Positions 1-64,000 of a DNA stretch of 64,000 nt are shown in pieces (the first letter of the stretch is position 1; each line of letters begins with the position of its first letter). The notes beneath the pieces are model-generated. The model made no database searches. It was given only the letters and a program-made list of their open reading frames with translations, and was not told the origin of the DNA. The stretch comes from Bacillota bacterium (GTDB lineage Bacteria > Bacillota > Clostridia > Lachnospirales > Lachnospiraceae). The stretch is from assembly GCA_030526045.1 (NCBI GenBank), contig JAUNDN010000005.1:19110-83109 (forward strand). Reading direction: 5' to 3'. Position numbers and translations under genes: made by a program.

Positions 1-1168
1 TTACCTTTTTCATGATCTCATCATAATTTTCCAAAAAGGCTTTGGAAATCGCTTTACTATATTTCCCCTCAGAAGCTCCAGCCTTAATAATCGGAATTAT
101 TTCTTCCTTCCCCAGAGCTTTTCTGTAGCTTCTATCACTGATAAGGGCTGTTACCGTATCTGCAAGCTGTAAAATTTCCTGATTATGATTCATCTGGGTC
201 TCCCGAAGTCCCCTGGGATATCCGCTTCCGTCACATCGCTCATGATGGGTAGCTACAATATCCAAGACTTCCTTTGCCATCCGGTTACCCAGAACCCTTT
301 CCGCAAGATGTACGTGAGTCTTAATTCTTTCATACTCCTCCACTGTCAGTTTTCGCGGCGCATTGATGATTTCCTCCGGAATCAGCATCATCCCAATGTC
401 ATGCAGAAGTGCACCGTAATAGAGTTGCTCGCGCTCTGCATCCGACAGCATTACTGTCTGTCCGAGCATTTCGGCAATACTCATACAGGTAGCTGTATCA
501 ACTACCGTTTTTTCACTGCTAAAGCCCTGACAGTACATGAGCATTTCCAGATATTTCTTCTTATCCTCATTGGTAAAGATCATATACTCAATGATCTCAT
601 CCAGCTCTTCTTTATATTCACCGCTTCTGATTTTCTTCAGAATATCATATCGGCGCACAGCCTGTTCATATAGCTCAAGAGCCTCGGGGCTGATTGCTGC
701 CCCTTCCTGCTTTTTAAACATCTGGATATCAAATGAATCCTTTAAGGCACCGGAAAAAATATCAACTTTTTCCGCGAACCCAAGAAACGCCGCAATATCT
801 CTATATTCATCATCTATCTCCTGTAGTCTTACATAGTCCATATGATGATAGAGTATGACCGATGCCAGTTCGCTTAAGGGTGACAGATACTTGAAAACCA
901 GATACCCATAAGTAGCATGCGGCCTCGGCTCCTTACAATCGTAGTATACGATATCCTTCTGCTTATCGGTTTTATAGGCTCCGATATCATGCAGAGAAGC
1001 CAGGAAAACAAAGTCTGCCAATTCAAATTTTTCATAGCCGCCACGGCATTCCAACATCTTGTACAGAAGATATGCAACTCTCGATCCATGTTCCATCTCC
1101 TGCGTATCCGCAAGCTTTAATGTATCCCTGATCAGCAGAAAAATATCCTTACTGTGAATATATTCCAT
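1..1168 (-). CDS. Tandem HD / HD-GYP domain protein (3' end cut by window edge)
   Basis: The reading frame is open from an ATG at 1168, behind AGGAGAAAGG, to the window edge. 389 residues are visible and no stop is reached. It has two HD domains. The first has His27, His60-Asp61 (HDIG), His84 and His108-His109 but no GYP loop. The second has His256-Asp257 (HDIGMMLIP), HHE at 308-310 and DGSGYP at 313-318, the HD-GYP signature. HD-GYP enzymes hydrolyse cyclic di-GMP or related dinucleotides, so a cytoplasmic phosphodiesterase is likely (family knowledge). In the second domain the position where HD proteins usually carry the first metal-binding His appears to be Lys or Asp, and the Lys after HDIG is Met. 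Activity is therefore uncertain. No membrane segment or sensor domain is seen in this part. The start is 15 bases beyond the stop of the neighbouring acetyltransferase gene, so the two are probably cotranscribed. Confidence 0.85.
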   Translation of the reverse strand, partial: MEYIHSKDIFLLIRDTLKLADTQEMEHGSRVAYLLYKMLECRGGYEKFELADFVFLASLHDIGAYKTDKQKDIVYYDCKEPRPHATYGYLVFKYLSPLSELASVILYHHMDYVRLQEIDDEYRDIAAFLGFAEKVDIFSGALKDSFDIQMFKKQEGAAISPEALELYEQAVRRYDILKKIRSGEYKEELDEIIEYMIFTNEDKKKYLEMLMYCQGFSSEKTVVDTATCMSIAEMLGQTVMLSDAEREQLYYGALLHDIGMMLIPEEIINAPRKLTVEEYERIKTHVHLAERVLGNRMAKEVLDIVATHHERCDGSGYPRGLRETQMNHNQEILQLADTVTALISDRSYRKALGKEEIIPIIKAGASEGKYSKAISKAFLENYDEIMKKV

Positions 1169-1183
1169 ACCTTTCTCCTATGT

Positions 1184-1660
1184 CTATAGCAAATACTCCA
1201 TGGGAGTATATATAATTCCATCCTGTTGCTTTTCCGGTCCAAGATCTCTGAATCCTACCCGGTGATAAAAGGGAACTCCGTAAGGTGATGCATTAACTGT
1301 CATACGTTGTTTTCCAAGTTCCTCTCCTACATAGGCAGCCATACTTCTTACCAACATTCTGCCTATTCCGCATCTATGATATTGCTTGTCCACAAAGAGT
1401 AGAGAAATATGCATCTGATTCCGTAAAGTAATGATTCCTACCAGTTTCTTCCCCACATATGCTGTCAACATCGGATAGTTTCCCGTGAGAAATAATCTTT
1501 TCAATCCTTCATCAGTGATAAAATCCTCAAAATTTCTGATTCCCTCAGGTGGATAATCACTTGCCTCAAACTCCAGAAAGGTCTTCCACGCAAGTCCCAT
1601 GGCATTCTCCCATTCATCCTCACAGGCAAATCGGATTTCAAATGGTATCCCCGTATCCAT
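1184..1660 (-). CDS. GNAT family N-acetyltransferase
   Basis: 158 residues with the GNAT fold: an N-terminal acidic region, the strand LVGIITLRNQMHISLLFVD, and the acetyl-CoA loop YHRCGIGRMLVRSM (R-x-x-G-x-G/A type), then VNASPYGVPFYHRVGF near the C-terminus. It should transfer acetyl from acetyl-CoA to an amine; the substrate cannot be named. The ATG at 1660 is chosen because GAGGGAG lies at the right distance; an in-frame ATG 27 bases further up lacks such a site. A good promoter lies just upstream (1694-1722). Confidence 0.85.
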   Translation of the reverse strand: MDTGIPFEIRFACEDEWENAMGLAWKTFLEFEASDYPPEGIRNFEDFITDEGLKRLFLTGNYPMLTAYVGKKLVGIITLRNQMHISLLFVDKQYHRCGIGRMLVRSMAAYVGEELGKQRMTVNASPYGVPFYHRVGFRDLGPEKQQDGIIYTPMEYLL

Positions 1661-1693
1661 TGCATTATCTCCCTCGTACATTCTCAATACTTT

Positions 1694-1722
1694 ATTATAA
1701 CAGGTTTTACTTTTTATTACAA
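1694..1722 (-). promoter_or_regulatory. Sigma-A promoter for the GNAT / HD-GYP genes
   Basis: On the minus strand TTGTAA (1717-1722) and TATAAT (1694-1699) are separated by 17 bp. It sits 34 bases upstream of the acetyltransferase start and would also serve the HD-GYP gene behind it. Confidence 0.75.
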
Positions 1723-1764
1723 TAAATGTACATGCTTTTCGGTGATTTCATTTTCAAGTTCTAC

Positions 1765-2760
1765 CTACTGAACCTCTGCCTCCTTGCCCACCTGGTTCAC
1801 AAGCGGCAAACCGTTTTCCAGTGCATAAGCATTTTCCAATGTGGTGAGTGCAATCGCATGCATGGCCTCTCTGGTAAAGAATCCCATGTGAGAAGTAATC
1901 AGAACATTGGGGAATGTAAGAAGACGTGCAAGATTATCATCTGCGACAATCTCACCTGACCGATCCTCATAGAAGACACCTTCCTCTTCCTCATATACAT
2001 CCAGTCCCACTCCGCCAAATTTATTTTCAAGCATTGCATCTATCAGCGCTTCTGTGTCAATCAGCGCTCCTCTTGATGTATTTATCAAAAAGACGCCTTG
2101 TTTCATTTTGTCAATTGCCTCTTTGTTGATCATGTGCTTTGTCTCTGAAGTCAACGGACAATGCAGTGAAATCACATCCGAGCACTTAAAAATCTCCTCT
2201 AAGGACACATATTCCGCATCCAATCCTTCCACCGGAAACGGGTCATAGCAGAGCACATGCATCTGGAAGCCATTCAGGATTCGGATCATAGCCTGCCCGA
2301 TCTTTCCTGTGCCAATTACACCTGCCGTCTTTTCATACAGATCCATCCCCATCAGCCCGTTCAGACTCATGTTAAAATCCCTGGTTCTATTGTATGCCTT
2401 ATGCGTCAAGCGGTTCACTGTAAGCAAAAGTGCCATCGAAAACTCTGCCACAGCCTCCGGGGAATAGCTCGGAACTCTCATGATAATAATCTTATCTTCA
2501 GCTGCCTTCACATCCACATTATTAAATCCGGCGCTGCGTAATAAAATAGCTTTCACATTCATCTCATAAAGGGTATCTATCATCTTGGCATCCACATGGT
2601 CATTAACAAAAATACAGATTGCATCATAGCCCTTCGCCATGAAAATCGTTTCTTGATTACATGCCGCCTCAATAAAATGAATATCAAAGCCATACTCTTT
2701 TCCCATCGGTTCAAACCAGATTTTGTCATACGGTTTCGTTCCGTAAAATGCAATTTTCAT
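1765..2760 (-). CDS. ldhA: D-2-hydroxyacid dehydrogenase, probably fermentative D-lactate dehydrogenase
   Basis: 331 residues, the usual size for NAD-dependent D-lactate dehydrogenase. The NAD-binding motif GTGKIGQAM is near 150-158. Catalytic residues by family alignment are Arg230 (NTSRGALID), a Glu in the GLDVYEEEE stretch and His291 (ITSHMGFFTREA). The FYEDRS element is typical of the LdhA subgroup rather than of phosphoglycerate or hydroxypyruvate dehydrogenases. It would reduce pyruvate to D-lactate and reoxidise NADH in the cytoplasm. The ATG at 2760 is used because AGGAGG precedes it; the open frame runs 30 bases further up. It stands as a single gene between the acetyltransferase and an exported-protein gene, and no clear promoter or Rex operator was recognised. 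Another 2-ketoacid substrate is possible. Confidence 0.85.
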   Translation of the reverse strand: MKIAFYGTKPYDKIWFEPMGKEYGFDIHFIEAACNQETIFMAKGYDAICIFVNDHVDAKMIDTLYEMNVKAILLRSAGFNNVDVKAAEDKIIIMRVPSYSPEAVAEFSMALLLTVNRLTHKAYNRTRDFNMSLNGLMGMDLYEKTAGVIGTGKIGQAMIRILNGFQMHVLCYDPFPVEGLDAEYVSLEEIFKCSDVISLHCPLTSETKHMINKEAIDKMKQGVFLINTSRGALIDTEALIDAMLENKFGGVGLDVYEEEEGVFYEDRSGEIVADDNLARLLTFPNVLITSHMGFFTREAMHAIALTTLENAYALENGLPLVNQVGKEAEVQ

Positions 2761-2851
2761 ATAACATCCTCCTGTTGTTTCTTCTTTCAAGTTATGATGC
2801 TAAATTATTATTTGCTGATATATTCTGTTTTTATTCCGATTTCACTGATCG

Positions 2852-3376
2852 TCAATGAAACAAATTCTGGAAAAAGCTCTTTATGGAATTCTTAAATCCT
2901 TCAAAAAAGTTATTTATCACATTCTCAGCAGCGTTTTTAACCGCACCGGTTACCACCTCATCAACGTGATCCACAAAATCGGCGCCATACTCCTTGTACA
3001 GACCTTCTGCCTTCTCAATGATATACTCAGCCGAAAACCCCATTTGTTCAAGTTTTTCCATAGTTTGAACAAGTTTTTGAGCCGCCTCCTCATTAATTTC
3101 TACCTGAAACTTTTCCTCGCCTTCTTCAATCGCACTTTGGATTTCTTCAGGTGAATCCAACTTTCCTTCCTGCACCTTTTCTTTTACAAAGGAAATAACT
3201 TCTCCAATGGTTTCTTCATCTACATGTTCAAATGCTGCTTCCAGCTGCTGTTTGATCTGCCCAATCAGGTCTGATGCATCCTGCGTTTCTGCCGTCTTGC
3301 CTGCAGCCGCTGAAGAAATCGGAAGTAGCAAGACCAATGTCAGACTGACAAGCAGTGACATCATCCATTTTTTCAT
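2852..3376 (-). CDS. Small exported helical protein of unknown function
   Basis: 174 residues from the ATG at 3376, behind GAGG. An N-terminal signal peptide is clear: MKKWMM, a Leu/Val core, then SSAAA at about 20-25. The mature part is highly charged and predicted helical, rich in Glu and Lys. It ends in a Phe-rich amphipathic stretch (FFEGFKNSIKSFFQNLF). It vaguely resembles DUF1002-type exported proteins, but I do not assign it. It lies 22 bases after the hydrolase gene and follows metG in the same direction, so all three may form one transcript. Confidence 0.7.
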   Translation of the reverse strand: MKKWMMSLLVSLTLVLLLPISSAAAGKTAETQDASDLIGQIKQQLEAAFEHVDEETIGEVISFVKEKVQEGKLDSPEEIQSAIEEGEEKFQVEINEEAAQKLVQTMEKLEQMGFSAEYIIEKAEGLYKEYGADFVDHVDEVVTGAVKNAAENVINNFFEGFKNSIKSFFQNLFH

Positions 3377-3398
3377 AATAATATCCTCTTTCCATATT

Positions 3399-4343
3399 TT
3401 AAAGCTGATATTCCCGAATCCTCTCCATGATCCACAGGTATAGTTCTTCATAAACCTGCTTCTTATTCTTTTCATTAAGCAGTTCATGTCTTCCTTCCGG
3501 ATAAAGCTTTAGGGAAATTCTTTCCATACCTGCTTTCTTGAAATCTTCATAAGCTTTTCTGACGCCCTTGCCGTAATTCCCCACCGGATCCATTTCTCCG
3601 GCAATAAAATACACCGGAAGGTCTTTGGGCATCCTGCTCACATTCTCCATCTTATTCAGTCGGTTTAAAAGCTCAAACAGAGTTCGGAAGCCATTTACGG
3701 TAAAAGTAAACCCGCACAGCTCATCCTTCACGTAGCTTTCCACCACCTGATCATCAGTGCAGAGCCAGTCACTGGACGTTTTCACATCCGGTATTCTGTT
3801 GTTATAGCTTCCGAAGGCCAGACTGTCAATCAGTTTCGCCACATGCTTATCTCCGAGAAACATTCCTTGCAGTGCTGCAAGGATCTTGCAGAATTTTACC
3901 AATATCTGCGGTTGGGATCCGGTGCCGCAAATGATCGCACCTTCAATTCCGGTTCCGTATCTGAAAAGATAGTTTCTGAGAATGAAGGAGCCCATGCTGT
4001 GTCCAAGGATCACATAGGGAATGCCGGGATAGTCCTCCTGCGTCATTTTTTTCAGGCGATGTACATCCCTGACTACAACCGTTGCCGGATCCTGCTCACA
4101 GAAATATCCGTAAGTCCCCCCCGGTTCCACACTCTTCCCATGTCCCAGGTGATCATCACCGGTAACCAGAATCCCCTTCTCTCCAAGGAACTGTGCCAGC
4201 TCCTCATATCTTTCAATGTATTCTGCCATGCCATGCACAATCTGGAGGATACAGATCACTTTCCCTTCCGGCACCCATCTGACTGCATGGAGCTTAGTCT
4301 TTCCATCTCTGGAATCAAATGTAAATTCTTCTTTTTTAACCAT
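3399..4343 (-). CDS. Alpha/beta hydrolase, lysophospholipase / monoacylglycerol lipase type
   Basis: 314 residues. The nucleophile elbow GHSMGS places the catalytic Ser near 117. VHGMAEY near 36-42 is the oxyanion-hole strand of the monoglyceride lipase group, and the DDHLGHGKS stretch is also typical. The acid (FIAGEMDPVGN) and His (YPEGRHELLNE) follow in the expected order. No signal peptide, so a cytoplasmic esterase acting on lysolipids or monoacylglycerol is likely. The ATG at 4343 with GGGAGG is preferred over an upstream in-frame codon at the metG boundary. It starts 24 bases after the metG stop. Confidence 0.8.
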   Translation of the reverse strand: MVKKEEFTFDSRDGKTKLHAVRWVPEGKVICILQIVHGMAEYIERYEELAQFLGEKGILVTGDDHLGHGKSVEPGGTYGYFCEQDPATVVVRDVHRLKKMTQEDYPGIPYVILGHSMGSFILRNYLFRYGTGIEGAIICGTGSQPQILVKFCKILAALQGMFLGDKHVAKLIDSLAFGSYNNRIPDVKTSSDWLCTDDQVVESYVKDELCGFTFTVNGFRTLFELLNRLNKMENVSRMPKDLPVYFIAGEMDPVGNYGKGVRKAYEDFKKAGMERISLKLYPEGRHELLNEKNKKQVYEELYLWIMERIREYQL

Positions 4344-4367
4344 TGTAACCTCCCGCTGATACACCAA

Positions 4368-6341
4368 TCAACAGATCTGCGCCCCCGCAGGCATATCCTT
4401 TTCCGGTGTAACAAGTGCCAGATTTCCCTCTGCATCCTCTGCGCAGAGCAGCATTCCCTCAGAGAGCACTCCTGCCAGTTTTGCAGGCTTTAAATTCACC
4501 AGCACCATTACTTTTTTGCCAACCATTTCTTCTGCGCTGTAGTGCTGCTTAATACCGGAAACAATCTGCTTCACCTGAGAGCCAATGCGAACCTGGGAGC
4601 AAAGCAGTTTCTTGGATTTCGGTACCTCCTCACAGGCTATGATCTCGCCTACCTGGAACTGCATTTTATCAAACAGATCATAAGTAATTTCTTCCTTCGG
4701 TTCTATCTCAATCACATCCGGTGTTTCTTCAGTCGCTCCGGCAGCTGCTTCTGCTGCTGCTTTTCTTTCCGCAAACATCGCCTCTGCTTTTTCCACAACC
4801 TCTTTTGCGTCCAGTCTTGCAAACAGAATTTCGGGCTTCTGTGTTACTGTATTACCGGAAGGATACTTTCCAAAGCTTTCAAGTTCCTCAAAACTGCGAA
4901 GCTGTGTATTTAGCTGCTCAGCAATTTTCTTTGCCGTGGAAGGCATATAGGGCTCCAGCAGTGATGCACCGATCAAAATGCTCTCAACCAGATTGTAAAG
5001 CACGGTAGAAAGACGATCCTTCTTTGCTTCCTCTTTTGCAAGTACCCATGGTTCCGTCTCATCAATATATTTGTTGCAACGCTTGAACAATGCAAAAATC
5101 TCTGTCAACGCATCTGCAACACGCAGTTCATCCATCTTAGCCGCAACCTTTGAGTAAGCTCCTGTTGCAACAGTCTTTAATTCTTCGTCAACCGCTTCTT
5201 CACATCCCTTATCTGCCACAACACCGTCAAAATACTTATTACTCATAGAAATCGTTCTGTTTACCAGATTTCCCAGTGTATTTGCAAGATCGGAGTTTAT
5301 TCTCTCTACCAGCAGTTCCCAGGAAATGGTTCCGTCATTTTCAAAGGGCATCTCGTGAAGTACAAAGTAACGAACCGCATCCACACCAAAGAAATTCACC
5401 AGATCATCCGCATAGATAACATTTCCTTTGGACTTGCTCATCTTTCCGTCACCCTGCAAAAGCCATGGATGACCAAATACCTGCTTAGGCAGAGGCTCAC
5501 CCAGAGCCATCAGGAAAATGGGCCAGTAAATGGTATGGAATCGAATAATATCCTTTCCGATCAGATGAAGGTCGGCAGGCCACAGCTTATGATATTGCTG
5601 TGAACTGTTTCCTTCGCAGTCGTATCCAATACCGGTAATATAGTTTGTCAGTGCATCAAGCCATACATAAACCACATGTTTTTGATCGAAATCCACCGGA
5701 ATTCCCCACTTAAAGGAGGAGCGGGAAACACAAAGATCCTGCAATCCGGGAAGAAGGAAATTATTCATCATCTCATTCTTACGCGATACAGGCTGAATAA
5801 ATTCCGGATGCGTATTAATATGCTCAATTAATTTATCGGCATATTTGCTCATTTTAAAGAAATATGCCTCCTCCTGTGCCGGCTTTACCTCTCTTCCGCA
5901 ATCAGGGCACTTTCCGTCCACAAGCTGTGATTCCGTCCAGAAGGACTCGCAGGGGGTACAATACAATCCTTCATAGGAGCCTTTATAAATATCCCCCTGA
6001 TCATAAAGCTTCTTAAAGATTTTCTGTACCTGTTTTTCATGGTAATCATCCGTTGTCCTTATAAAGTGATCATAGGAGGTGTCCATCAGATTCCACAGGT
6101 CTTTAATGGTGCCTGCCACCTGATCAACAAATTGCTTCGGAGTAATCCCTGCTTCCTGTGCCTTCAGTTCAATCTTTTGTCCATGCTCATCCGTTCCCGT
6201 CTGGAAGAACACGTCATAGCCGTCTTTCCTTTTAAATCTGGCAATGCTGTCTGCCAACACAATCTCATAGCTGTTGCCGATGTGAGGCTTACCCGAAGTA
6301 TAGGCAATCGCCGTCGTAATATAATACTTACCCTTACTCAT
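4368..6341 (-). CDS. metG: Methionyl-tRNA synthetase
   Basis: 657 residues, the long bacterial form. PHIGN (19-23) is the HIGH signature, DEHGQK follows, four cysteines in CTPCES and CPDCGR make the zinc knuckle, and KMSKSKGN is the KMSKS loop. The last 110 or so residues (from about FDKMQFQVGEI) are the EMAP-II/Trbp111-like tRNA-binding and dimerisation domain. It charges tRNA-Met for initiation and elongation. The ATG at 6341 is preceded by AAGGAGG. Only 44 bases separate it from the OPT gene, so there is no room for a T-box leader. Confidence 0.97.
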   Translation of the reverse strand: MSKGKYYITTAIAYTSGKPHIGNSYEIVLADSIARFKRKDGYDVFFQTGTDEHGQKIELKAQEAGITPKQFVDQVAGTIKDLWNLMDTSYDHFIRTTDDYHEKQVQKIFKKLYDQGDIYKGSYEGLYCTPCESFWTESQLVDGKCPDCGREVKPAQEEAYFFKMSKYADKLIEHINTHPEFIQPVSRKNEMMNNFLLPGLQDLCVSRSSFKWGIPVDFDQKHVVYVWLDALTNYITGIGYDCEGNSSQQYHKLWPADLHLIGKDIIRFHTIYWPIFLMALGEPLPKQVFGHPWLLQGDGKMSKSKGNVIYADDLVNFFGVDAVRYFVLHEMPFENDGTISWELLVERINSDLANTLGNLVNRTISMSNKYFDGVVADKGCEEAVDEELKTVATGAYSKVAAKMDELRVADALTEIFALFKRCNKYIDETEPWVLAKEEAKKDRLSTVLYNLVESILIGASLLEPYMPSTAKKIAEQLNTQLRSFEELESFGKYPSGNTVTQKPEILFARLDAKEVVEKAEAMFAERKAAAEAAAGATEETPDVIEIEPKEEITYDLFDKMQFQVGEIIACEEVPKSKKLLCSQVRIGSQVKQIVSGIKQHYSAEEMVGKKVMVLVNLKPAKLAGVLSEGMLLCAEDAEGNLALVTPEKDMPAGAQIC

Positions 6342-6385
6342 TTTATTTCCTCCTTAGAAAAGCTGAAATCATTTCTATTGACAAA

Positions 6386-8242
6386 TTATACTTTTTTCTT
6401 ATTACAAAAGATTATAATTGATAAGAGCAAAACTGTAAAGAAAGTTAATCCTCCAATATTTCCGATATGAACCCTTAAAGACAGATTCATCCAGTCCGCC
6501 AGCGGCTTTCCGTCTACCTTGACAATTGCAGATATTGCCAGCAAAATTCCTACAAGTCCTTCTCCGGCAATCAGACCGGAGGCATATAACGTTCCGTTTT
6601 CAATTTTTGTCTTTTTATCTTTTTCACTGATATTTCTTTGCTTTTCCATATAAAGTCTGATCAGCCCCCCTGCCATGATGGGCGTGCTCAGGTGAATCGG
6701 AAGATATAGCCCAACTGCAAACGGAAGCACAGGTATTCCTAAAATTTCAATCACGACAGCAATTCCTATCCCGCCAAATACCAATGTCCATGGCAGATTT
6801 CCTCCCATAACTCCTTCTACCACCAGCTTCATCAATGTCGCCTGAGGCGCCGGAAGTTCCAAAGAACCATAGCCCCATGCCTGATTTAATAAATAGAGCA
6901 CACCTCCTATGGCAACTGCGGATACCAACGCACCGAAGAGCTCTCCGATCTGCTGCTTCATAGGCGTCGCTCCAACAAGATAACCCGTCTTTAGGTCCTG
7001 TGAAACATCACCCGCCATTGCAGCGATAACACAGATGATGGATCCAATGGTAATCGCAACAACCATACCGCTTTTGTCTCCGTTTCCTGTCTTACGAAGG
7101 ATCATCGTTGCAATCAGCAGTGTTGCGATTGCCATACCGGACACCGGATTATTGCTGCTCCCAACAAGCCCCACCATTCTGGAAGAAACAGTTGCAAAGA
7201 AAAAGCCGAATACCGCAATCATGAAGGCCCCTAACAGATTAACAGGAATTATCGGTATCAGCCACATAAATGCAATAACAGCACCTGTTCCAAGAAGTAC
7301 AAAGGCAATGGGCAGATCCAGCTCTTCCCCGGGAATTCCATCTGCCTTAAAGCTGAATCCCTTGATTGCATCCCGAAAGGTTCTTATGATTAATGGAAAA
7401 GATTTAATCAGACTGATCACACCGCCTGCAAGCACTGCCCCCGCTCCGATATATCTGATATAGCTGCTCCAGATTTCCCAGGTACTCATCAGGCTGATAC
7501 TTGTCTCTCCCGGATAAACAATGTTTTCCCCTCCAAACAATGTAATCATCGGCATGAGCACCAGCCATCCTACCACACCTCCCGAAAGCATATAAGAAGC
7601 AATTTTCGGTCCACAGATAAATCCCACCCCCGCAAGCGCAGGTAGGATATCCATTCCAAAACCGGCACCTCTATATCGCCTTAATTGAAAATCCACCTCA
7701 CTGGGGAACAGCTTCAGACCGTCTGTAAGGAACTTGTATCCCGCCGCAATACCAAGCCCCGAAAATACAATCCCGGCAGATGCTCCGCCCTTTTCTCCTG
7801 CCTGAAGCACCTCTGCGCAGGCAGTGCCCTCCGGATAAGGCAGTGTTTCATGTTCCTTGACAATCAATGCTCTTCGAAGAGGTACCATAAACAATACGCC
7901 CAGGATGCCGCCACAAAGTGCAATCAATGTCATTTCCCATAATGACGGTGTTTGCATTACTCCTTCTGCTGCCCACATAAAAAGCACAGGCATGGTAAAA
8001 ATAGAACCGGCTGCAAGAGATTCGCCGGCTGATCCTATGGTCTGCACCATATTGTTTTCCAGAATAGAGTCCTTGCGCAGGATCTTTCGTATAATTCCCA
8101 TAGAAATCACTGCTGCCGGTATGGAAGCAGACACTGTCATGCCCACTCTCAGACCAAGATAGGCGTTTGCCCCGCCAAATAAAACTGCCAGAATCACACC
8201 TACAATTATTGATGTTCCTGTAAATTCCTTTTTTTGATCCAT
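6386..8242 (-). CDS. OPT family oligopeptide transporter
   Basis: 618 residues, almost entirely hydrophobic, with about 14-16 membrane segments. The N-terminal FGGANAYLGLRVGMTVSAS and the central GSSNNPVSGM are hallmarks of the OPT family. Members use proton coupling to import small peptides, or metal-siderophore complexes in the YSL branch; the substrate is not evident here. The start is the ATG at 8242 with GAGAGG nine bases before it; a TTG two codons upstream is less likely. The gene follows the amt-PII gene but is separated from it by a GC-rich hairpin. Confidence 0.9.
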   Translation of the reverse strand: MDQKKEFTGTSIIVGVILAVLFGGANAYLGLRVGMTVSASIPAAVISMGIIRKILRKDSILENNMVQTIGSAGESLAAGSIFTMPVLFMWAAEGVMQTPSLWEMTLIALCGGILGVLFMVPLRRALIVKEHETLPYPEGTACAEVLQAGEKGGASAGIVFSGLGIAAGYKFLTDGLKLFPSEVDFQLRRYRGAGFGMDILPALAGVGFICGPKIASYMLSGGVVGWLVLMPMITLFGGENIVYPGETSISLMSTWEIWSSYIRYIGAGAVLAGGVISLIKSFPLIIRTFRDAIKGFSFKADGIPGEELDLPIAFVLLGTGAVIAFMWLIPIIPVNLLGAFMIAVFGFFFATVSSRMVGLVGSSNNPVSGMAIATLLIATMILRKTGNGDKSGMVVAITIGSIICVIAAMAGDVSQDLKTGYLVGATPMKQQIGELFGALVSAVAIGGVLYLLNQAWGYGSLELPAPQATLMKLVVEGVMGGNLPWTLVFGGIGIAVVIEILGIPVLPFAVGLYLPIHLSTPIMAGGLIRLYMEKQRNISEKDKKTKIENGTLYASGLIAGEGLVGILLAISAIVKVDGKPLADWMNLSLRVHIGNIGGLTFFTVLLLSIIIFCNKKKV

Positions 8243-8343
8243 AATCAATTGCCTCTCAAATTATTTATGTTTTTTACAATTTAATATTGGCATTTATGGA
8301 ATGTTCTATACAGGTAAGGAATTTTCCTACAGGCTTATAACGC

Positions 8344-8380
8344 GCAAGCCCCCGGGCGGTGGAAGCACCCGGGGGCCTGC
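8344..8380 (-). terminator. GC-rich hairpin after amt-PII
   Basis: A 13-bp stem with one G-T pair (GCAAGCCCCCGGG against CCCGGGGGCCTGC) lies 37 bases beyond the amt-PII stop. There is no clear U-run on the minus strand, so it could act as a terminator or as an mRNA 3' stabiliser. Confidence 0.55.
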
Positions 8381-8417
8381 TAAATATATATACACTAAGG
8401 GATTAGAAAAAGGCGAT

Positions 8418-10163
8418 TTACTCTACATCCTGTAATGCTGCAAAATCTTCTTCTCCTGTACGAACCTTTACAACCTTGTCTACGTTATATACAAAGATCT
8501 TACCGTCTCCGATATGTCCTGTATACAGAGCCTTCTTCGCAGCTTCAATAACGGATTCAACAGGAATCTTGCTGACAACAACCTCAACCTTAACCTTAGG
8601 AAGCAGGGTTGCATCAACCTCAACACCACGATACATTTCTCCTGCACCCTTCTGGATACCACAACCCATAACCTGTGTCACTGTCATACCTGTTACACCG
8701 AGATCGTTCATGGCCTTCTTTAAATGATCGTATCTGGACAGCTTTGCAACCACAACCACCTTGTAGATTCCGGTTGCTGCAGAAGGCGCTGCAACCACCT
8801 TGACAGCTGCATCCTTCTGTACTTCAGAAGCTTCTGCATAATCATCTGTTCCAAGATCAGTGTTTTCATTAACATCCATCGTCATTGTATTGGAAATATC
8901 CATAATACTGAAGCCTGCATATGCAGATGTAAGACCATGCTCGCAGGAATCAAGTCCTACAATTTCTTCCTCTTCAGAAACACGAAGACCGGCTGTAGCC
9001 TTAATAATCAGGAAGGTAATGGTAATTGTCACTGCCGTCCATGCAGCCACAGTTATAAATCCAAGAATCTGAACTCCGAGTAATCCAAATCCGCCACCGT
9101 AGAAAAGACCTACTACCGAGTCATTTCCGGGAGCTGATGTTGTTGCAAAAAGACCGACTGCAATCGTACCCCAAATACCGTTTAAGCAGTGAACCGCTAC
9201 TGCACCTACAGGATCATCAATATGAAGCTTATAATCAAGTAACCAGACACCAAATACTACCAGCACACCGGCAACCGCACCAATAATGATTGCACCGGTA
9301 ACATCTGTCACATCACAGGGTGCTGTAATGGCAACAAGTCCTGCAAGGGAAGCATTCAGACACATGGAAACATCAGGCTTACCATATTTTACCCATGTAA
9401 ATACCATACATACTACTGTAGCAATTGCAGGGGCAACCGTTGTTGTCAGAAATACTGAGCCCAACTGTTCAACGCTGGTACATGCTGCACCGTTAAATCC
9501 GTACCAGCCAAGCCACAGAATAAATACGCCAAGACATCCGATAGGAAGGTTATGTCCGGGGAATGCATTTACCTTTGTAACCTTTCCATTTTTGTCAGTT
9601 ACAAACTTACCGATACGGGGACCTAAGATCTTTGCGCCAATCAGAGCGGAAATGCCGCCAACCATATGGATTGCGCAGGAACCGGCAAAATCATGGAAGC
9701 CAAGCTGTGCCAGCCAGCCGCCACCCCAGATCCAGTGAGCTTCAATAGGATAGATCAAAGCGGAAATAATTGCGGAATAAACACAATAGGATAAGAACTT
9801 AGTTCTCTCAGCCATTGCACCGGAAACAATTGTTGCGGTAGTCGCACAGAACACCAGATTAAATACAAAGCTTGACCAGTCAAAGCTCTCATAGCTTGTA
9901 AAAATATCAAATCCGGGTTTTCCGATAAAACCAACTAAGTCTTCTCCAAGTAATAAGCTAAAACCAATCAGAATGAAAACAACTGTACCAATACAGAAGT
10001 CCATCAGATTTTTCATCAGGATATTACCTGCATTCTTTGCTCTGGTAAAGCCGGTTTCTACCATCGCAAACCCGGCCTGCATCCAGAACACCAGCGCTGC
10101 ACCGATTAAAAACCAGACAGCAAATACCTGACCACTTACAGCACTCATAATTTCTTCTGTCAT
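8418..10163 (-). CDS. Ammonium transporter fused to a C-terminal PII (GlnB/GlnK) domain
   Basis: 581 residues. Residues 1 to about 405 are an Amt channel with about 11 membrane helices; the two pore histidines are in DFAGSCAIHMVGG and PVGAVAVHCLNG. An acidic, Ala-rich linker follows. Residues 467-581 are a complete PII domain with the T-loop (QKGAGEMYRG), the B-loop GDGKIF and the C-loop RTGE. Free PII proteins block Amt pores in response to 2-oxoglutarate and ATP/ADP, so the fusion carries its own gate. The T-loop Tyr51 that GlnD uridylylates in proteobacteria is Val here (RGVEV). Start: ATG at 10163 behind GAGGAGG; an earlier in-frame ATG overlaps that site. The gene stands alone, with a strong promoter and a two-hairpin leader. 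Confidence 0.95.
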   Translation of the reverse strand: MTEEIMSAVSGQVFAVWFLIGAALVFWMQAGFAMVETGFTRAKNAGNILMKNLMDFCIGTVVFILIGFSLLLGEDLVGFIGKPGFDIFTSYESFDWSSFVFNLVFCATTATIVSGAMAERTKFLSYCVYSAIISALIYPIEAHWIWGGGWLAQLGFHDFAGSCAIHMVGGISALIGAKILGPRIGKFVTDKNGKVTKVNAFPGHNLPIGCLGVFILWLGWYGFNGAACTSVEQLGSVFLTTTVAPAIATVVCMVFTWVKYGKPDVSMCLNASLAGLVAITAPCDVTDVTGAIIIGAVAGVLVVFGVWLLDYKLHIDDPVGAVAVHCLNGIWGTIAVGLFATTSAPGNDSVVGLFYGGGFGLLGVQILGFITVAAWTAVTITITFLIIKATAGLRVSEEEEIVGLDSCEHGLTSAYAGFSIMDISNTMTMDVNENTDLGTDDYAEASEVQKDAAVKVVAAPSAATGIYKVVVVAKLSRYDHLKKAMNDLGVTGMTVTQVMGCGIQKGAGEMYRGVEVDATLLPKVKVEVVVSKIPVESVIEAAKKALYTGHIGDGKIFVYNVDKVVKVRTGEEDFAALQDVE

Positions 10164-10195
10164 AACACTTTTCCTCCTCATCATGAAATTAAAAA

Positions 10196-10245
10196 AAGCG
10201 AATGCAAACGGCCCTTGTCCCTTATCAAGCTCCTTTGCTTCGCTT
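10196..10245 (-). promoter_or_regulatory. Second leader hairpin of amt-PII, terminator-like
   Basis: On the minus strand AAGCGAA-GCAAA-GG pairs with CC-TTTGC-TTCGCTT with single-base bulges, and seven T residues follow at once (10190-10196). It ends about 10 bases before the GAGGAGG site of amt-PII. It looks like a conditional terminator (attenuator) or a structure that masks the ribosome site. Its 5' arm repeats the GCAAAGG of the first hairpin. Confidence 0.6.
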
Positions 10246-10268
10246 CTTCTAACTTATTAAAATAAAAA

Positions 10269-10293
10269 GACACTACGGTTTTCCCATAGCGCC
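10269..10293 (-). promoter_or_regulatory. First leader hairpin of amt-PII, shared with pyrG
   Basis: GGCGCTATGG pairs with CCGTAGTGTC (10 bp including G-U pairs) around the loop GAAAA, and TTTTT follows. Together with the preceding AAAGCAAA it forms AAAGCAAAGGCGCTATG, found again at the pyrG transcript start at 25022-25038. It lies only about 10 bases after the expected transcription start. Function unknown; see findings. Confidence 0.65.
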
Positions 10294-10310
10294 TTTGCTT
10301 TATGTATTAC

Positions 10311-10339
10311 ATAATATCATCCTGTTTCTCATCTGTCAA
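10311..10339 (-). promoter_or_regulatory. Sigma-A promoter of amt-PII
   Basis: TTGACA (10334-10339) and TATTAT (10311-10316) on the minus strand are separated by 17 bp. The -35 box abuts the stop codon of the upstream acetyltransferase gene. Transcription would start near 10304, giving a leader of about 140 bases. Confidence 0.8.
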
Positions 10340-11221
10340 TCATTTTTTACAATTTTTTACAAACAGTTTGTAATGACGGTCAGATTCAATCACATCGCGG
10401 TCAAATAAAAACCCCAGTTTCTTCAACAGCCGCAATGAGCTTTCATTTTTTTCATCCACAAGAGCCTGTACCGCTTCAAATGCAAGTTCTTCCCGCGCAT
10501 ATCTTAGAATTGCTTCACACACCTCGTAGGCATATCCTTTTTTCTGAAAAGGCACACCGATCACAAAGCCAAGCTCCGGGATTTCATATCCTTCTCTTAC
10601 ACTAAGTCCCGCTCTTCCGATAATTTCTCCGCTCTCTTTCAGAATCACTGTCCAAAGTCCAAACCCGTAAAAACCATAAATCTGTTCAATATAAGACTTC
10701 ATATAGGCAATTTCAGATTCTTTTTCAGGGAACAAATTCTCCATATAATATGTGATGGATGGATCCTGATAAATCCGATAAAAATCCTCCACATCAGACA
10801 CCATGCTCTCCCTGACACGTAATCTTTCTGTCTCGAGAATATTCCAGGGAAGACCGGCAAGACGGCAAAAAGCTTCTTCATAAGAACGATATTCCAGCGA
10901 GAAAATGTCCTCCACCGCATACTTTGCCGCCGAGAGATTTTGATCTTTATTGTTTTCATGATAAACTGCAATCATAAAGTACCCCAGGCATAAAAGTCTT
11001 TGAAGGCAAAGAGGATCATCTGTAAGGATCAGCATTTCCCCAGGAGAAACAAGCCCTGCCTGTATCATTTCTTCACACAGCTTCTCGCCACGTTCTGAGT
11101 CCAGCTTCCGAAACAGAACTTTAACGTCTCCCTCTTCTGTCCTTTTCAGAATTTCACCCCTGCATCTATCCACAGCTTCATAATAATATTCAGTTAGCAA
11201 AAACAGAATGTATTTCATCAT
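10340..11221 (-). CDS. GNAT (RimJ/RimL-type) acetyltransferase with an N-terminal HAD-like extension
   Basis: 294 residues. The C-terminal 165 or so (from TERLRVRES) are a RimJ/RimL-type GNAT domain: GFGLWTVILKESGEIIGRAGL, then the acetyl-CoA loop PFQKKGYAYEVC and NESSLRLLKKLGF. The first 125 residues do not belong to GNAT. The phrase MLILTDDPLCLQRLLCLGY and what follows recall the C-terminal half of a HAD phosphatase-like fold, but the catalytic Asp motif is absent. Substrate unknown. The ATG at 11221 is chosen because CGGAG lies six bases before it; an adjacent ATG (11218) is equally possible. It is transcribed divergently from the cyclophilin gene. Confidence 0.8.
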   Translation of the reverse strand: MMKYILFLLTEYYYEAVDRCRGEILKRTEEGDVKVLFRKLDSERGEKLCEEMIQAGLVSPGEMLILTDDPLCLQRLLCLGYFMIAVYHENNKDQNLSAAKYAVEDIFSLEYRSYEEAFCRLAGLPWNILETERLRVRESMVSDVEDFYRIYQDPSITYYMENLFPEKESEIAYMKSYIEQIYGFYGFGLWTVILKESGEIIGRAGLSVREGYEIPELGFVIGVPFQKKGYAYEVCEAILRYAREELAFEAVQALVDEKNESSLRLLKKLGFLFDRDVIESDRHYKLFVKNCKK

Positions 11222-11310
11222 TGTCAACTCCGGCTGCTTCCGATAAAATAGTAATAGCGCTTATATTATAATACGGCGTTCTATAAATGGAAAGAAAGGA
11301 AGTAACTATT

Positions 11311-11832
11311 ATGGCTCAAAATCCTGTTGTTACATTTACAATGGAAGACGGAGGTGTGATCAAAGCCGAGCTTTATCCCGAAATTGCTCCAATCTCCGTA
11401 AACAATTTTATCAGTCTGATCAACAAAAACTTTTATGATGGTCTGATCTTTCACCGTGTCATCCGGGGCTTTATGATCCAGGGAGGGGATCCTGAGGGTA
11501 CCGGTTGCGGAGGTCCCGGTTATAGCATCAAGGGAGAATTTTCCCAGAATGGCGTGGAAAACAATCTCAAGCATACGGAAGGAGTCCTTTCCATGGCCAG
11601 AAGCATGGCTCCCAATTCGGCAGGTTCCCAGTTCTTTATCATGCATAAGACTTCTCCTCATTTAGACGGCTCCTATGCTGCCTTTGGAAAAGTAATTGAA
11701 GGAATGGATATTGTGAACAAAATTGCTGAAACAGCGACAGATTATGCTGACAGACCGTTAGAGGATCAGAGAATGAAAAGCGTTACTGTTGAAACTTTTG
11801 GTATCGATTATCCCGAACCGGACAAATTTTAA
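11311..11832 (+). CDS. Peptidyl-prolyl cis-trans isomerase, cyclophilin type
   Basis: 173 residues, a single compact cyclophilin domain without signal peptide. The active-site signature runs from FHRVIRGFMIQGGD (catalytic Arg) to GSQFFIMHK and AAFGKVIEGMD. It speeds proline isomerisation during folding in the cytoplasm. The ATG at 11311 has AAGGAAG upstream; the open frame extends 24 bases further but without a site. A TATAAT-like box near 11266 could be its -10. It is the only plus-strand gene in the first 25 kb and ends in an intergenic region with two hairpins. Confidence 0.93.
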   Translation: MAQNPVVTFTMEDGGVIKAELYPEIAPISVNNFISLINKNFYDGLIFHRVIRGFMIQGGDPEGTGCGGPGYSIKGEFSQNGVENNLKHTEGVLSMARSMAPNSAGSQFFIMHKTSPHLDGSYAAFGKVIEGMDIVNKIAETATDYADRPLEDQRMKSVTVETFGIDYPEPDKF

Positions 11833-12010
11833 GTATTTTATAGTACCAGAGTACTAGTCTGTTCACATTTTGTTCATATTTAATTTAAAAAAACTTAATT
11901 GGTATAACATTCTTTAGACATTTCTGTCCTTTATACTAACATCATAAGATACAGAAATGCAGTTGCCAATTTCAAAGTAATTGATTTTTTAATAACTTTT
12001 TCATAATAAA

Positions 12011-12037
12011 TGCCAAGTAAACAAGGTTTACTTGGCA
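12011..12037. terminator. Hairpin downstream of the cyclophilin gene
   Basis: A perfect 12-bp inverted repeat, TGCCAAGTAAAC / GTTTACTTGGCA, with a 3-base loop. The T-rich tail on the plus strand is interrupted (TCCTCCCTTTT), so it is a modest terminator for the cyclophilin gene. Nothing convincing was found in the 180 bases before it (11833-12010): only AT-rich sequence and short inverted repeats. Confidence 0.55.
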
Positions 12038-12058
12038 TCCTCCCTTTTATGGCGAAAA

Positions 12059-12086
12059 AAGGTGGTTTCTGAAGAGAAACCACCTT
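12059..12086. terminator. Bidirectional terminator between cyclophilin and fba
   Basis: AAGGTGGTTTCT pairs perfectly with AGAAACCACCTT around GAAG. On the minus strand a run of T residues follows directly, as for an intrinsic terminator of fba; the plus strand has TTTT. Confidence 0.8.
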
Positions 12087-12104
12087 TTAATTGATTCATT
12101 ATTC

Positions 12105-13073
12105 TTAAGCCTTACCATCAGAACCAAGTACGTTCACGATCTTGTGAGCAACCATGTCCTTAACAGCCTGACGAGCGGGCTTTAAGTACTGACGAGGATC
12201 AAAGTGATCCGGATGCTCTGCAAAGTACTTACGGATATTACCTGTCATTGCAAGACGAATATCAGAGTCGATGTTGATCTTACATACTGCAAGCTGTGCT
12301 GCCTTACGGAGCTGCTCTTCCGGAATACCTACTGCATCAGGCATATTACCGCCATACTGATTCACCATCTTTACGAATTCCTGAGGAACGGAAGAAGAAC
12401 CATGAAGAACGATAGGGAAGCCGGGAAGACGCTTAATGCACTCCTCCAATACATCGAAACGAAGCGGAGGGGGAACTAAGATACCTTCTGCGTTTCTGGT
12501 ACACTGAGCTGCCGTAAACTTGTAAGCTCCATGGGAAGTACCGATAGCAATTGCGAGAGAGTCACAGCCTGTTCTGTCAACAAATTCTTCAACTTCTTCG
12601 GGACGGGTGTACATTTCCTTGCCGGCTTCTACTACAACTTCATCCTCTACACCGGCTAATGTTCCAAGCTCTGCCTCAACAACTACACCATGTGCATGTG
12701 CATATTCTACAACCTGCTTGGTGAGTGCAATATTGTCCTCGAAGGACTTGGAAGATGCATCGATCATAACGGAAGTAAATCCTCCGTCAATACAGGATTT
12801 GCACAGTTCAAAGCTGTCACCGTGGTCTAAGTGAAGAGCGATCGGAATCTGAGGATTCTCCGCTACTGCTGCCTCCACTAACTTAACCAGATAGGTATGG
12901 TTAGCATAAGCACGCGCTCCCTTGGAAACCTGAAGAATAACAGGGCTGTTAAGCTCGCCTGCTGCCTCAGTAATACCCTGAACGATCTCCATGTTGTTTA
13001 CGTTGAATGCACCGATTGCATAGCCGCCATCATATGCCTTCTTAAACATTTCTGTGGTTGTAACTAATGGCAT
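12105..13073 (-). CDS. fba: Class II fructose-1,6-bisphosphate aldolase
   Basis: 322 residues. Zinc and substrate motifs are in order: ALHLDHGD (His-Asp-His zinc site and base), VEAELGTLAGVEDEV, IGTSHGAYK, and VLHGSSSVPQEF. It cleaves fructose-1,6-bisphosphate to dihydroxyacetone phosphate and glyceraldehyde-3-phosphate in glycolysis and runs in reverse for gluconeogenesis. The ATG at 13073 has AAAGGTGG upstream. It forms a one-gene unit with its own strong promoter (13141-13169) and terminator. A perfect 12-bp palindrome lies in its 5' untranslated region. Confidence 0.95.
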   Translation of the reverse strand: MPLVTTTEMFKKAYDGGYAIGAFNVNNMEIVQGITEAAGELNSPVILQVSKGARAYANHTYLVKLVEAAVAENPQIPIALHLDHGDSFELCKSCIDGGFTSVMIDASSKSFEDNIALTKQVVEYAHAHGVVVEAELGTLAGVEDEVVVEAGKEMYTRPEEVEEFVDRTGCDSLAIAIGTSHGAYKFTAAQCTRNAEGILVPPPLRFDVLEECIKRLPGFPIVLHGSSSVPQEFVKMVNQYGGNMPDAVGIPEEQLRKAAQLAVCKINIDSDIRLAMTGNIRKYFAEHPDHFDPRQYLKPARQAVKDMVAHKIVNVLGSDGKA

Positions 13074-13104
13074 TATTTTTACCACCTTTCTTAATGATAT
13101 TATT

Positions 13105-13116
13105 TTGACCGGTCAA
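13105..13116. promoter_or_regulatory. Palindrome in the fba leader, possible operator
   Basis: TTGACCGGTCAA is a perfect 12-bp palindrome between the predicted fba start of transcription (about 13134) and its ribosome site. A partial copy of one arm (GACCGG) overlaps its edge (13117-13122). Position and symmetry suit a repressor site; the regulator is unknown. Confidence 0.4.
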
Positions 13117-13140
13117 GACCGGAAATTCACTACCGCTCCT

Positions 13141-13169
13141 ATTATACCCCAAAGCTTGTCCTTTCGCAA
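13141..13169 (-). promoter_or_regulatory. Sigma-A promoter of fba
   Basis: TTGCGA (13164-13169) and TATAAT (13141-13146) on the minus strand, 17 bp apart. Confidence 0.8.
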
Positions 13170-13206
13170 ATATATTCTAGGAAAAAATGCTTTCGGAGGA
13201 AATTTT

Positions 13207-14103
13207 CTAATTAGGTACACGAATCTGCAATGCCTGTTTAAATACCTGAATATTGACCTCCCGATGCTTTCCTCCATACTCGCCGTCCAACGTCCAGGCT
13301 ATTTCTTCCTCAGCCGTTGCCTTCAGCGCAGACGTTTTAAAGCAATACATAAGATCCGTATTAATATTTCTGTTAAGAAGTGCTGCCATGATGGTGTTCA
13401 GCTCCACCGGATTCGCCGGTCTCTTGATCAAGGTCACTTCAAATTCCCCGTCATCCAGCTGGACATATTTCCCTGTAATTCTCTTAAATCCCCCTACAGA
13501 AAGGGAGTTCGTGATCATACCAAAAATGAAATCTCCTTCCAGAATCTGCCCGTCATGTTCTACACGCATCGGATAGGATTTTATTCCGGACAGCCGCTTC
13601 ATCCCCTCCAGCACATATGCCATATGTCCAAGTATATTCTTGACATCCTGTCTGGTCTCATAGGAAACCTCCGTAAAGAGACCAAATGCTGCAATATATA
13701 CAAAGACATCATCATTAAAACCGCCAATATCACAGCTAAAGGTCCGGCCATTCACGATCACATGTGCAGCGTCAATCATATTCTTTGGAATTTGAAGGCT
13801 ATTGGCAAAATCATTAGTGCTCCCTGCGGGAACATAACCGATAGGAAGTCTTTTGTCACACTGCATCATTCCGGTGACCACCTCATCTAATGTTCCGTCT
13901 CCCCCACTGCAGACGATAATGTCGTAAAAGCCCAGTCTTCGCTGTGTAACCGCTGTAAAGCCATCTCCCCTTGCCTGTGTTGGATACGCAGTTACCTCAA
14001 ATCCCGCTTTCGTAAAAATATCTATAATATCCAGCAGGTTGCTTCTAATCTTAGCCTTTCCCGCTCTTGGATTATAGATAAAAAGCATTTTTTTCTTTTC
14101 CAT
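13207..14103 (-). CDS. Diacylglycerol / lipid kinase family protein (DagK/YegS type)
   Basis: 298 residues. LFIYNPRAGK near the N-terminus, CSGGDGTLDEVVTG (nucleotide-binding GGDGT) and VPAGSTNDFANSLQIP are the conserved blocks of the DAGK catalytic family. Members phosphorylate diacylglycerol or related lipids with ATP; DgkB recycles diacylglycerol released during lipoteichoic acid synthesis. The exact lipid cannot be told. The ATG at 14103 is chosen from its GGAGAAG site; two earlier in-frame ATGs lack one. The terminator of the upstream crh-like operon lies only about 25 bases before the start, so the promoter is unclear. Confidence 0.85.
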   Translation of the reverse strand: MEKKKMLFIYNPRAGKAKIRSNLLDIIDIFTKAGFEVTAYPTQARGDGFTAVTQRRLGFYDIIVCSGGDGTLDEVVTGMMQCDKRLPIGYVPAGSTNDFANSLQIPKNMIDAAHVIVNGRTFSCDIGGFNDDVFVYIAAFGLFTEVSYETRQDVKNILGHMAYVLEGMKRLSGIKSYPMRVEHDGQILEGDFIFGMITNSLSVGGFKRITGKYVQLDDGEFEVTLIKRPANPVELNTIMAALLNRNINTDLMYCFKTSALKATAEEEIAWTLDGEYGGKHREVNIQVFKQALQIRVPN

Positions 14104-14127
14104 AAACGATATCTTCTCCATTTTGTG

Positions 14128-14157
14128 CAAAAAGGGGCAAAGCCTCCGCTTTGCCCC
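14128..14157 (-). terminator. Terminator of the murB-rapZ-whiA-crh run
   Basis: GGGGCAAAGC pairs with GCTTTGCCCC around a 4-base loop, with a run of T residues on the minus strand. It lies 16 bases after the crh-like stop codon. Confidence 0.85.
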
Positions 14158-14172
14158 TCACTCATTCAATTA

Positions 14173-14439
14173 TCAGCCCTGCTGTTTCTTTCCACTTAAA
14201 TACTCCTCAATACTGTCAATAGCTGCCTGTTCATCATCACCGTCTGTAATAACCTTGACAGACTCTCCGGTTCCAAGTGCCAGGCTCATCATCCCCATAA
14301 TGCTCTTCGCATTCACCTTTTTCCCCTCTGTCTCAATGTAAACAGAACTTTCAAACTGACTTGCCACCTGTACCAGCATAGCTACCGGTCTCGCTTCCAG
14401 CCCTCCGGTCAGTTGAATCTTAATAGACTTTTCCTTCAT
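14173..14439 (-). CDS. crh: Crh-like HPr protein (His15 replaced by Glu)
   Basis: 88 residues with the HPr fold. The phosphoenolpyruvate-dependent site that is His15 in HPr is Glu15 here (GGLEARP), so it cannot carry phosphate for sugar transport. Ser46 and its surroundings (NAKSIMG) are intact, matching the HPr kinase target. Bacillus Crh, with Gln15 and Ser46, has the same logic and the same place after whiA, so a role as CcpA co-regulator is inferred. The hprK gene lies 3.7 kb upstream in the same direction. AAAGGAGGAG precedes the ATG. It is the last gene of the run and is followed by a terminator. Confidence 0.85.
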   Translation of the reverse strand: MKEKSIKIQLTGGLEARPVAMLVQVASQFESSVYIETEGKKVNAKSIMGMMSLALGTGESVKVITDGDDEQAAIDSIEEYLSGKKQQG

Positions 14440-14453
14440 AATATTCTCCTCCT

Positions 14454-15332
14454 TTACGCCCTGATTTTCTCAGCTATCTCGCTGAGCTTTCGCAATCTAT
14501 GATTTACACCGGACTTACCGACCGGTGGATTGAGGTAACCCCCAAGCTCCTGTAGGGAGCTCTCCGGATGCTCCAGCCTGATCTTTGCCATTTGACGAAG
14601 ATTTTCAGGGAGATTTGATAACCCATAATGCTTCTGTAGAAGTTCTATATCTTGAATCTGCTTATTTGCTGCATTTACTGTTTTGGTAATATTCGCGGCT
14701 TCACAATTAACCTGACGGTTAATGGAATTTCGAACCTCCTTTTCGACCCGAAGGTTTTCAAGCTCCATCAGACATCGGTGTGCGCCTATTACATTCAAAA
14801 GATCGACAATTCCTGCGCCTTCCTTTAAATATACCACGTAATATTTCTTACGCCTGATGATCCTTGCTTCTATATCAAAGCTTGCCACGACCTGTCTGAT
14901 TTGTTCCGCCCATGCTTCATACTCACATACAAATTCCAAATGATATCCCTTGTTGGGATCGCTCATGGAACCAAAGCACAAAAAAGCACCTCTCAGAAAA
15001 GCTCTTCTGCAACAGCTGTTCTTAAGCAGCACCGGATTAATCTCTTCCGAAAGAGAATGCAGATGACCACTTTCATCTAAAATCTTAACAGCCTGAAGAA
15101 CTTTCTCTGTAATCCCATTAATCATAAATGTTTTTTTCAATAATGTAAAGTATTTTCTGGAAACAGATGAATTTTCAGAAACTATCGTGATTTCCTCCGG
15201 ATATCCGTTGCTTAACCTGATTTTACATCCGAAATGAATCATCGCTGCCAACTCTGCAACCTGACAATGTCTGGAATTAGGAATCACCTTTTCCAGTTCT
15301 TCTTTTACATTTGATGAAAATGACATGACCAT
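14454..15332 (-). CDS. whiA: DNA-binding protein WhiA
   Basis: 292 residues. It starts with the typical SFSSNVKEEL, has the LAGLIDADG-homing-endonuclease-like fold (RAFLRGAFLCFGSMSDPNKGYHLEF) and ends with a helix-turn-helix near VGKSGVNHRLRKL. WhiA controls sporulation in Streptomyces and affects chromosome segregation and division in Bacillus. The homing-nuclease catalytic acids are not expected to function. The first ATG (15332) is best spaced from AAGGA; a second lies two codons inside. It sits between rapZ and the crh-like gene, 14 bases from the latter. Confidence 0.95.
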   Translation of the reverse strand: MVMSFSSNVKEELEKVIPNSRHCQVAELAAMIHFGCKIRLSNGYPEEITIVSENSSVSRKYFTLLKKTFMINGITEKVLQAVKILDESGHLHSLSEEINPVLLKNSCCRRAFLRGAFLCFGSMSDPNKGYHLEFVCEYEAWAEQIRQVVASFDIEARIIRRKKYYVVYLKEGAGIVDLLNVIGAHRCLMELENLRVEKEVRNSINRQVNCEAANITKTVNAANKQIQDIELLQKHYGLSNLPENLRQMAKIRLEHPESSLQELGGYLNPPVGKSGVNHRLRKLSEIAEKIRA

Positions 15333-15357
15333 CTCACATCCTTACTCATCCGGCCGG

Positions 15358-16221
15358 CTATATGCCTTGACCCACATCCCTATGGGCAATCTTCAGGCCA
15401 TAGCCCCCATGATTCTTCATGCGTTTGTATAATTCATTTGCTAGTGTCACGCTTCTGTGCTTTCCGCCCGTACATCCGATACCGATAACTAGCTGATATT
15501 TACCTTCCTTCACATAATTGGGAATCAGGAACGCAATCATATCTGCCAGCTTATCGATAAAGCAGTGAGCTTCCTGGAAGCTCATCACATAATCCTGGAC
15601 CTCTTTGTCGTTTCCTGTTTTGTACTTTAGCTCTTCAATATAAAAAGGATTCGGCAGAAATCTGACATCAAATACCAGATCCGCATCCGCCGGGATACCG
15701 TGTTTAAATCCAAAGGACAAAATTGTGACCATCAGACTGTTATACTCTTCATTTTGTACAAAGATCCGCTCCAGTTCTTCTTTCAGCTCTCTGGTAAGAA
15801 GATTAGAAGTATCTATCACATAATCCGATTTATTTCTGATATCGCTTAAAATTCCTCTTTCCTTCTTAATGCCATCCTCAATTCTTCCGTCAGGAGAAAG
15901 AGGGTGCATTCTTCTCGTTTCCTTATATCGCTTTAAAAGGGTCTTGTCATTGGCTTCCATAAACAAAATCTCAAAAGAATAACCGTTTGCCCTAAGCCTC
16001 TCCAAAATCTTCTGAACATCCTCAAAAGCCTGATCCGCACGTACATCCAGGCCAAGTGCAACCTTCGTCACTTCTCCTCCGGGCGTTGCAATCAGTTCAA
16101 CAAATTTTTCTATCAGCGGAACCGGAAGATTGTCCACACAATAAAATCCCGCATCCTCCAGCATCCTCAGAGCAGTACTCTTTCCGCCACCACTCATTCC
16201 CGTTACAACCACAAAGCGCAT
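15358..16221 (-). CDS. rapZ: RNase adapter / nucleotide-binding protein RapZ (YvcJ)
   Basis: 287 residues. Walker A is GMSGGGKST at 8-16. The C-terminal block IGIGCTGGKHRSV ... HRDVGQG is the conserved RapZ signature. In E. coli RapZ guides RNase E to GlmZ and so controls GlmS; in Bacillus YvcJ binds and hydrolyses GTP and affects competence. Which role applies is unknown. Start: ATG at 16221 behind GAGGAG. The yvcK (gluconeogenesis factor) gene that often sits between yvcJ and whiA is absent here. Confidence 0.95.
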   Translation of the reverse strand: MRFVVVTGMSGGGKSTALRMLEDAGFYCVDNLPVPLIEKFVELIATPGGEVTKVALGLDVRADQAFEDVQKILERLRANGYSFEILFMEANDKTLLKRYKETRRMHPLSPDGRIEDGIKKERGILSDIRNKSDYVIDTSNLLTRELKEELERIFVQNEEYNSLMVTILSFGFKHGIPADADLVFDVRFLPNPFYIEELKYKTGNDKEVQDYVMSFQEAHCFIDKLADMIAFLIPNYVKEGKYQLVIGIGCTGGKHRSVTLANELYKRMKNHGGYGLKIAHRDVGQGI

Positions 16222-16232
16222 GATCTTTCTCC

Positions 16233-17153
16233 TCAAAAGTCTCCCAGAAAAATTACTTCTGTTTCAAGAGACACTCCAAATTTATCCTTAACTCTTTCCT
16301 GTACTTCACTGATCACTTCCGCCACATCCGTAGCAGATGCCCTTCCGGTATTTACAACAAAGCCGCAGTGCTTATCAGACACCTGCGCGCCTCCGATTGA
16401 ATAGCCTCTAAGCCCCGCGTCCATAATCAGCTTTCCCGCGAAATAACCCTCAGGCCTTTTAAAGGTACTTCCGGCACTGGCATACTCGAGTGGCTGTTTT
16501 TCCCTCCTTTTTTGCGCCAGCTCTTCCATGTCGGAGGCTATTCTTTCTTTATTGCCCTGCTCAAGCTTCAGGCACACTTCCAGCACAATAAAGGGTCTGT
16601 TTTTAATAATGCTGGTACGATAGCCAAATTCCATGCTTTCACCGGAAAGTTCCAGGATCTCCCCTTGGATGTCCATAACCAGTACACTCTCTACCACCTG
16701 CTTCATCTCACCGCCGTAAGCACCTGCATTCATTACAACTCCACCGCCGATACTCCCGGGAATTCCCGAAGCAAACTCAAAGCCTGTCAGGCCTTTATCA
16801 TATGCGCATTTTGCAATCTGGGACAAAAGTGCTCCAGCCTGAGCTCTGATATGGATACCCTCTACCGTAATGGTATTCATCTTATTCCCGATTTGGAGGA
16901 TCACTCCCTCATATCCCTTGTCACTTACCAGAAGGTTGCTTCCGTTTCCAAGGATAAAATAAGGAACCTCTACCTGCCTAAGATACGGAATCAGTTTCTT
17001 AAGCTGCTCTTTATCGCTGATGCGGACAAAGCATTGAGCCTCACCGCCTACCCGAAAGGTTGTATGTCTGCTCATAGGCTCTTCCGTCAGGATATCCTCC
17101 TCCGGTACATATGTGCTGATGAACTCATAAATAGCTGAACTGATCTTTTCCAC
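16233..17153 (-). CDS. murB: UDP-N-acetylenolpyruvoylglucosamine reductase
   Basis: 306 residues with the type II MurB pattern: TTFRVGG, LGNGSNLLVSDKG (FAD loop), IPGSIGGGVVMNAGAYGGEM, then SAGSTFKRPEGYFAGKLI and a C-terminal EVIFLG. It reduces UDP-GlcNAc-enolpyruvate to UDP-MurNAc with FAD and NADPH, an early cytoplasmic step of peptidoglycan synthesis. It starts with GTG at 17153 behind GGCAGGTG. It lies 18 bases after glcK and 11 before rapZ. Confidence 0.96.
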   Translation of the reverse strand: MEKISSAIYEFISTYVPEEDILTEEPMSRHTTFRVGGEAQCFVRISDKEQLKKLIPYLRQVEVPYFILGNGSNLLVSDKGYEGVILQIGNKMNTITVEGIHIRAQAGALLSQIAKCAYDKGLTGFEFASGIPGSIGGGVVMNAGAYGGEMKQVVESVLVMDIQGEILELSGESMEFGYRTSIIKNRPFIVLEVCLKLEQGNKERIASDMEELAQKRREKQPLEYASAGSTFKRPEGYFAGKLIMDAGLRGYSIGGAQVSDKHCGFVVNTGRASATDVAEVISEVQERVKDKFGVSLETEVIFLGDF

Positions 17154-17171
17154 TTTTACACCTGCCGTTTA

Positions 17172-18116
17172 TTATTTTTCAGCATCAAGCACCAGCTTAG
17201 CGGCACCGTATATACCTGCATCATTTCCAAGCGTAGCCAGTGCAAATTTTACGTTTCTGCTGCCGTGGAAAACATTTTTCTCATAATAGGGCTTGATATA
17301 ATCTATCAGAATTTCTCCGGCCTTGGAAACACCGCCGCCAATTACAATCGCTTCCGGGTTCACAACACAGGCAATGCTTGCAAGCCCGTTGCCCAGATAC
17401 TTACCAAACTCCTGCGCTACTTCCATTGCAAGTGTATCCTTCGCTTTCACCGCATCAAAAACGGTCTTTGCGGAAACTTCACCCTCTCTAAGAATACTGT
17501 TCGCATCGCTGGCCTTCAGTTTTCTGTTTGCCAGTCTGGTAATTCCTGTTGCAGATGTAAACTGTTCAAGGCATCCCTTATTTCCACAGCCACAGGCTTC
17601 CGTCTCATGATCTTCCACATGAATATGTCCGATTTCTCCGCCTGCTCCGGTAGAACCGGTAAGCACCTTGCCGCCTACAATGATTCCGCCGCCCACACCG
17701 GTACCTAAAGTAACCACGATCAAATCATGGTATCCCTGACCGCCGCCTCTCCACATTTCTCCGAGTGCTGCTACATTAGCATCATTTCCTGCCATAACGG
17801 GCATATGAATAATTTCTTCCAGAGTTTCCTTAATACTAAAGATTCCCCAGCCAAGGTTAACCGCCTTATGAATCACGCCCTCACCATCTACCGGTCCCGG
17901 CGCTCCTACACCTACACCCGCAACCGTCTCAGGTGCAATCTTCTTCTCTTCAATCTTTTTCTGAATACTTGCCGCAATATCAGGCAGAATTTGGCTGCCT
18001 TCTCCTTCCGTTCTTGTGGGAATTTCCCACTTGTCAAGAAGATTTCCCTCCACATCAAAAAAACCAAGCTTAACGGTGGTTCCGCCGATATCTACTCCAA
18101 AAACATACTGACTCAT
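17172..18116 (-). CDS. glcK: ROK-family glucokinase
   Basis: 314 residues. DIGGTTVKLG at the N-terminus binds ATP phosphate; GNDANVAALGE holds the catalytic Asp; CGCGNKGCLEQ is the ROK zinc motif. It lacks an N-terminal helix-turn-helix, so it is a kinase and not a ROK repressor. It phosphorylates glucose to glucose-6-phosphate. Placement between hprK and murB links sugar entry, catabolite control and wall synthesis. GAGAGGG precedes the ATG. Confidence 0.93.
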   Translation of the reverse strand: MSQYVFGVDIGGTTVKLGFFDVEGNLLDKWEIPTRTEGEGSQILPDIAASIQKKIEEKKIAPETVAGVGVGAPGPVDGEGVIHKAVNLGWGIFSIKETLEEIIHMPVMAGNDANVAALGEMWRGGGQGYHDLIVVTLGTGVGGGIIVGGKVLTGSTGAGGEIGHIHVEDHETEACGCGNKGCLEQFTSATGITRLANRKLKASDANSILREGEVSAKTVFDAVKAKDTLAMEVAQEFGKYLGNGLASIACVVNPEAIVIGGGVSKAGEILIDYIKPYYEKNVFHGSRNVKFALATLGNDAGIYGAAKLVLDAEK

Positions 18117-18183
18117 AAGTATCCCTCTCTTTATCTTTATTATTGTTTCTGTAATTTATTCTTAAAAAAGAAAAAATACATAT

Positions 18184-19131
18184 TTAGTTCTCATCCTCAT
18201 CTTCGTCTCTTCTTCGGGTAAGAGATTCCTGTACTCTTCTGTAAAGCTCCTGTGCCGCATTGTATCCCATCTTCTTCTGACGATGATTAACAGCTGCAGA
18301 TTCACAGATAATCGCCAGATTCCGTCCCGGACGGATCGGTATATTATGACAGACTACCTTATTACCCAGATACTCCGTGTATTCCTCCTCCAGTCCCAGC
18401 CTGTCGTATTCCTTCTCCTTATCCCAATCCTCTAAACGAATAACGAGGTCAATACTCTGCGTATCCTTAACACTGGATACACCAAACAGTGTCTTCACAT
18501 CCACAATACCGATCCCACGAAGTTCAATGAAGTGTTTGGTTATATCCGGAGCTGAACCGATCAGCGTATCATCACTGACCTTCCGGATTTCAACCGCATC
18601 ATCTGTTACCAGTCGATGTCCTCTCTTAATCAGCTCCAGTGCTGCCTCTGATTTACCGATACCGCTTTCACCGGTAATCAGTACACCTTCTCCAAAGACA
18701 TCCACCAGAACTCCATGTACGGAAATACAGGGAGCAAGCTTTACATTCAGCCACCTGATGATCTCTGCCATAAAGGAGGAGGTAGACTTCTTGGTCATCA
18801 AAAGAGGCACGTTGTGTTCAATTGCCAATTCCAGGAATAGATCATCCGGCTGCAGTTCCCGGCAAAATACAATAGCCGGAATTTCACAGGAAAGCAGCCT
18901 CTCATAAATTTCCCTTCTTCTGGCTTCCGGTAATCCTTCCATATAAGTATATTCCACAAATCCGATAACCTGCAATCTGGTTGCTTCAAAATGCTCAAAA
19001 TAACCTGCCATTTGAAGTGCCGGTCTATTGATATCCGGCTGTGTAATCTTACTTTTGGAAATATCCAACTGAGGGGTCAGATTTTCCAGCTTCATTTTTT
19101 CGATAATCTGTTCCAATTTTACGCTCGCCAT
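18184..19131 (-). CDS. hprK: HPr kinase/phosphorylase
   Basis: 315 residues. The P-loop is GESGIGKS at 154-161, followed by KRGHRLVTDDAV, and LRGIGIVDVKTLFG is the HprK signature. It phosphorylates Ser46 of HPr and Crh when glycolytic intermediates are high and removes the phosphate when phosphate is high. Two targets with Ser46 are encoded in this window (14173-14439 and 37168-37431). The ATG at 19131 is used because AGGAGCAGGG precedes it; the open frame extends 51 bases upstream without a site. 103 bases separate it from uvrC; they contain the inverted repeat GTGCA-N5-TGCAC but no clear promoter. Confidence 0.96.
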   Translation of the reverse strand: MASVKLEQIIEKMKLENLTPQLDISKSKITQPDINRPALQMAGYFEHFEATRLQVIGFVEYTYMEGLPEARRREIYERLLSCEIPAIVFCRELQPDDLFLELAIEHNVPLLMTKKSTSSFMAEIIRWLNVKLAPCISVHGVLVDVFGEGVLITGESGIGKSEAALELIKRGHRLVTDDAVEIRKVSDDTLIGSAPDITKHFIELRGIGIVDVKTLFGVSSVKDTQSIDLVIRLEDWDKEKEYDRLGLEEEYTEYLGNKVVCHNIPIRPGRNLAIICESAAVNHRQKKMGYNAAQELYRRVQESLTRRRDEDEDEN

Positions 19132-19234
19132 AACCCTGCTCCTTTTATCCGTAATTGCTGTTATCGTGCAGTAAATGCACAACCTAGCCAGATCATAATT
19201 TCTTTCTACAGTTTAACACAGATAGTGCACAATC

Positions 19235-21094
19235 TCAATGATGAAAGAACTCGTAAATTCCCCTTGCAACGGATTCCGGAATCTCATCTAAACCGGCAAG
19301 AGTCTCCACATCTGCATTTTTCACTTCCTCTATCGACCGGAATCGCCGCATCAGGGCTTTTCTCCTCGACGGTCCCACGCCGGGTATTTCATCCAGAACC
19401 GACTTTACCTGTGCTTTAGAGCGAAGTGATCTGTGATATTCAATTGCAAATCTGTGCGCCTCATCCTGAATTCTGGTAATCAGCTTGAACCCCTCGCTGC
19501 TTCTGCTGATTTCAATTTCTTCATTATTATAATAGAGGCCTCTGGTGTTGTGATTGTCATCCTTCACCATACCGCATACCGGAATGGTAAGCCCTAACTC
19601 CTCAAGAACCTGAAGTGCAATATTGACCTGCCCTTTTCCTCCGTCCATTAAAAGAAGATCCGGAAACTTCGTAAAGCTCCCCAATGCGCTCTCGAAATTC
19701 TTTTCCTCTAATTCCTTCTGTTCCTCCATTCCATGTACAAACCGTCTGGTAAGAACCTCTCTCATGCAGGCATAATCATCCGGACCGGACACTGTCTTAA
19801 TTTTAAATTTTCGATAATCGCTTCGCTTTGGCTTCCCTTTTTCAAAAACCACCATGGAACCCACATTGGCAAACCCGCTGATATTAGAAATATCGAAAGC
19901 TTCCATTCTGTCCACATGATCAAGTCCAAGAAGGCTGCCGATTTCCTTCACCGCCCCAATGGTTCTCCCTTCCTCACGCCTGATCCGCTCCTTGTCCTGA
20001 GAAAGTACCAGCATGGCGTTCTTCGCAGCCAGCTCAACCAATTTTTCTTTTGAACCGATTTTGGGCACCCTAATATATACCCTGCTTCCTTTGCGTTTCG
20101 TAAGCCACTGTTCAATCACCTCTGCATCCTCAATTTCCTCCTGAAGCATCAACTCCTTCGGAATAAAAGGTGTTCCTGCGTAAAATTGCTTTACAAAATC
20201 AAGCAGAATCTGAGTTCTTGGTGTATCTGACACATGTGTCATATAGAAATGCTCTCTACCGATCAGTTTACCGTCTCTTACAAAGAAGACCTGTACTACT
20301 GCATCCTGATCCTGTGCTGCCACTGCAATAATATCCTTATCTTCGCCGTCACTGTCCGTAATCTTTTGTTTAGAAGCAATCTGTTTTACACTGTTAAACA
20401 AATCTCTGTACCGGATTGCTTCCTCAAATTCCAGATCTTCTGATGCCTTGCGCATCTTCTCTTCCAGCTCACGCAATGTTTCCTGATAACTTCCATTCAA
20501 AAAATCCAATGCCTTCTTTACCCGTTCCTGATATGCTTCTCTGGTAATATTTCCCTGGCAGGGTGCCAGGCATTGTTTAATATGATAATTGAGACAGGCT
20601 CTGTCATTTCCGCAATCGCGGGGAAGATTCCTGTTACAGGTACGAAGCTGATAAAGCTTATTGATCAGTTCAATGGTATCCTTCACCGCTGTTGCACTGG
20701 TATAGGGACCAAAATATCGGGAACGGTCTTTCTTCATCTGTCTGGAAAACAAAACTCTTGGATACTCCTCCCCCATAGTAACCTTAATATAGGGGTAGGT
20801 TTTATCATCCTTGAGCATGGTGTTGTACTTGGGACTATGCTCCTTGATCAGATTGTTTTCCAGCACCAATGCTTCCAGCTCCGAGTCCGTGACAATATAT
20901 TCAAATCTGCTGATCAGGGAAACCATCTTGTCTATTTGCGGTCCCCTTCCGATGTTCTTGCGAAAATAGGATCTGACACGGTTATGCAGGTTAATTGCTT
21001 TCCCGACATAAATAATGTTATCCTTGTCATCATGCATGATATAAACTCCCGGACAATTAGGCAGCTTTTTCAATTCCTCCTGAATATCAAACAT
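19235..21094 (-). CDS. uvrC: Excinuclease ABC subunit C
   Basis: 619 residues. The N-terminal GIY-YIG nuclease ([10 protein letters not shown] ... IIYVGKA) makes the 3' cut. The UVR motif ([11 protein letters not shown]) contacts UvrB, the central RNase H-like domain with DGGKGQ makes the 5' cut, and the C-terminus has the helix-hairpin-helix [13 protein letters not shown]. It works with UvrA and UvrB, encoded at 49-54 kb. GAGGAA lies upstream of the ATG. A hairpin separates it from ftsH. Confidence 0.97.
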
Positions 21095-21127
21095 TTATGA
21101 TTCCTCATTTCCTGTCTGTGCAAACAA

Positions 21128-21168
21128 ATGGACATCATATACCGATATAACCCGTTTATGATGCCCAT
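21128..21168 (-). terminator. Inverted repeat between ftsH and uvrC
   Basis: A 12-bp stem with one G-T pair on the minus strand (ATGGGCATCATA / TATGATGTCCAT), with a 17-base loop and only a broken T tract after it. It lies 14 bases beyond the ftsH stop. A weak terminator is likely. Confidence 0.5.
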
Positions 21169-21182
21169 GTTTTCAAGTTTCT

Positions 21183-23375
21183 CTATTTATTTAGGAAATC
21201 GGAGGGTGTATTGGAGAATCTTCCTGTCACTACATTCTCCTGTTGCTTTTCGGCGTCCCCATCATTTCCGACTGTAGCTTTTCCTTCGTCGGAAGCACTT
21301 TCCATGGTTTCCGGTACACTCATATTCTCCTTATCCTCTTCCTGCATTTCCGCATCCGTATCTGTTTTAATATCCTCTGTTTTCTCCGGGTCAGAGTCTA
21401 TAACGGTAGAGGAAGGTTCCTCCGGTTCCGGAATTCCTTTGGCTTCCCGGTAAATCTTCATAAATTCCTTGCCGCTGATCGTTTCCTTCTCGATCAAGTG
21501 AGCCGCCAGCTTATCCATAACCTCCCTGTTTCCCGAAAGCATTTCTTTCGCTTCCTCATAACATTGCTTCAGGGTTTCCATAATCTCAGTATCCACATCA
21601 GCTGCCGTTCTGTCGCTACAGGTAAGTTTAGCACCGCCTCCCAGATATTCACTTTCCACGGTTGCAAGTCCCATCAGGCCAAAGCGCTTGCTCATACCAA
21701 ATCGGGTAATCATATTGGTCACAATATTTGTTGCCTGTTCAATATCATTTGCTGCGCCGGTAGTCACATTCCCAAATACCACTTCCTCAGCAGCACGTCC
21801 TCCAAGCAGGCTTACCAGTCTGTCATGAAGCTCCGCCTGTGTCTGAAGGTACTTTTCCTCCTCCGGTACATGCATCACATACCCGAGCGCTCCCATGGTT
21901 CTGGGAACAATGGTTATTTTTTGCACCGGCTCGGAATTCTTTTGCAGAGCGCTGATCAGTGCATGCCCCACCTCATGATAGGAGACGATCTTCCTTTCCT
22001 CCTTACTCATGATGCGGTCCTTCTTTTCCTTTCCTACCAAAACCTGCTCTACTGCATCAAACAGATCCTTCTGCGTCACGTATTCCCTGCCATGCTGTAC
22101 CGCATTAATAGCTGCCTCGTTGATCATATTGGCAAGATCTGCTCCTACTGCCCCGCTTGTGGCAAGCGCAATAGCATCCAGATCCACACTTTCATCCAAA
22201 TGTACATCCTTAGCATGCACCTTAAGGATTTCCACACGTCCCTTCAAATCCGGCTTATCCACAATGATTCTTCTGTCAAAACGTCCCGGACGGAGAAGCG
22301 CTTTGTCCAGAATCTCAGGTCGGTTGGTTGCACCAAGCACCAAAATACCTTTGGATGTATCAAATCCATCCATTTCAGAAAGCAGCTGATTTAAGGTCTG
22401 TTCCCTTTCCTCATTACCACCACCATACTTACTGTCACGGCTTCGTCCGATGGCATCTATTTCATCAATAAAAATAATACAGGGCGCATTCTTGGTTGCT
22501 TCTTTAAACAAATCTCTCACACGGGAAGCACCTACACCTACATACAACTCAATAAAATCCGATCCTGACAAGGAGAAAAAGGGCACCTTCGCTTCTCCGG
22601 CTACTGCCTTTGCAAGCAATGTCTTACCGGTTCCGGGAGGGCCTACAAGCAGTGCCCCCTTTGGAAGCTTGGCACCAATCTTTGCGTATTTCCCAGGATT
22701 ATGCAGAAAGTCTACCACCTCCTGCAGGGATTCCTTCGCTTCATCTTCACCGGCAACATCCTTGAATGTAATCCCTGTCTCACGCTGAACATAAACCTTG
22801 GCATTGCTCTTTCCGACGCCCATCGGCCCACCGCCTTTTGACATCTTCCGAAACAAAAAGCTTAATAACACCCACATCAGAAGGAAAGGAAATACATAAG
22901 AAAGCAGAAAACTGATAACCGTACTGGTACCGTTTGCCACCTGTCCCTTGACCTCCACATTATGTTCCAGCAGTCTCGCCGTCAGCGTATCACCACTCTC
23001 TATCCTGCCCGTATAATAGGTAACGGAAGGCTTCATTCCGTATAAATACAAAAGAGGAGACTGTATTTCCTGTTCTGTCTTAGGTTCAATATAGATCCTG
23101 TCCGAACCGATTACGACAGACTCAACCTTTCCCTCTTCTACCATACCAATGAACTCATTGTAGGTAAGTTCCTTCTCGCTCCCGCCCGTAATCAGACTGA
23201 CAAAGGAGCTGACAAGAAGCAGGGAAATCAGTGCTGCAATCACAAACATGATCGCATTCTGTTTTCTGGGATCCTTCCCCGGCCCACCATTATTGCCAGG
23301 ACCGCTGTTATTGCCAGGACCGTTGTTTCCGTTTCCGGAGCCGCCATCAAATTGATTTAAATTGTTCTCACTCAT
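21183..23375 (-). CDS. ftsH: ATP-dependent zinc metalloprotease FtsH
   Basis: 730 residues. Two membrane segments, at about 40-60 and 155-175, flank a short extracellular domain. The AAA module follows: Walker A GPPGTGKT, Walker B IIFIDEID, and the second region of homology ending in RPGRFDR. The zinc protease site is HEVGH. It degrades membrane and short-lived cytoplasmic proteins as a hexamer. Unusual are the first 36 or so residues, an Asn-Gly-Pro-rich low-complexity stretch, and a long acidic C-terminal tail of about 100 residues. AAAGGAAAG precedes the ATG. It abuts the DUF1846 gene directly, so both are probably cotranscribed. Confidence 0.97.
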
Positions 23376-24848
23376 TTAGTTACTCTTTCCTTTTATTGTT
23401 GGTTCACTGGTCAAATCTATTCCCAGCCTCTTAAATGTCTTTATATCTACGTCTGAAAGCATTACCGAAGTATGCACCTGGCAACCCTTTAGTTTGGGAA
23501 GCTGTTCTAATGCCTTCTTAGCATTTTCATCAGTCAATGCAGAAATGGAAAGTGCAATCAATACTTCATCTGTATGCAGTCGCGGATTCTTTCCTCCCAG
23601 ATATTTTGTTTTCAACTCCTGAATCGGTCCGATTGCTTCCGGCGAAATCAGGTGAGTGTCGTGCTCTACATTTCCGAGATACTTCAAAGCATTCAAAAGC
23701 AATGCCGCTGATGCTCCCAAAAGGTCTGTGGTCTTGGAGGTAATGATTGTGCCGTCCGACAGTTCAATGGCTGCTGTAGGAACACCAAGCTTTTGGGCAC
23801 GATTCTTGGCCGCTACCGTTACCTTTCTGTCGTCTGTAGTGATCTTTGCCTGCTTCATCAAAAGTTCTATTTTGTAAACTTCATTTTCCTTGCTTTTGCC
23901 CTTCACCACATTATTTAGTGCCGTGTAGTAGCGACGAATAATTTCCATATGGGAGGCTTCCCTGCATGCTTCATCATCTACAATACAGTTTCCTGCCATG
24001 TTAACGCCCATATCGGTAGGAGATTTATACGGATTTTCACCGTAAATTCCTTCAAAAATGGCGTTCAGCACCGGAAAGATCTCAATATCACGATTATAGT
24101 TAACCGTGGTCTCACCATATGCTTCCAGATGGAAAGGATCAATCATGTTGATATCATTCAAATCTGCTGTCGCTGCCTCATACGCAAGGTTGATCGGATG
24201 CTTCAGCGGAATGTTCCAGATCGGGAAAGTCTCATACTTTGCATATCCTGCCTTAATTCCTCTTTTATTGTCATGATAAAGCTGGGAGAGGCAGGTTGCC
24301 ATCTTTCCGCTTCCCGGTCCGGGTGCCGTGATAACTACCAGCGGTCTGGTCGTCTCAATATACTCGTTCTTTCCGTAGCCTTCATCACTCACAATGAGCG
24401 GAATGTTGGAAGGATAGCCTTCTATTGCATAATGCAGATAAACCTTTACATTCTTCTTTTCAAGCTTTTCCTTGAATGCAACTGCTCCAACCTGTCCAGC
24501 ATAATGAGTCAGTACCACACTTCCCACATAAAGACCGCGGCTTTCAAATTCCTTCATCAGTCTCTGCACATCTTCATCATATGTGATTCCAAGATCTCCG
24601 CGTATCTTATTCTTTTCAATATCGGCAGCATTTATGACGATTACAATCTCCGCTCTGTCAGAAAGCTTCATCAGCATGCGGAGCTTACTGTCAGGCTCAA
24701 AGCCCGGCAACACCCTCGATGCATGAAAATCATCAAACAGCTTACCTCCGAATTCAAGATACAATTTGTCCCCAAATTTACTAATTCTTTCCTCGATATG
24801 CTCAGACTGCATCTTTAAATATTTCTCATTATCAAATCCCACTCTCAT
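23376..24848 (-). CDS. DUF1846 domain-containing protein
   Basis: 490 residues covering a whole DUF1846 protein. Recognisable blocks are RVGFDNEKYL at the start, TAPGPGSGKMATCLSQLYHD (a P-loop-like glycine-rich stretch), PFHLEAYGETTVNYNRD and KYLGGKNPRLHTDEVLIAL. Family structures exist but the activity is not established to my knowledge; I give no reaction. It is cytoplasmic, without signal or membrane segments. The ATG has ACAGG upstream. It is the first gene before ftsH with no gap, in a Clostridia-style pairing; whether the two act together is unknown. The 250-base region before it is shared with the pyrG promoter. Confidence 0.9.
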   Translation of the reverse strand: MRVGFDNEKYLKMQSEHIEERISKFGDKLYLEFGGKLFDDFHASRVLPGFEPDSKLRMLMKLSDRAEIVIVINAADIEKNKIRGDLGITYDEDVQRLMKEFESRGLYVGSVVLTHYAGQVGAVAFKEKLEKKNVKVYLHYAIEGYPSNIPLIVSDEGYGKNEYIETTRPLVVITAPGPGSGKMATCLSQLYHDNKRGIKAGYAKYETFPIWNIPLKHPINLAYEAATADLNDINMIDPFHLEAYGETTVNYNRDIEIFPVLNAIFEGIYGENPYKSPTDMGVNMAGNCIVDDEACREASHMEIIRRYYTALNNVVKGKSKENEVYKIELLMKQAKITTDDRKVTVAAKNRAQKLGVPTAAIELSDGTIITSKTTDLLGASAALLLNALKYLGNVEHDTHLISPEAIGPIQELKTKYLGGKNPRLHTDEVLIALSISALTDENAKKALEQLPKLKGCQVHTSVMLSDVDIKTFKRLGIDLTSEPTIKGKSN

Positions 24849-24982
24849 AATTTAAACCTGTCCGCTTTCCCTGTATATATACCATTATTTTTTAATAACA
24901 TACTGCTTTTAATTGTAGCACAGCTCCTTTAATTATTCCATAAAAAAGAAATGAATGAATATCAATTTTTTATAAAATTTTA

Positions 24983-25011
24983 TTGACAGTCCCTATGGCC
25001 AATGCTAAAAT
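24983..25011 (+). promoter_or_regulatory. Sigma-A promoter of pyrG
   Basis: TTGACA (24983-24988) and TAAAAT (25006-25011) with 17 bp between them and TGC before the -10. An A/T-rich stretch lies upstream. Transcription should start near 25019, directly before the conserved hairpin. Confidence 0.8.
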
Positions 25012-25029
25012 CCAATTTATAAAAGCAAA

Positions 25030-25063
25030 GGCGCTATGAGTAGGACTCATAGCGTCTTTTTTT
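25030..25063 (+). promoter_or_regulatory. Attenuator-like leader hairpin of pyrG
   Basis: GGCGCTATGAG pairs with CTCATAGCGTC (11 bp, one G-U) and seven T residues follow, as in an intrinsic terminator located before the gene. The 5' arm and the bases before it (AAAGCAAAGGCGCTATG, 25022-25038) are identical to the amt-PII leader. Bacillus pyrG is controlled by attenuation through extra G residues at a GGG transcript start; no such G run is seen at the expected start here. Confidence 0.7.
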
Positions 25064-25098
25064 CTTTTACAAATATACACAAAAGGTAGGGGATTGTT

Positions 25099-26703
25099 AT
25101 GGCAGTAAAGTATGTATTTGTGACGGGTGGAGTCGTATCAGGTCTGGGAAAGGGAATCACGGCCGCTTCATTAGGTCGTCTGTTAAAAGCACGTGGATAC
25201 AAGGTAACCATGCAGAAATTTGATCCATATATCAACATTGATCCGGGCACCATGAACCCGATCCAACACGGAGAAGTTTTTGTTACGGAGGATGGGACAG
25301 AAACCGACCTTGATTTAGGCCACTATGAAAGATTTATTGATGAAAGTCTGGACAAGAATTCCAATGTAACCACTGGGAAAATTTATTGGTCTGTACTTCA
25401 GAAGGAGCGCCGCGGTGACTATGGCGGTGGAACCGTACAGGTGATTCCCCATATCACCAATGAAATCAAAAGCCGGTTTTATCGGAATTTTACAGACAAA
25501 GATACAAGAATCGCCATTATTGAGGTAGGCGGAACAGTTGGTGATATTGAAAGCCAGCCTTTCTTGGAATCCATCCGTCAGTTCCAGCATGAAGTAGGTC
25601 ATGAAAATGCCATTCTCATCCATGTAACACTGATTCCGTATCTGAAAGCATCTCAGGAAATGAAGACTAAGCCCACACAGGCGAGTGTCAAAGAATTGCA
25701 GGGAATGGGTATCCAGCCTGATATTATCGTGTGCAGAAGCGAACACCCCTTAGATCAGGGAATCAAGGATAAAATCGCTTTGTTTTGTAATGTTCCGGGC
25801 AGTCATGTGCTTCAGAATCTTGATGTGGAATATCTGTATGAAGCACCGCTTGCCATGGAAAATGAACATCTTGCCCAGGTTGCCTGTGAATGCTTAAAGC
25901 TTGACTGTCCGGAGCCGGATCTTGGGGATTGGAAAGCGATGGTGGAATCCTTACGCACTCCTGCCGGCGAGGTTTCGGTTGCGATTGTAGGTAAATATGT
26001 ACAGCTTCATGATGCCTATATCAGTGTAGTTGAAGCTTTAAAGCACGGCGGTATTTTTAATCATGTTTCCGTCAATATCAAGTGGATCGATTCTGAAACC
26101 GTCACTCCTGAAAATGTAGGGGAACTACTGAAAGGAGTCAGCGGAATCCTTGTTCCGGGAGGCTTTGGTCCTCGCGGCATAGAAGGGAAGATTTGTGCCA
26201 TTCAATATGCCAGAGAAGAAAAGGTTCCTTTTCTTGGTCTGTGCCTTGGCATGCAGCTCTCTATTGTGGAATTTGCCCGCCATGTAATCGGTTACCACGA
26301 TGCACACAGTATCGAGCTTGATCCTGCTACCACGCACCCTGTAATCGCTCTTTTGCCGGATCAAAACGGCGTGGAGGACATTGGCGGGACCTTACGTTTA
26401 GGCTCCTATCCCTGCGTGCTCGACAAAAATTCCAAAGCTTATTCCCTATATGAAGAGGAGACAATCCATGAACGTCACCGCCATCGCTATGAAGTAAACA
26501 ATGATTACCGGTCTGTCCTTACCGAGCATGGCATGATGCTTTCCGGTATTTCGCCTGACGGACGTATCGTAGAAATGTGTGAACTCCCGGAGCATCCCTT
26601 CTTTGTTGCAACGCAGGCACATCCGGAGCTGAAGTCAAGACCTAACAGACCTCATCCGTTGTTTAAGGGCTTTATCAAAGCAGCGGTTGAATATCAGAAA
26701 TAG
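25099..26703 (+). CDS. pyrG: CTP synthase
   Basis: 534 residues. The amidoligase half starts with [17 protein letters not shown] and contains CRSEHPLDQ; the C-terminal class I glutamine amidotransferase has the LCLGMQ nucleophile Cys and the His-Pro-Glu (AHPE) near the end. It makes CTP from UTP with glutamine nitrogen and ATP. It is a single plus-strand gene with its own promoter, leader hairpin and terminator. The ribosome site is AGGTAGGGG. Confidence 0.97.
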
Positions 26704-26714
26704 TATTAAAATTT

Positions 26715-26749
26715 ACGGCACCGTACCTTTCGACACGGTGCCGTTTTTC
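26715..26749 (+). terminator. Terminator of pyrG
   Basis: ACGGCACCGT pairs with ACGGTGCCGT around a 10-base loop and TTTTT follows. Confidence 0.9.
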
Positions 26750-26768
26750 TTTTGCAAGCCTTTCTGTA

Positions 26769-27710
26769 TTACATTCTGGCATCCTCTATATTATCCTTAA
26801 ACCACTGATAAGCCAGCTTTACGCCCTCCTCAAGCTCTACCTTATGCGTCCAGCCAAGCGCATGAAGTTTGTCCACATTTGTCAGCTTACGGGGGGTTCC
26901 ATCCGGCATATCCTTGTTCCATATAATTTCGCCCTCAAAGCCAACAACACGCTGAACTGTCTCTGCCAGTTCTTTAATCGTTACCTCTTTTCCGGTACCG
27001 ATGTTGACATGCTGCTCTCCATCATAATTCTCAAGTAAGAATACGCAGGCATCTGCCATATCGTCCACATAAAGGAACTCCCTAAGAGGTGTTCCTGTTC
27101 CCCAAAGTTCAACAGAAGGAGTATTGTTTACCTTTGCCTCATGAAATTTGCGGATCATAGCCGGCATGACATGAGAGCCCTGAAGGTCATAATTGTCATG
27201 AGGTCCGTACAGATTAGTAGGCATACAACTGATAAAGTTGTCGCCATACTGCCGCTTATAAAATTTGCACATTTCGAGTCCTGCAATCTTTGCAATCGCA
27301 TATGCCTCATTCGTTGTCTCCAGCGGACCAGTAAGCAGCGCATCCTCCGGAATAGGCTGTGGTGCCATTTTCGGATAAATACAGGTGCTTCCCAGGAAAA
27401 GAAGCTTTTTCACATGATATTTATGACAACACTCGATCACATTACACTGAATCTGCATGTTCTCATAGGCAAAATCCGCAGGTGCCGTATTATTGGCATT
27501 GATACCGCCAACCTTTGCTGCTGCCAATACCACAACATCCGGCTTTTCCGTCTCAAAAAATTCTCTTACCATTGCCTGATCCTTCAGATCCAGTTCCTTA
27601 TGGGTTTTGCCGATGATATTGGTATAGCCCTTTGCCTGAAGGTTTCTGACAATTGCACTTCCAACCAGACCTCTGTGACCTGCTACATAAATTTTATCTG
27701 TCTTTTCCAT
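26769..27710 (-). CDS. fcl: GDP-L-fucose synthase
   Basis: 313 residues of the short-chain dehydrogenase type. GHRGLVGSA is the NADP-binding loop. The catalytic Ser is in FLGSTCIYP and the YxxxK pair in [27 protein letters not shown] is characteristic of the epimerase/reductase. It turns GDP-4-keto-6-deoxymannose, made by Gmd (29432-30502), into GDP-L-fucose. AAGGAAGG precedes the ATG. It is the last gene of a three-gene unit with the membrane protein and gmd. Confidence 0.93.
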
Positions 27711-27737
27711 TTTCTTTTCCTTCCTTAACTTTTATAT

Positions 27738-29408
27738 TTATTTTCCGGAATGAATTATATCCCGAAAGCCTTCCTCAATCGTGTTTCCTCTGAAAATATC
27801 CTCAGCCTTCACCGGAGAAGCCGGAAAGTCCTCATAGCCTGTCCTGTCTCCGCTTTCGGAATAATAAAAGGTATACCCATGTAATTCATAAGCTTTCGTC
27901 TCAAAGTTATCATAGTCCTTTTGACAAATAACATATTCGGTGAAGGCCATCCGCCAAAGCTCCATACCAAACATTGACAGCTTGTAAACTCCAATCAGAC
28001 AAATCACCACTGTAAGCAGCTTGAATCTGTCTGTATGCGGACTCAGCTTCAAATACAGATACCCCCAGGTCACGACTGCTGCCAGCCACAGGAATACGCA
28101 TCCGTACCGGATCAGCGGTGCACTGCACAGCCAGAACAAAAAGCAGACCACAAGTGTCAATGCTACATGCAGATAGTCTATCATATCCTTCCTCTTTTTG
28201 ATCACTGCGTAGGCAAAAAAGAAAAGCAATAATACTACGCCACTTGCTGCAAGCGCCAGAAATACCTTGTCTGTACCGTCAAGTCCCGCAACCCACTCCG
28301 GGAGCCATGCCGTAATGGGATCATCATATCTTGTCACATCGGTAAAGCCTCTTCCCCACACCTGTATTTCCTTCGCATCATAGTTTGCCATTCCCTTCGG
28401 AATCTTAAAATCCATATCAAAAAGGTCAATTGCAGTAAAAGGATAAATCAGCCAGCCTGAAAGAATCACATTCCGTATCAGGAACGGAGCTATCGCAATA
28501 AGCCCCAGCAAGAGAAATTTGACAATTTCTTTCCTGCGCTTTTCTTTTATCATCTGGACAGCCGGTTTCAACACCAAGAGCAAAACCAGTGCCCCTGAAA
28601 GCTTCACGCTGATCACCAGTACACACATAAGGCACAGCAGCGCATAGGGCAAATAGAATTTCTCTTCTCTCTCGAGAAGCTCCAACCACCGGATCACAAT
28701 GAAAAATACCAAAAGTACCATGAAATAATCAGAGGCCGGAGAGATCATCTCATCAAAAATATTAAGCAGGTAGTAAATACCCATGATTCTTACAAAATCG
28801 GAAAGAACCGGTCTTTTTACTCTGTCCCTTCTGATAGCTTCACCACAGACAAGAGATAGCAGAAAAGCAAGAAATCCCGCGCAGCAATGGTAGGACTGTC
28901 CACCTAAAAATGCCATGCTGTATAAAGCAGACAGGCAAAATGACGCACTGTTATATGCAAGTCTGCTATGTAAATTCCCAAGACCGGGTATCACACCGTA
29001 TTCTTCAATCCAGCGGATGCTCTGGGCATGATACAGTCCGGTATCATAATGAATGATTCCCCGGGAAGTCCCATAAGCAAATAATAAAAACATTCCTATC
29101 ACAAATGCGGTTTGTGACGGCTTCATGGTAAGACGTATTGTATGCCATTTCGCCAGAAATTCCCTGCGGTAACGAATCATACACAAAAAACAAACAAGGA
29201 GCAGTACCAGATTAGCTGCCAGCCCAACCCTCCAAAAAATACTGAAAAACTGGGCGTAGACCGTTACTGCTCCAATGCCGGCATACAAATAACTGATTTC
29301 TCTTTGAGCCTCAAATTTTGCATTGCCTGAAATGGCTTTGATACATGCAAAGCCAGTCACATAACAGGTAAACAGCATATAAAGCCAGATTATCATTACA
29401 GAAATCAT
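27738..29408 (-). CDS. Polytopic membrane protein in the GDP-fucose operon, GT-C glycosyltransferase-like
   Basis: 556 residues with about 12 membrane segments. After the first three or four helices comes RGIIHYDTGLYHAQSIRWI, an acidic first-loop motif of the kind seen in GT-C fold transferases, then GNLHSRLAYNSASF. It resembles the LIC_10190-type membrane protein family as I remember it, without certainty. The C-terminal 80 residues are soluble and rich in Tyr and Asp. GT-C enzymes use lipid-linked sugars outside the membrane. Its place between gmd and fcl suggests handling of a fucose-containing glycan, by context only. AGAGG precedes the ATG; the gaps to fcl (27 bases) and gmd (23) are short. 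Confidence 0.7.
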   Translation of the reverse strand: MISVMIIWLYMLFTCYVTGFACIKAISGNAKFEAQREISYLYAGIGAVTVYAQFFSIFWRVGLAANLVLLLVCFLCMIRYRREFLAKWHTIRLTMKPSQTAFVIGMFLLFAYGTSRGIIHYDTGLYHAQSIRWIEEYGVIPGLGNLHSRLAYNSASFCLSALYSMAFLGGQSYHCCAGFLAFLLSLVCGEAIRRDRVKRPVLSDFVRIMGIYYLLNIFDEMISPASDYFMVLLVFFIVIRWLELLEREEKFYLPYALLCLMCVLVISVKLSGALVLLLVLKPAVQMIKEKRRKEIVKFLLLGLIAIAPFLIRNVILSGWLIYPFTAIDLFDMDFKIPKGMANYDAKEIQVWGRGFTDVTRYDDPITAWLPEWVAGLDGTDKVFLALAASGVVLLLFFFAYAVIKKRKDMIDYLHVALTLVVCFLFWLCSAPLIRYGCVFLWLAAVVTWGYLYLKLSPHTDRFKLLTVVICLIGVYKLSMFGMELWRMAFTEYVICQKDYDNFETKAYELHGYTFYYSESGDRTGYEDFPASPVKAEDIFRGNTIEEGFRDIIHSGK

Positions 29409-29431
29409 CTATTTTTGCCTCTTAATATTTC

Positions 29432-30502
29432 CTATTTATTTCTGCCTGCCTTGTATTCCCCGCAGCTCATTCCGGCAATTTCCTTCATATCTGCATCCAT
29501 CATCATGGCAACCAGTCCCTTAAAATCTACATTTCTCTTCCAGCCAAGTTCTTTTTCTGCCTTGGCGGAATTTCCCCAGAGGAATTCTACCTCTGCCGGA
29601 CGATAAAACTCAGGATTTACATCCACAAGAAGCTTACCGGTCTGTGCGTCGTAACCCTTTTCGTTCACACCGGAGCCCTCCCATCTTACGGTAATTCCAA
29701 GCTCCTCAAACGCTGCTTCTACAAATTCTCTTACCGTATGGGTTTCATTGGTGGCCAGTACATAATCTCCCGGTTTATCCTGCTGAAGCATCATCCACAT
29801 ACCCTTTACATAATCGCCCGCAAAGCCCCAGTCTCTCTTGGCATTCATATTTCCGAGAGAAAGCTTTTCCTGCTTTCCTGCCAGAATATTTGCAATGGCA
29901 AGGGTGATCTTTCTGGTAACAAAATTCTCTCCTCGTCTGGGGGATTCATGGTTAAACAAGATGCCGTTACATGCAAACATATTGTAGGATTCTCTGTAAT
30001 TTACCGTGATCCAATAGGAATAAAGCTTCGCTACGCCATAGGGGCTCTTCGGATAAAAGGGTGTTGCCTCGCTCTGAGGTGCCGTCTCAGGAAGCCCACC
30101 AAACAGTTCCGATGTGGATGCCTGATAATATCTGCAGTTGCCACCATTTACCCTGATTGCCTCCAGGAGCTTTAAGGTGCTGACTCCGGTTGCTTCTGCA
30201 GTATATTCGGGAACCTCAAAGGATACGCCTACATGAGACTGTGCTGCTAAATTATAAACCTCCGTAGGTCTGATTTCCGAAATCAGTCTCATCAGATTAC
30301 TGGAATCCGTCATATCTGCAAAATGTAAGAAAAATTTAACTTTATTGTAATCTGAATTCAGGATGTGGTCAATACGGGCTGTATTGGTGATGCTGTGTCT
30401 TCGAATCAGTCCGTGCACCTCATACCCCTGCTCCAGCAGAAATTCTGCCAGATAAGAACCATCCTGTCCTGTAATACCTGTGATTAAAGCTATCTTCTGC
30501 AT
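29432..30502 (-). CDS. gmd: GDP-mannose 4,6-dehydratase
   Basis: 356 residues. [18 protein letters not shown] is the NADP-binding loop of Gmd. [18 protein letters not shown], the Thr-Ser-Glu of [10 protein letters not shown], and the catalytic YGVAK pair follow, and [17 protein letters not shown] is the family signature. It converts GDP-mannose to GDP-4-keto-6-deoxymannose, the first step to GDP-L-fucose. AAGGAGAT precedes the ATG. It is the first gene of the unit and has a clear promoter. Confidence 0.96.
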
Positions 30503-30547
30503 AAATATCTCCTTTGAAATTTGTCTTATTTTGCTATATCATTAGGG

Positions 30548-30576
30548 AGTATACTATTGTATAATACTTGTGGCAA
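30548..30576 (-). promoter_or_regulatory. Sigma-A promoter of gmd
   Basis: TTGCCA (30571-30576) and TATACT (30548-30553) on the minus strand, 17 bp apart. A TATAAT on the plus strand (30560-30565) lies inside its spacer and might be part of an overlapping araC promoter, but no matching -35 was found. Confidence 0.7.
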
Positions 30577-30582
30577 TTAAAT

Positions 30583-30610
30583 ATATTGCGTAAAAATAGT
30601 AAAATATTGC
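30583..30610. promoter_or_regulatory. Phased direct repeat, possible AraC-family operator
   Basis: ATATTGC occurs at 30583-30589 and again at 30604-30610, exactly 21 bp (two helix turns) apart. The first copy is 7 bp upstream of the gmd -35 box and the second is 24 bp before the araC start codon. This spacing is typical of sites for AraC-family activators. Confidence 0.5.
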
Positions 30611-30633
30611 TAATTCAAAAAAGGAGTCCTTCC

Positions 30634-31470
30634 ATGGCAAAATCATCCTCAAACCGAATTCTTCCCACTCCCTCCTCCTATGCCAGAGAACATTACCTTT
30701 ATGTGCAGGAAATCGGAACCTTGCAGAGTCTGGAGCCACATGTCAGCAAACGTCAGAACTTAAATTCTTTTCTTTTTCTGGTCGTTCTCGATGGGGAAGG
30801 CACCCTGAACTATTGCGGTACCAGACATCGGATTTCTGCCGGCGACTGCGCTTTGATCAACTGTGCCAGACCCTATTCCCACGAGAGCAGCGCCACGCAT
30901 CCCTGGAGTCTTAAGTGGGTACATTTTAATGGTCTGGAAGCCTCCTTCTATTATGATTATTTTATTTCAAGGGAAAATTCCTATCTGTTTCGCCCCAGAA
31001 GCATCCTTCCCTTTACGGATGTTCTTGACCAGCTTTATTTATGCCAGCAGAACAAGAATCCCTTGATGGAGCTAACTTCCAATAAATATCTCACAGACAT
31101 GATCACCCTATGCTTTACAGAGAATGAATCTCTCAAGATGGGAGAATATACCATTCCCGATAAACTAAAACAAATTCATGAATACATCAGTGAAAATTAT
31201 TCCCGCAAGATTTCTCTGGAGGACCTAGCTGACCGATTCTTCATCAGCAAATTTCACCTTTCCCGGGAATACAAAAAGATATATGGAACAACATTGGGCA
31301 ATGCCCTGACAAACTTAAGACTTTCTCACGCAAAATCCATGCTTCGTTTCAGCGATGACTCAATTGATACCATTGCCCTAAGCTGTGGTTTTCAGGATAC
31401 CGGCTATTTTATCAAGGTATTTAAAAAGGCGGAAAACATGACACCTCTTCAATATCGAAAAAAATGGTAG
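30634..31470 (+). CDS. AraC-family transcriptional regulator
   Basis: 278 residues. The N-terminal 150 or so form a cupin-like sensor (GEGTLNYCGTRHRISAGDCALI; WVHFNG). The C-terminal 100 hold two helix-turn-helix motifs: ISLEDLADRFFISKFHLSREYKKIYG and the conserved IDTIALSCGFQDTGYFIKVFKK. It likely senses a sugar and activates transcription. The ATG at 30634 has AGGAG upstream; the open frame begins 66 bases earlier without a site. It is divergent from the gmd operon, with a direct repeat between them, so gmd is a plausible target. No strong terminator follows. Confidence 0.9.
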   Translation: MAKSSSNRILPTPSSYAREHYLYVQEIGTLQSLEPHVSKRQNLNSFLFLVVLDGEGTLNYCGTRHRISAGDCALINCARPYSHESSATHPWSLKWVHFNGLEASFYYDYFISRENSYLFRPRSILPFTDVLDQLYLCQQNKNPLMELTSNKYLTDMITLCFTENESLKMGEYTIPDKLKQIHEYISENYSRKISLEDLADRFFISKFHLSREYKKIYGTTLGNALTNLRLSHAKSMLRFSDDSIDTIALSCGFQDTGYFIKVFKKAENMTPLQYRKKW

Positions 31471-31516
31471 GGCAAACACTGTCTGCCCTGCCATTTTCTA
31501 TCATCTGTTCCTGTCG

Positions 31517-31975
31517 CTATAAAACCATCCCTACAACTACTGCAATAGCGATTCCGAGGATCGCGCCCATGAGTACCTGAAGCGGTGTATGACCTACAAA
31601 TTCTTTTAATCTGTCTTCCACGCTGATCTGCTTTCCCATGTTGGTAAAAATCTCCAGCATTTCATTCAGAACCTGCCCCTGCTTACCTGTTTCTCTTCTC
31701 ACTCCCATTGCATCATACATTACAATGATTGCGAACATGGCAGAAATTGCAAATTCAAAGCTTCCGCCTCCATATTTCATTCCTGCTGCCGTTGCCAGCG
31801 CACAGACCGTCGCCGAATGGGAACTTGGCATACCGCCGCTCCCCACCATTCTCTCCGCTACGAACTGTTTCGTCAAAATAAGATGAATTAATGTTTTGAG
31901 TACCTGTGCCACCATCCACCCAAGGGCGGCGGCTACAAAAATCTGATTGTGAAGTAACGCAACTATAAATTCCAT
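31517..31975 (-). CDS. DUF212 / divergent PAP2-family membrane protein
   Basis: 152 residues with four or five membrane segments. GSGGMPSSHSATVCALA, MYDAMGVRRETGKQ and GHTPLQVLMGA are the DUF212 (YuiD-like) blocks and correspond to the acid phosphatase/vanadium haloperoxidase core. A lipid phosphate phosphatase role is suspected in the family but not established. The start is 3 bases beyond the rfbD stop, so translation may be coupled; the ribosome site (GGGTT) is weak. Confidence 0.85.
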   Translation of the reverse strand: MEFIVALLHNQIFVAAALGWMVAQVLKTLIHLILTKQFVAERMVGSGGMPSSHSATVCALATAAGMKYGGGSFEFAISAMFAIIVMYDAMGVRRETGKQGQVLNEMLEIFTNMGKQISVEDRLKEFVGHTPLQVLMGAILGIAIAVVVGMVL

Positions 31976-31978
31976 TTT

Positions 31979-32824
31979 TTAACCCATTTCTCTGATATAT
32001 GCTTCGATTGCGTCGTGCCACTCCGCAAACCTGTAATCCGTAGTCAATTTTAACATGTAATTTTCCAAAATGGAATAAGCCGGTCTGGGAGCCTTGGCAC
32101 CAAATTCTGCCGTCGTGATTCCTTCCACTTCTGTACTCTTTCCTGTAAGACGGAAAATTTCTCTTGTAAAGTCTGCCCAGGAGCAGCTTCCTTCACAGGT
32201 CGCATGAAATAAACCGTAATTTTCCGTAAAGAGAAGATGAGCAATTGCACCAGCCAGTTCCTTCGTACTTGTAGGACTTCCGACCTGGTCATTTACCACG
32301 CGGACCTTTTCATTGGTCTCCGAAAGCCTAAGCATTGTTTTTACAAAGTTCTTTCCGTCACCGTAAAGCCAGGCGGTTCTGAAAATAAAATATCTGTCGG
32401 CAAAATCCTTAACCATGTTCTCGCCTGCAAGCTTCGTTGCACCATAGATTCCCTGCGGATTCGGCTGATCAAATTCAAGATAAGGTCTACTTCCCTTTCC
32501 GTCAAACACATAGTCTGTAGAAATGTGAACCATCTTTGCCCCTGTCTCGGTAGCAGCGATGCTTAAATTCCTTGGACCGATCGCGTTAATTCGATAGGCA
32601 TTGTCCACATCACTCTCACAGGCATCTACCGCAGTATGCGCGGCACAGTTGATAATCGCATAGGGCTTTACCTCCCTAGCAAGCTCCATTACTTTATCAA
32701 TATTAGTAATATCAAGCTCTGCAACATCCGTATTGACAAATTCGATTTCGCTGTTTCCCTTTAATTCCAGATTAATGGCACGTCCCAGCTGCCCGTTGCA
32801 GCCTGTCACGATTATTTTTTTCAT
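31979..32824 (-). CDS. rfbD: dTDP-4-dehydrorhamnose reductase
   Basis: 281 residues, extended SDR-type. VTGCNGQLGRAI is the NAD(P)-binding loop, HISTDYVFDGKG holds the catalytic Thr/Asp region and YGATKLAGE the Tyr-Lys pair. It makes dTDP-L-rhamnose in the last step of the pathway. The other rhamnose genes (rfbA, B, C) are not in this window, so this copy is split from them. The first in-frame ATG (32824) has AAGGAAG some 12 bases before it. Confidence 0.92.
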   Translation of the reverse strand: MKKIIVTGCNGQLGRAINLELKGNSEIEFVNTDVAELDITNIDKVMELAREVKPYAIINCAAHTAVDACESDVDNAYRINAIGPRNLSIAATETGAKMVHISTDYVFDGKGSRPYLEFDQPNPQGIYGATKLAGENMVKDFADRYFIFRTAWLYGDGKNFVKTMLRLSETNEKVRVVNDQVGSPTSTKELAGAIAHLLFTENYGLFHATCEGSCSWADFTREIFRLTGKSTEVEGITTAEFGAKAPRPAYSILENYMLKLTTDYRFAEWHDAIEAYIREMG

Positions 32825-32965
32825 GATCTGTCTTTCTTCCTTTCACTTATCTGATATTTATTGTACCCTTTTCATCCGTTTTAGACAAGTGGTTTAACAG
32901 CAATACTTATGACTCTCTGTAATATTTTCTTAATATTTTTGTATAACTTTTTACACATTTTTCTA

Positions 32966-32994
32966 GTGACTCTGTGTAGCATATATGCTATAAT
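32966..32994 (+). promoter_or_regulatory. Promoter of the DUF3048 lipoprotein gene
   Basis: TATAAT (32989-32994) with an extended TGC and GTGACT (32966-32971) 17 bp upstream. Confidence 0.65.
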
Positions 32995-33068
32995 AATTAT
33001 CGTGTGATTTGTGATACATATGATAATTGAAAATTATGCTTTGATGATATCGAAAGTGAGGAAATATG

Positions 33069-34226
33069 ATGAAAAGATTACAAGTTCTTTTTCTTGTAGC
33101 CTTATCTTCATCTCTTTTATTGTTTGGCTGTGGGAAAGAAAAAGAATCGGATGCTCAGCCTGTTGTTGAACCCATTGTTGAGGCTCTGCCCGAATCAGGG
33201 GAAGAGAATCCAGAAGAGGCTGAAGAAAACGCTACGAATCCTGACACTCCCCCCGCAGAGGGCATGGTGCGAAGCCGCCTTACCAATGAATGGGTTGATG
33301 AGAAGGTTGCCAAGACACGTCCTATTGCCGTTATGGTTCCCAACTCCAAAACAGCCAGCCAATATGGTCTTTCCGACGCATCTGTTCTCTATGAATGTAA
33401 TGTTGAGGGCAGCATGACACGTCTGATGGCTATCTGGGAGGACTGGAGCAATTATGAAAAGCTTGGCAACATTAGAAGTTGCCGTGACTACTATTTATAT
33501 TGGGCATTTGAATGGGATGCCATCTATATCCATTATGGTGGCCCCTTCTATATCGATGACCTGATCGGAAGAGATGATACGCAGAATATTAACTGTATCG
33601 AATTTGGTGATGCCACCTACAGAGATACTGCAAAGAATTCCACTGATAACGCATTTACTTCCGCGGACAGGATCAAAAAGGCCGCCGAGCATTATGATTA
33701 TCCTCTCGAATACAGAGAAGGTTATGCAGATGAGCAGCACTATATGTTTGCTTCCGACAGTGATCCTAACACCTTAGAACAGTACTCGGATGCAATTACC
33801 GCAACCAAGATTGATATGTCCCCTGCTTATCCTGTTACCAACTGCTACTTCGAATACAATGAAGAGACAGGATTGTATGACAGATTCCAGCACTTATCCG
33901 GAGACAGTGACGGTCCTCATATCGATCTGGCAAATAATCAGCAGCTTGCCTTCAAGAATATTCTGGTTCAGAATACCTACTTTGAGGTGAGAGACCAGAA
34001 AGGTTACCTTGCTTTCCAGTGCCATGATACAACACGTGATGGCTGGTTCTTCACCAACGGAAAAGGTATCCATGTAACCTGGGAAAAAACTTCCGATTAC
34101 GGTGCAACCAGATACTATGATGATAACGGAAATGAGATTAAACTGAATACCGGTAAGACAATGGTATGCATCCTTGAAGATGGTGACACCTTCATGGTAG
34201 ACGGCAAGTCAGTTGATGCTGACTAA
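33069..34226 (+). CDS. DUF3048 domain lipoprotein (YerB-like)
   Basis: 385 residues. A lipoprotein signal ends in LLLFGC, so Cys at about 21 is the lipidation site. An acidic, Pro-rich linker of about 45 residues is followed by the DUF3048 domain (RPIAVMVPNSKTASQYGLSDASVLYEC ... RSCRDYYLYWAFEWDAIYIHYGG) and a C-terminal domain ending GKTMVCILEDGDTFMV. It is anchored outside the membrane; the function is not known. The second of two adjacent ATGs (33069) is better spaced from GAGG than the first (33066). Single gene with promoter and terminator. Confidence 0.9.
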   Translation: MKRLQVLFLVALSSSLLLFGCGKEKESDAQPVVEPIVEALPESGEENPEEAEENATNPDTPPAEGMVRSRLTNEWVDEKVAKTRPIAVMVPNSKTASQYGLSDASVLYECNVEGSMTRLMAIWEDWSNYEKLGNIRSCRDYYLYWAFEWDAIYIHYGGPFYIDDLIGRDDTQNINCIEFGDATYRDTAKNSTDNAFTSADRIKKAAEHYDYPLEYREGYADEQHYMFASDSDPNTLEQYSDAITATKIDMSPAYPVTNCYFEYNEETGLYDRFQHLSGDSDGPHIDLANNQQLAFKNILVQNTYFEVRDQKGYLAFQCHDTTRDGWFFTNGKGIHVTWEKTSDYGATRYYDDNGNEIKLNTGKTMVCILEDGDTFMVDGKSVDAD

Positions 34227-34236
34227 ATCAATAATT

Positions 34237-34277
34237 AAGGGGCTGTCGCACTAAGTAATTAGCGCGCAACCCCTTTT
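34237..34277. terminator. Bidirectional terminator, DUF3048 gene / chromate transporter
   Basis: AAGGGG at 34237-34242 pairs with CCCCTT at 34270-34275, with further TG/CA and CGC/GCG pairs inside, and TTTTC follows. The convergent transporter gene ends directly beyond it. Confidence 0.75.
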
Positions 34278-34279
34278 CT

Positions 34280-34837
34280 TTACATCTGAAATACAATTCC
34301 AATAACTGCTCCGCAAAAAATCCAAAAGGCCGGATGCAGCTTTTTTAATTTCTTATGGGTCATGGCGAAATAAAAGAGTACCACCAAAGCTACCGGAAAT
34401 ACCGGGAATTGAAAGCTTCCATCCTCCGCCGTGAAGAGAGAGGTCTCCCAGATACCGAGCACAGCTGTTGCGATCAAACCGGTCACCGCCGGTCGAATCG
34501 TGTAAAAAGCAGATCTCACATAAGGATTCTGGCTAAAACTGTTCAAAATTCTCGCAACAATGATAATAACAATCAGACTTGGCAATACCAATGAAAAGGT
34601 TGCCGTAATTCCTCCAAGGAAACCTGCAGCCCTGTACCCTGCATAGGTCGCCATGTTAATGCCGATCGGTCCCGGCGTGCTCTCACTGACTGCAAGCATG
34701 TTTGCCACATCTGCCCTTTCATACCAGTCATGTCGCGAAGGCAGATCCATGAGAAATGGAATCGTTGCAGGACCACCACCTATAGCAAAAAGGCCGATCT
34801 GGAAAAATTCAATAAACAGATCCCAGAACACTCTCAT
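34280..34837 (-). CDS. Chromate transporter family protein, half-size subunit B
   Basis: 185 residues, one CHR domain with about six membrane segments. The N-terminal FFQIGLFAIGGGPATIPFL and the AVSESTPGPIGINMATYAGYRAAG motif are typical. Many Firmicutes encode two short CHR proteins that together equal one long ChrA; chromate is exported by some, but the natural substrate is often unclear. The ATG at 34837 (GGGAGG) overlaps the stop of the partner gene by four bases (ATGA), so the two are translationally coupled. Confidence 0.88.
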   Translation of the reverse strand: MRVFWDLFIEFFQIGLFAIGGGPATIPFLMDLPSRHDWYERADVANMLAVSESTPGPIGINMATYAGYRAAGFLGGITATFSLVLPSLIVIIIVARILNSFSQNPYVRSAFYTIRPAVTGLIATAVLGIWETSLFTAEDGSFQFPVFPVALVVLFYFAMTHKKLKKLHPAFWIFCGAVIGIVFQM

Positions 34838-35376
34838 AGCTTTACACCTCCCATTCGGTAAAGAATAATACCAAAAATCCCTGCGATGATTACAAGAAAT
34901 ACTGTAGGAATCGGTGTAAACACTGCAAGCAGAAAGGAAAGCACTGCAATCCCGCAGCACAATCCGCCTACTACACTTTTCTTCGCCATCGTCACTACGG
35001 TGTTCAGCATCAGCGCACAAACCACAATCTTGATACCGCCCACTGCGTGAGCAACGATTTTGTTACTCATAAACTGCTCCAGGAATAACGCCAGTATAGA
35101 CACAATGATAAGCGATGGGCTTACCATTCCCAATGTAGAAAAAATGGCACCGATTATTCCTCTTTTTTTGTAGCCTACAAAGGTGGAAACGTTTACCGCG
35201 ATAATACCCGGTGTACACTGCCCCACCGCATAGTAGTCAAGCAGCTCTTCCTCCGTGACCCATCCATTCTTTTCCACAAGTTCATACTTAAGCATAGGCA
35301 GCATCGTAAGACCACCTCCGAAGGTTAATCCTCCTATTCTGAAAAAAGCGGCATATAGACTTAGTAAATCCAACAT
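34834..35376 (-). CDS. Chromate transporter family protein, half-size subunit A
   Basis: 180 residues from the ATG at 35376, with about five or six membrane segments. FFRIGGLTFGGGLTMLPML and YAVGQCTPGIIAVNVSTFVGYKKRG are the CHR family signatures. The open frame extends 87 bases upstream, through the leuA terminator, but the start chosen gives the usual family N-terminus. It presumably pairs with the next gene. No promoter was recognised between it and the leuA terminator. Confidence 0.85.
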   Translation of the reverse strand: MLDLLSLYAAFFRIGGLTFGGGLTMLPMLKYELVEKNGWVTEEELLDYYAVGQCTPGIIAVNVSTFVGYKKRGIIGAIFSTLGMVSPSLIIVSILALFLEQFMSNKIVAHAVGGIKIVVCALMLNTVVTMAKKSVVGGLCCGIAVLSFLLAVFTPIPTVFLVIIAGIFGIILYRMGGVKL

Positions 35377-35417
35377 CTTTTCTTTCTCAATTCCTTTCAT
35401 AGCATCATGTATTACGG

Positions 35418-35450
35418 AGAAAAAGAAGCAGGAATTTCTTCCTGCTTCTT
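35418..35450 (-). terminator. Terminator of leuA
   Basis: AAGAAGCAGGAA pairs perfectly with TTCCTGCTTCTT around 4 bases, with a run of T on the minus strand. It closes the long recD2-leuA gene run. Confidence 0.85.
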
Positions 35451-35469
35451 GCAAAACAAGCACGAAATA

Positions 35470-37149
35470 TTATTTTTCCCCCAACCCTAATCTGTTAACA
35501 GCTGAGAAAATTGCACGTACAGAGGCTCTTGTAATGTTGGAGCTTACTCCTACGCCATAGGTAACGCTTCCGCTGTCAGAATCCAGCAGGTGGATATATG
35601 CAGCCGCCTGTGAATTGGAACCGCTCTGCAATGCATGTTCCTCATAGTCCAATATCTTGATTGCAATATCAAGTTCCTGTTGAAGTCCCCTCTGTACTGC
35701 ATCAATAGGACCGTTACCGACCGCTTCAAAGGTTTTCTCCACACCTGCATCGGTATATGTAACAAACACTCTGGTATCAAACTCAGACTGTGTCTCTCCA
35801 CTCAGATCGTCAACCTTCAGTTTGCGGAAGTGAATAGGTTCCTTCCGATCCAGATATTCTGTCCTGAAGGCTGTCATAATCTCATCAGGAGAAACCTCAC
35901 CCTGCTTTTCCGAAATACTCTGAATCACATTTGCAAATTCCTTGTGCATTCCCTTAGGCAGTTTGAAGCCGAAATAGGTATCCATGATAAAGGCTACGCC
36001 ACCCTTGCCTGACTGAGAGTTGATGCGGACAATAGGTTCGTATTCTCTTCCAATATCGGAGGGATCGATTGGAAGGTAGGGTACCTGCCAAAACTCACTG
36101 CCTCGTTCTTTCATTGCCTTGACACCTTTATTAATGGCATCCTGATGGGAACCTGAAAATGCAGTAAATACCAGTTTCCCCGCATATGGATGCCTGGGGT
36201 GAATCGGTATCTTGCAGCATCTCTCATATATCTCAATGATTTCATTGACCTTTTCAATGTTTAATTCCGGGTTAATACCCTGTGAGAACATATTGTATGC
36301 AATGTTCAATATATCCACGTTTCCGGTTCTCTCCCCATTACCGAACAGAGTACCTTCCACTCTCTCAGCTCCTGCCAGCATGGAAAGCTCTGCCGATGCC
36401 ACACCGGTTCCACGGTCATTGTGGGGATGTACACTTAAAATAATGCTTTCCCTATTCTTAAAATGACGGTTCATCCACTCGATCTGATCTGCATACACGT
36501 TCGGGGTATTCATCTCCACAGTAGAGGGTAAATTAATGATAATAGGGTTTTCTTTGGTTGCTCCCCACGTTTCCTGCACTGCGGTACAGATATCCAGTGC
36601 AAAGTCAAGCTCCGTTCCGGTAAAACTCTCCGGAGAATACTCAAGAATAATCTTCCCGGGGAACTTGGCAGCACGCTCCTTCACCATCAGCGTACCCTTA
36701 ACAGCAATGTCAATTATCTCCTCCCGGCTCATGCCGAACACTACATCTCTCTGAAGCGTCGATGTTGAATTATAGATATGGACAATCGCTTCCTTACAGC
36801 CCTCAATTGATTCAAAGGTACGATCAATCAATTCCTCCCGGCACTGTGTCAGCACCTGTACTCTCACATCATCGGGAATCATTTTGCGTTCAATAAGCTG
36901 ACGCAGAAAATCAAATTCTATCTGACTGGCTGCAGGAAATCCGATTTCAATTTCTTTGAACCCCAGATTGATCAGATATTGGAACATTTCTATTTTTTCG
37001 CTGACCACCATGGGATCGATCAGTGCCTGATTTCCATCACGGAGATCCACACTACACCAGATAGGTGCTTTTTCAATTTCCCTGCCCGGCCATTCTCTCT
37101 CCGGATAGTCCACTACCGGATTTTTTCTGTAACGCTTATAGTTTAACAT
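35470..37149 (-). CDS. leuA: 2-isopropylmalate synthase
   Basis: 559 residues, the longer LeuA type. DLRDGNQAL (catalytic Arg-Asp), the metal site HPHNDRGTG and GNGERTGNVD are in order; the C-terminal part is the allosteric dimer domain (SNITRASVRAIFSAVNRLG). It condenses acetyl-CoA and 2-ketoisovalerate, the first step of leucine synthesis, and is usually inhibited by leucine. It lies 18 bases after ptsH, without the other leu genes and with no T-box or leader peptide, which is unusual. GAGGAAATGAA precedes the ATG. Confidence 0.96.
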   Translation of the reverse strand: MLNYKRYRKNPVVDYPEREWPGREIEKAPIWCSVDLRDGNQALIDPMVVSEKIEMFQYLINLGFKEIEIGFPAASQIEFDFLRQLIERKMIPDDVRVQVLTQCREELIDRTFESIEGCKEAIVHIYNSTSTLQRDVVFGMSREEIIDIAVKGTLMVKERAAKFPGKIILEYSPESFTGTELDFALDICTAVQETWGATKENPIIINLPSTVEMNTPNVYADQIEWMNRHFKNRESIILSVHPHNDRGTGVASAELSMLAGAERVEGTLFGNGERTGNVDILNIAYNMFSQGINPELNIEKVNEIIEIYERCCKIPIHPRHPYAGKLVFTAFSGSHQDAINKGVKAMKERGSEFWQVPYLPIDPSDIGREYEPIVRINSQSGKGGVAFIMDTYFGFKLPKGMHKEFANVIQSISEKQGEVSPDEIMTAFRTEYLDRKEPIHFRKLKVDDLSGETQSEFDTRVFVTYTDAGVEKTFEAVGNGPIDAVQRGLQQELDIAIKILDYEEHALQSGSNSQAAAYIHLLDSDSGSVTYGVGVSSNITRASVRAIFSAVNRLGLGEK

Positions 37150-37167
37150 TTCATTTCCTCTTTCAGA

Positions 37168-37431
37168 TTATTCTCCCAATCCGTTTTCAATTGCTTTTAC
37201 CAGTGCCTTAAGAGCTTCCTCTTCGTCAACACCCTCACAGCAAAACTCGATCTCATCACCGCATTTCACACATGCCCCCAGAACACTCAGCACACTCTTA
37301 GCATTTGCAGTGTTTTCCCTGAATGTAAAAGTAATTAGTGACTTAAACTGCATCGCTTCCTTACACAGAATGCCGGCAGGCCTCAAATGAAGCCCTGTAG
37401 GGTTCTTGATCACTACCTTCTGCCTTACCAT
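37168..37431 (-). CDS. ptsH: Phosphocarrier protein HPr
   Basis: 87 residues. His15 is present in GLHLRP (the usual Ala16 is Leu), and Ser46 in NAKSVLSVLG. So it can take phosphate from enzyme I for sugar transport and be modified by HprK. It is not beside ptsI; it lies between glmM and leuA. Start: ATG at 37431 with GGAGGG. Two Cys near 54-57 (ACVKC) are odd for HPr. A catabolite-control-only HPr paralogue is an alternative. Confidence 0.88.
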   Translation of the reverse strand: MVRQKVVIKNPTGLHLRPAGILCKEAMQFKSLITFTFRENTANAKSVLSVLGACVKCGDEIEFCCEGVDEEEALKALVKAIENGLGE

Positions 37432-37455
37432 ATCGTTTCCCTCCAATCACACGTT

Positions 37456-38805
37456 CTACAGCATTATATTTTGAATTAAATCGGCAAGCTCTCTTGCATC
37501 ATTCTCTATCATCTTTTGATCCTTGCCCTCAATCATTACACGTACAAGCGGCTCGGTTCCGGAAGGACGGATCAATACTCTTCCTTCTCCGGCAAATTTA
37601 TCCGTAAGTTTCTGAATCGCATCTGCGATCTCCGGATACTCCATGTATTTTTCTTTCTTATGATTCGGAACCTTTGCATTGACAAGAGCCTGTGGCAGAA
37701 CCTCCATCACCGTCGCAAGCTCGGAAAGAGGTTTTCCCGTCTCCACCATAACCTTCAAAAGATGCAATGCACTTAAGAGTCCGTCACCTGTCGTATTTTC
37801 CTTCAGGAAAATAATGTGTCCTGATTGTTCGCCACCCAGACTCGCCCCGATTTCCTTCATTCTTTCAAGAACATATCTGTCTCCGACCTTGGTCTGCTCC
37901 ATCTGAATTCCGTTCTTCTCCGCCATCAGAAAGAATCCCAGATTGCTCATTACAGTCGCAACAATGGTATCATTTGCAAGCTCGCCGTTTTCTTTCATAT
38001 GGTTACCGACAATCGCCATAATCTGATCGCCATCCACCACATTACCCAGTTCATCCACTGCAAGAAGTCTGTCCGCATCACCGTCAAAGGCAAGACCAAC
38101 ATTTGCCTTTTCATAAACAACCCTTGCCTTCAGCTCCTGCATATGCGTAGAACCACAGTTCGCATTAATATTGGTGCCATCAGGCATATTATGAATTGCT
38201 ACAACATTTGCACCAAGTTCCCTGATTGCTTCTACGGAAGTATAGTAAGAAGCTCCCTCCGCACAGTCGACCACGATCTTGAGTCCTGTGAGATCAACGT
38301 TTACGGACTGGATTGAGTGATTGATATATTCCTCTCTGGCATCGGTACGATACTTAATCTTTCCTACATTGGCGCCAATGGGAAACTTAATTCCCGTCAT
38401 TCCATTCTTAATGATTGATTCTATTTCATCCTCCAATGCATCAGGAAGCTTGTAACCGTTTCCGTCAAAGAATTTGATTCCGTTAAACTCTACCGGATTA
38501 TGGGATGCGGAAATTACAACTCCGGCATCTACCTTATACTTACGGGTAAGATAAGCCACTGCAGGAGTAGGAATCACGCCGACATATACTGCATTAGCCC
38601 CTACAGAACAGATACCTGCCATTAACGCATTGGCAAGCATATCTCCTGATATTCTGGTGTCACAACCAACCATAATTGTAGGTTTATGCATATTTTCTCT
38701 GGTAAGTACATAGGCACCTGCCTGCCCAAGCTGCATCGCCAGCAAAGGGGTCAGTTCATCATTTGCCACACCTCTCACACCATCCGTACCAAATAGTCTG
38801 CTCAT
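37456..38805 (-). CDS. glmM: Phosphoglucosamine mutase
   Basis: 449 residues. It starts RLFGTDGVRGVAN; the catalytic phosphoserine loop is ISASHNPVEFNG, the metal loop DGDADR and the phosphate-binding RPSGTEPLVR. It converts glucosamine-6-P to glucosamine-1-P for UDP-GlcNAc. The cdaA-cdaR-glmM order is conserved in Firmicutes, and GlmM can inhibit CdaA in several species. GGAGGAG precedes the ATG at slightly long spacing and overlaps the end of cdaR. Confidence 0.97.
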   Translation of the reverse strand: MSRLFGTDGVRGVANDELTPLLAMQLGQAGAYVLTRENMHKPTIMVGCDTRISGDMLANALMAGICSVGANAVYVGVIPTPAVAYLTRKYKVDAGVVISASHNPVEFNGIKFFDGNGYKLPDALEDEIESIIKNGMTGIKFPIGANVGKIKYRTDAREEYINHSIQSVNVDLTGLKIVVDCAEGASYYTSVEAIRELGANVVAIHNMPDGTNINANCGSTHMQELKARVVYEKANVGLAFDGDADRLLAVDELGNVVDGDQIMAIVGNHMKENGELANDTIVATVMSNLGFFLMAEKNGIQMEQTKVGDRYVLERMKEIGASLGGEQSGHIIFLKENTTGDGLLSALHLLKVMVETGKPLSELATVMEVLPQALVNAKVPNHKKEKYMEYPEIADAIQKLTDKFAGEGRVLIRPSGTEPLVRVMIEGKDQKMIENDARELADLIQNIML

Positions 38806-38813
38806 TCTATCTA

Positions 38814-40094
38814 TTACTCCTCCTCCGATTTTGATATATGCAATGTCACCGTAACCGGCTCCAACAGGGAAACATTGTCCGGCAAACCAAAATCAACCTC
38901 AACGGTATAGAATCCCGGCTCTGGATCCGTCATATCCCTTTCCTGTGTGAAATCCTTAATATCTATTGTTCCGCTGATATTGGATGCCTGTAGAGTAGCT
39001 ACATCTCTGGATAATCCAATAATCTCTATAATGAAGGTCTCTTCCAATCCTGTAATACTTGCATCATAGCCTTCCGGAAGATTGATAATCTGAACCCTCT
39101 CTTCTCTGACCTGAAGTTTCTTAGATATCTCGCCCTCAATGCAAACCGTTACGGTTCTGATTGCATCCTTCGAATTTGCAAGAATAACATAATCAGGTAA
39201 GTACGGTCTGATATCTACTTCTGTTGTATAGTCCTGCGTCAGATCACTGATATCCAATACGTCTTCCGGTATATTAATCTGCGTAATGTTGCGGATGGCA
39301 CTTGCCTTTCCTGCAATTACAACATTTTCTCCGCTTCCTATAATTTCACCTGTTGCCTGATATCCCGCTGCGGGAGTTCCGCTTGCACTGAAGTTTACGG
39401 AAACCGTGGCTGTCTGCCAGATATTAACCTTAACACCCACAGTCTTAATGTTCTGCGTAATATTCTTAGTATCTACAATATTGTCCTCTGCATCATACAG
39501 TTTAATTTCTGCATTCGTAACAATATCACTGGTCATACCGGTAACGTCCACATCCACGACAGCCTTCGTAACCTGATCAATTACTGATTCCGGACCCGAA
39601 ATTCTGACAAGATTCTGATCCGGTGTAATTTCCCCTACCATATATCCGGACGTAACCTGGCCGGATACGGTGGATTTCAATGATAATGCCTTACTCTTCT
39701 TATTTTCAATTTTTAGTTTGACTGTATCAATACTTCCTGTAATGCTACTGATGTTATTGGCATAAATGTCTGTCGATAGCTTAATTGCTATTGTGTCCAG
39801 ACTGCTGATCTCACTGACATCCGCTGTAGCAATAATATTTTCCGATTTCAGTTCACTGATTACGGAATGCGGTGCACGAACCGTCACCTTGCTGATGACA
39901 TCCGTATTATCAAGCACCTCATATACCTGACCGGAGTCTGTAATCATCTCTGTGTTAATCAGCTTAACCGGTATGTTATAATAGGGCTCTGATACCGTCG
40001 GATTATTTACACTGGTAACTACCAGCCAAAGTATCACTGCAAAAAAGACAGATGCAAGCTTCAGTCCAATATTATGGGTAAACTTATTTTTCAC
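38814..40094 (-). CDS. cdaR: CdaR / YbbR-domain regulator of diadenylate cyclase
   Basis: 426 residues. One N-terminal membrane segment (LASVFFAVILWLVVTSV) is followed by an extracellular region of about four YbbR repeats, each with a variant of the VRAPHSVISEL / VRISGPESVIDQV motif. It binds CdaA and modulates c-di-AMP synthesis. It starts with GTG at 40094 and overlaps cdaA by 11 bases. Confidence 0.92.
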   Translation of the reverse strand: MKNKFTHNIGLKLASVFFAVILWLVVTSVNNPTVSEPYYNIPVKLINTEMITDSGQVYEVLDNTDVISKVTVRAPHSVISELKSENIIATADVSEISSLDTIAIKLSTDIYANNISSITGSIDTVKLKIENKKSKALSLKSTVSGQVTSGYMVGEITPDQNLVRISGPESVIDQVTKAVVDVDVTGMTSDIVTNAEIKLYDAEDNIVDTKNITQNIKTVGVKVNIWQTATVSVNFSASGTPAAGYQATGEIIGSGENVVIAGKASAIRNITQINIPEDVLDISDLTQDYTTEVDIRPYLPDYVILANSKDAIRTVTVCIEGEISKKLQVREERVQIINLPEGYDASITGLEETFIIEIIGLSRDVATLQASNISGTIDIKDFTQERDMTDPEPGFYTVEVDFGLPDNVSLLEPVTVTLHISKSEEE

Positions 40095-40953
40095 CTTTGA
40101 ACCGTCCTTTCCACAGAATCCTCTTCCGGTTCTCCTCCTCCGGCTTATTCTGTATTGTCTTCAATTTCTCTTTTAACTCTTCTCCACTCAGGTTTCTTTC
40201 CAATTTCCCCCCAAAGGCCACGCTAATCTTTCCGGTTTCCTCCGATACAATAACGGTCAGAGAATCTGTAACCTCTGAAATTCCTACTCCGGCCCTGTGT
40301 CTGGTTCCCAGTTCCTTGCTAAGCGACATATTGTCAGAAAGGGGAAGATAGCAGGTTGCTGCTGTGATACGGTCTCCTCTTACGATTACCGCTCCGTCAT
40401 GGAGAGGGGTGTTATGCTCAAAAATATTGATCAAAAGTTGGCTTGTGACAATTCCGTCTACGTCAATTCCTGTTCTTTCATATTCATCCAACGCCTGATC
40501 TTGTTGCACAACAATAAGGGCACCGGTCTTCACCTTGCCCATTTCCACACATGCCTTTGCAATCTCATTAATTGTTTTATCTGAAAATCTTCCTTCGCCG
40601 GGATTTCTGCCAAGCTCAAACGGCATAATAGAACTGATCAGATTTTTTCGTCCAAGCTCTTCCACCGCCTTACGAAGCTCCGGCTGCAGAATAACAATAA
40701 TTGCTGTTACGGCAACGCTGAACATATTGTTTACAATCCACAATATCGTATTCATCTCAAAATACGCCGCCAGCAAAACAAAGGCTGCTATCACAAGAAT
40801 CCCCTTTAAGAGAGACCATGCCCGCGTATTTTTGACCCATACCAAAATATGATACAGCAGAAAAGAGAGAATGATGATCTCAGCAATATCCGCCCATCTG
40901 ATACCTGACACTCTCGACAGGTATGTTTCCATTATTTCTAAACCACGTAACAT
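40084..40953 (-). CDS. cdaA: Diadenylate cyclase CdaA
   Basis: 289 residues. Three N-terminal membrane segments (about 20-90), then the DAC domain with DGA at 186-188 and RHR at 218-220, the residues that bind ATP. It makes c-di-AMP, which controls potassium and osmolyte balance and wall integrity. AAGGA precedes the ATG at 40953; a second ATG seven codons inside lacks a site. It is directly downstream of two unknown membrane-protein genes. Confidence 0.97.
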   Translation of the reverse strand: MLRGLEIMETYLSRVSGIRWADIAEIIILSFLLYHILVWVKNTRAWSLLKGILVIAAFVLLAAYFEMNTILWIVNNMFSVAVTAIIVILQPELRKAVEELGRKNLISSIMPFELGRNPGEGRFSDKTINEIAKACVEMGKVKTGALIVVQQDQALDEYERTGIDVDGIVTSQLLINIFEHNTPLHDGAVIVRGDRITAATCYLPLSDNMSLSKELGTRHRAGVGISEVTDSLTVIVSEETGKISVAFGGKLERNLSGEELKEKLKTIQNKPEEENRKRILWKGRFKGEK

Positions 40954-40968
40954 TTAGTTATCCTTTTT

Positions 40969-41928
40969 CTACCTTCTTGACTGACTGCCGGAAGGTCTCC
41001 TTTTCGGCGTGTTAATTCTTTTCACTGTCTTTGACGGAGTAGCTACAGTAATTTTGGGTACCGCCTTAACGTAATAGTAGTACTCATCATCTTCGAACTG
41101 AACCTTCTCCACCCTGCTGTAGTCCACATGAAAAGCAAAGAATTCGACGATCTTCGCAATCAGTATGGAAAAAACAGTCCCGATAATGATTCCGACAATT
41201 GAAACATTTGTGTCAAAGATCAAATCTCCAATCAACAGAATCATGACATCCGCAATTGCACCTGCAATCATTGCAATAGTCCATGAATAATTGACTGACA
41301 TCCTCTTGATCAAATATACGATGACAATTGTGAGTGCAAACGCAAATATTGTCAGAAGCATCTCCTTATTATCCAGAAGTCCATCTACAATAAATCTGAA
41401 TTTTGTGGCCACATCCTCTGTATCCATACCTGAAAGTGCAGTGGCACTATCTGCAATATAGCTGATCAGATAGCTTACGACAACACCACATCCTACAGAG
41501 ATTACAGAAGCCGGTGTTCCGATCAAGCCCATGGTCAGCGGTATCGCATAGGGAATCTTCAGTACAAAGCATATCGGTGTCAATAGCACAACAAGTGTAT
41601 CCTTCGGCGAAAATCTGAAATATAGCAGAAACATCACCAAAAACAGAACCAGCGCAACTGCCGCACATTCCAGTGACAGCGCATACATATGAAGCACTGT
41701 AAATACTGCCGCTATAAAAATAATAAAATTCATCGGCATAAAAGAGCACATCAGTGCCACAATCAGCACGATGGAAATATCATCCAGCCTGTGCATATAA
41801 CCGATCTTGCCATTGATCATCATAAGAGAAGTAATTGCCAGAATCAGTTTCATCAACGGCTTCAGATAAACCTCATACTTGTTTATAAAACTTCTAATAT
41901 ACTGTTTTGCAACCAGTAATGTTGTCAT
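40969..41928 (-). CDS. Unknown polytopic membrane protein upstream of cdaA
   Basis: 319 residues with about eight membrane segments. The C-terminal tail of about 60 residues is soluble: acidic with four tyrosines in a row (DDEYYYYVK), then basic (PKRRPSGSQSRR). I do not recognise a named family. It starts at the ATG at 41928 behind GAGGAAG. It lies 15 bases before cdaA and 13 after another small membrane protein, so all are likely on one transcript. A role linked to c-di-AMP or envelope state is only suggested by position. Confidence 0.75.
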   Translation of the reverse strand: MTTLLVAKQYIRSFINKYEVYLKPLMKLILAITSLMMINGKIGYMHRLDDISIVLIVALMCSFMPMNFIIFIAAVFTVLHMYALSLECAAVALVLFLVMFLLYFRFSPKDTLVVLLTPICFVLKIPYAIPLTMGLIGTPASVISVGCGVVVSYLISYIADSATALSGMDTEDVATKFRFIVDGLLDNKEMLLTIFAFALTIVIVYLIKRMSVNYSWTIAMIAGAIADVMILLIGDLIFDTNVSIVGIIIGTVFSILIAKIVEFFAFHVDYSRVEKVQFEDDEYYYYVKAVPKITVATPSKTVKRINTPKRRPSGSQSRR

Positions 41929-41941
41929 ATGGTCTTCCTCA

Positions 41942-42328
41942 TCATTTATCATACATATTTGCTAATTTTTTCAGGTTTTCGTAATAGTGTCTCAAGCTCT
42001 TTCTGGCTTTGCTGTATCTGCTTGCAAAAAGCACATAAGAAATAACGCCGTATGCTCCCACGACGCATAAATATAAGATAATCACACTCTTTCCGAACTT
42101 AAGCAGATCCATCTTATAAATATCCTGCATAAATTCTTCAAAGTGGTAAAAAACATATACCGCAAATAACGCCAGAAAGGAGATTGTGGCGGCAATCACC
42201 GATTTCAAAACCTGAAATCCTATATAGTCTCCCCTAAAATAATGAGTAACGGCAATATCCTTTTTCCCTTTATTTGCCTCATAGGAAGCCATCTTGGTCA
42301 TCAAAATGACTTTTTCTTCATTAATCAT
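41942..42328 (-). CDS. Unknown small membrane protein
   Basis: 128 residues from the ATG at 42328 (AAAGG). About 40 charged N-terminal residues precede two membrane helices (about 46-66 and 80-105), then a basic helical tail (SRYSKARKSLRHYYENLKKLANMYDK). No family recognised. The pattern of N- and C-terminal soluble ends around two helices would suit a small partner of the larger membrane protein that follows 13 bases later. Confidence 0.7.
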   Translation of the reverse strand: MINEEKVILMTKMASYEANKGKKDIAVTHYFRGDYIGFQVLKSVIAATISFLALFAVYVFYHFEEFMQDIYKMDLLKFGKSVIILYLCVVGAYGVISYVLFASRYSKARKSLRHYYENLKKLANMYDK

Positions 42329-42372
42329 ATCATTACCTTTCAGCCGCAAGCCTGTCTGCCACAACTGGCTTC

Positions 42373-42780
42373 TTACAGAAAACGCATTTTATCCCGATCC
42401 TGTCTCTTCGCCGGCTTAACCTCAGGCTCACGGGGTTTATCCTGACTCATTGCATTCTTAAACCCATTAGTCATATCCAGCTTGCATTTGTCACAAAATC
42501 TTCCGGCGCGAATCATGGTTCCGCAGCTTTCGCATGGAATTCTGATAGGTGAATCATCCGCAAACTGAAGACGCTCCTCACGAATCCACTGACGAATCTG
42601 ACCCGGATCAACATCACATTCTTCAGAAACCTCTATTATATCAGCCCCATGATGCTCTTGTACATATTTCTTAACTTCCTGGAACTTAGCTTCCTGATCC
42701 TCTCTGCATTTAGGGCACATAATAGGACCTAATACATAATTGAATATTCTCCCGCATTTCCTGCAATTACGTACGTTCAT
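42373..42780 (-). CDS. yvyF: YvyF-like flagellar-region zinc-ribbon protein
   Basis: 135 residues. Two zinc ribbons, CRKCG...CPKC near the start and CESCG...CDKC near 88-105, flank a helix-turn-helix-like stretch (EVSEECDVDPGQIRQWIREERLQ). In Bacillus yvyF lies directly after comFC and before flgM, and the same order after comFC is seen here. It is a regulator or assembly factor for flagella in that setting; the exact role is not settled. No flgM follows in this window. The ATG has a good AGGAGG site. Confidence 0.8.
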   Translation of the reverse strand: MNVRNCRKCGRIFNYVLGPIMCPKCREDQEAKFQEVKKYVQEHHGADIIEVSEECDVDPGQIRQWIREERLQFADDSPIRIPCESCGTMIRAGRFCDKCKLDMTNGFKNAMSQDKPREPEVKPAKRQDRDKMRFL

Positions 42781-42798
42781 GATGAATACCTCCTGGAT

Positions 42799-43509
42799 TT
42801 AAATTCCCCGTCCAATGGTCAGCGCCATATAATACACGTTTTTGACTCCGGCATCATTCAAGACACCGGTCATGGCATCAATTGTACTGCCCGTAGTATA
42901 GATGTCGTCTATAATAACAATCGTATTTAATTTTACATCATTTTGCAGGATTTTGAAAGCCCTTTTCAAATTATTTTGCCTTTCCGAATGGCTCAGACTT
43001 TTGAGAGGCTTTGTTCGCTTCACCCGTTGTATTAATTTTGTATTGACCGGTATTCCCGAATGCCTTGAAAGCTCTCTTGCTACCAGCTCAGCCTGATTAT
43101 AACCCCTGCTTCTCATTCTTGAAGAATGAATCGGAACAGGAATCAGTGCATCAGGATTTATCATCTCCAGCCAGCGCATCCTTTTTTCATATAAATCTCT
43201 CCCATAGAAGGTTGCATATTCCATTCTCCCCGCATACTTAAAGCGAAATACGGAATCCGACATGCTTCCGTAATCATACAGTGCCGTCCCCCTGATGAAC
43301 AAATGTGGCAGTCTCTCACAGTCTCCGCAGTATTCCTTCTCTTCCTTTTTCAGCTGTTTTCCGCATTTCATGCAGTAAGGTTCCCTGATATATATGATTT
43401 TCCCCTTACAGCTATCACAAATATGTTCTTCCGGCTGATCCACAAGCGCATCGCAGACCACACACCGCCCCGGAAAAAGATAATTCAACAGATTTACTTT
43501 TTCTCCCAT
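42799..43509 (-). CDS. comFC: ComF family amidophosphoribosyltransferase-like protein
   Basis: 236 residues. An N-terminal zinc domain (CVVCD...CDSCKG...CMKCG...CGDC) precedes a phosphoribosyltransferase fold with the PRPP loop VIIDDIYTTGSTIDAM. ComFC is needed for DNA uptake during transformation in Bacillus and Haemophilus. The gene overlaps recD2 by 16 bases. There is no comFA in the window, so this fits the widespread ComF/GntX type; competence cannot be inferred. Confidence 0.92.
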   Translation of the reverse strand: MGEKVNLLNYLFPGRCVVCDALVDQPEEHICDSCKGKIIYIREPYCMKCGKQLKKEEKEYCGDCERLPHLFIRGTALYDYGSMSDSVFRFKYAGRMEYATFYGRDLYEKRMRWLEMINPDALIPVPIHSSRMRSRGYNQAELVARELSRHSGIPVNTKLIQRVKRTKPLKSLSHSERQNNLKRAFKILQNDVKLNTIVIIDDIYTTGSTIDAMTGVLNDAGVKNVYYMALTIGRGI

Positions 43510-45746
43510 CCGATCTCCGTTTCACTAATCTCTCGTATCCGGTCACACAAACCGGTATATCTCTTGTGATGTTCTTCATTACTGATCATTTCCTTCAGGG
43601 TACGGCTGCTCCCAAGTATTGTGACACATTTCCTGGCTCTGGTTACCGCAGTATACAACAGATTCCTGTTGAACAGCATTCTTGGACCTGCCAGAATCGG
43701 GAGAAGGACAGCTGGATATTCACTGCCCTGTGATTTATGTATCGTAATTGCATAAGCAAGCTCCAGTTCATCCAGTTGCGAAAAGGGATATTCTACTCGT
43801 CTGCATTCATCGAATTCTACCGTAAGGAGCTGTGCTGGCTCATCAATATCAACGATAATTCCCATATCTCCGTTAAAAACGCCCATCCCCTTATCTATTG
43901 GTATCCCATATTTACTTAAAATCTCCCAGGTGATCTGATAATTATTCTTAATCTGCATAACCTTATCTCCCTCACGGAAAAGCCTCTCTCCCGCAGAGTA
44001 TTCCCTTTTGTCACATGACGGGGGATTTAGGTATTTTTGAAGAATCTCATTTAATGCAATTACTCCCAGATTCCCCTTTCTCATGGGTGTCAGCACCTGA
44101 ATATCGTAGGGTTTTGCTTCCACATAGGGAGGAAGCTTCTCCTTGATAAGCTGGATCATATGCTTATAGATCACATTTACATCATTTCTCTCCAAAAAGA
44201 AGAAATCCCTGCTCTTATTGCTCAGTTCAATTTCCTCTCCGTGGTTTATTTTGTGTGCATTGACTACAATATCGCTCTCTCCCGCCTGCCGGAAGATCTT
44301 CTTAAGAACCACTACAGGAAATGCATCGCTTTCTATCAAGTCCCGCAAAATCTGCCCGGGGCCCACGCTTGGAAGCTGATCCACATCCCCCACCATGATC
44401 AGCCTAGTTCCCACACTGACTGCACTAAGCAGCGCCCGGAAAAGATGAATATCGACCATAGACATTTCATCTATAATAATAACGTCAGCCTCCAGCGGAT
44501 TTTCTTCATTTCTTTCAAATTGTGCATTTCTTCCTTCTTCCAATGCTCCGCTGATTTCAAGCAGACGATGAATGGTACGCGCCTCATATCCGGTCGCTTC
44601 CGTCATGCGCTTCGCAGCACGCCCTGTAGGTGCCGCCAACAGAATATCCATACCCTCCATTTCAAAAAAACGGATAATTGTATTGATTGTGGTTGTCTTT
44701 CCCGTACCCGGACCACCTGACAGGATCATCAGTCCGGATTTCACACTTTCAAGCACTGCCTGCCTCTGCAGTTCATCCAGTTCAATCCCTTGCTCCTGCT
44801 CCATACTTTGAAGAAGGCTCCGGACTCTTTCCTCTTTGGCTTCAAGCGACTCTTCTGATTCTTTTACATTCAAATCATGGAGCATTCTGGCACAGCTTAG
44901 CTCCGCATAATAATAGGACAATGCATAAACCCTTTTTTCTTCCCCCTTGGTTTTAATAACTAGCTTTTTATCTACAGCCAGATTTGAAAATTGCGGCTCA
45001 ATCATGTCCTTTTCAACCCCAAGCAACACAGAAGCACGTTCCTTCAACACCTCTGCCGGAAGATAAGTATGCCCTTCTGCCGACGCCTGTAGCAGCGTAT
45101 ATAGAATACCGCTTCTGATCCGATAATCCGAATCCGTATGTATACCGATTCTGGATGCAATTTCATCTGCAATCCGAAATCCCACCCCGTCAATGTCCTC
45201 TGCCAGGCGATAAGGATTTTCCTGCATCACACCGTAAAGGTTCATACCGTATCTTTTATAGATCTTTACTGCAAGAGTATTGGAAATGCCATATTTCTGC
45301 AAATATAAAAAGGCCTCTCTCATCTCCTTTTTATCAATGATCTGAACAGCTATTTCCTGTGCCTTACGCTCACTGATTCCCTTGACCTCCGCCAGTCTCT
45401 CCGGCTCCTCCTCAATAATTCTGAAAGTTTGATTCCCGAATTTCTTTACAATTCTTGAAGCCATGGCTTCGCCGATTCCCTTAATTGCACCGGATCCCAG
45501 ATATCGTTCCATACTTACAGTATCATCCGGTACAGATGCATGATAAGCTTCCACCTTCAATTGATTGCCATATACCGGATGATCCACATAATTACCGCTT
45601 AATTCAAGTGTTTCTCCTGCTTCAACAAATTGAAAATTTCCCACGCATATCAGTTCTTCCCCATCTGTCACAAAGGATAGTACGGTATATCCGTTTTCTC
45701 TATTCTGATAAATAATATGATCCACATATCCCTTAACTGTTTCCAA
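43494..45746 (-). CDS. recD2: RecD2-type ATP-dependent DNA helicase
   Basis: 750 residues. The N-terminal OB-fold-like part and helix-hairpin-helix region (about 80-200) are typical of RecD2. Walker A is GGPGTGKTTT, Walker B VIIIDEMSMVD, motif III VGDVDQLPSVG, and the C-terminal helicase block AITIHKSQGSEYP with YTAVTRAR. It unwinds DNA 5' to 3' and is linked to repair and mismatch correction rather than RecBCD. The start is TTG at 45746 with a perfect AGGAGG six bases upstream. It is the first of ten packed genes ending with leuA. Confidence 0.95.
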   Translation of the reverse strand: METVKGYVDHIIYQNRENGYTVLSFVTDGEELICVGNFQFVEAGETLELSGNYVDHPVYGNQLKVEAYHASVPDDTVSMERYLGSGAIKGIGEAMASRIVKKFGNQTFRIIEEEPERLAEVKGISERKAQEIAVQIIDKKEMREAFLYLQKYGISNTLAVKIYKRYGMNLYGVMQENPYRLAEDIDGVGFRIADEIASRIGIHTDSDYRIRSGILYTLLQASAEGHTYLPAEVLKERASVLLGVEKDMIEPQFSNLAVDKKLVIKTKGEEKRVYALSYYYAELSCARMLHDLNVKESEESLEAKEERVRSLLQSMEQEQGIELDELQRQAVLESVKSGLMILSGGPGTGKTTTINTIIRFFEMEGMDILLAAPTGRAAKRMTEATGYEARTIHRLLEISGALEEGRNAQFERNEENPLEADVIIIDEMSMVDIHLFRALLSAVSVGTRLIMVGDVDQLPSVGPGQILRDLIESDAFPVVVLKKIFRQAGESDIVVNAHKINHGEEIELSNKSRDFFFLERNDVNVIYKHMIQLIKEKLPPYVEAKPYDIQVLTPMRKGNLGVIALNEILQKYLNPPSCDKREYSAGERLFREGDKVMQIKNNYQITWEILSKYGIPIDKGMGVFNGDMGIIVDIDEPAQLLTVEFDECRRVEYPFSQLDELELAYAITIHKSQGSEYPAVLLPILAGPRMLFNRNLLYTAVTRARKCVTILGSSRTLKEMISNEEHHKRYTGLCDRIREISETEIGWEKK

Positions 45747-45773
45747 AGCAAACCTCCTGGTTTCCTGTAGTAT

Positions 45774-45822
45774 AAAAAGCTGCCAAATCAGACGGAATTC
45801 CGTCTCAAAATGGCAGCCTTTT
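45774..45822 (-). terminator. Terminator of the flagellar rod genes
   Basis: GGCTGCCA pairs with TGGCAGC around an inner 14-bp palindrome (GACGGAATTCCGTC). A T5 run follows on the minus strand. It lies after the rod-binding gene and before recD2. Confidence 0.85.
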
Positions 45823-45850
45823 TATTTCAAATTCAATCCATTAAGTAATT

Positions 45851-46204
45851 CTATAACCCATAGTTGCGCTTCATTTGCTCATACAGCATTTGTGCAAGCC
45901 CAAGTCCCTGTGTCTGCGTAGAAGTTGATGCCAGCTCCTGGATCGCAGAATCCTTAAAAAAATCCACCAAATTACCGTTCGGGTCAGTATCCTCTTCACT
46001 CTTGACGCAATCTACGGTCTTTTCCATTTCCTTAAAAACCTGTTCCAGAAAATAGGCCTCAAACTGCTTACAGGCATCCAGCAATTCATCATCCGTGGCC
46101 TTAGAATAGTCTGTGCTGTCAATCTTATTCTTTAGCTTTGTCTGTGCAGCACTCTGGTTCTGCATATAATCCTTATACAAAGGAGAAATATCACCAATAT
46201 CCAT
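45851..46204 (-). CDS. Rod-binding protein (FlgJ N-terminal domain-like)
   Basis: 117 residues, only the rod-binding half of FlgJ: CKQFEAYFLEQVFKEMEKTV, then DFFKDSAIQELASTSTQTQGLGLAQMLYEQMKRN. The C-terminal muramidase half is absent, as is common in Firmicutes. It probably caps or chaperones the rod during flagellar assembly. AGAGGAA precedes the ATG. It is the last of the mbl-flhO-flhP run. Confidence 0.88.
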   Translation of the reverse strand: MDIGDISPLYKDYMQNQSAAQTKLKNKIDSTDYSKATDDELLDACKQFEAYFLEQVFKEMEKTVDCVKSEEDTDPNGNLVDFFKDSAIQELASTSTQTQGLGLAQMLYEQMKRNYGL

Positions 46205-46250
46205 CGTCTGTTCCTCTTTACACCTCTACATAATGCTTTGCCGATTCCTG

Positions 46251-47069
46251 TTATCTCTTCAGATTGTTAGCAGTCTGCATCATTTCATCCGTGGTAGTAA
46301 TTGCCTTTGAGTTCATCTCATAAGCACGCTGGGCTACAATCAGGTTTACCATCTCATTTGCGACCTGTACATTTGATCCTTCCAGATACCCCTGTACCAC
46401 CTTACTCTTTGTGAGATTTCTGTTTGTCGCTTCATTCATTACGGCACCGCTTGCAGCAGATGCTGCCCAGAGCGTATCGCCCTTTCTTTCCAGTCCGCCG
46501 GGATTATTGAACTGATATAGTCCTATGGTAATACCCAAAGACTGGGGATTGTTTCGAGCATCAGGATAACAAATAGTGCCATCTCCGGTTATTGTCACTT
46601 TACTCGTCACATAGTTTGAATTCAATGTAATGGTTCTGCCCGTAGAGCTGAGAACCGGAAGTCCATCCTGATTAGTCAGAATAACTCCGCCACCGTTATT
46701 TGTCGCCCAGGTAAAATCACCGTTTCTTGTATAATAGGTGTTTCCGTCGCTGCCGCGGATCGCAAAATATCCGTCACCTTCAATCGCAAATGCGGTGTCA
46801 CTCTCGGATGCCAGAAGGCTTCCCTGCGTAAAAATAGAATTGATGGAAGAATTTCTCACACCAAGTCCCACCTGAGAGCTTGTTGGCTTCGGATCGCCGT
46901 TTGCTGTAGTCGTTGCTGTCTGAAGAGTCTGATAAAGCAATGACTTAAACTGTGCAGCCTGAGTCTTATAGCCCACGGTATTGACATTCGCCAGATTGTT
47001 GGCAATCGTATCTACATTTGTCTGCTGGGCATTCATGCCCGTTGCAGCACTCCATAAGCTTCTAACCAT
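46251..47069 (-). CDS. flhP: Flagellar basal-body rod protein, FlgG/FlhP type
   Basis: 272 residues. The N-terminus SLWSAATGMNAQQTNVDTIANNLANVNTVGYK and the C-terminus VANEMVNLIVAQRAYEMNSKAITT are the conserved ends of rod and hook proteins; the middle has EGDGYFAI. It forms the distal rod. The order mbl-flhO-flhP is that of Bacillus, so FlhP is the better name than FlgG. AGGAGG precedes the ATG, 10 bases after flhO. Confidence 0.9.
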   Translation of the reverse strand: MVRSLWSAATGMNAQQTNVDTIANNLANVNTVGYKTQAAQFKSLLYQTLQTATTTANGDPKPTSSQVGLGVRNSSINSIFTQGSLLASESDTAFAIEGDGYFAIRGSDGNTYYTRNGDFTWATNNGGGVILTNQDGLPVLSSTGRTITLNSNYVTSKVTITGDGTICYPDARNNPQSLGITIGLYQFNNPGGLERKGDTLWAASAASGAVMNEATNRNLTKSKVVQGYLEGSNVQVANEMVNLIVAQRAYEMNSKAITTTDEMMQTANNLKR

Positions 47070-47079
47070 ACACTACCTC

Positions 47080-47856
47080 CTAAATTCTTCCAAGCTGGTT
47101 TGCTGCTATATCAAGTGTACCGTCATAGGTTGTTATCACCTTCTGGTTGCTCTCATAAGCTCTGGAGACCGTAATCATGTTGACCATTTCCGTAACCACT
47201 GAAATATTGGAGGTCTCCAAATAGCCGGAGTGAACCTGTGCCACAGACTCCTTCTCCTTGGCTCCGTCTATAGGCTGATAGTAGTTTTCCCCGTATCTTT
47301 CCAGATAATTATAATCTTCAAAGTCTGCCACCTGAATGGTCGCAACAACCCTGCCATCCTGCACAATCTGTCCGTTTCTGTTGATAGTTGTCGTCTTAAC
47401 CGGATCGATCTTTATGTGTTGTCCATTCTGATCCAGCACATAATCACCTTCCTGGGTCACCAGAAAGCCTTCCTGGGTCAGAGTAAAATTGCCGTCTCTG
47501 GTATATTTTGTGGAGGTTTCTCCTGCTTTATTGGTAAACTCAATTGCAAAAAATCCCTGATCCGACAATGCCAGGTCAAATGTATTGTCCGTATTCTTAA
47601 GCGGCCCCTGAGAAAAGTCCGTATAGCCTTCTCCAATCTTTACGCCCGGATTGTTCACACCGATTCTCTTAGCAAGTGAATAGCCCTCTGTGACATCCTT
47701 GATCTTGTATGCCAACACGGAATCAAAGGACTGGCTTGTAGCCCCTTCCTTTTTAAACCCGTTGGTATTCGCATTCGCTAAATTATTGGTAAGCACATCC
47801 ATCCTATGCTGTTCGTTGATCATGCCTGTATAGGCAGTATACAATCCTTTTACCAT
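47080..47856 (-). CDS. flhO: Flagellar basal-body rod protein, FlgF/FlhO type
   Basis: 258 residues, with the rod-family N-terminus LYTAYTGMINEQHRMDVLTNNLANANTNGFKK and C-terminus VTEMVNMITVSRAYESNQKVITTYD. The central SDQGFFAIE is the F/G type. It forms the proximal rod. It is 48 bases after the mreB/mbl homologue and directly before flhP. Confidence 0.9.
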   Translation of the reverse strand: MVKGLYTAYTGMINEQHRMDVLTNNLANANTNGFKKEGATSQSFDSVLAYKIKDVTEGYSLAKRIGVNNPGVKIGEGYTDFSQGPLKNTDNTFDLALSDQGFFAIEFTNKAGETSTKYTRDGNFTLTQEGFLVTQEGDYVLDQNGQHIKIDPVKTTTINRNGQIVQDGRVVATIQVADFEDYNYLERYGENYYQPIDGAKEKESVAQVHSGYLETSNISVVTEMVNMITVSRAYESNQKVITTYDGTLDIAANQLGRI

Positions 47857-47904
47857 AAAAATCCTTCTCTTAATGCTATGACTTTCTTCCGACCCACCTA
47901 TAGA

Positions 47905-48897
47905 TTATTCATCCTTATAGCCGGCCAGGAATTCTACATATTTTCCTGTTCCGATTGCTACAGCAGTCATGGGATCCTCTGCTGTCATCGTATTAATTCC
48001 GGTCTTCTCGGCAATCAAATCCTCCAGCCCGCGCAGAAGGCTTCCACCACCGGTAAGCACGATTCCCCTGTCGGCAATATCTGCTGCAAGCTCTGGGGGA
48101 GTCTTTTCCAGCACACTGTGAATCGTTTCAATGATCTGTGCCGTAGTCTCCTTCAACGCTTCTTCCGTCTCTTCGGAAGATACCTTGATTGTCTTTGGCA
48201 GACCTGTCACAAGGTTACGTCCTCTTACATCCATATAATCAACTTCGGAGCGCTTAAATGCGGAACCGATCTTAATCTTAATATCCTCAGCTGTTCTTTC
48301 ACCGATCAGAAGATTATGCTTTTTGCGCATATATCTTACCAGTGCTTCATCAAAATCATCTCCCGCGATCTTAATGGAAGCACTGACTACAGTACCACCA
48401 AGAGAAATGACAGCAATATCAGAAGTACCGCCTCCGATATCTACAATCATATTACCGCAAGGTTTTGAAATATCAATTCCCGCACCGATCGCAGCAGCAA
48501 TGGGCTCCTCAATAATAGAAACTTCTCTTGCACCGGCTTGAAGCGTTGCATCTTCAACCGCTTTCTTTTCCACCTCTGTAACGCCACTGGGCACACATAC
48601 CGCAATTCGGGGTTTCCGAAAGGTTTTCTTTCCCAGAGCTTTCTGAATAAAATATTTCATCATCTGCTCTGTTACTCTATAGTCAGAAATGACACCCTGT
48701 CGTAAGGGGCGGACAGCTACGATATTACCGGGTGTCCTTCCCAGCATCAGCCTTGCATCCTCACCGATTGCCTTAATTCTGTTGGTATCTCTATCAAATG
48801 CCACTACAGAGGGCTCTTTCAGCACAACGCCTCTCCCTCTGATATAAACCAATATGCTGGCGGTTCCTAAGTCAATTCCGATATCTGTGTACTGCAT
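47905..48897 (-). CDS. mbl: MreB/Mbl actin-like rod-shape protein
   Basis: 330 residues of the actin/MreB type. The phosphate-1 loop is DIGIDLGTASILVYIRG, phosphate-2 is MIVDIGGGTSDIAVISLGG, and the adenosine motif is GIVLTGGGSLLRGL. It polymerises under the membrane and guides wall synthesis. Linkage to flhO-flhP matches Bacillus mbl rather than mreB, which sits with mreCD. AAGGGG precedes the ATG. The promoter lies at 48971-48998. Confidence 0.93.
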   Translation of the reverse strand: MQYTDIGIDLGTASILVYIRGRGVVLKEPSVVAFDRDTNRIKAIGEDARLMLGRTPGNIVAVRPLRQGVISDYRVTEQMMKYFIQKALGKKTFRKPRIAVCVPSGVTEVEKKAVEDATLQAGAREVSIIEEPIAAAIGAGIDISKPCGNMIVDIGGGTSDIAVISLGGTVVSASIKIAGDDFDEALVRYMRKKHNLLIGERTAEDIKIKIGSAFKRSEVDYMDVRGRNLVTGLPKTIKVSSEETEEALKETTAQIIETIHSVLEKTPPELAADIADRGIVLTGGGSLLRGLEDLIAEKTGINTMTAEDPMTAVAIGTGKYVEFLAGYKDE

Positions 48898-48970
48898 GCC
48901 ACATACCCCTTTCTATGAATTCTCTATTTTTTAACATAATAAATTCGCATAATTAAACGCACACAAAAAT

Positions 48971-48998
48971 ATTATAACCGATAGGAATACATTTTCAA
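48971..48998 (-). promoter_or_regulatory. Sigma-A promoter of the mbl-flagellar rod genes
   Basis: TTGAAA (48993-48998) and TATAAT (48971-48976) on the minus strand, 16 bp apart. Just upstream is the uvrA terminator. Confidence 0.7.
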
Positions 48999-49020
48999 AG
49001 GGATTTCATAAAAAATTAAC

Positions 49021-49073
49021 AAAAAAAGGACGCAACATTAAAAACGGATCCATCCGTCTTAAAATCTGCGTCC
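49021..49073 (-). terminator. Terminator of uvrBA
   Basis: GGACGCA pairs with TGCGTCC around an inner hairpin with an ACGGAT / ATCCGT stem, and seven T residues follow on the minus strand. Confidence 0.85.
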
Positions 49074-49086
49074 CTGCTTAAATTTT

Positions 49087-51981
49087 TTATCGGTACATTT
49101 CAAGATTCTCTTTATACTTGTTTAGCATTTTTTTCACATATTGTCCGGTATAAGAGCCCTCTGCCTTTGCAACTTCCTCCGGTGTACCGCAAGCAACTAC
49201 CTGTCCGCCCCTGTCTCCGCCGTCAGGTCCCATGTCAATAATATAGTCTGACGTTTTAATCACATCCAGATTATGTTCGATAACGACTACGGTATTTCCA
49301 CTGTCAGCCAGTCTGTGAAGAATCTCTACCAGCTTATGAACATCTGCAAAATGAAGTCCTGTAGTAGGCTCATCTAAAATATAAATCGTGTTTCCGGTGC
49401 TTCTCTTGCTCAGTTCCGTAGCCAGCTTGATTCTCTGCGCTTCTCCGCCTGACAATGTAGTTGAAGGCTGTCCCAATTTCACGTAGGAAAGCCCTACATC
49501 ATTTAAGGTTTCAATCTTGCGGCGAATGGATGGCAAATTTTCAAAGAAAGGAACTGCTTCCTCAACTGTCATGTCAAGAACATCATAGATGCTCTTCCCT
49601 TTATACTTTACTTCAAGTGTTTCTCTGTTGTAACGCTTTCCTCCACACACCTCACAGGGTACATAAACATCCGGAAGAAAGTGCATCTCAATCTTAATAA
49701 TTCCGTCACCGCCGCAAGCCTCACATCTTCCTCCCTTTACGTTAAAGCTGAAACGCCCTTTTTTATATCCCTTTGCTTTCGCATCCGGTGTTCCCGCAAA
49801 CAGATCGCGAATCATATCAAAAACACCGGTATAAGTAGCAGGATTGGATCTCGGGGTTCTTCCGATTGGAGACTGGTCAATATCAATGACTTTATCCAGA
49901 TTTTTAATGCCCGTAATGCTTTTATGTTTTCCGGGAATGGTTCTTGCCCGATTCAGTTCCTTTGCAAGCCTTTTGTAAAGGATTTCATTCACCAGAGAGC
50001 TTTTTCCGGAACCGGATACACCGGTTACGCAGGTCAATACACCGGTAGGAATATTTACGGTAATATCTTTCAGGTTATTTTCTTTTGCTCCCGTAATTGT
50101 CAGCCATCCCTTGGGTATACGGCGCGATTCAGGAATTGGGACCTGCATTTTTCCGCTCAAATACTGACCGGTAATGGATTCCTCCACCTCCATGATTTCC
50201 TTCGCCGTTCCCTGTGCGATCACCTGCCCGCCATGAGAGCCTGCCCCCGGACCGATATCAACAATATGGTCCGCTTCCAGCATAGTGTCCTCATCATGCT
50301 CTACTACAATCAGCGTATTCCCCAAATCCCTCAGATTTTTTAAGGTATTCAGAAGCTTATCGTTATCCTTCTGATGCAGCCCGATACTTGGTTCATCCAG
50401 AATATAGCAGACTCCAACCAGGCCGGAGCCAATCTGCGTAGCAAGGCGGATTCTTTGGGCTTCCCCTCCTGATAAAGTCCCTGTTGCACGGGACAGGGAC
50501 AAATAATCCAACCCCACATCAATCAAAAAACCGACCCTTGCCCGAATCTCCTTAAGTACCTGCTGCCCAATCATCTGTTGCTGTCTGGTAAGCTGCATTC
50601 CCTGCAGGAAAGCATAAAGATCCCGAATCGACATAGAAGTAATTTCAAAAATATTCTTGTCACACACCGTAACTGCCAGAGAATCCTTCTTAAGCCTCAT
50701 ACCTCCACATTCCTTACAAGGAGTAATATGCATGAAGGTTTCATATTCCTGCTTCACAACATCAGAACCGGTTTCTCTGTACTTTCTTTCCATATTGCGG
50801 ATAAGCCCCTCAAAAGCAACCGGATAAACGCCTTCTCCTCTCTGCCCTTTGTAATGGACCTTTACCTCCCTGCCATTCGTTCCATGCAACAGTATGGAAT
50901 AAATCTCCTCAGGGTAATCCTGTATTGGTGTATCCAGACTAAACTGATATTCCCTGGAAAGTGCCTGCAAAATTGCATTGGTAAAACTTCCCGGTTCATT
51001 GCAGGACTGCCATCCCATGACCTGGATCGCACCTTCGTTGATGCTTAATGATTGATCAGGTATCATCAGTTCAGGATCGAACTCCATCTTATACCCTAAG
51101 CCAAAGCATACCGGACACGCGCCAAAAGGATTGTTGAAAGAAAAGCTTCTGGGTTCAATTTCACTGATGCTGACACCGCAGTCCGGGCAGGAAAAGCTCT
51201 GACTGAAATAAATAGTCTCTCCATCAATAACATCCACCATTAGCAACCCTTCGGCAAGTCCAAGGACATTCTCTATCGAATCAGTCAGTCTTCTCTCAAT
51301 TCCGGGTTTTACTACCAGCCTGTCCACAATGACTTCAATATTATGTTTAATATTTTTGTCAAGCTTTATCTCTTCTGTCAGTTCATACAGGCTTCCGTCT
51401 ACTCTTACTCTCACATAACCGCTTCTTTTTGCCCGCTCAAAAATCTTGACATGTTCACCCTTTCTGCCTCTGACCACCGGTGCAAGCAGCTGGATCTTGG
51501 AACCCTCAGGAAGCTCCATAATCTGATCCACCATCTGATCCACACTCTGCTTCTTAATTTCCTTTCCACATTCAGGACAGTGGGGAATGCCGATTCTTGC
51601 ATAAAGCAGTCTGAAATAATCATAAATTTCCGTTACGGTTCCCACCGTGGAACGAGGATTTCTGTTGGTTGATTTCTGGTCTATGGAAATTGCAGGTGAA
51701 AGGCCGTCTATCTTCTCCACATTGGGCTTTTCCATCTGGCCGAGGAACTGTCTTGCATAAGAAGACAACGATTCCATATACCTTCTCTGTCCCTCTGCGT
51801 ATATCGTATCAAACGCCAGAGAGGACTTTCCGGAACCGGAAAGTCCGGTGAGCACCACCAGCTCATTCCTGGGAATATCCACATCCAGATTTTTTAAATT
51901 ATGCTCATTGGCTCCTCTGATCTTAATATATTCTCTTGGACGCATCTTAGGAGCATCCACATGTTTGTCCGACAACTTCAT
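49087..51981 (-). CDS. uvrA: Excinuclease ABC subunit A
   Basis: 964 residues. Two ABC modules: Walker [10 protein letters not shown] near 45 and GVSGSGKSS near 650, each with LSGGEAQRI. Zinc fingers are CPECG, CPDCG...CPVC and CEACG...CEVC. It scans DNA for lesions with UvrB. Start: ATG at 51981 with AAGGTGAG; a GTG four codons upstream is less likely. It lies 50 bases after uvrB. Confidence 0.97.
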
Positions 51982-52031
51982 ATGCTTTCTCACCTTCTGA
52001 TAACGATCAACCAGCCCTTTTAAGCGGCTGC

Positions 52032-54053
52032 TTATTTCCTTTCATCCCTGCGAGCCTTTCGCTCATCATCCTCAAGTTCCTTTAATTTCTTTTTGAGTTC
52101 TGCCATTTTATCGCGAAGCTCTGCTGCCGTCTCAAAGTTTAAATCTGCAGCTGCCTTCTTCATTTGCTTTTCAACTTGTGCAATCAGTTTCTCAAGCTCC
52201 TTCCGGCTCATAGATTCCGGATCCTTCTCAAAACGGAGCTCTTCTTTGGCAATCACTTTGGAAATGCTGATCAGATCACGAACCGCCTTCTTAATCGTCT
52301 GCGGTGTAATATGATTCTCCTCATTATACTTCTGCTGAATGGCACGTCGCCTGTTCGTCTCATCGATTGCCGCTTTCATGGAATCTGTCATCTGATCCGC
52401 GTACATGATTACATGTCCCTCCACATTACGGGCGGCACGACCGATCGTCTGAATCAGTGAAGTCTCGGAGCGCAGAAAACCTTCCTTATCCGCATCCAAT
52501 ATAGCAACCAATGATATCTCCGGAATGTCCAAACCCTCTCTTAAAAGATTGATTCCCACCAGCACGTCAAAAACATCCAGTCGCATATCCCTGATAATCT
52601 GGGCTCTCTCAAGGGTATCAATATCAGAATGGAGATATTTTACCCTGATTCCCACGTCATTCATATAATCTGTAAGATCCTCCGCCATGCGCTTGGTAAG
52701 CGTCGTCACCAGAACCTTATTATGCTTTGCCGTTTCCCTATTTACTTCCGCAATCAGATCATCAATCTGGCCCTCCACGGGACGCACAGAAATTTCCGGG
52801 TCAAGCAGGCCTGTAGGACGGATAATCTGTTCTGTCCGAAGCAGCTCATGCTCTCTCTCGTAAACAGACGGCGTAGCAGAAACAAACAGCATCTGATCGA
52901 TATGACTCTCAAATTCTTCAAAGCAAAGAGGTCTGTTATCCAATGCGGACGGCAACCGGAAACCATAATCCACCAGTGTCGTCTTACGATTTCGATCCCC
53001 TGTATACATTGCTCCGATCTGAGGAATCGTCATGTGGGATTCATCAATAATGATGAGATAATCATCCCCAAAATAATCCATCAGCGTATGAGGCATGGCA
53101 CCTGCCTGCATATTTGCGAGATGTCTGGAATAATTCTCAATGCCGGAACAAAACCCCGTCTCACGAAGCATTTCAATATCAAAATTAGTCCTCTCTGAAA
53201 TTCTCTGCGCCTCTAAGAGCTTATCTTCACTCTTAAAATAACGGATGCGCTCATCAAGTTCTGCTTCGATATCTTTACACGCGCGGTTAATTTTCTCTTG
53301 GGGCACGACATAATGGGAGGCAGGAAAAATTGCCACATGCTCCAGCGTTGCATGGATCTGCCCCGTAAGTGGATCTGTCTGCGCAATCCTGTCTATCTCA
53401 TCTCCAAAAAACTCCACTCGAATCAGATAGTCTCCTCCCTGAGCCGGATAAATCTCTATCACATCACCTCTGACCCGGAAGCAGCCCCTGTCAAGGTCCA
53501 AGTCATTTCTGTCATACTTAATCTCTATAAGTTCCCTTAGTACCTCATCCCGATCCTTCATCATTCCCGGCCGAAGTGATACAATCATCTCCTGGTAATC
53601 ATCCGGACTGCCCAGACCGTATATGCAGGAAACGCTGGCTACGACAACCACATCCTTCCTTTCAGAAAGGGATGCTGTCGCTGACAGACGCAGCTTATCA
53701 ATTTCGTCATTTACTGAAGAGTCCTTCGCAATATAGGTATCTGAAGACGGCACGTAAGCTTCCGGTTGATAATAATCATAATAGGACACAAAATATTCTA
53801 CCGCGTTTTCGGGAAAAAATTCCTTAAATTCACCGTAGAGCTGTCCTGCAAGTGTTTTATTATGTGCAATAACCAATGTAGGTTTGTTGAGTGCTGCAAT
53901 CACATTTGCCATGGTAAAGGTTTTGCCGGAACCGGTAACGCCCAACAATGTCTGGAATTGATTACCCCGTTTAAATCCGTCCACCAGCTCCTTAATTGCC
54001 TGTGGCTGGTCTCCGGTAGGCTGATATTCGGAATGTAATTTAAAATGATCCAT
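52032..54053 (-). CDS. uvrB: Excinuclease ABC subunit B
   Basis: 673 residues. Walker A is [10 protein letters not shown], the beta-hairpin region [20 protein letters not shown] inserts at damage, and DESHMT is Walker B. The C-terminal UVR motif (about 625-660) binds UvrC. The ATG at 54053 has GGAGGAAG upstream; the longer open frame has no support. A LexA-like box and a -10 are just upstream, consistent with SOS control. Confidence 0.97.
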
Positions 54054-54073
54054 AAAGCTTCCTCCGCCTGTTA

Positions 54074-54082
54074 TTATAGCAG
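54074..54082 (-). promoter_or_regulatory. Extended -10 promoter of uvrB
   Basis: TGCTATAAT on the minus strand (TATAAT at 54074-54079), about 20 bases before the uvrB start. The -35 position (TGTACT) is weak and falls in the S41 gene's terminator stem. The leader would be very short. Confidence 0.6.
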
Positions 54083-54094
54083 ACCAAAAATAAA

Positions 54095-54132
54095 AAGTAC
54101 AGAACAAAATCGAACTTTTGTTCTGTACTTTG
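54095..54132 (-). terminator. Terminator of the S41 protease gene
   Basis: A 16-bp perfect stem (AAAGTACAGAACAAAA / TTTTGTTCTGTACTTT) with a 6-base loop and a T-rich tail on the minus strand, 5 bases after the S41 stop codon. Confidence 0.85.
54112..54124. promoter_or_regulatory. LexA (DinR)-like SOS box upstream of uvrB
   Basis: CGAAC-TTTT-GTTC matches the Firmicutes LexA core GAACnnnnGTTC. It sits over the loop and 3' arm (plus-strand numbering) of the S41 terminator hairpin, 33 bp upstream of the uvrB -10. uvrBA is a classic SOS target. Confidence 0.55.
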
Positions 54133-54137
54133 TCCGC

Positions 54138-55448
54138 TTATGAAATTTTTTCTTTCAGTAATTCTATGGCTCTATCAACCTGGTTATCTGTTCCTTCTGC
54201 TTCATATGCATCATAATCATATTCCAGCTCAATATCAGGATCTATTCCCGTCCCATGAATATTCCTTCCGGAAGGAGTAAAGTATGCACTAACCGTAAGC
54301 TTAAGTGCTGTTCCATCCTCTAATCTGTGAATTCTCTGAACAATTCCTTTTCCGTAGGTAGTTGTTCCGATCAATGTTCCTTTATGATAATCCTGGATTG
54401 CTCCCGCCAATATTTCCGAGGCACTTGCAGAATAACTATTTACCAGCACCACCAGCGGTATCTGCAGTTCCCGTGTTCCGTCACAGGTGTATTCTTTACG
54501 GTTTCCGTCCTTATCCTCTGTGTAAACAATAAGTCCTGCCGGCAGGATCTTCCTTGCGATCTCCACAACCGCATTTAAGTCCCCTCCCAGATTGCTTCGA
54601 ACATCAAGGATCAGTCCCTTCATTCCATGCTCGGTCAGTTCCGCCATGGCCTCTGTATACTGATCTACCGTTATTGCATCAAACTCCCGTATCCGAAGAT
54701 ATCCGATTTCCGAATCCTCTACCATTCCCCAATCAACAGTAGTCGTCTCAATCAGCTTTGCTCTGACAACATCCATTTCCAGGTAGTCTTTTTCACTCTC
54801 CCGGTAAATTTTCAGATGCACTGTCGTGCCTTCTCTTCCTTTCACCTTACTGACAACGGCATTTAAGCTTAAGCCCTGTGTAGACTCACCGTCAACCTCG
54901 TAAATAATATCGCCTTCCCGAAGACCAGCCTCCTGTGCCGGCGCACCTTCCATCACCCCATTGATCATTGCCATGTTCATCTGCCGATTCAAGGAAATAT
55001 AGGCTCCTATTCCATAAGAAATCCCCTGGGTGCTGTTTGATACCTCTTCCAGTTCTTCTTTGGTGTAATACTCCGAATAGGGATCTCCCAGGGATTCCAT
55101 CATTCCCCTGTATACACCATTCTGCAATTCCTCAGCAGTCACTTCATCTTCATAATAGTAATAACTGTTGATCACATCCTCTATCGTCTTCATTTTCTGA
55201 AGTGTATCCGTGCTGAGTACACTTTCTCCGGTTCCGCCTTCTGCGCTCCCTGTCGCTGCTCTCTTTACCAAAAGCAGTTGATAGGCCATTTTCCCCACGT
55301 AAAGTCCCGTAAATAACAGTAATGTAACCGTTATTCCGAAAATTAAGCCACTTAGGAAGCTCTTTCTTGCTTTCTTTTTCTCTCTACTTATTTCTGCATC
55401 CCCCTGCTCCGGAGACATGCTTTCCAATTCTTCCGATTCTCTATCCAA
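54138..55448 (-). CDS. S41-family C-terminal processing protease
   Basis: 436 residues. One membrane anchor (about 31-53), a PDZ domain (about 145-225) and the protease core. Ser342 (SASASEI) and Lys367 (TTYGKG) are 25 residues apart, as in CtpB and Tsp. The protease works outside the membrane. The start is TTG at 55448, eight bases after GGAG; an ATG ten codons inside has a poorer site. It lies 19 bases after the M23 gene in the ftsEX run, as in many Firmicutes, which suggests it trims a wall hydrolase or its activator. Confidence 0.93.
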   Translation of the reverse strand: MDRESEELESMSPEQGDAEISREKKKARKSFLSGLIFGITVTLLLFTGLYVGKMAYQLLLVKRAATGSAEGGTGESVLSTDTLQKMKTIEDVINSYYYYEDEVTAEELQNGVYRGMMESLGDPYSEYYTKEELEEVSNSTQGISYGIGAYISLNRQMNMAMINGVMEGAPAQEAGLREGDIIYEVDGESTQGLSLNAVVSKVKGREGTTVHLKIYRESEKDYLEMDVVRAKLIETTTVDWGMVEDSEIGYLRIREFDAITVDQYTEAMAELTEHGMKGLILDVRSNLGGDLNAVVEIARKILPAGLIVYTEDKDGNRKEYTCDGTRELQIPLVVLVNSYSASASEILAGAIQDYHKGTLIGTTTYGKGIVQRIHRLEDGTALKLTVSAYFTPSGRNIHGTGIDPDIELEYDYDAYEAEGTDNQVDRAIELLKEKIS

Positions 55449-55467
55449 TCCAAATACTCCATTCCAT

Positions 55468-56688
55468 CTAAGATCTCAAATAATTCCACGGATTTACATA
55501 GCTTCCGTTCAAACGAACACCAAAGTGAAGATGATTTCCGGTGGATCGTCCTGTCGTTCCCACCGCACCGATCTTGTCTCCCTTAGAAACCTCGGTTCCC
55601 TTGGAAACATAAAGTGCCGAAGCATGCATATAGATCGTATACAGGCTGTCACCGTGATCAATCATAATATAATTTCCCATACTGCTGTTATAATCGGCCG
55701 CAACTACCTTTCCATCATAGGCGGCCAGAATCGGGCTTCCTCCCGGTGCAGCCATATCTAACCCATTGTGGAATTTTTCAACTCCCAATGTGGGATGCAT
55801 TCTGTTTCCGTACTCACTGGAAATTCTGGTGTAAGAGGGTGCCGGCCAGGTAAACATGCCTCCATCGTACTTCCGTCCCTGTTCTGCTGCCAGCTTCTTT
55901 CTTTCCTCGGCAACCGCTGCCTCCAGTGCTTTTATTGTCTCGTTTTCAGCTGCAATATCAGCCTCATAATCCTTTATTGCCTGTTCCTTATTTGCAATAT
56001 CGCTGGATACCTGGTTAATTTCCTGCTCCTTTGCCGCAATCAGTTCATTCAAGGCGTCCTCTTCTGCCTGGGCTGCCGCCTTTGCCTCATCGAGAACACT
56101 CTTTTCTTCTTCGAGTCCTTCTTTGCAAAGTGCCACATACTCAGCGTATGCCACATACTCATCCAGCATTTTACGGTCATAAGCTGAAAGTGATTCTATA
56201 TATTCAGCCTTATTCAGCATTTCTCCAAAGCTTTCCGAACTGAATATCAACTCAAGACTCAGGCTGTCGCCCTTTTCATACATGAACTTAATTCTGGATT
56301 TCATTGCCTCATACTGATTCTGCTGAACCTCAATTGCATCCTCAAGCTCCTCTGTCTTATCGGCAATTTCTTCCTCTTTCTCTGCAATCAGAGTCTTCAA
56401 TTCATCGATCTTCGCCTGTACCGTTGCAAGATTTGCATCCATTTCAGCAACATAGTTTGAAAGGCTGGTCTTGGATTTTTCCAATTCTTTTTTCAGTTCT
56501 TTTACATCCGTAAGTCCACTCTGCAAGGCCTTCTTTTCTTCCTGGGCCTTCTTAATCTCGGCTTCCATCTGCTTGATATTATCATTCGTCAGCTCACTGG
56601 CAAACGCTGTCGTCTGATAACGGGAAGCAGTGCCGAAGACTAACGCAAGCCCCAGCGCTACGCAGAATATTCTTTTCCATCGCTTCAT
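55468..56688 (-). CDS. M23 (LytM-domain) murein hydrolase activator, EnvC/PcsB-like
   Basis: 406 residues. A signal peptide (IFCVALGLALVFGTA ... AFA) is followed by a long coiled coil (about 40-265) and a LytM domain ending HLHFGVRLNGSYVNPWNYL. HNGLDMAAPGG and HLHF supply zinc ligands, so it may be an active endopeptidase or an activator. EnvC and PcsB use such coiled coils to bind FtsX, and the gene starts 11 bases after ftsX. The second ATG (56688) is better spaced from AGGTGG. Confidence 0.92.
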   Translation of the reverse strand: MKRWKRIFCVALGLALVFGTASRYQTTAFASELTNDNIKQMEAEIKKAQEEKKALQSGLTDVKELKKELEKSKTSLSNYVAEMDANLATVQAKIDELKTLIAEKEEEIADKTEELEDAIEVQQNQYEAMKSRIKFMYEKGDSLSLELIFSSESFGEMLNKAEYIESLSAYDRKMLDEYVAYAEYVALCKEGLEEEKSVLDEAKAAAQAEEDALNELIAAKEQEINQVSSDIANKEQAIKDYEADIAAENETIKALEAAVAEERKKLAAEQGRKYDGGMFTWPAPSYTRISSEYGNRMHPTLGVEKFHNGLDMAAPGGSPILAAYDGKVVAADYNSSMGNYIMIDHGDSLYTIYMHASALYVSKGTEVSKGDKIGAVGTTGRSTGNHLHFGVRLNGSYVNPWNYLRS

Positions 56689-56699
56689 TTTCATTCCAC

Positions 56700-57596
56700 C
56701 TATACTCTAAGGTGCTTTCTGACTGTTATTACACTTCCAAGGAAACCGATTCCCACACCCATAAGAATTGACACGGGAAGCAGCACACCAAAAATTTCCT
56801 CTACAGAAAGGAAAGACAGCAACTGTGTCAACGCAGAAAATTCTAACATAATATATTCAATCACCTTATTATAGAGAACATAAATAATTCCCACCGGAAT
56901 AAGCGCTCCGACAGCCCCGATCAGCATACCCTCAATCACAAAGGGAGAACGGACAAAAAAGTCGGTGGCTCCGATATATTTCATGATGGAGATTTCTTCT
57001 TTTCTGACAGAAATACCGATCATGACCGTGTTACTGATCAAGAATATGGACACAGCAAACAAAATTGCAATAATTCCCACTGACACATAGGCGATCAGCG
57101 CATTTACACCGGTAAGAGTTGAAGCAGTGACCTCTGACCTGTTGACAAGCCTGATCCCGTCTACCCCCTCCAGATAAGCTACCAATGCAGGCTGCATGGA
57201 TACATCGTTCAAATAGATTTCATAGCTTGCAGAATCTGCCAGCGGATTCTCCGTAAAGCCATCTGCATATTCTCCAAGATACTCTTCCTTGAATCCTTCC
57301 CATGCCTCATCTGCGGAAATAAATACCTTCTTTGATACCTCCGGACGCTTATCTATGAGCACACCAATTTCTTCAATCTTCTCCTGACTGATCCCCTCGT
57401 CAAAGAAGACCGTTACAGAAACACCCTCCTGCGCAGTCTTTACGATATTTTGAAAGTTTGCAATAATGGCATAAAAAAGACCAAACAGGAAAAGGCAGGC
57501 TCCGATAGTGGCAATAGAAGCCAATGTAAACCATTTATTCCTGAAAATGTTGATACAGCCCTGTTTGATTGTATAAAAAAATGTACTAATCCTCAT
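56700..57596 (-). CDS. ftsX: Cell division protein FtsX
   Basis: 298 residues. Four membrane helices: one near 20-45, then an extracellular domain (about 50-155), then three in the C-terminal half. ISVRKEEISIMKYIGATDFFVRSPF is the FtsX/MacB-type coupling segment. With FtsE it transmits ATP hydrolysis to wall hydrolases. The ATG at 57596 overlaps the end of ftsE by 11 bases. Confidence 0.95.
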   Translation of the reverse strand: MRISTFFYTIKQGCINIFRNKWFTLASIATIGACLFLFGLFYAIIANFQNIVKTAQEGVSVTVFFDEGISQEKIEEIGVLIDKRPEVSKKVFISADEAWEGFKEEYLGEYADGFTENPLADSASYEIYLNDVSMQPALVAYLEGVDGIRLVNRSEVTASTLTGVNALIAYVSVGIIAILFAVSIFLISNTVMIGISVRKEEISIMKYIGATDFFVRSPFVIEGMLIGAVGALIPVGIIYVLYNKVIEYIMLEFSALTQLLSFLSVEEIFGVLLPVSILMGVGIGFLGSVITVRKHLRV

Positions 57597-58332
57597 CGAT
57601 ATAAACACCCTTTTCTTCGTCGCTGACAATGACGCCTTTCTTCATGGTAACAACCCTCTTCTGCATCGCATTTACAATCTCACGATTGTGGGTTACCACC
57701 AGAACCGTGGTTCCATTCTCATTAATCTGCTCCAGAAGCTTCATAATTTCCCAGGAATTCTTCGGATCAAGATTTCCTGTCGGTTCATCCGCAAGCAATA
57801 TGCTGGGACGGTTTACAAGTGCTCTTGCAATTGCCACTCTTTGCTGCTCACCACCGGAAAGTTGCCTCGGCTTTGCCTTATATTTTCCTGCAAGTCCTAC
57901 GGTTGCAAGGATGCTGGGCACATTCCTCTTGATCTCCTTATTCGGAACCTGTACAATGCGTTGCGCAAAAGCAACATTTTCATATACATTCCGATCCTTC
58001 AAAAGACGGAAGTCTTGAAAAACGATTCCAAGATTTCTCCTGAATTTAGGAATTTTCCTATGGCGGATATGTACCAGGTCATATCCCATTACATTAATTT
58101 CCCCCGAAGTAGGGACCAGTTCCCTCAATAAGAGCTTGATCATTGTAGACTTACCGGAACCACTGTCACCTACAATAAACACAAACTCTCCTTTCTGAAT
58201 ATGCAGATCCACACCGTTAAGTGCAGGCGCACCCGTGGCATAGGCCTTGCTTACATTTGTCAGGGAAATAATCTCATCACTTCCTGCTAACTGTTTTCTT
58301 CTTTTTCTTCCTCTAAGTTCACTTTTCGCCAA
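57586..58332 (-). CDS. ftsE: Cell division ATP-binding protein FtsE
   Basis: 248 residues. Walker A is GDSGSGKST at 55-63, the signature LSGGEQQRVAIARAL, and Walker B ILLADEPTGNLD. The start is TTG at 58332, behind AGGTGG; no ATG occurs before residue 64. That gives a basic N-terminal extension of about 18 residues (ELRGRKRRKQL) before the usual beginning, which is unusual for FtsE. Confidence 0.95.
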   Translation of the reverse strand: MAKSELRGRKRRKQLAGSDEIISLTNVSKAYATGAPALNGVDLHIQKGEFVFIVGDSGSGKSTMIKLLLRELVPTSGEINVMGYDLVHIRHRKIPKFRRNLGIVFQDFRLLKDRNVYENVAFAQRIVQVPNKEIKRNVPSILATVGLAGKYKAKPRQLSGGEQQRVAIARALVNRPSILLADEPTGNLDPKNSWEIMKLLEQINENGTTVLVVTHNREIVNAMQKRVVTMKKGVIVSDEEKGVYIDED

Positions 58333-58364
58333 TGTTATCCACCTCTATACTTTGATACTTGCGA

Positions 58365-59453
58365 TTAATATTCAAGGTTTTCCATGTAATTCATGTACTT
58401 AACTACCATGAGTGCAATCCGGAAGGTAATCGCATCTTCAAACACTCTAAGATCCAGCCCTGTATTTTTCTGAAGCTTGTCCAGACGATAAACCAGCGTA
58501 TTTCTGTGTATAAATAGTTGTCTGGAGGTCTCTGACACATTCAGACTGTTCTCAAAAAATTTGTATATGGTAGTCAATGTCTCCTCATCAAAATCATCCG
58601 GACTCTTACCGCCAAAAATTTCCTTAATAAACATTTTGCACAGAGGAATGGGAAGCTGATAAATCAGACGTCCGATTCCCAGTTCACTGTATGCAATAAT
58701 ATTCCTGTCATCAAAAAATATCTTACCAACGTCCATCGCCATTTTGGCTTCCTTATAAGAATGACTGACTTCTTTAATCTCTTTAACAACGGTTCCGTAC
58801 GCAACACGAATTCCCGTCATGCCTTCACGAGTCAGGAAATTTTCCATAGCGCCTGCTGCCTTCTCAATTTCCTTATGACTGTCCCCGTCCGATAAATCCT
58901 TTACCACAATGACATTATTTTCGTCTACTGCCGTTATAAAGTCCTTACTATTACTTCCGAAAAAGGTTCTCATAAGCTCAAGGACATTGTTATCCCTGTT
59001 ATTCTCGGTCTCAACAATCATAACAACCCGCTTTACGTCCGTTTGAATATGAAGCTTTTTCGCACGGCTATAAATATCAATAAGCAATAGATTATCAAGC
59101 AGGAGATTCTTGATAAAATTATCCTTATCAAACCGCTCTTTGTATGCTACAAGAAGGTTTTGTATCTGAAAAGCAGCCATCTTCCCGACCATATAAGTGT
59201 CTTCTCCGGTGCCTGCCGCTACCAATATGTATTCAAGCTGCTGCTCATCAAATATTTTAAAGTACTGATAGCCCTTGATTTCCTGAGAATCTGCCGGTGA
59301 TTTGGCAAATTCAGCCCCCTTCGGCCCGCAGCCTGACATGTTTGCCGCTGTAGAAGCTGCCTCCTTGCCATCCGTATCCATTACGCAAAAATCCACTCTG
59401 GCAATTGCCTTAAGTCCTTCAATTGTATTCTGCAGTATCTGATTTGAAATCAT
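58365..59453 (-). CDS. PucR/CdaR-type transcriptional regulator upstream of ftsEX
   Basis: 362 residues. The C-terminus carries the PucR-type helix-turn-helix (FFENSLNVSETSRQLFIHRNTLVYRLDKLQKNTGLDL). The middle (about 130-270) looks like the GGDEF-like domain of the sugar-diacid regulator family. The N-terminal 100 residues are a probable ligand domain of unknown specificity. GGAGAGGG precedes the ATG. Only 32 bases separate it from ftsE, so it may be cotranscribed with ftsEX; a functional link is not shown. Confidence 0.85.
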   Translation of the reverse strand: MISNQILQNTIEGLKAIARVDFCVMDTDGKEAASTAANMSGCGPKGAEFAKSPADSQEIKGYQYFKIFDEQQLEYILVAAGTGEDTYMVGKMAAFQIQNLLVAYKERFDKDNFIKNLLLDNLLLIDIYSRAKKLHIQTDVKRVVMIVETENNRDNNVLELMRTFFGSNSKDFITAVDENNVIVVKDLSDGDSHKEIEKAAGAMENFLTREGMTGIRVAYGTVVKEIKEVSHSYKEAKMAMDVGKIFFDDRNIIAYSELGIGRLIYQLPIPLCKMFIKEIFGGKSPDDFDEETLTTIYKFFENSLNVSETSRQLFIHRNTLVYRLDKLQKNTGLDLRVFEDAITFRIALMVVKYMNYMENLEY

Positions 59454-59704
59454 ACAACCCTCTCCTTTTGGGAAATATTAATAGCTATACAATATAGACA
59501 ATTTTTCTCCCCATTAATTGGCTACCCCTTCAAACTACATTTCCTATTTTAATATAAATGTACAAAAAAATCTACCTGTTTTTGTGTGATTTTTGTATAT
59601 ATTTAACGCTTTTTGCCGCATTTTTCCATATTATAGCCCTATGCAACCTTCACAAAGGAATATCGGAATAAGAACTTGTAAGTATTCCTTTTTCTACCGG
59701 TTTA

Positions 59705-59713
59705 TGCTATAAT
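59705..59713 (+). promoter_or_regulatory. Extended -10 promoter of yjfB
   Basis: TGCTATAAT, with no good -35. No sigma-D (TAAA / GCCGATAT) promoter was recognised, although yjfB belongs to that regulon in Bacillus. Confidence 0.5.
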
Positions 59714-59724
59714 TACCGCAAAGA

Positions 59725-59759
59725 AAAACCAAACGATGCCAAAGGCAGCATTTGGTTTT
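59725..59759 (+). promoter_or_regulatory. Hairpin in the yjfB leader
   Basis: AAAACCAAA pairs with TTTGGTTTT, and an inner TGCC / GGCA stem closes on AAA. It lies about 5-10 bases after the predicted transcript start and lacks a strong U-run. It is probably a 5' mRNA stabiliser rather than a terminator. Confidence 0.5.
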
Positions 59760-59800
59760 CATACAAGTTTATGTCATTGTAGATGGAAAGGAGTGATCAT

Positions 59801-59989
59801 ATGAATATTCCGGAGCTTTCAACTACCCTTGCCAATGTCAATCTCACAAATCAGGTCGGTATTGCAGTCCTTGATAAGGCAATGGAAAGTTCTGAAACAG
59901 CAGGTGCAAGCCTGATCAACATGATGGATCGCTCTATGGAGTTATCCGTTAATCCCCATATCGGAAGTAATCTTGATCTGCTTGCTTAA
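59801..59989 (+). CDS. yjfB: YjfB-family putative motility protein
   Basis: 62 residues from the ATG at 59801, behind a perfect AAGGAGTGA. The N-terminal MNIPELSTTLANVNLTNQVG and IAVLDKAMESSE, and the C-terminal PHIGSNLDLLA, fit the YjfB family, a small putative motility protein under sigma-D in Bacillus. Cytoplasmic, likely helical, role unknown. It converges with the CPBP protease gene, 10 bases apart. Confidence 0.8.
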   Translation: MNIPELSTTLANVNLTNQVGIAVLDKAMESSETAGASLINMMDRSMELSVNPHIGSNLDLLA

Positions 59990-59999
59990 GCGTAATATA

Positions 60000-60989
60000 T
60001 TACCGAGTCATCAGCAGGATGATCAGTCTGTTGACCCATTCAAACAAGAGTCCGCTCATGGCAAGAACACAAAGGATAAGAGCAATTACCAGTGATACAG
60101 TAATTGTCTTGTCCTTTTTCTTTTCCACCGATTCTTCTAAATTAGCAGTTGGTTCTTTCGCTCTTTTGATTGTCCATAACTTTGTCAATATGCCATTGTT
60201 TCCTTCATGATTGGAAATCCAGACCAGAACAGCCCAGGCTACCGGAAGCATAACTGCCGTCAACATCATATAGACTCCTATTGCAAAGAGTAAATAATCT
60301 GTGGTTACCATCTGTGCCTGATCGCTTAATGACGTTGTATCTGTTTTTGCCACAAAGTAAAGCAGAATTGTCTGACTTCCGTTAACAAGGCTATGATAAA
60401 TAATAGATGTCCAAAGGCTTCCTGAAGCTTCAACCAGCATAACTGCCAATATCCCCATTCCAAAAGCATACATCGCCTGATTCAAATTCATATGAAAAAG
60501 AGCAAAAACAACCGCCGACAGCATCATGGCTTTAAAACCACTTCCTGTTTTACGATAAGAACGATAGTATGCACCTCTGCTGGAAACCTCTTCAAACACC
60601 GGTGCTATGATACCCACCGGAAAAAATAATTTCCAAAACGGTAATCCCCCAATCCCATAACTATCCATCATGGACACCACCGCATTATCAACCCACAGCT
60701 GAGAGATTAAGTTAAGCAACGTAATCACCGGCATGCTCAAAAAAGTAAATAATATCGTCATCAATACAGTGCCAATTTTTATTTTATGAAAACCCAGAAA
60801 TTCCACTAGCTTTTCTTTGGAAAACAATGCAAACAATAGAATCGGCAACAAAATCACCAGTTCAACCATCAGGTTATCAAGAAACAGATTACTTCCCAAC
60901 TCCGGAAAAAACAGCCCAATTACATAACATAAACCTATATAACATATTATTGTTATCAAAAATGCCCTGTTCGCCTTTTTCCCACTCAT
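60000..60989 (-). CDS. CPBP family intramembrane glutamic endopeptidase
   Basis: 329 residues with about eight membrane segments. The CPBP (Abi) motifs are EEVSSRG (EExxxR), FALFHMNLN (FxxxH) and YHSLVN (HxxxN). Members include Rce1 and bacteriocin-immunity proteins; the substrate is unknown. It follows cvfB by 23 bases, with GGAAAG before the ATG. No bacteriocin gene is nearby. Confidence 0.88.
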   Translation of the reverse strand: MSGKKANRAFLITIICYIGLCYVIGLFFPELGSNLFLDNLMVELVILLPILLFALFSKEKLVEFLGFHKIKIGTVLMTILFTFLSMPVITLLNLISQLWVDNAVVSMMDSYGIGGLPFWKLFFPVGIIAPVFEEVSSRGAYYRSYRKTGSGFKAMMLSAVVFALFHMNLNQAMYAFGMGILAVMLVEASGSLWTSIIYHSLVNGSQTILLYFVAKTDTTSLSDQAQMVTTDYLLFAIGVYMMLTAVMLPVAWAVLVWISNHEGNNGILTKLWTIKRAKEPTANLEESVEKKKDKTITVSLVIALILCVLAMSGLLFEWVNRLIILLMTR

Positions 60990-61012
60990 CTTTCTTTCCC
61001 GATCCTTTTTTT

Positions 61013-61846
61013 CTATGCTTTTCTGATTCCGTCTGTCTCAATGACGATAAGACGTTGCTTATAAAGATTCCCCACTGCTCTCTTGAACTCATTCTTGCTC
61101 ATACCCGTTTTACTTCTGATAAGTTCGGGGTCTGCCTTGTCGTTAAAGGGCAGTCTTCCACCCTCTCCTTCAATCATTTTCATAATCAGATCAGCATCCT
61201 TACTCATCTGAATATAAGCCTTATCGCGAATACTCAGAGTCAGTTTTCCATCATCCAGAACACCGGCAACTCTCATTGTAAGTCTGTCCAAAACGCGAAT
61301 TCCCTTTGCCGGTTCTCTTGCAGGAATCAATCCGCTGTAACAATTATCAACCGCCACATAAATGCCATATCTTTCATTAATCTCATAGACAATTCCCTCT
61401 ACAGTCTCATCCTTTTTATGTGGACTGTTTGTTTTAAGGTAAGGATATACCCTCATCGTAGTACAAAGCCGCCCGCTCTTGTCAACATACAGTGCTACAA
61501 GGCATTCATCCCCCGGCCTTAGCTGTGTCGTCTGCTCCTTAAACGGGAGAAGCAGATCCTTTTCAAGATTCCAGTCAAGAAAAGCTCCAAATTTCCCTAC
61601 ATCTGTCACCTTGAGCAGCGCAGTCTGTCCTACGGAGATTAGCGGTTCCCTGATTGTGGAAATCAAACGATCCTTTGAATCCCGATACACAAAAACAGAA
61701 AGCAAATCACCTATTCCAACGCCCTCTGGTACTTCTTTTCTCGGCAAAAGCACCTTCTCATCCGCATTATCCGCTGCTGCCAGATAAACACCGAATTCTA
61801 CCATTTTGACAATCTTGAGTTCCTGCCTCTTTCCTAATTCAATCAC
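61013..61846 (-). CDS. cvfB: CvfB-family S1-domain RNA-binding protein
   Basis: 277 residues: three S1-like domains (the first begins IELGKRQELKIVKMVEFGVYLA) and a C-terminal winged helix (MSKNEFKRAVGNLYKQRLI). CvfB binds RNA and affects virulence factor expression in Staphylococcus. The start is GTG at 61846, behind AAAGG; the longer frame would overlap the thioesterase gene. It starts one base after the thioesterase stop codon. Confidence 0.9.
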   Translation of the reverse strand: MIELGKRQELKIVKMVEFGVYLAAADNADEKVLLPRKEVPEGVGIGDLLSVFVYRDSKDRLISTIREPLISVGQTALLKVTDVGKFGAFLDWNLEKDLLLPFKEQTTQLRPGDECLVALYVDKSGRLCTTMRVYPYLKTNSPHKKDETVEGIVYEINERYGIYVAVDNCYSGLIPAREPAKGIRVLDRLTMRVAGVLDDGKLTLSIRDKAYIQMSKDADLIMKMIEGEGGRLPFNDKADPELIRSKTGMSKNEFKRAVGNLYKQRLIVIETDGIRKA

Positions 61847-61847
61847 T

Positions 61848-62570
61848 TTATGACCTTTCCCTTTCCTCTTCAAGCTCCACCACGCAGCAAACGACATTTT
61901 CCGCATTCTTAAGTGCAATTACATACTTCCCGTCTTCCGTTGCTACGGTATACGGCGTCAACACGTCCCCCAAAAGCACTTGTTTTTTGTACTCCGCCCG
62001 CAGCTGCTTTACCCGAAAGCTGCTTCCCAGACAATCCATAGCAATTTTTATGAACTGACCATTATTTACATGATGATTGGTATCCAAATGATGATTCTTA
62101 ATCGGAACAGGATCTCCTGCAACAACGCCTTCCGGAATCACAATTCTTCTGGATGCATATTCCATCTCAACCCTTGGCTCCAGCGGATATTTCTTCATCA
62201 TATCAGCTTCCGGCCTTACCGGCCTATTCGTCTGCGTATCCAAAAGACTCCATATGGAGTTGGCACGCGCTATAAAACTTCCCTCCCGATCAAGCATTAC
62301 AAAATTTCTATAGCCGATAAATCCCTTAAAATCATATGGCAGTGTGCCTACACTCACTGTTTCGCAAAGGGCAGGATACCTCTCCACTACAATCTGCCAG
62401 GAAGAAAGGACCCATACTCTGTTAATACTTTTTAAATAGTCTACCCCTAAACCAAGATCTTCCGACTGAAAGGTAGAACAATCCTGGAAGTAATCCAGCA
62501 GAGCTTCCAGCCGCAAAGTCCCTCCTTCATCTATCTCACTGTAACGTATTCTGCTTTGGTAAGTATACAT
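61848..62570 (-). CDS. Acyl-ACP thioesterase (FatA-like)
   Basis: 240 residues, a double hotdog fold. RIRYSEIDEGG, YFQDCSTFQSEDLG, GFIGYRNFVM and HHLDTNHHVNNGQFI (Asn-His catalytic segment) are typical. It frees fatty acids from acyl carrier protein in the cytoplasm. AGGATG lies about 12 bases before the ATG. An extended -10 is at 62608-62616. It begins a three-gene run with cvfB and the CPBP protease. Confidence 0.9.
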   Translation of the reverse strand: MYTYQSRIRYSEIDEGGTLRLEALLDYFQDCSTFQSEDLGLGVDYLKSINRVWVLSSWQIVVERYPALCETVSVGTLPYDFKGFIGYRNFVMLDREGSFIARANSIWSLLDTQTNRPVRPEADMMKKYPLEPRVEMEYASRRIVIPEGVVAGDPVPIKNHHLDTNHHVNNGQFIKIAMDCLGSSFRVKQLRAEYKKQVLLGDVLTPYTVATEDGKYVIALKNAENVVCCVVELEEERERS

Positions 62571-62607
62571 TTATTTATTACATCCTTCCTGCCAAACTAA
62601 TATGCAA

Positions 62608-62616
62608 ATTATATCA
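62608..62616 (-). promoter_or_regulatory. Extended -10 promoter of the thioesterase run
   Basis: TGATATAAT on the minus strand, 38 bases before the start codon; no good -35 at 17 bp. Confidence 0.5.
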
Positions 62617-62648
62617 TGAACTCTTGCAAAGAAACAGCATCTAATAAT

Positions 62649-62680
62649 AAAAGCTTCGGCAAAACTTCGCCGAAGCTTTT
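62649..62680 (-). terminator. Terminator of the repeat-protein gene
   Basis: AAAAGCTTCGGC pairs with GCCGAAGCTTTT around an 8-base loop; a short T tract follows on the minus strand. Confidence 0.8.
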
Positions 62681-62697
62681 ACATTAGCCACAAATAT

Positions 62698-63783
62698 TTA
62701 TGCTCCCGTAATATCAACAGCATGCATATAAGCATCATCACCGCGTACACAGCTTACATTCAGCTTCTTCCCACTGACAATAACCTTAAGACCGCTGACA
62801 CTGTTTAACGTATCCAGCTTCAATTCCATCTCCCCGTGTACAGTATCCAGGTAAAGCATGTTTTCCGTTGACTTACTGTCCACCGTTCCGGTCACCTCCG
62901 AAACAGAGGAAGTATCAACCTTGGCTGCGATTGTTCCCACCTTGACACCCACAATACTTGTTGCATGCAGATAAGCATCCGAGCCATGGTAGAAAGAAAC
63001 TGTCAGCGTTCTGCCGGGAATCAGAAACATTCCGTTTCTACTGTCAGTAGCATCATCAATCGCAAATTGCATTTCCCCATCCTTGGTTGATAAATACAAA
63101 AGGTTTTCCTTGGTCTTGCTTCCTACAGTTCCTGTTACTGACATAATCGTAACATTACTTGGTGCAGAGCCTGAAGGAGCAGGCGTCAATGATGTATTGA
63201 CAGCAGATGCACTTGAACCGGATCCGGCAGATGCTGCTGCATCAGATATACTGATTGCATGCATATACGCATCAGAACCACGTGCACAAACAACACTATA
63301 GGTCTTATCCGCTACAAGCACAGAACACGCGCTCATATTTGTAGTCGTGTCAAGCTTGATCTGCATTTCCCCATGGACAGTATTAAAGTATAAAATTTCA
63401 TTTGTTGTTTTTTCACTGATCGTGCCGGTTACTGTGGCAGTCGTGGAAGAATCAACCGACACGGTAGGTGTCTTCGTATCACTGGTAATCTTTACCGCAT
63501 GTAGATATCCATCAGAACCATGAGATACCGAAACACTGATATTCTTTCCGGGGAGCAAAATCTTACATGCGCTGGTGTCAGTATCACTATCCAGCTTTAT
63601 CTCCATCTTTCCATCCTCTGTGGAAAGCTTAAGAAGTTCTGCCGTTGTCCCGGACATCACCGTTCCCTGTACCGTTGCAATAATTTCCGCTGCCTGTACC
63701 TTACTTAAACCTGCTGGATACAAAATCATTCCCAACATGAGGCAGACCGCCATAGCTATTCTTGCTATTCTACCCTTTCTCAT
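62698..63783 (-). CDS. Secreted protein with four tandem repeats
   Basis: 361 residues from the ATG at 63783, behind GGAGGAG. A signal peptide covers residues 1-31 (cleavage probably VQA-AE). Four repeats of about 64 residues follow, at roughly 36-99, 116-179, 214-277 and 295-358. Each starts near V(T/Q)GTV and ends in a GSDxYxHA-type motif. Repeats 1 and 3 share LxPG and YLHA; repeats 2 and 4 share TVHGEM and AYMHA. A Ser/Ala/Pro-rich linker (180-212) separates the two halves. I recognise no named family. The beta-rich pattern suggests small barrel-like domains outside the cell. Confidence 0.8.
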   Translation of the reverse strand: MRKGRIARIAMAVCLMLGMILYPAGLSKVQAAEIIATVQGTVMSGTTAELLKLSTEDGKMEIKLDSDTDTSACKILLPGKNISVSVSHGSDGYLHAVKITSDTKTPTVSVDSSTTATVTGTISEKTTNEILYFNTVHGEMQIKLDTTTNMSACSVLVADKTYSVVCARGSDAYMHAISISDAAASAGSGSSASAVNTSLTPAPSGSAPSNVTIMSVTGTVGSKTKENLLYLSTKDGEMQFAIDDATDSRNGMFLIPGRTLTVSFYHGSDAYLHATSIVGVKVGTIAAKVDTSSVSEVTGTVDSKSTENMLYLDTVHGEMELKLDTLNSVSGLKVIVSGKKLNVSCVRGDDAYMHAVDITGA

Positions 63784-63841
63784 CTTTCTCCTCCATAATA
63801 TACACAAACTGATTTCCATAACATGGTAAATTATGTAAACT

Positions 63842-63870
63842 ATCATACAACATTTATTGTCAGAATGCAA
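63842..63870 (-). promoter_or_regulatory. Sigma-A promoter of the repeat-protein gene
   Basis: TTGCAT (63865-63870) and TATGAT (63842-63847) on the minus strand, 17 bp apart, about 60 bases before the start codon. Confidence 0.7.
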
Positions 63871-63911
63871 TACAAATCACAATATTTAGCATTTTATTAA
63901 TAATTGTTGAC

Positions 63912-63944
63912 AAAAAAACCTCAGTGGAGTTATCCACTGAGGTT
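63912..63944 (-). terminator. Terminator of the tRNA gene
   Basis: AACCTCAGTGGA pairs perfectly with TCCACTGAGGTT around 4 bases, with seven T residues on the minus strand. It lies 5 bases beyond the tRNA 3' end. Confidence 0.9.
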
Positions 63945-63949
63945 CCAAG

Positions 63950-64000
63950 CAGGGCTACAAGGATTCGAACCTTGAAATGACGGAGTCAGAGTCCGTTGCC
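63950..64000 (-). tRNA. tRNA-Gln (CTG), 5' part outside the window
   Basis: On the minus strand the anticodon stem ACGGA / TCCGT holds the loop CTCTGAC (anticodon CTG, reading CAG). The T arm is CAAGG-TTCGAAT-CCTTG, and the acceptor 3' strand TAGCCCT is followed by discriminator G. CCA is not encoded. The acceptor 5' strand and most of the D arm lie beyond the edge. Confidence 0.9.

Follow-up and report, generated by a model that had tools for sequence, protein, structure and literature searches.

The 17-nucleotide repeat AAAGCAAAGGCGCTATG is probably the target of an ANTAR antiterminator protein, a predicted one-hexaloop attenuator located at the 5' end of nitrogen-assimilation operons and of some glutamine-using operons. 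The window, that is the whole stretch of 64,000 nucleotides analysed, contains two exact copies, at 10285-10301 on the minus strand ahead of amt-PII and at 25022-25038 on the plus strand ahead of pyrG, as stated in the original prediction, and a search of the window that allowed three mismatches found no further copy (0.17 expected; one shuffle in 100 reached 2). The core 12-mer AGCAAAGGCGCT is present at two sites in the 2.68-Mb genome, those of amt and pyrG, while the reversed pattern, used as control, gives no match. Both copies lie at a predicted transcript start, overlap an intrinsic terminator and begin 9-10 bases after the -10 of a promoter (TTGACA-17-TATTAT for amt, TTGACA-17-TAAAAT for pyrG), in agreement with the spacing of about 10 bases proposed earlier. 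The features of the two sites are as follows.

10311..10339, minus strand: sigma70-type promoter of amt-PII (TTGACA 10339-10334, 17-bp spacer, TATTAT 10316-10311), from sequence, with the same layout in relatives.
About 10305-10303, minus strand: predicted amt-PII transcript start, from the promoter sequence.
10288..10299, minus strand: predicted hexaloop antiterminator hairpin 1 of amt, AGC[AAAGGC]GCT, from sequence, fold and covariation of homologous stems.
10261..10296, minus strand: intrinsic terminator 1 of amt, 13-bp stem 10296-10284 / 10278-10266 and U-tract, from fold and covariation in 23 leaders.
10227..10240, minus strand: predicted hexaloop hairpin 2 of amt, AAGC[AAAGGA]GCTT, from sequence, fold and tandem modules in relatives of the genus.
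10191..10249, minus strand: intrinsic terminator 2 of amt, overlapping hexaloop 2 and with a T7 end, from fold (-24.1 kcal/mol, z -5.1).
8418..10163, minus strand: amt-PII, a fusion of ammonium transporter and PII domain, from family models.
24983..25011, plus strand: sigma70-type promoter of pyrG (TTGACA 24983-24988, 17-bp spacer, TAAAAT 25006-25011), from sequence and relatives.
About 25018-25020, plus strand: predicted pyrG transcript start, from the promoter sequence.
25024..25035, plus strand: predicted single hexaloop antiterminator hairpin of pyrG, AGC[AAAGGC]GCT, from sequence and fold, with A1 and G4 kept in the variants of the genus.
25027..25063, plus strand: intrinsic terminator of pyrG, 15-bp stem 25027-25041 / 25045-25059 and U-tract, from fold (z -8.5).
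25099..26703, plus strand: pyrG, glutamine-hydrolysing CTP synthase (TIGR00337, 817 bits).

Inside AAAGCAAAGGCGCTATG, AGC[AAAGGC]GCU forms a 3-bp stem with a C:G closing pair and a six-base loop with A at position 1 (A1) and G at position 4 (G4); its predicted fold has a stability of -1.1 kcal/mol. The AAAGC at the front of the repeat is not included in the terminator; the last three of these bases make up the 5' arm of the hexaloop. Since the loop and the 3' arm are the start of the 5' arm of the terminator, hexaloop and terminator are mutually exclusive. The hairpin proposed originally is retained as a terminator with U-tract, with a stem that begins at AAAGGC rather than at the front of the 17-mer and that folds into 13 bp (amt) or 15 bp (pyrG) instead of the 10-11 bp given; the hexaloop with its ANTAR character and the second amt module (10249-10191) had been missed. 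The isolated terminator stems fold at -17.6 kcal/mol (amt) and -20.6 kcal/mol (pyrG), and the two leaders of the window at z -6.1 and -6.6. In Bacillus, pyrG control requires a G-run at the transcript start. The predicted pyrG start in the window has no G-run, so the contrast drawn with Bacillus fits the sequence.

Hexaloop 2 of the amt leader lies 47 nt beyond hexaloop 1, with a complete terminator in between, and the two modules look like two attenuators in series. Tandem amt modules are also encountered in the genus (L362-L365, L367, L376 and L379), with AAAGGG, AAAGAA and AAAGGA as second loops. The amt-PII protein likely starts with MTEEI at 10163, on comparison with relatives, the listed reading frame beginning at 10184; its Ammonium_transp domain covers residues 23-419, and the P-II domain, at the C-terminus, residues 475-578.

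Further leaders are found in the same genome. The leader of glnA and the ANTAR gene has a similar layout with a GAAC/GTTC hexaloop stem, as has that of gltB, a gene with a GATase_2 domain, with a CGC/GCG stem. The gltB leader was located by pattern search rather than by covariance model: it came from the matches to the literal 10-mer GCAAAGGNGC, which was rejected as a marker of the element, as its 46 matches in the genome (42 inspected) are mostly in coding sequence. A leader with an AAC/GTT stem (L229, G000:C47:56284-56332) precedes a cytidylate-kinase-like gene and, behind it, one for a Peripla_BP_6 binding protein; beside pyrG, the former is the second gene of nucleotide-enzyme type with the element. 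A TAAC/GTTA leader (L173, G000:C25:8163-8208), a weak covariance-model match (E 0.36), precedes a class IV aminotransferase resembling D-amino-acid transaminase and then a D-glutamate-cyclase-like gene. None of the five GATase_7 genes of the genome (two asnB-like, purF, glmS-like and one more, named by eye) carries a hexaloop leader; a lone CAATGAGG is located within 400 nt upstream of purF.

A scan of public genomes with an exact 15-mer returned at least 118 stretches, 80 of them with titles. Among the titled records, leaders with promoter and terminator are from Lachnospiraceae or other Clostridia; at least 17 leaders lie ahead of type III glutamine synthetase and at least four ahead of amt (judged by eye from N-termini), and among the matches listed pyrG, carA and LL-diaminopimelate aminotransferase are single cases. 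The genes downstream of L048, L058, L086 and L164 were confirmed by family models. Many matches, among those listed, were set aside as apparently due to chance, being located in coding regions of unrelated phyla.

A covariance model (R1), built from 23 leaders and seeded with AAAGGC, was used to search the family, represented by 80 genomes, one per genus; 61 of them gave a total of 122 matches. The sample contains at least one of the R1 seeds again (L061 is identical in sequence to L177). Eighty-nine matches were inspected, the others being weak rows, duplicates on the opposite strand and rows of the window's own genome already examined. Of the 89, 77 (from 49 genomes) have an A1/G4 hexaloop on a stem of three or more base pairs, G-U pairs included, a loop conservation that is partly inherent in the AAAGGC seeding of R1; the C:G closing pair, which R1 favours, is present in 82. 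The genes behind the 77 hexaloop leaders, assigned to families by clustering around scanned representatives, are glutamine synthetase (GS, 23), amt/PII (16), asnB/purF (11), gltB (6), CP_ATPgrasp (3), pyrG (2), class III aminotransferase (2) and six single families, dapL and SBP_bac_3 included; 8 are unassigned. Core nitrogen genes (GS, amt/PII, asnB/purF, gltB and pyrG) follow 58 of the 77 matches with a hexaloop vs 3 of the 12 without (p 0.001). This is the enrichment ahead of nitrogen and glutamine genes that was looked for on the basis of the original prediction. In the class-wide search, 42 of 196 genomes matched R1, and several of the 28 class loci examined have CAGC/GCTG stems, ahead of type III GS (GSIII), amt and also asnA, the last confirmed by family models behind L339 and by eye behind L341 and L350.

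Two groups of less familiar genes were also encountered. R1 matches in four genera (L222, L223, L234 and L259), three of the four with a hexaloop, precede circularly permuted ATP-grasp genes, identified by scanning for L234 and by clustering for the other three, which hints at a nitrogen-related role of this family. In two families, hexaloop/terminator leaders (L218 and L349) precede similar uncharacterised proteins, which start with MSAFDKVPSGLPGMDK and MAAFEKTCSGIPDMDE.

Control of pyrG was surveyed at 30 loci (19 from the genus and 11 from other families, out of 36 rows), chosen by gene and not by motif. Within the genus, 14 of the 19 loci have the hexaloop and terminator upstream; their loops are AAAGGC (9), AAAGGT (3), AAGGGC (1) and AATGGC (1), so that positions 3 and 6 vary while A1 and G4 are constant. 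The element is absent upstream of the other five, namely L297, L300, L308, L311 and the divergent pyrG of L322. At the pyrG promoters of the other families it was found at none of the 11 loci, one of which (L314) has just 74 nt readable; L323 has one chance-like hexaloop 182 nt upstream. Because most loci of the genus have the element and none of the 11 in other families does, pyrG looks like a lineage-specific recruit. The pyrG element is also present in two further genera of the family (L183 and L221) and at L058. A joint loss of ANTAR and the pyrG element in a subclade of the genus was considered and rejected, as G081, G085, G086, G100 and G101, which are without the element, have ANTAR.

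Covariation of the hexaloop stem was measured in an alignment of 84 distinct 22-mers from the 89 matches, with four pairs; the script that set the register weighted consensus letters at pairs 1 and 2 slightly. Paired cells amount to 90.5% vs 76.6% in shuffled alignments, double-changed cells to 53 vs 14.3 (at most 17 in slid controls), and the covariation score to 0.477 vs 0.217; for each of the three measures none of 500 shuffles is as high. Two coarser measures are not significant in this alignment: the number of pairs with a double change is equalled or exceeded in 50 of the 500 shuffles, and that of pair types in 74. A 79-row subset gives 89.9% paired and 52 double changes. R1 had a preference for AGC in the 5' arm, and other arms were thus recovered in spite of the model. 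In the terminator (23 leaders), 97.0% of cells are paired vs 88.5% in shuffles and double changes number 24 vs 6.9, while pairs with a double change are not significant (219 of 500 shuffles reach the observed value). With correction for the tree, 32 GSIII leaders leave just 3, 2 and 3 contrasts for pairs 2, 3 and 4, of which five are concordant, none opposite and three undecided; the outcome agrees with covariation but is of no statistical power. The covariance check of the stem thus returned covariation for both structures, the terminator and the alternative hexaloop hairpin.

These data bear on the proposal of a shared attenuator or operator. The attenuator part is supported, as read from sequence, by gene enrichment, covariation and co-occurrence with ANTAR; the operator part is disfavoured because the arms of the stem vary in a compensatory manner on an unchanged loop. 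A nitrogen repressor of GlnR/TnrA type acting at a DNA operator near +1 would account for the conserved position near the transcript start and for the nitrogen genes, yet the conserved piece is a loop on a covarying, RNA-like stem. A pattern that we take to represent GlnR/TnrA-type sites matches the window 37 times at one mismatch vs 27.8 expected (7 of 100 shuffles as high), which is not a clear enrichment. No match falls inside 1 kb around the pyrG start, and two (10345-10361 and 10378-10394) are located ahead of the amt -35. An operator of this kind is extremely unlikely.

The element co-occurs with ANTAR genes across genomes. In the family, R1 matches are found in 59 of 72 genomes with ANTAR vs 2 of 8 without (p 0.002); both matches in ANTAR-less genomes are partial and lack the 5' arm, and none of the 77 hexaloop leaders comes from such a genome. 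The figures are 37 of 101 vs 5 of 95 for the class (p 5e-8) and 19 of 22 vs 0 of 2 for the genus, where the ANTAR-less genomes are G084 and G092 (59% complete) and three genomes with ANTAR give no R1 match. Two of the five R1-positive ANTAR-less genomes of the class were examined: the match in G281 has no G4 hexaloop, and that in G153 is a true-looking GSIII leader. The latter (L344) has a clear hexaloop, and ANTAR was not detected in this genome, which is 96% complete; a missed gene or another regulator is possibly the reason.

An attenuator that works without ANTAR, with an incidental hairpin and with PII, GS, a metabolite riboswitch, translation, start-site effects or another factor or ligand in control, is unlikely. 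The low predicted stability of the hexaloop is in its favour, whereas the 5' arm of the hexaloop, which lies outside the terminator in most leaders, covaries with the 3' arm. The co-occurrence of element and ANTAR also speaks against it, as do the lack of a G-run at the predicted start and the window leaders, which match no Rfam family, riboswitches included, at gathering score.

The genome contains one ANTAR gene, directly behind glnA, which is of type I by family model. The protein of 182 residues (L046:6169-6717) has PF03861 at residues 129-178 (59.1 bits, cut-off 27.3), and Pfam identifies the ANTAR domain alone, with no receiver family match. At the phospho-Asp position, 22 aligned ANTAR proteins have Gly (19), Ser (2) or Asn (1), by eye against 1s8n. 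Because the receiver-like part has no phosphorylatable Asp, a protein contact or a ligand, and not a kinase, probably conveys the signal, with GlnA and PII as candidates guessed from gene context. A glutamine synthetase-like C-terminus is located just upstream, by eye, in 19 of 21 family ANTAR loci whose upstream reading frame was examined, these 21 being extracted from 30. The residue equivalent to EutV Met172, which plugs the hexaloop (PMC8934654), is Met in all 22 proteins, while that equivalent to Tyr164 is His or Phe. The ANTAR domain of the regulator aligns with those of AmiR (1qo0) and EutV (6wsh). The regulator resembles AmiR in a receiver-like part that has no phospho-acceptor Asp and in His at the position of Tyr164 in EutV; unlike AmiR, it has no known AmiC-like partner, its neighbour gene being glutamine synthetase.

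The 2022 EutV structure paper, PMC8934654, we take to be Walshe et al. 2022. The ANTAR target motif is a hexanucleotide loop with A1 and G4 on a short stem (Ramesh 2012, PMC3369931), with a C:G closing pair in NasR SELEX (PMC7496416). The leaders described here share these characters with those of eut (EutV), nasF (NasR) and amiE (AmiR); as in those systems (PMC3369931), the 3' part overlaps an intrinsic terminator, the genes are nitrogen-related and an ANTAR gene is present in the genome. They differ in having one hexaloop, a few nucleotides from the predicted transcript start, in the loop AAAGGC being the base of the terminator stem, and in a regulon that extends to pyrG, purF, carA, asnB and asnA. 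The EutV leader requires two hexaloops with a linker of about 5-12 nt, deletion of the first (P1) ablates induction, and linkers of 3 or 14 nt reduce it drastically (PMC3369931). EutV binds isolated hexaloops, and its dimer binds one at a time; the structure paper, which asks why two are nonetheless required, proposes recruitment and antitermination hairpins, redefines the minimal ANTAR target as one hexaloop and leaves the role of single hexaloops open (PMC8934654). For NasR, the affinity for a single hairpin is lower by a factor of about 12 (about 12 vs 1 uM; PMC7496416). The need of known ANTAR antitermination for a close pair and this weak binding by NasR speak against the one-hexaloop reading proposed here.

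With respect to layout, 64 of the 77 leaders have a promoter-like site of at least 8/12 whose -10 ends 10-20 nt upstream of the loop, vs about 20 expected from shuffled upstream sequence; for sites of at least 9/12 at the same distance, the count is 61 vs 5.3. Sixty leaders have their best promoter-like site at this distance, and none of these has space for an upstream hexaloop. Downstream, with a linker of 2-25 nt, 9 of the 60 have a hexaloop-like match vs 4.8 expected by shuffling; by eye, each of the nine overlaps the stem or apex of the terminator or the U-tract. These counts weigh against a classical two-hexaloop leader of EutV/NasR type with an overlooked second hairpin. In favour of such a leader, the amt leaders of the window and of the genus do hold two modules, and another C[AA.G..]G hexaloop follows at 25-190 nt in 8 of the 60 family leaders. 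In the window, however, 47 nt and a complete terminator separate hexaloops 1 and 2 of amt, whereas a linker extension of 20 nt abolished EutV antitermination in vitro (PMC8934654), and none of 13 re-scanned pyrG leaders of the genus has a second C[AA.G..]G module downstream. The two-hexaloop reading is accordingly very unlikely. Other A1/G4 stem-loops are seen 41-65 nt away in the pyrG leaders L303 and L312.

Nitrogen ANTAR regulons with ammonium transporters, PII and genes of glutamine and glutamate synthesis are already in print: those predicted for Desulfotomaculum acetoxidans, D. reducens and Pelobacter also contain an ammonium transporter, PII and glutamate and glutamine synthases, and were found with a dual-hairpin model, unlike the single-hexaloop leaders described here (PMC3369931). 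An antiterminator protein for ammonia assimilation has likewise been proposed for nitR-glnA of Clostridium acetobutylicum, in an account that features an antisense RNA, and an ANTAR gene lies in the GS-GOGAT cluster of C. thermocellum (PMC4676874). The apparent departure from the known ANTAR system is the single hexaloop at the start and a regulon reaching, by sequence, to pyrG and, elsewhere, to purF and carA. The main text of Ramesh 2012 (PMC3369931), supplementary tables being outside this count, has no mention of pyrG, and a literature search, with most subscription papers outside its reach, found no text joining ANTAR and pyrG control. On single-hexaloop ANTAR targets it found only PMC8934654, while the supplementary tables of Ramesh 2012 may list some such leaders.

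From these observations we infer ANTAR as the factor, a response to nitrogen, the direction of control and the sufficiency of one hexaloop. By default, the nascent RNA would fold the sequence beginning AAAGGCGCUAUG into an intrinsic terminator located some 40 nt from the start, which would halt transcription. An active ANTAR protein, presumably under nitrogen limitation, would bind the emerging AGC[AAAGGC]GCU hairpin and sequester the loop and the 3' arm; the terminator would be left without its 5' arm, and polymerase would read through into amt-PII, pyrG, glnA-ANTAR, gltB and others. Nearness to the start, which would hold the regulator in the vicinity of polymerase and of the 5' end of the RNA, may stand in for P1, and the absent phospho-acceptor suggests partner-gated control as in AmiR. 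More tentatively, the leaders could represent an extreme-5' single-hexaloop class of ANTAR target, in which a pseudo-receiver protein gated by contact with glutamine synthetase or PII is loaded near the promoter with P1 unneeded, and in which nitrogen supply directly sets CTP synthase, other glutamine amidotransferases and ammonium assimilation; this wider proposal is possible, and we hold it with some doubt.

The leaders look like a natural case of single hexaloops in transcription attenuation. The 77 leaders from 49 of the 80 family genomes have, wherever a start is predictable, a single hexaloop directly on the terminator, and the open single-hexaloop question is therefore testable with ready-made substrates. 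Together they form a covariation-backed candidate nitrogen regulon for Clostridia, in which the recruitment of pyrG would couple nucleotide synthesis to nitrogen supply.
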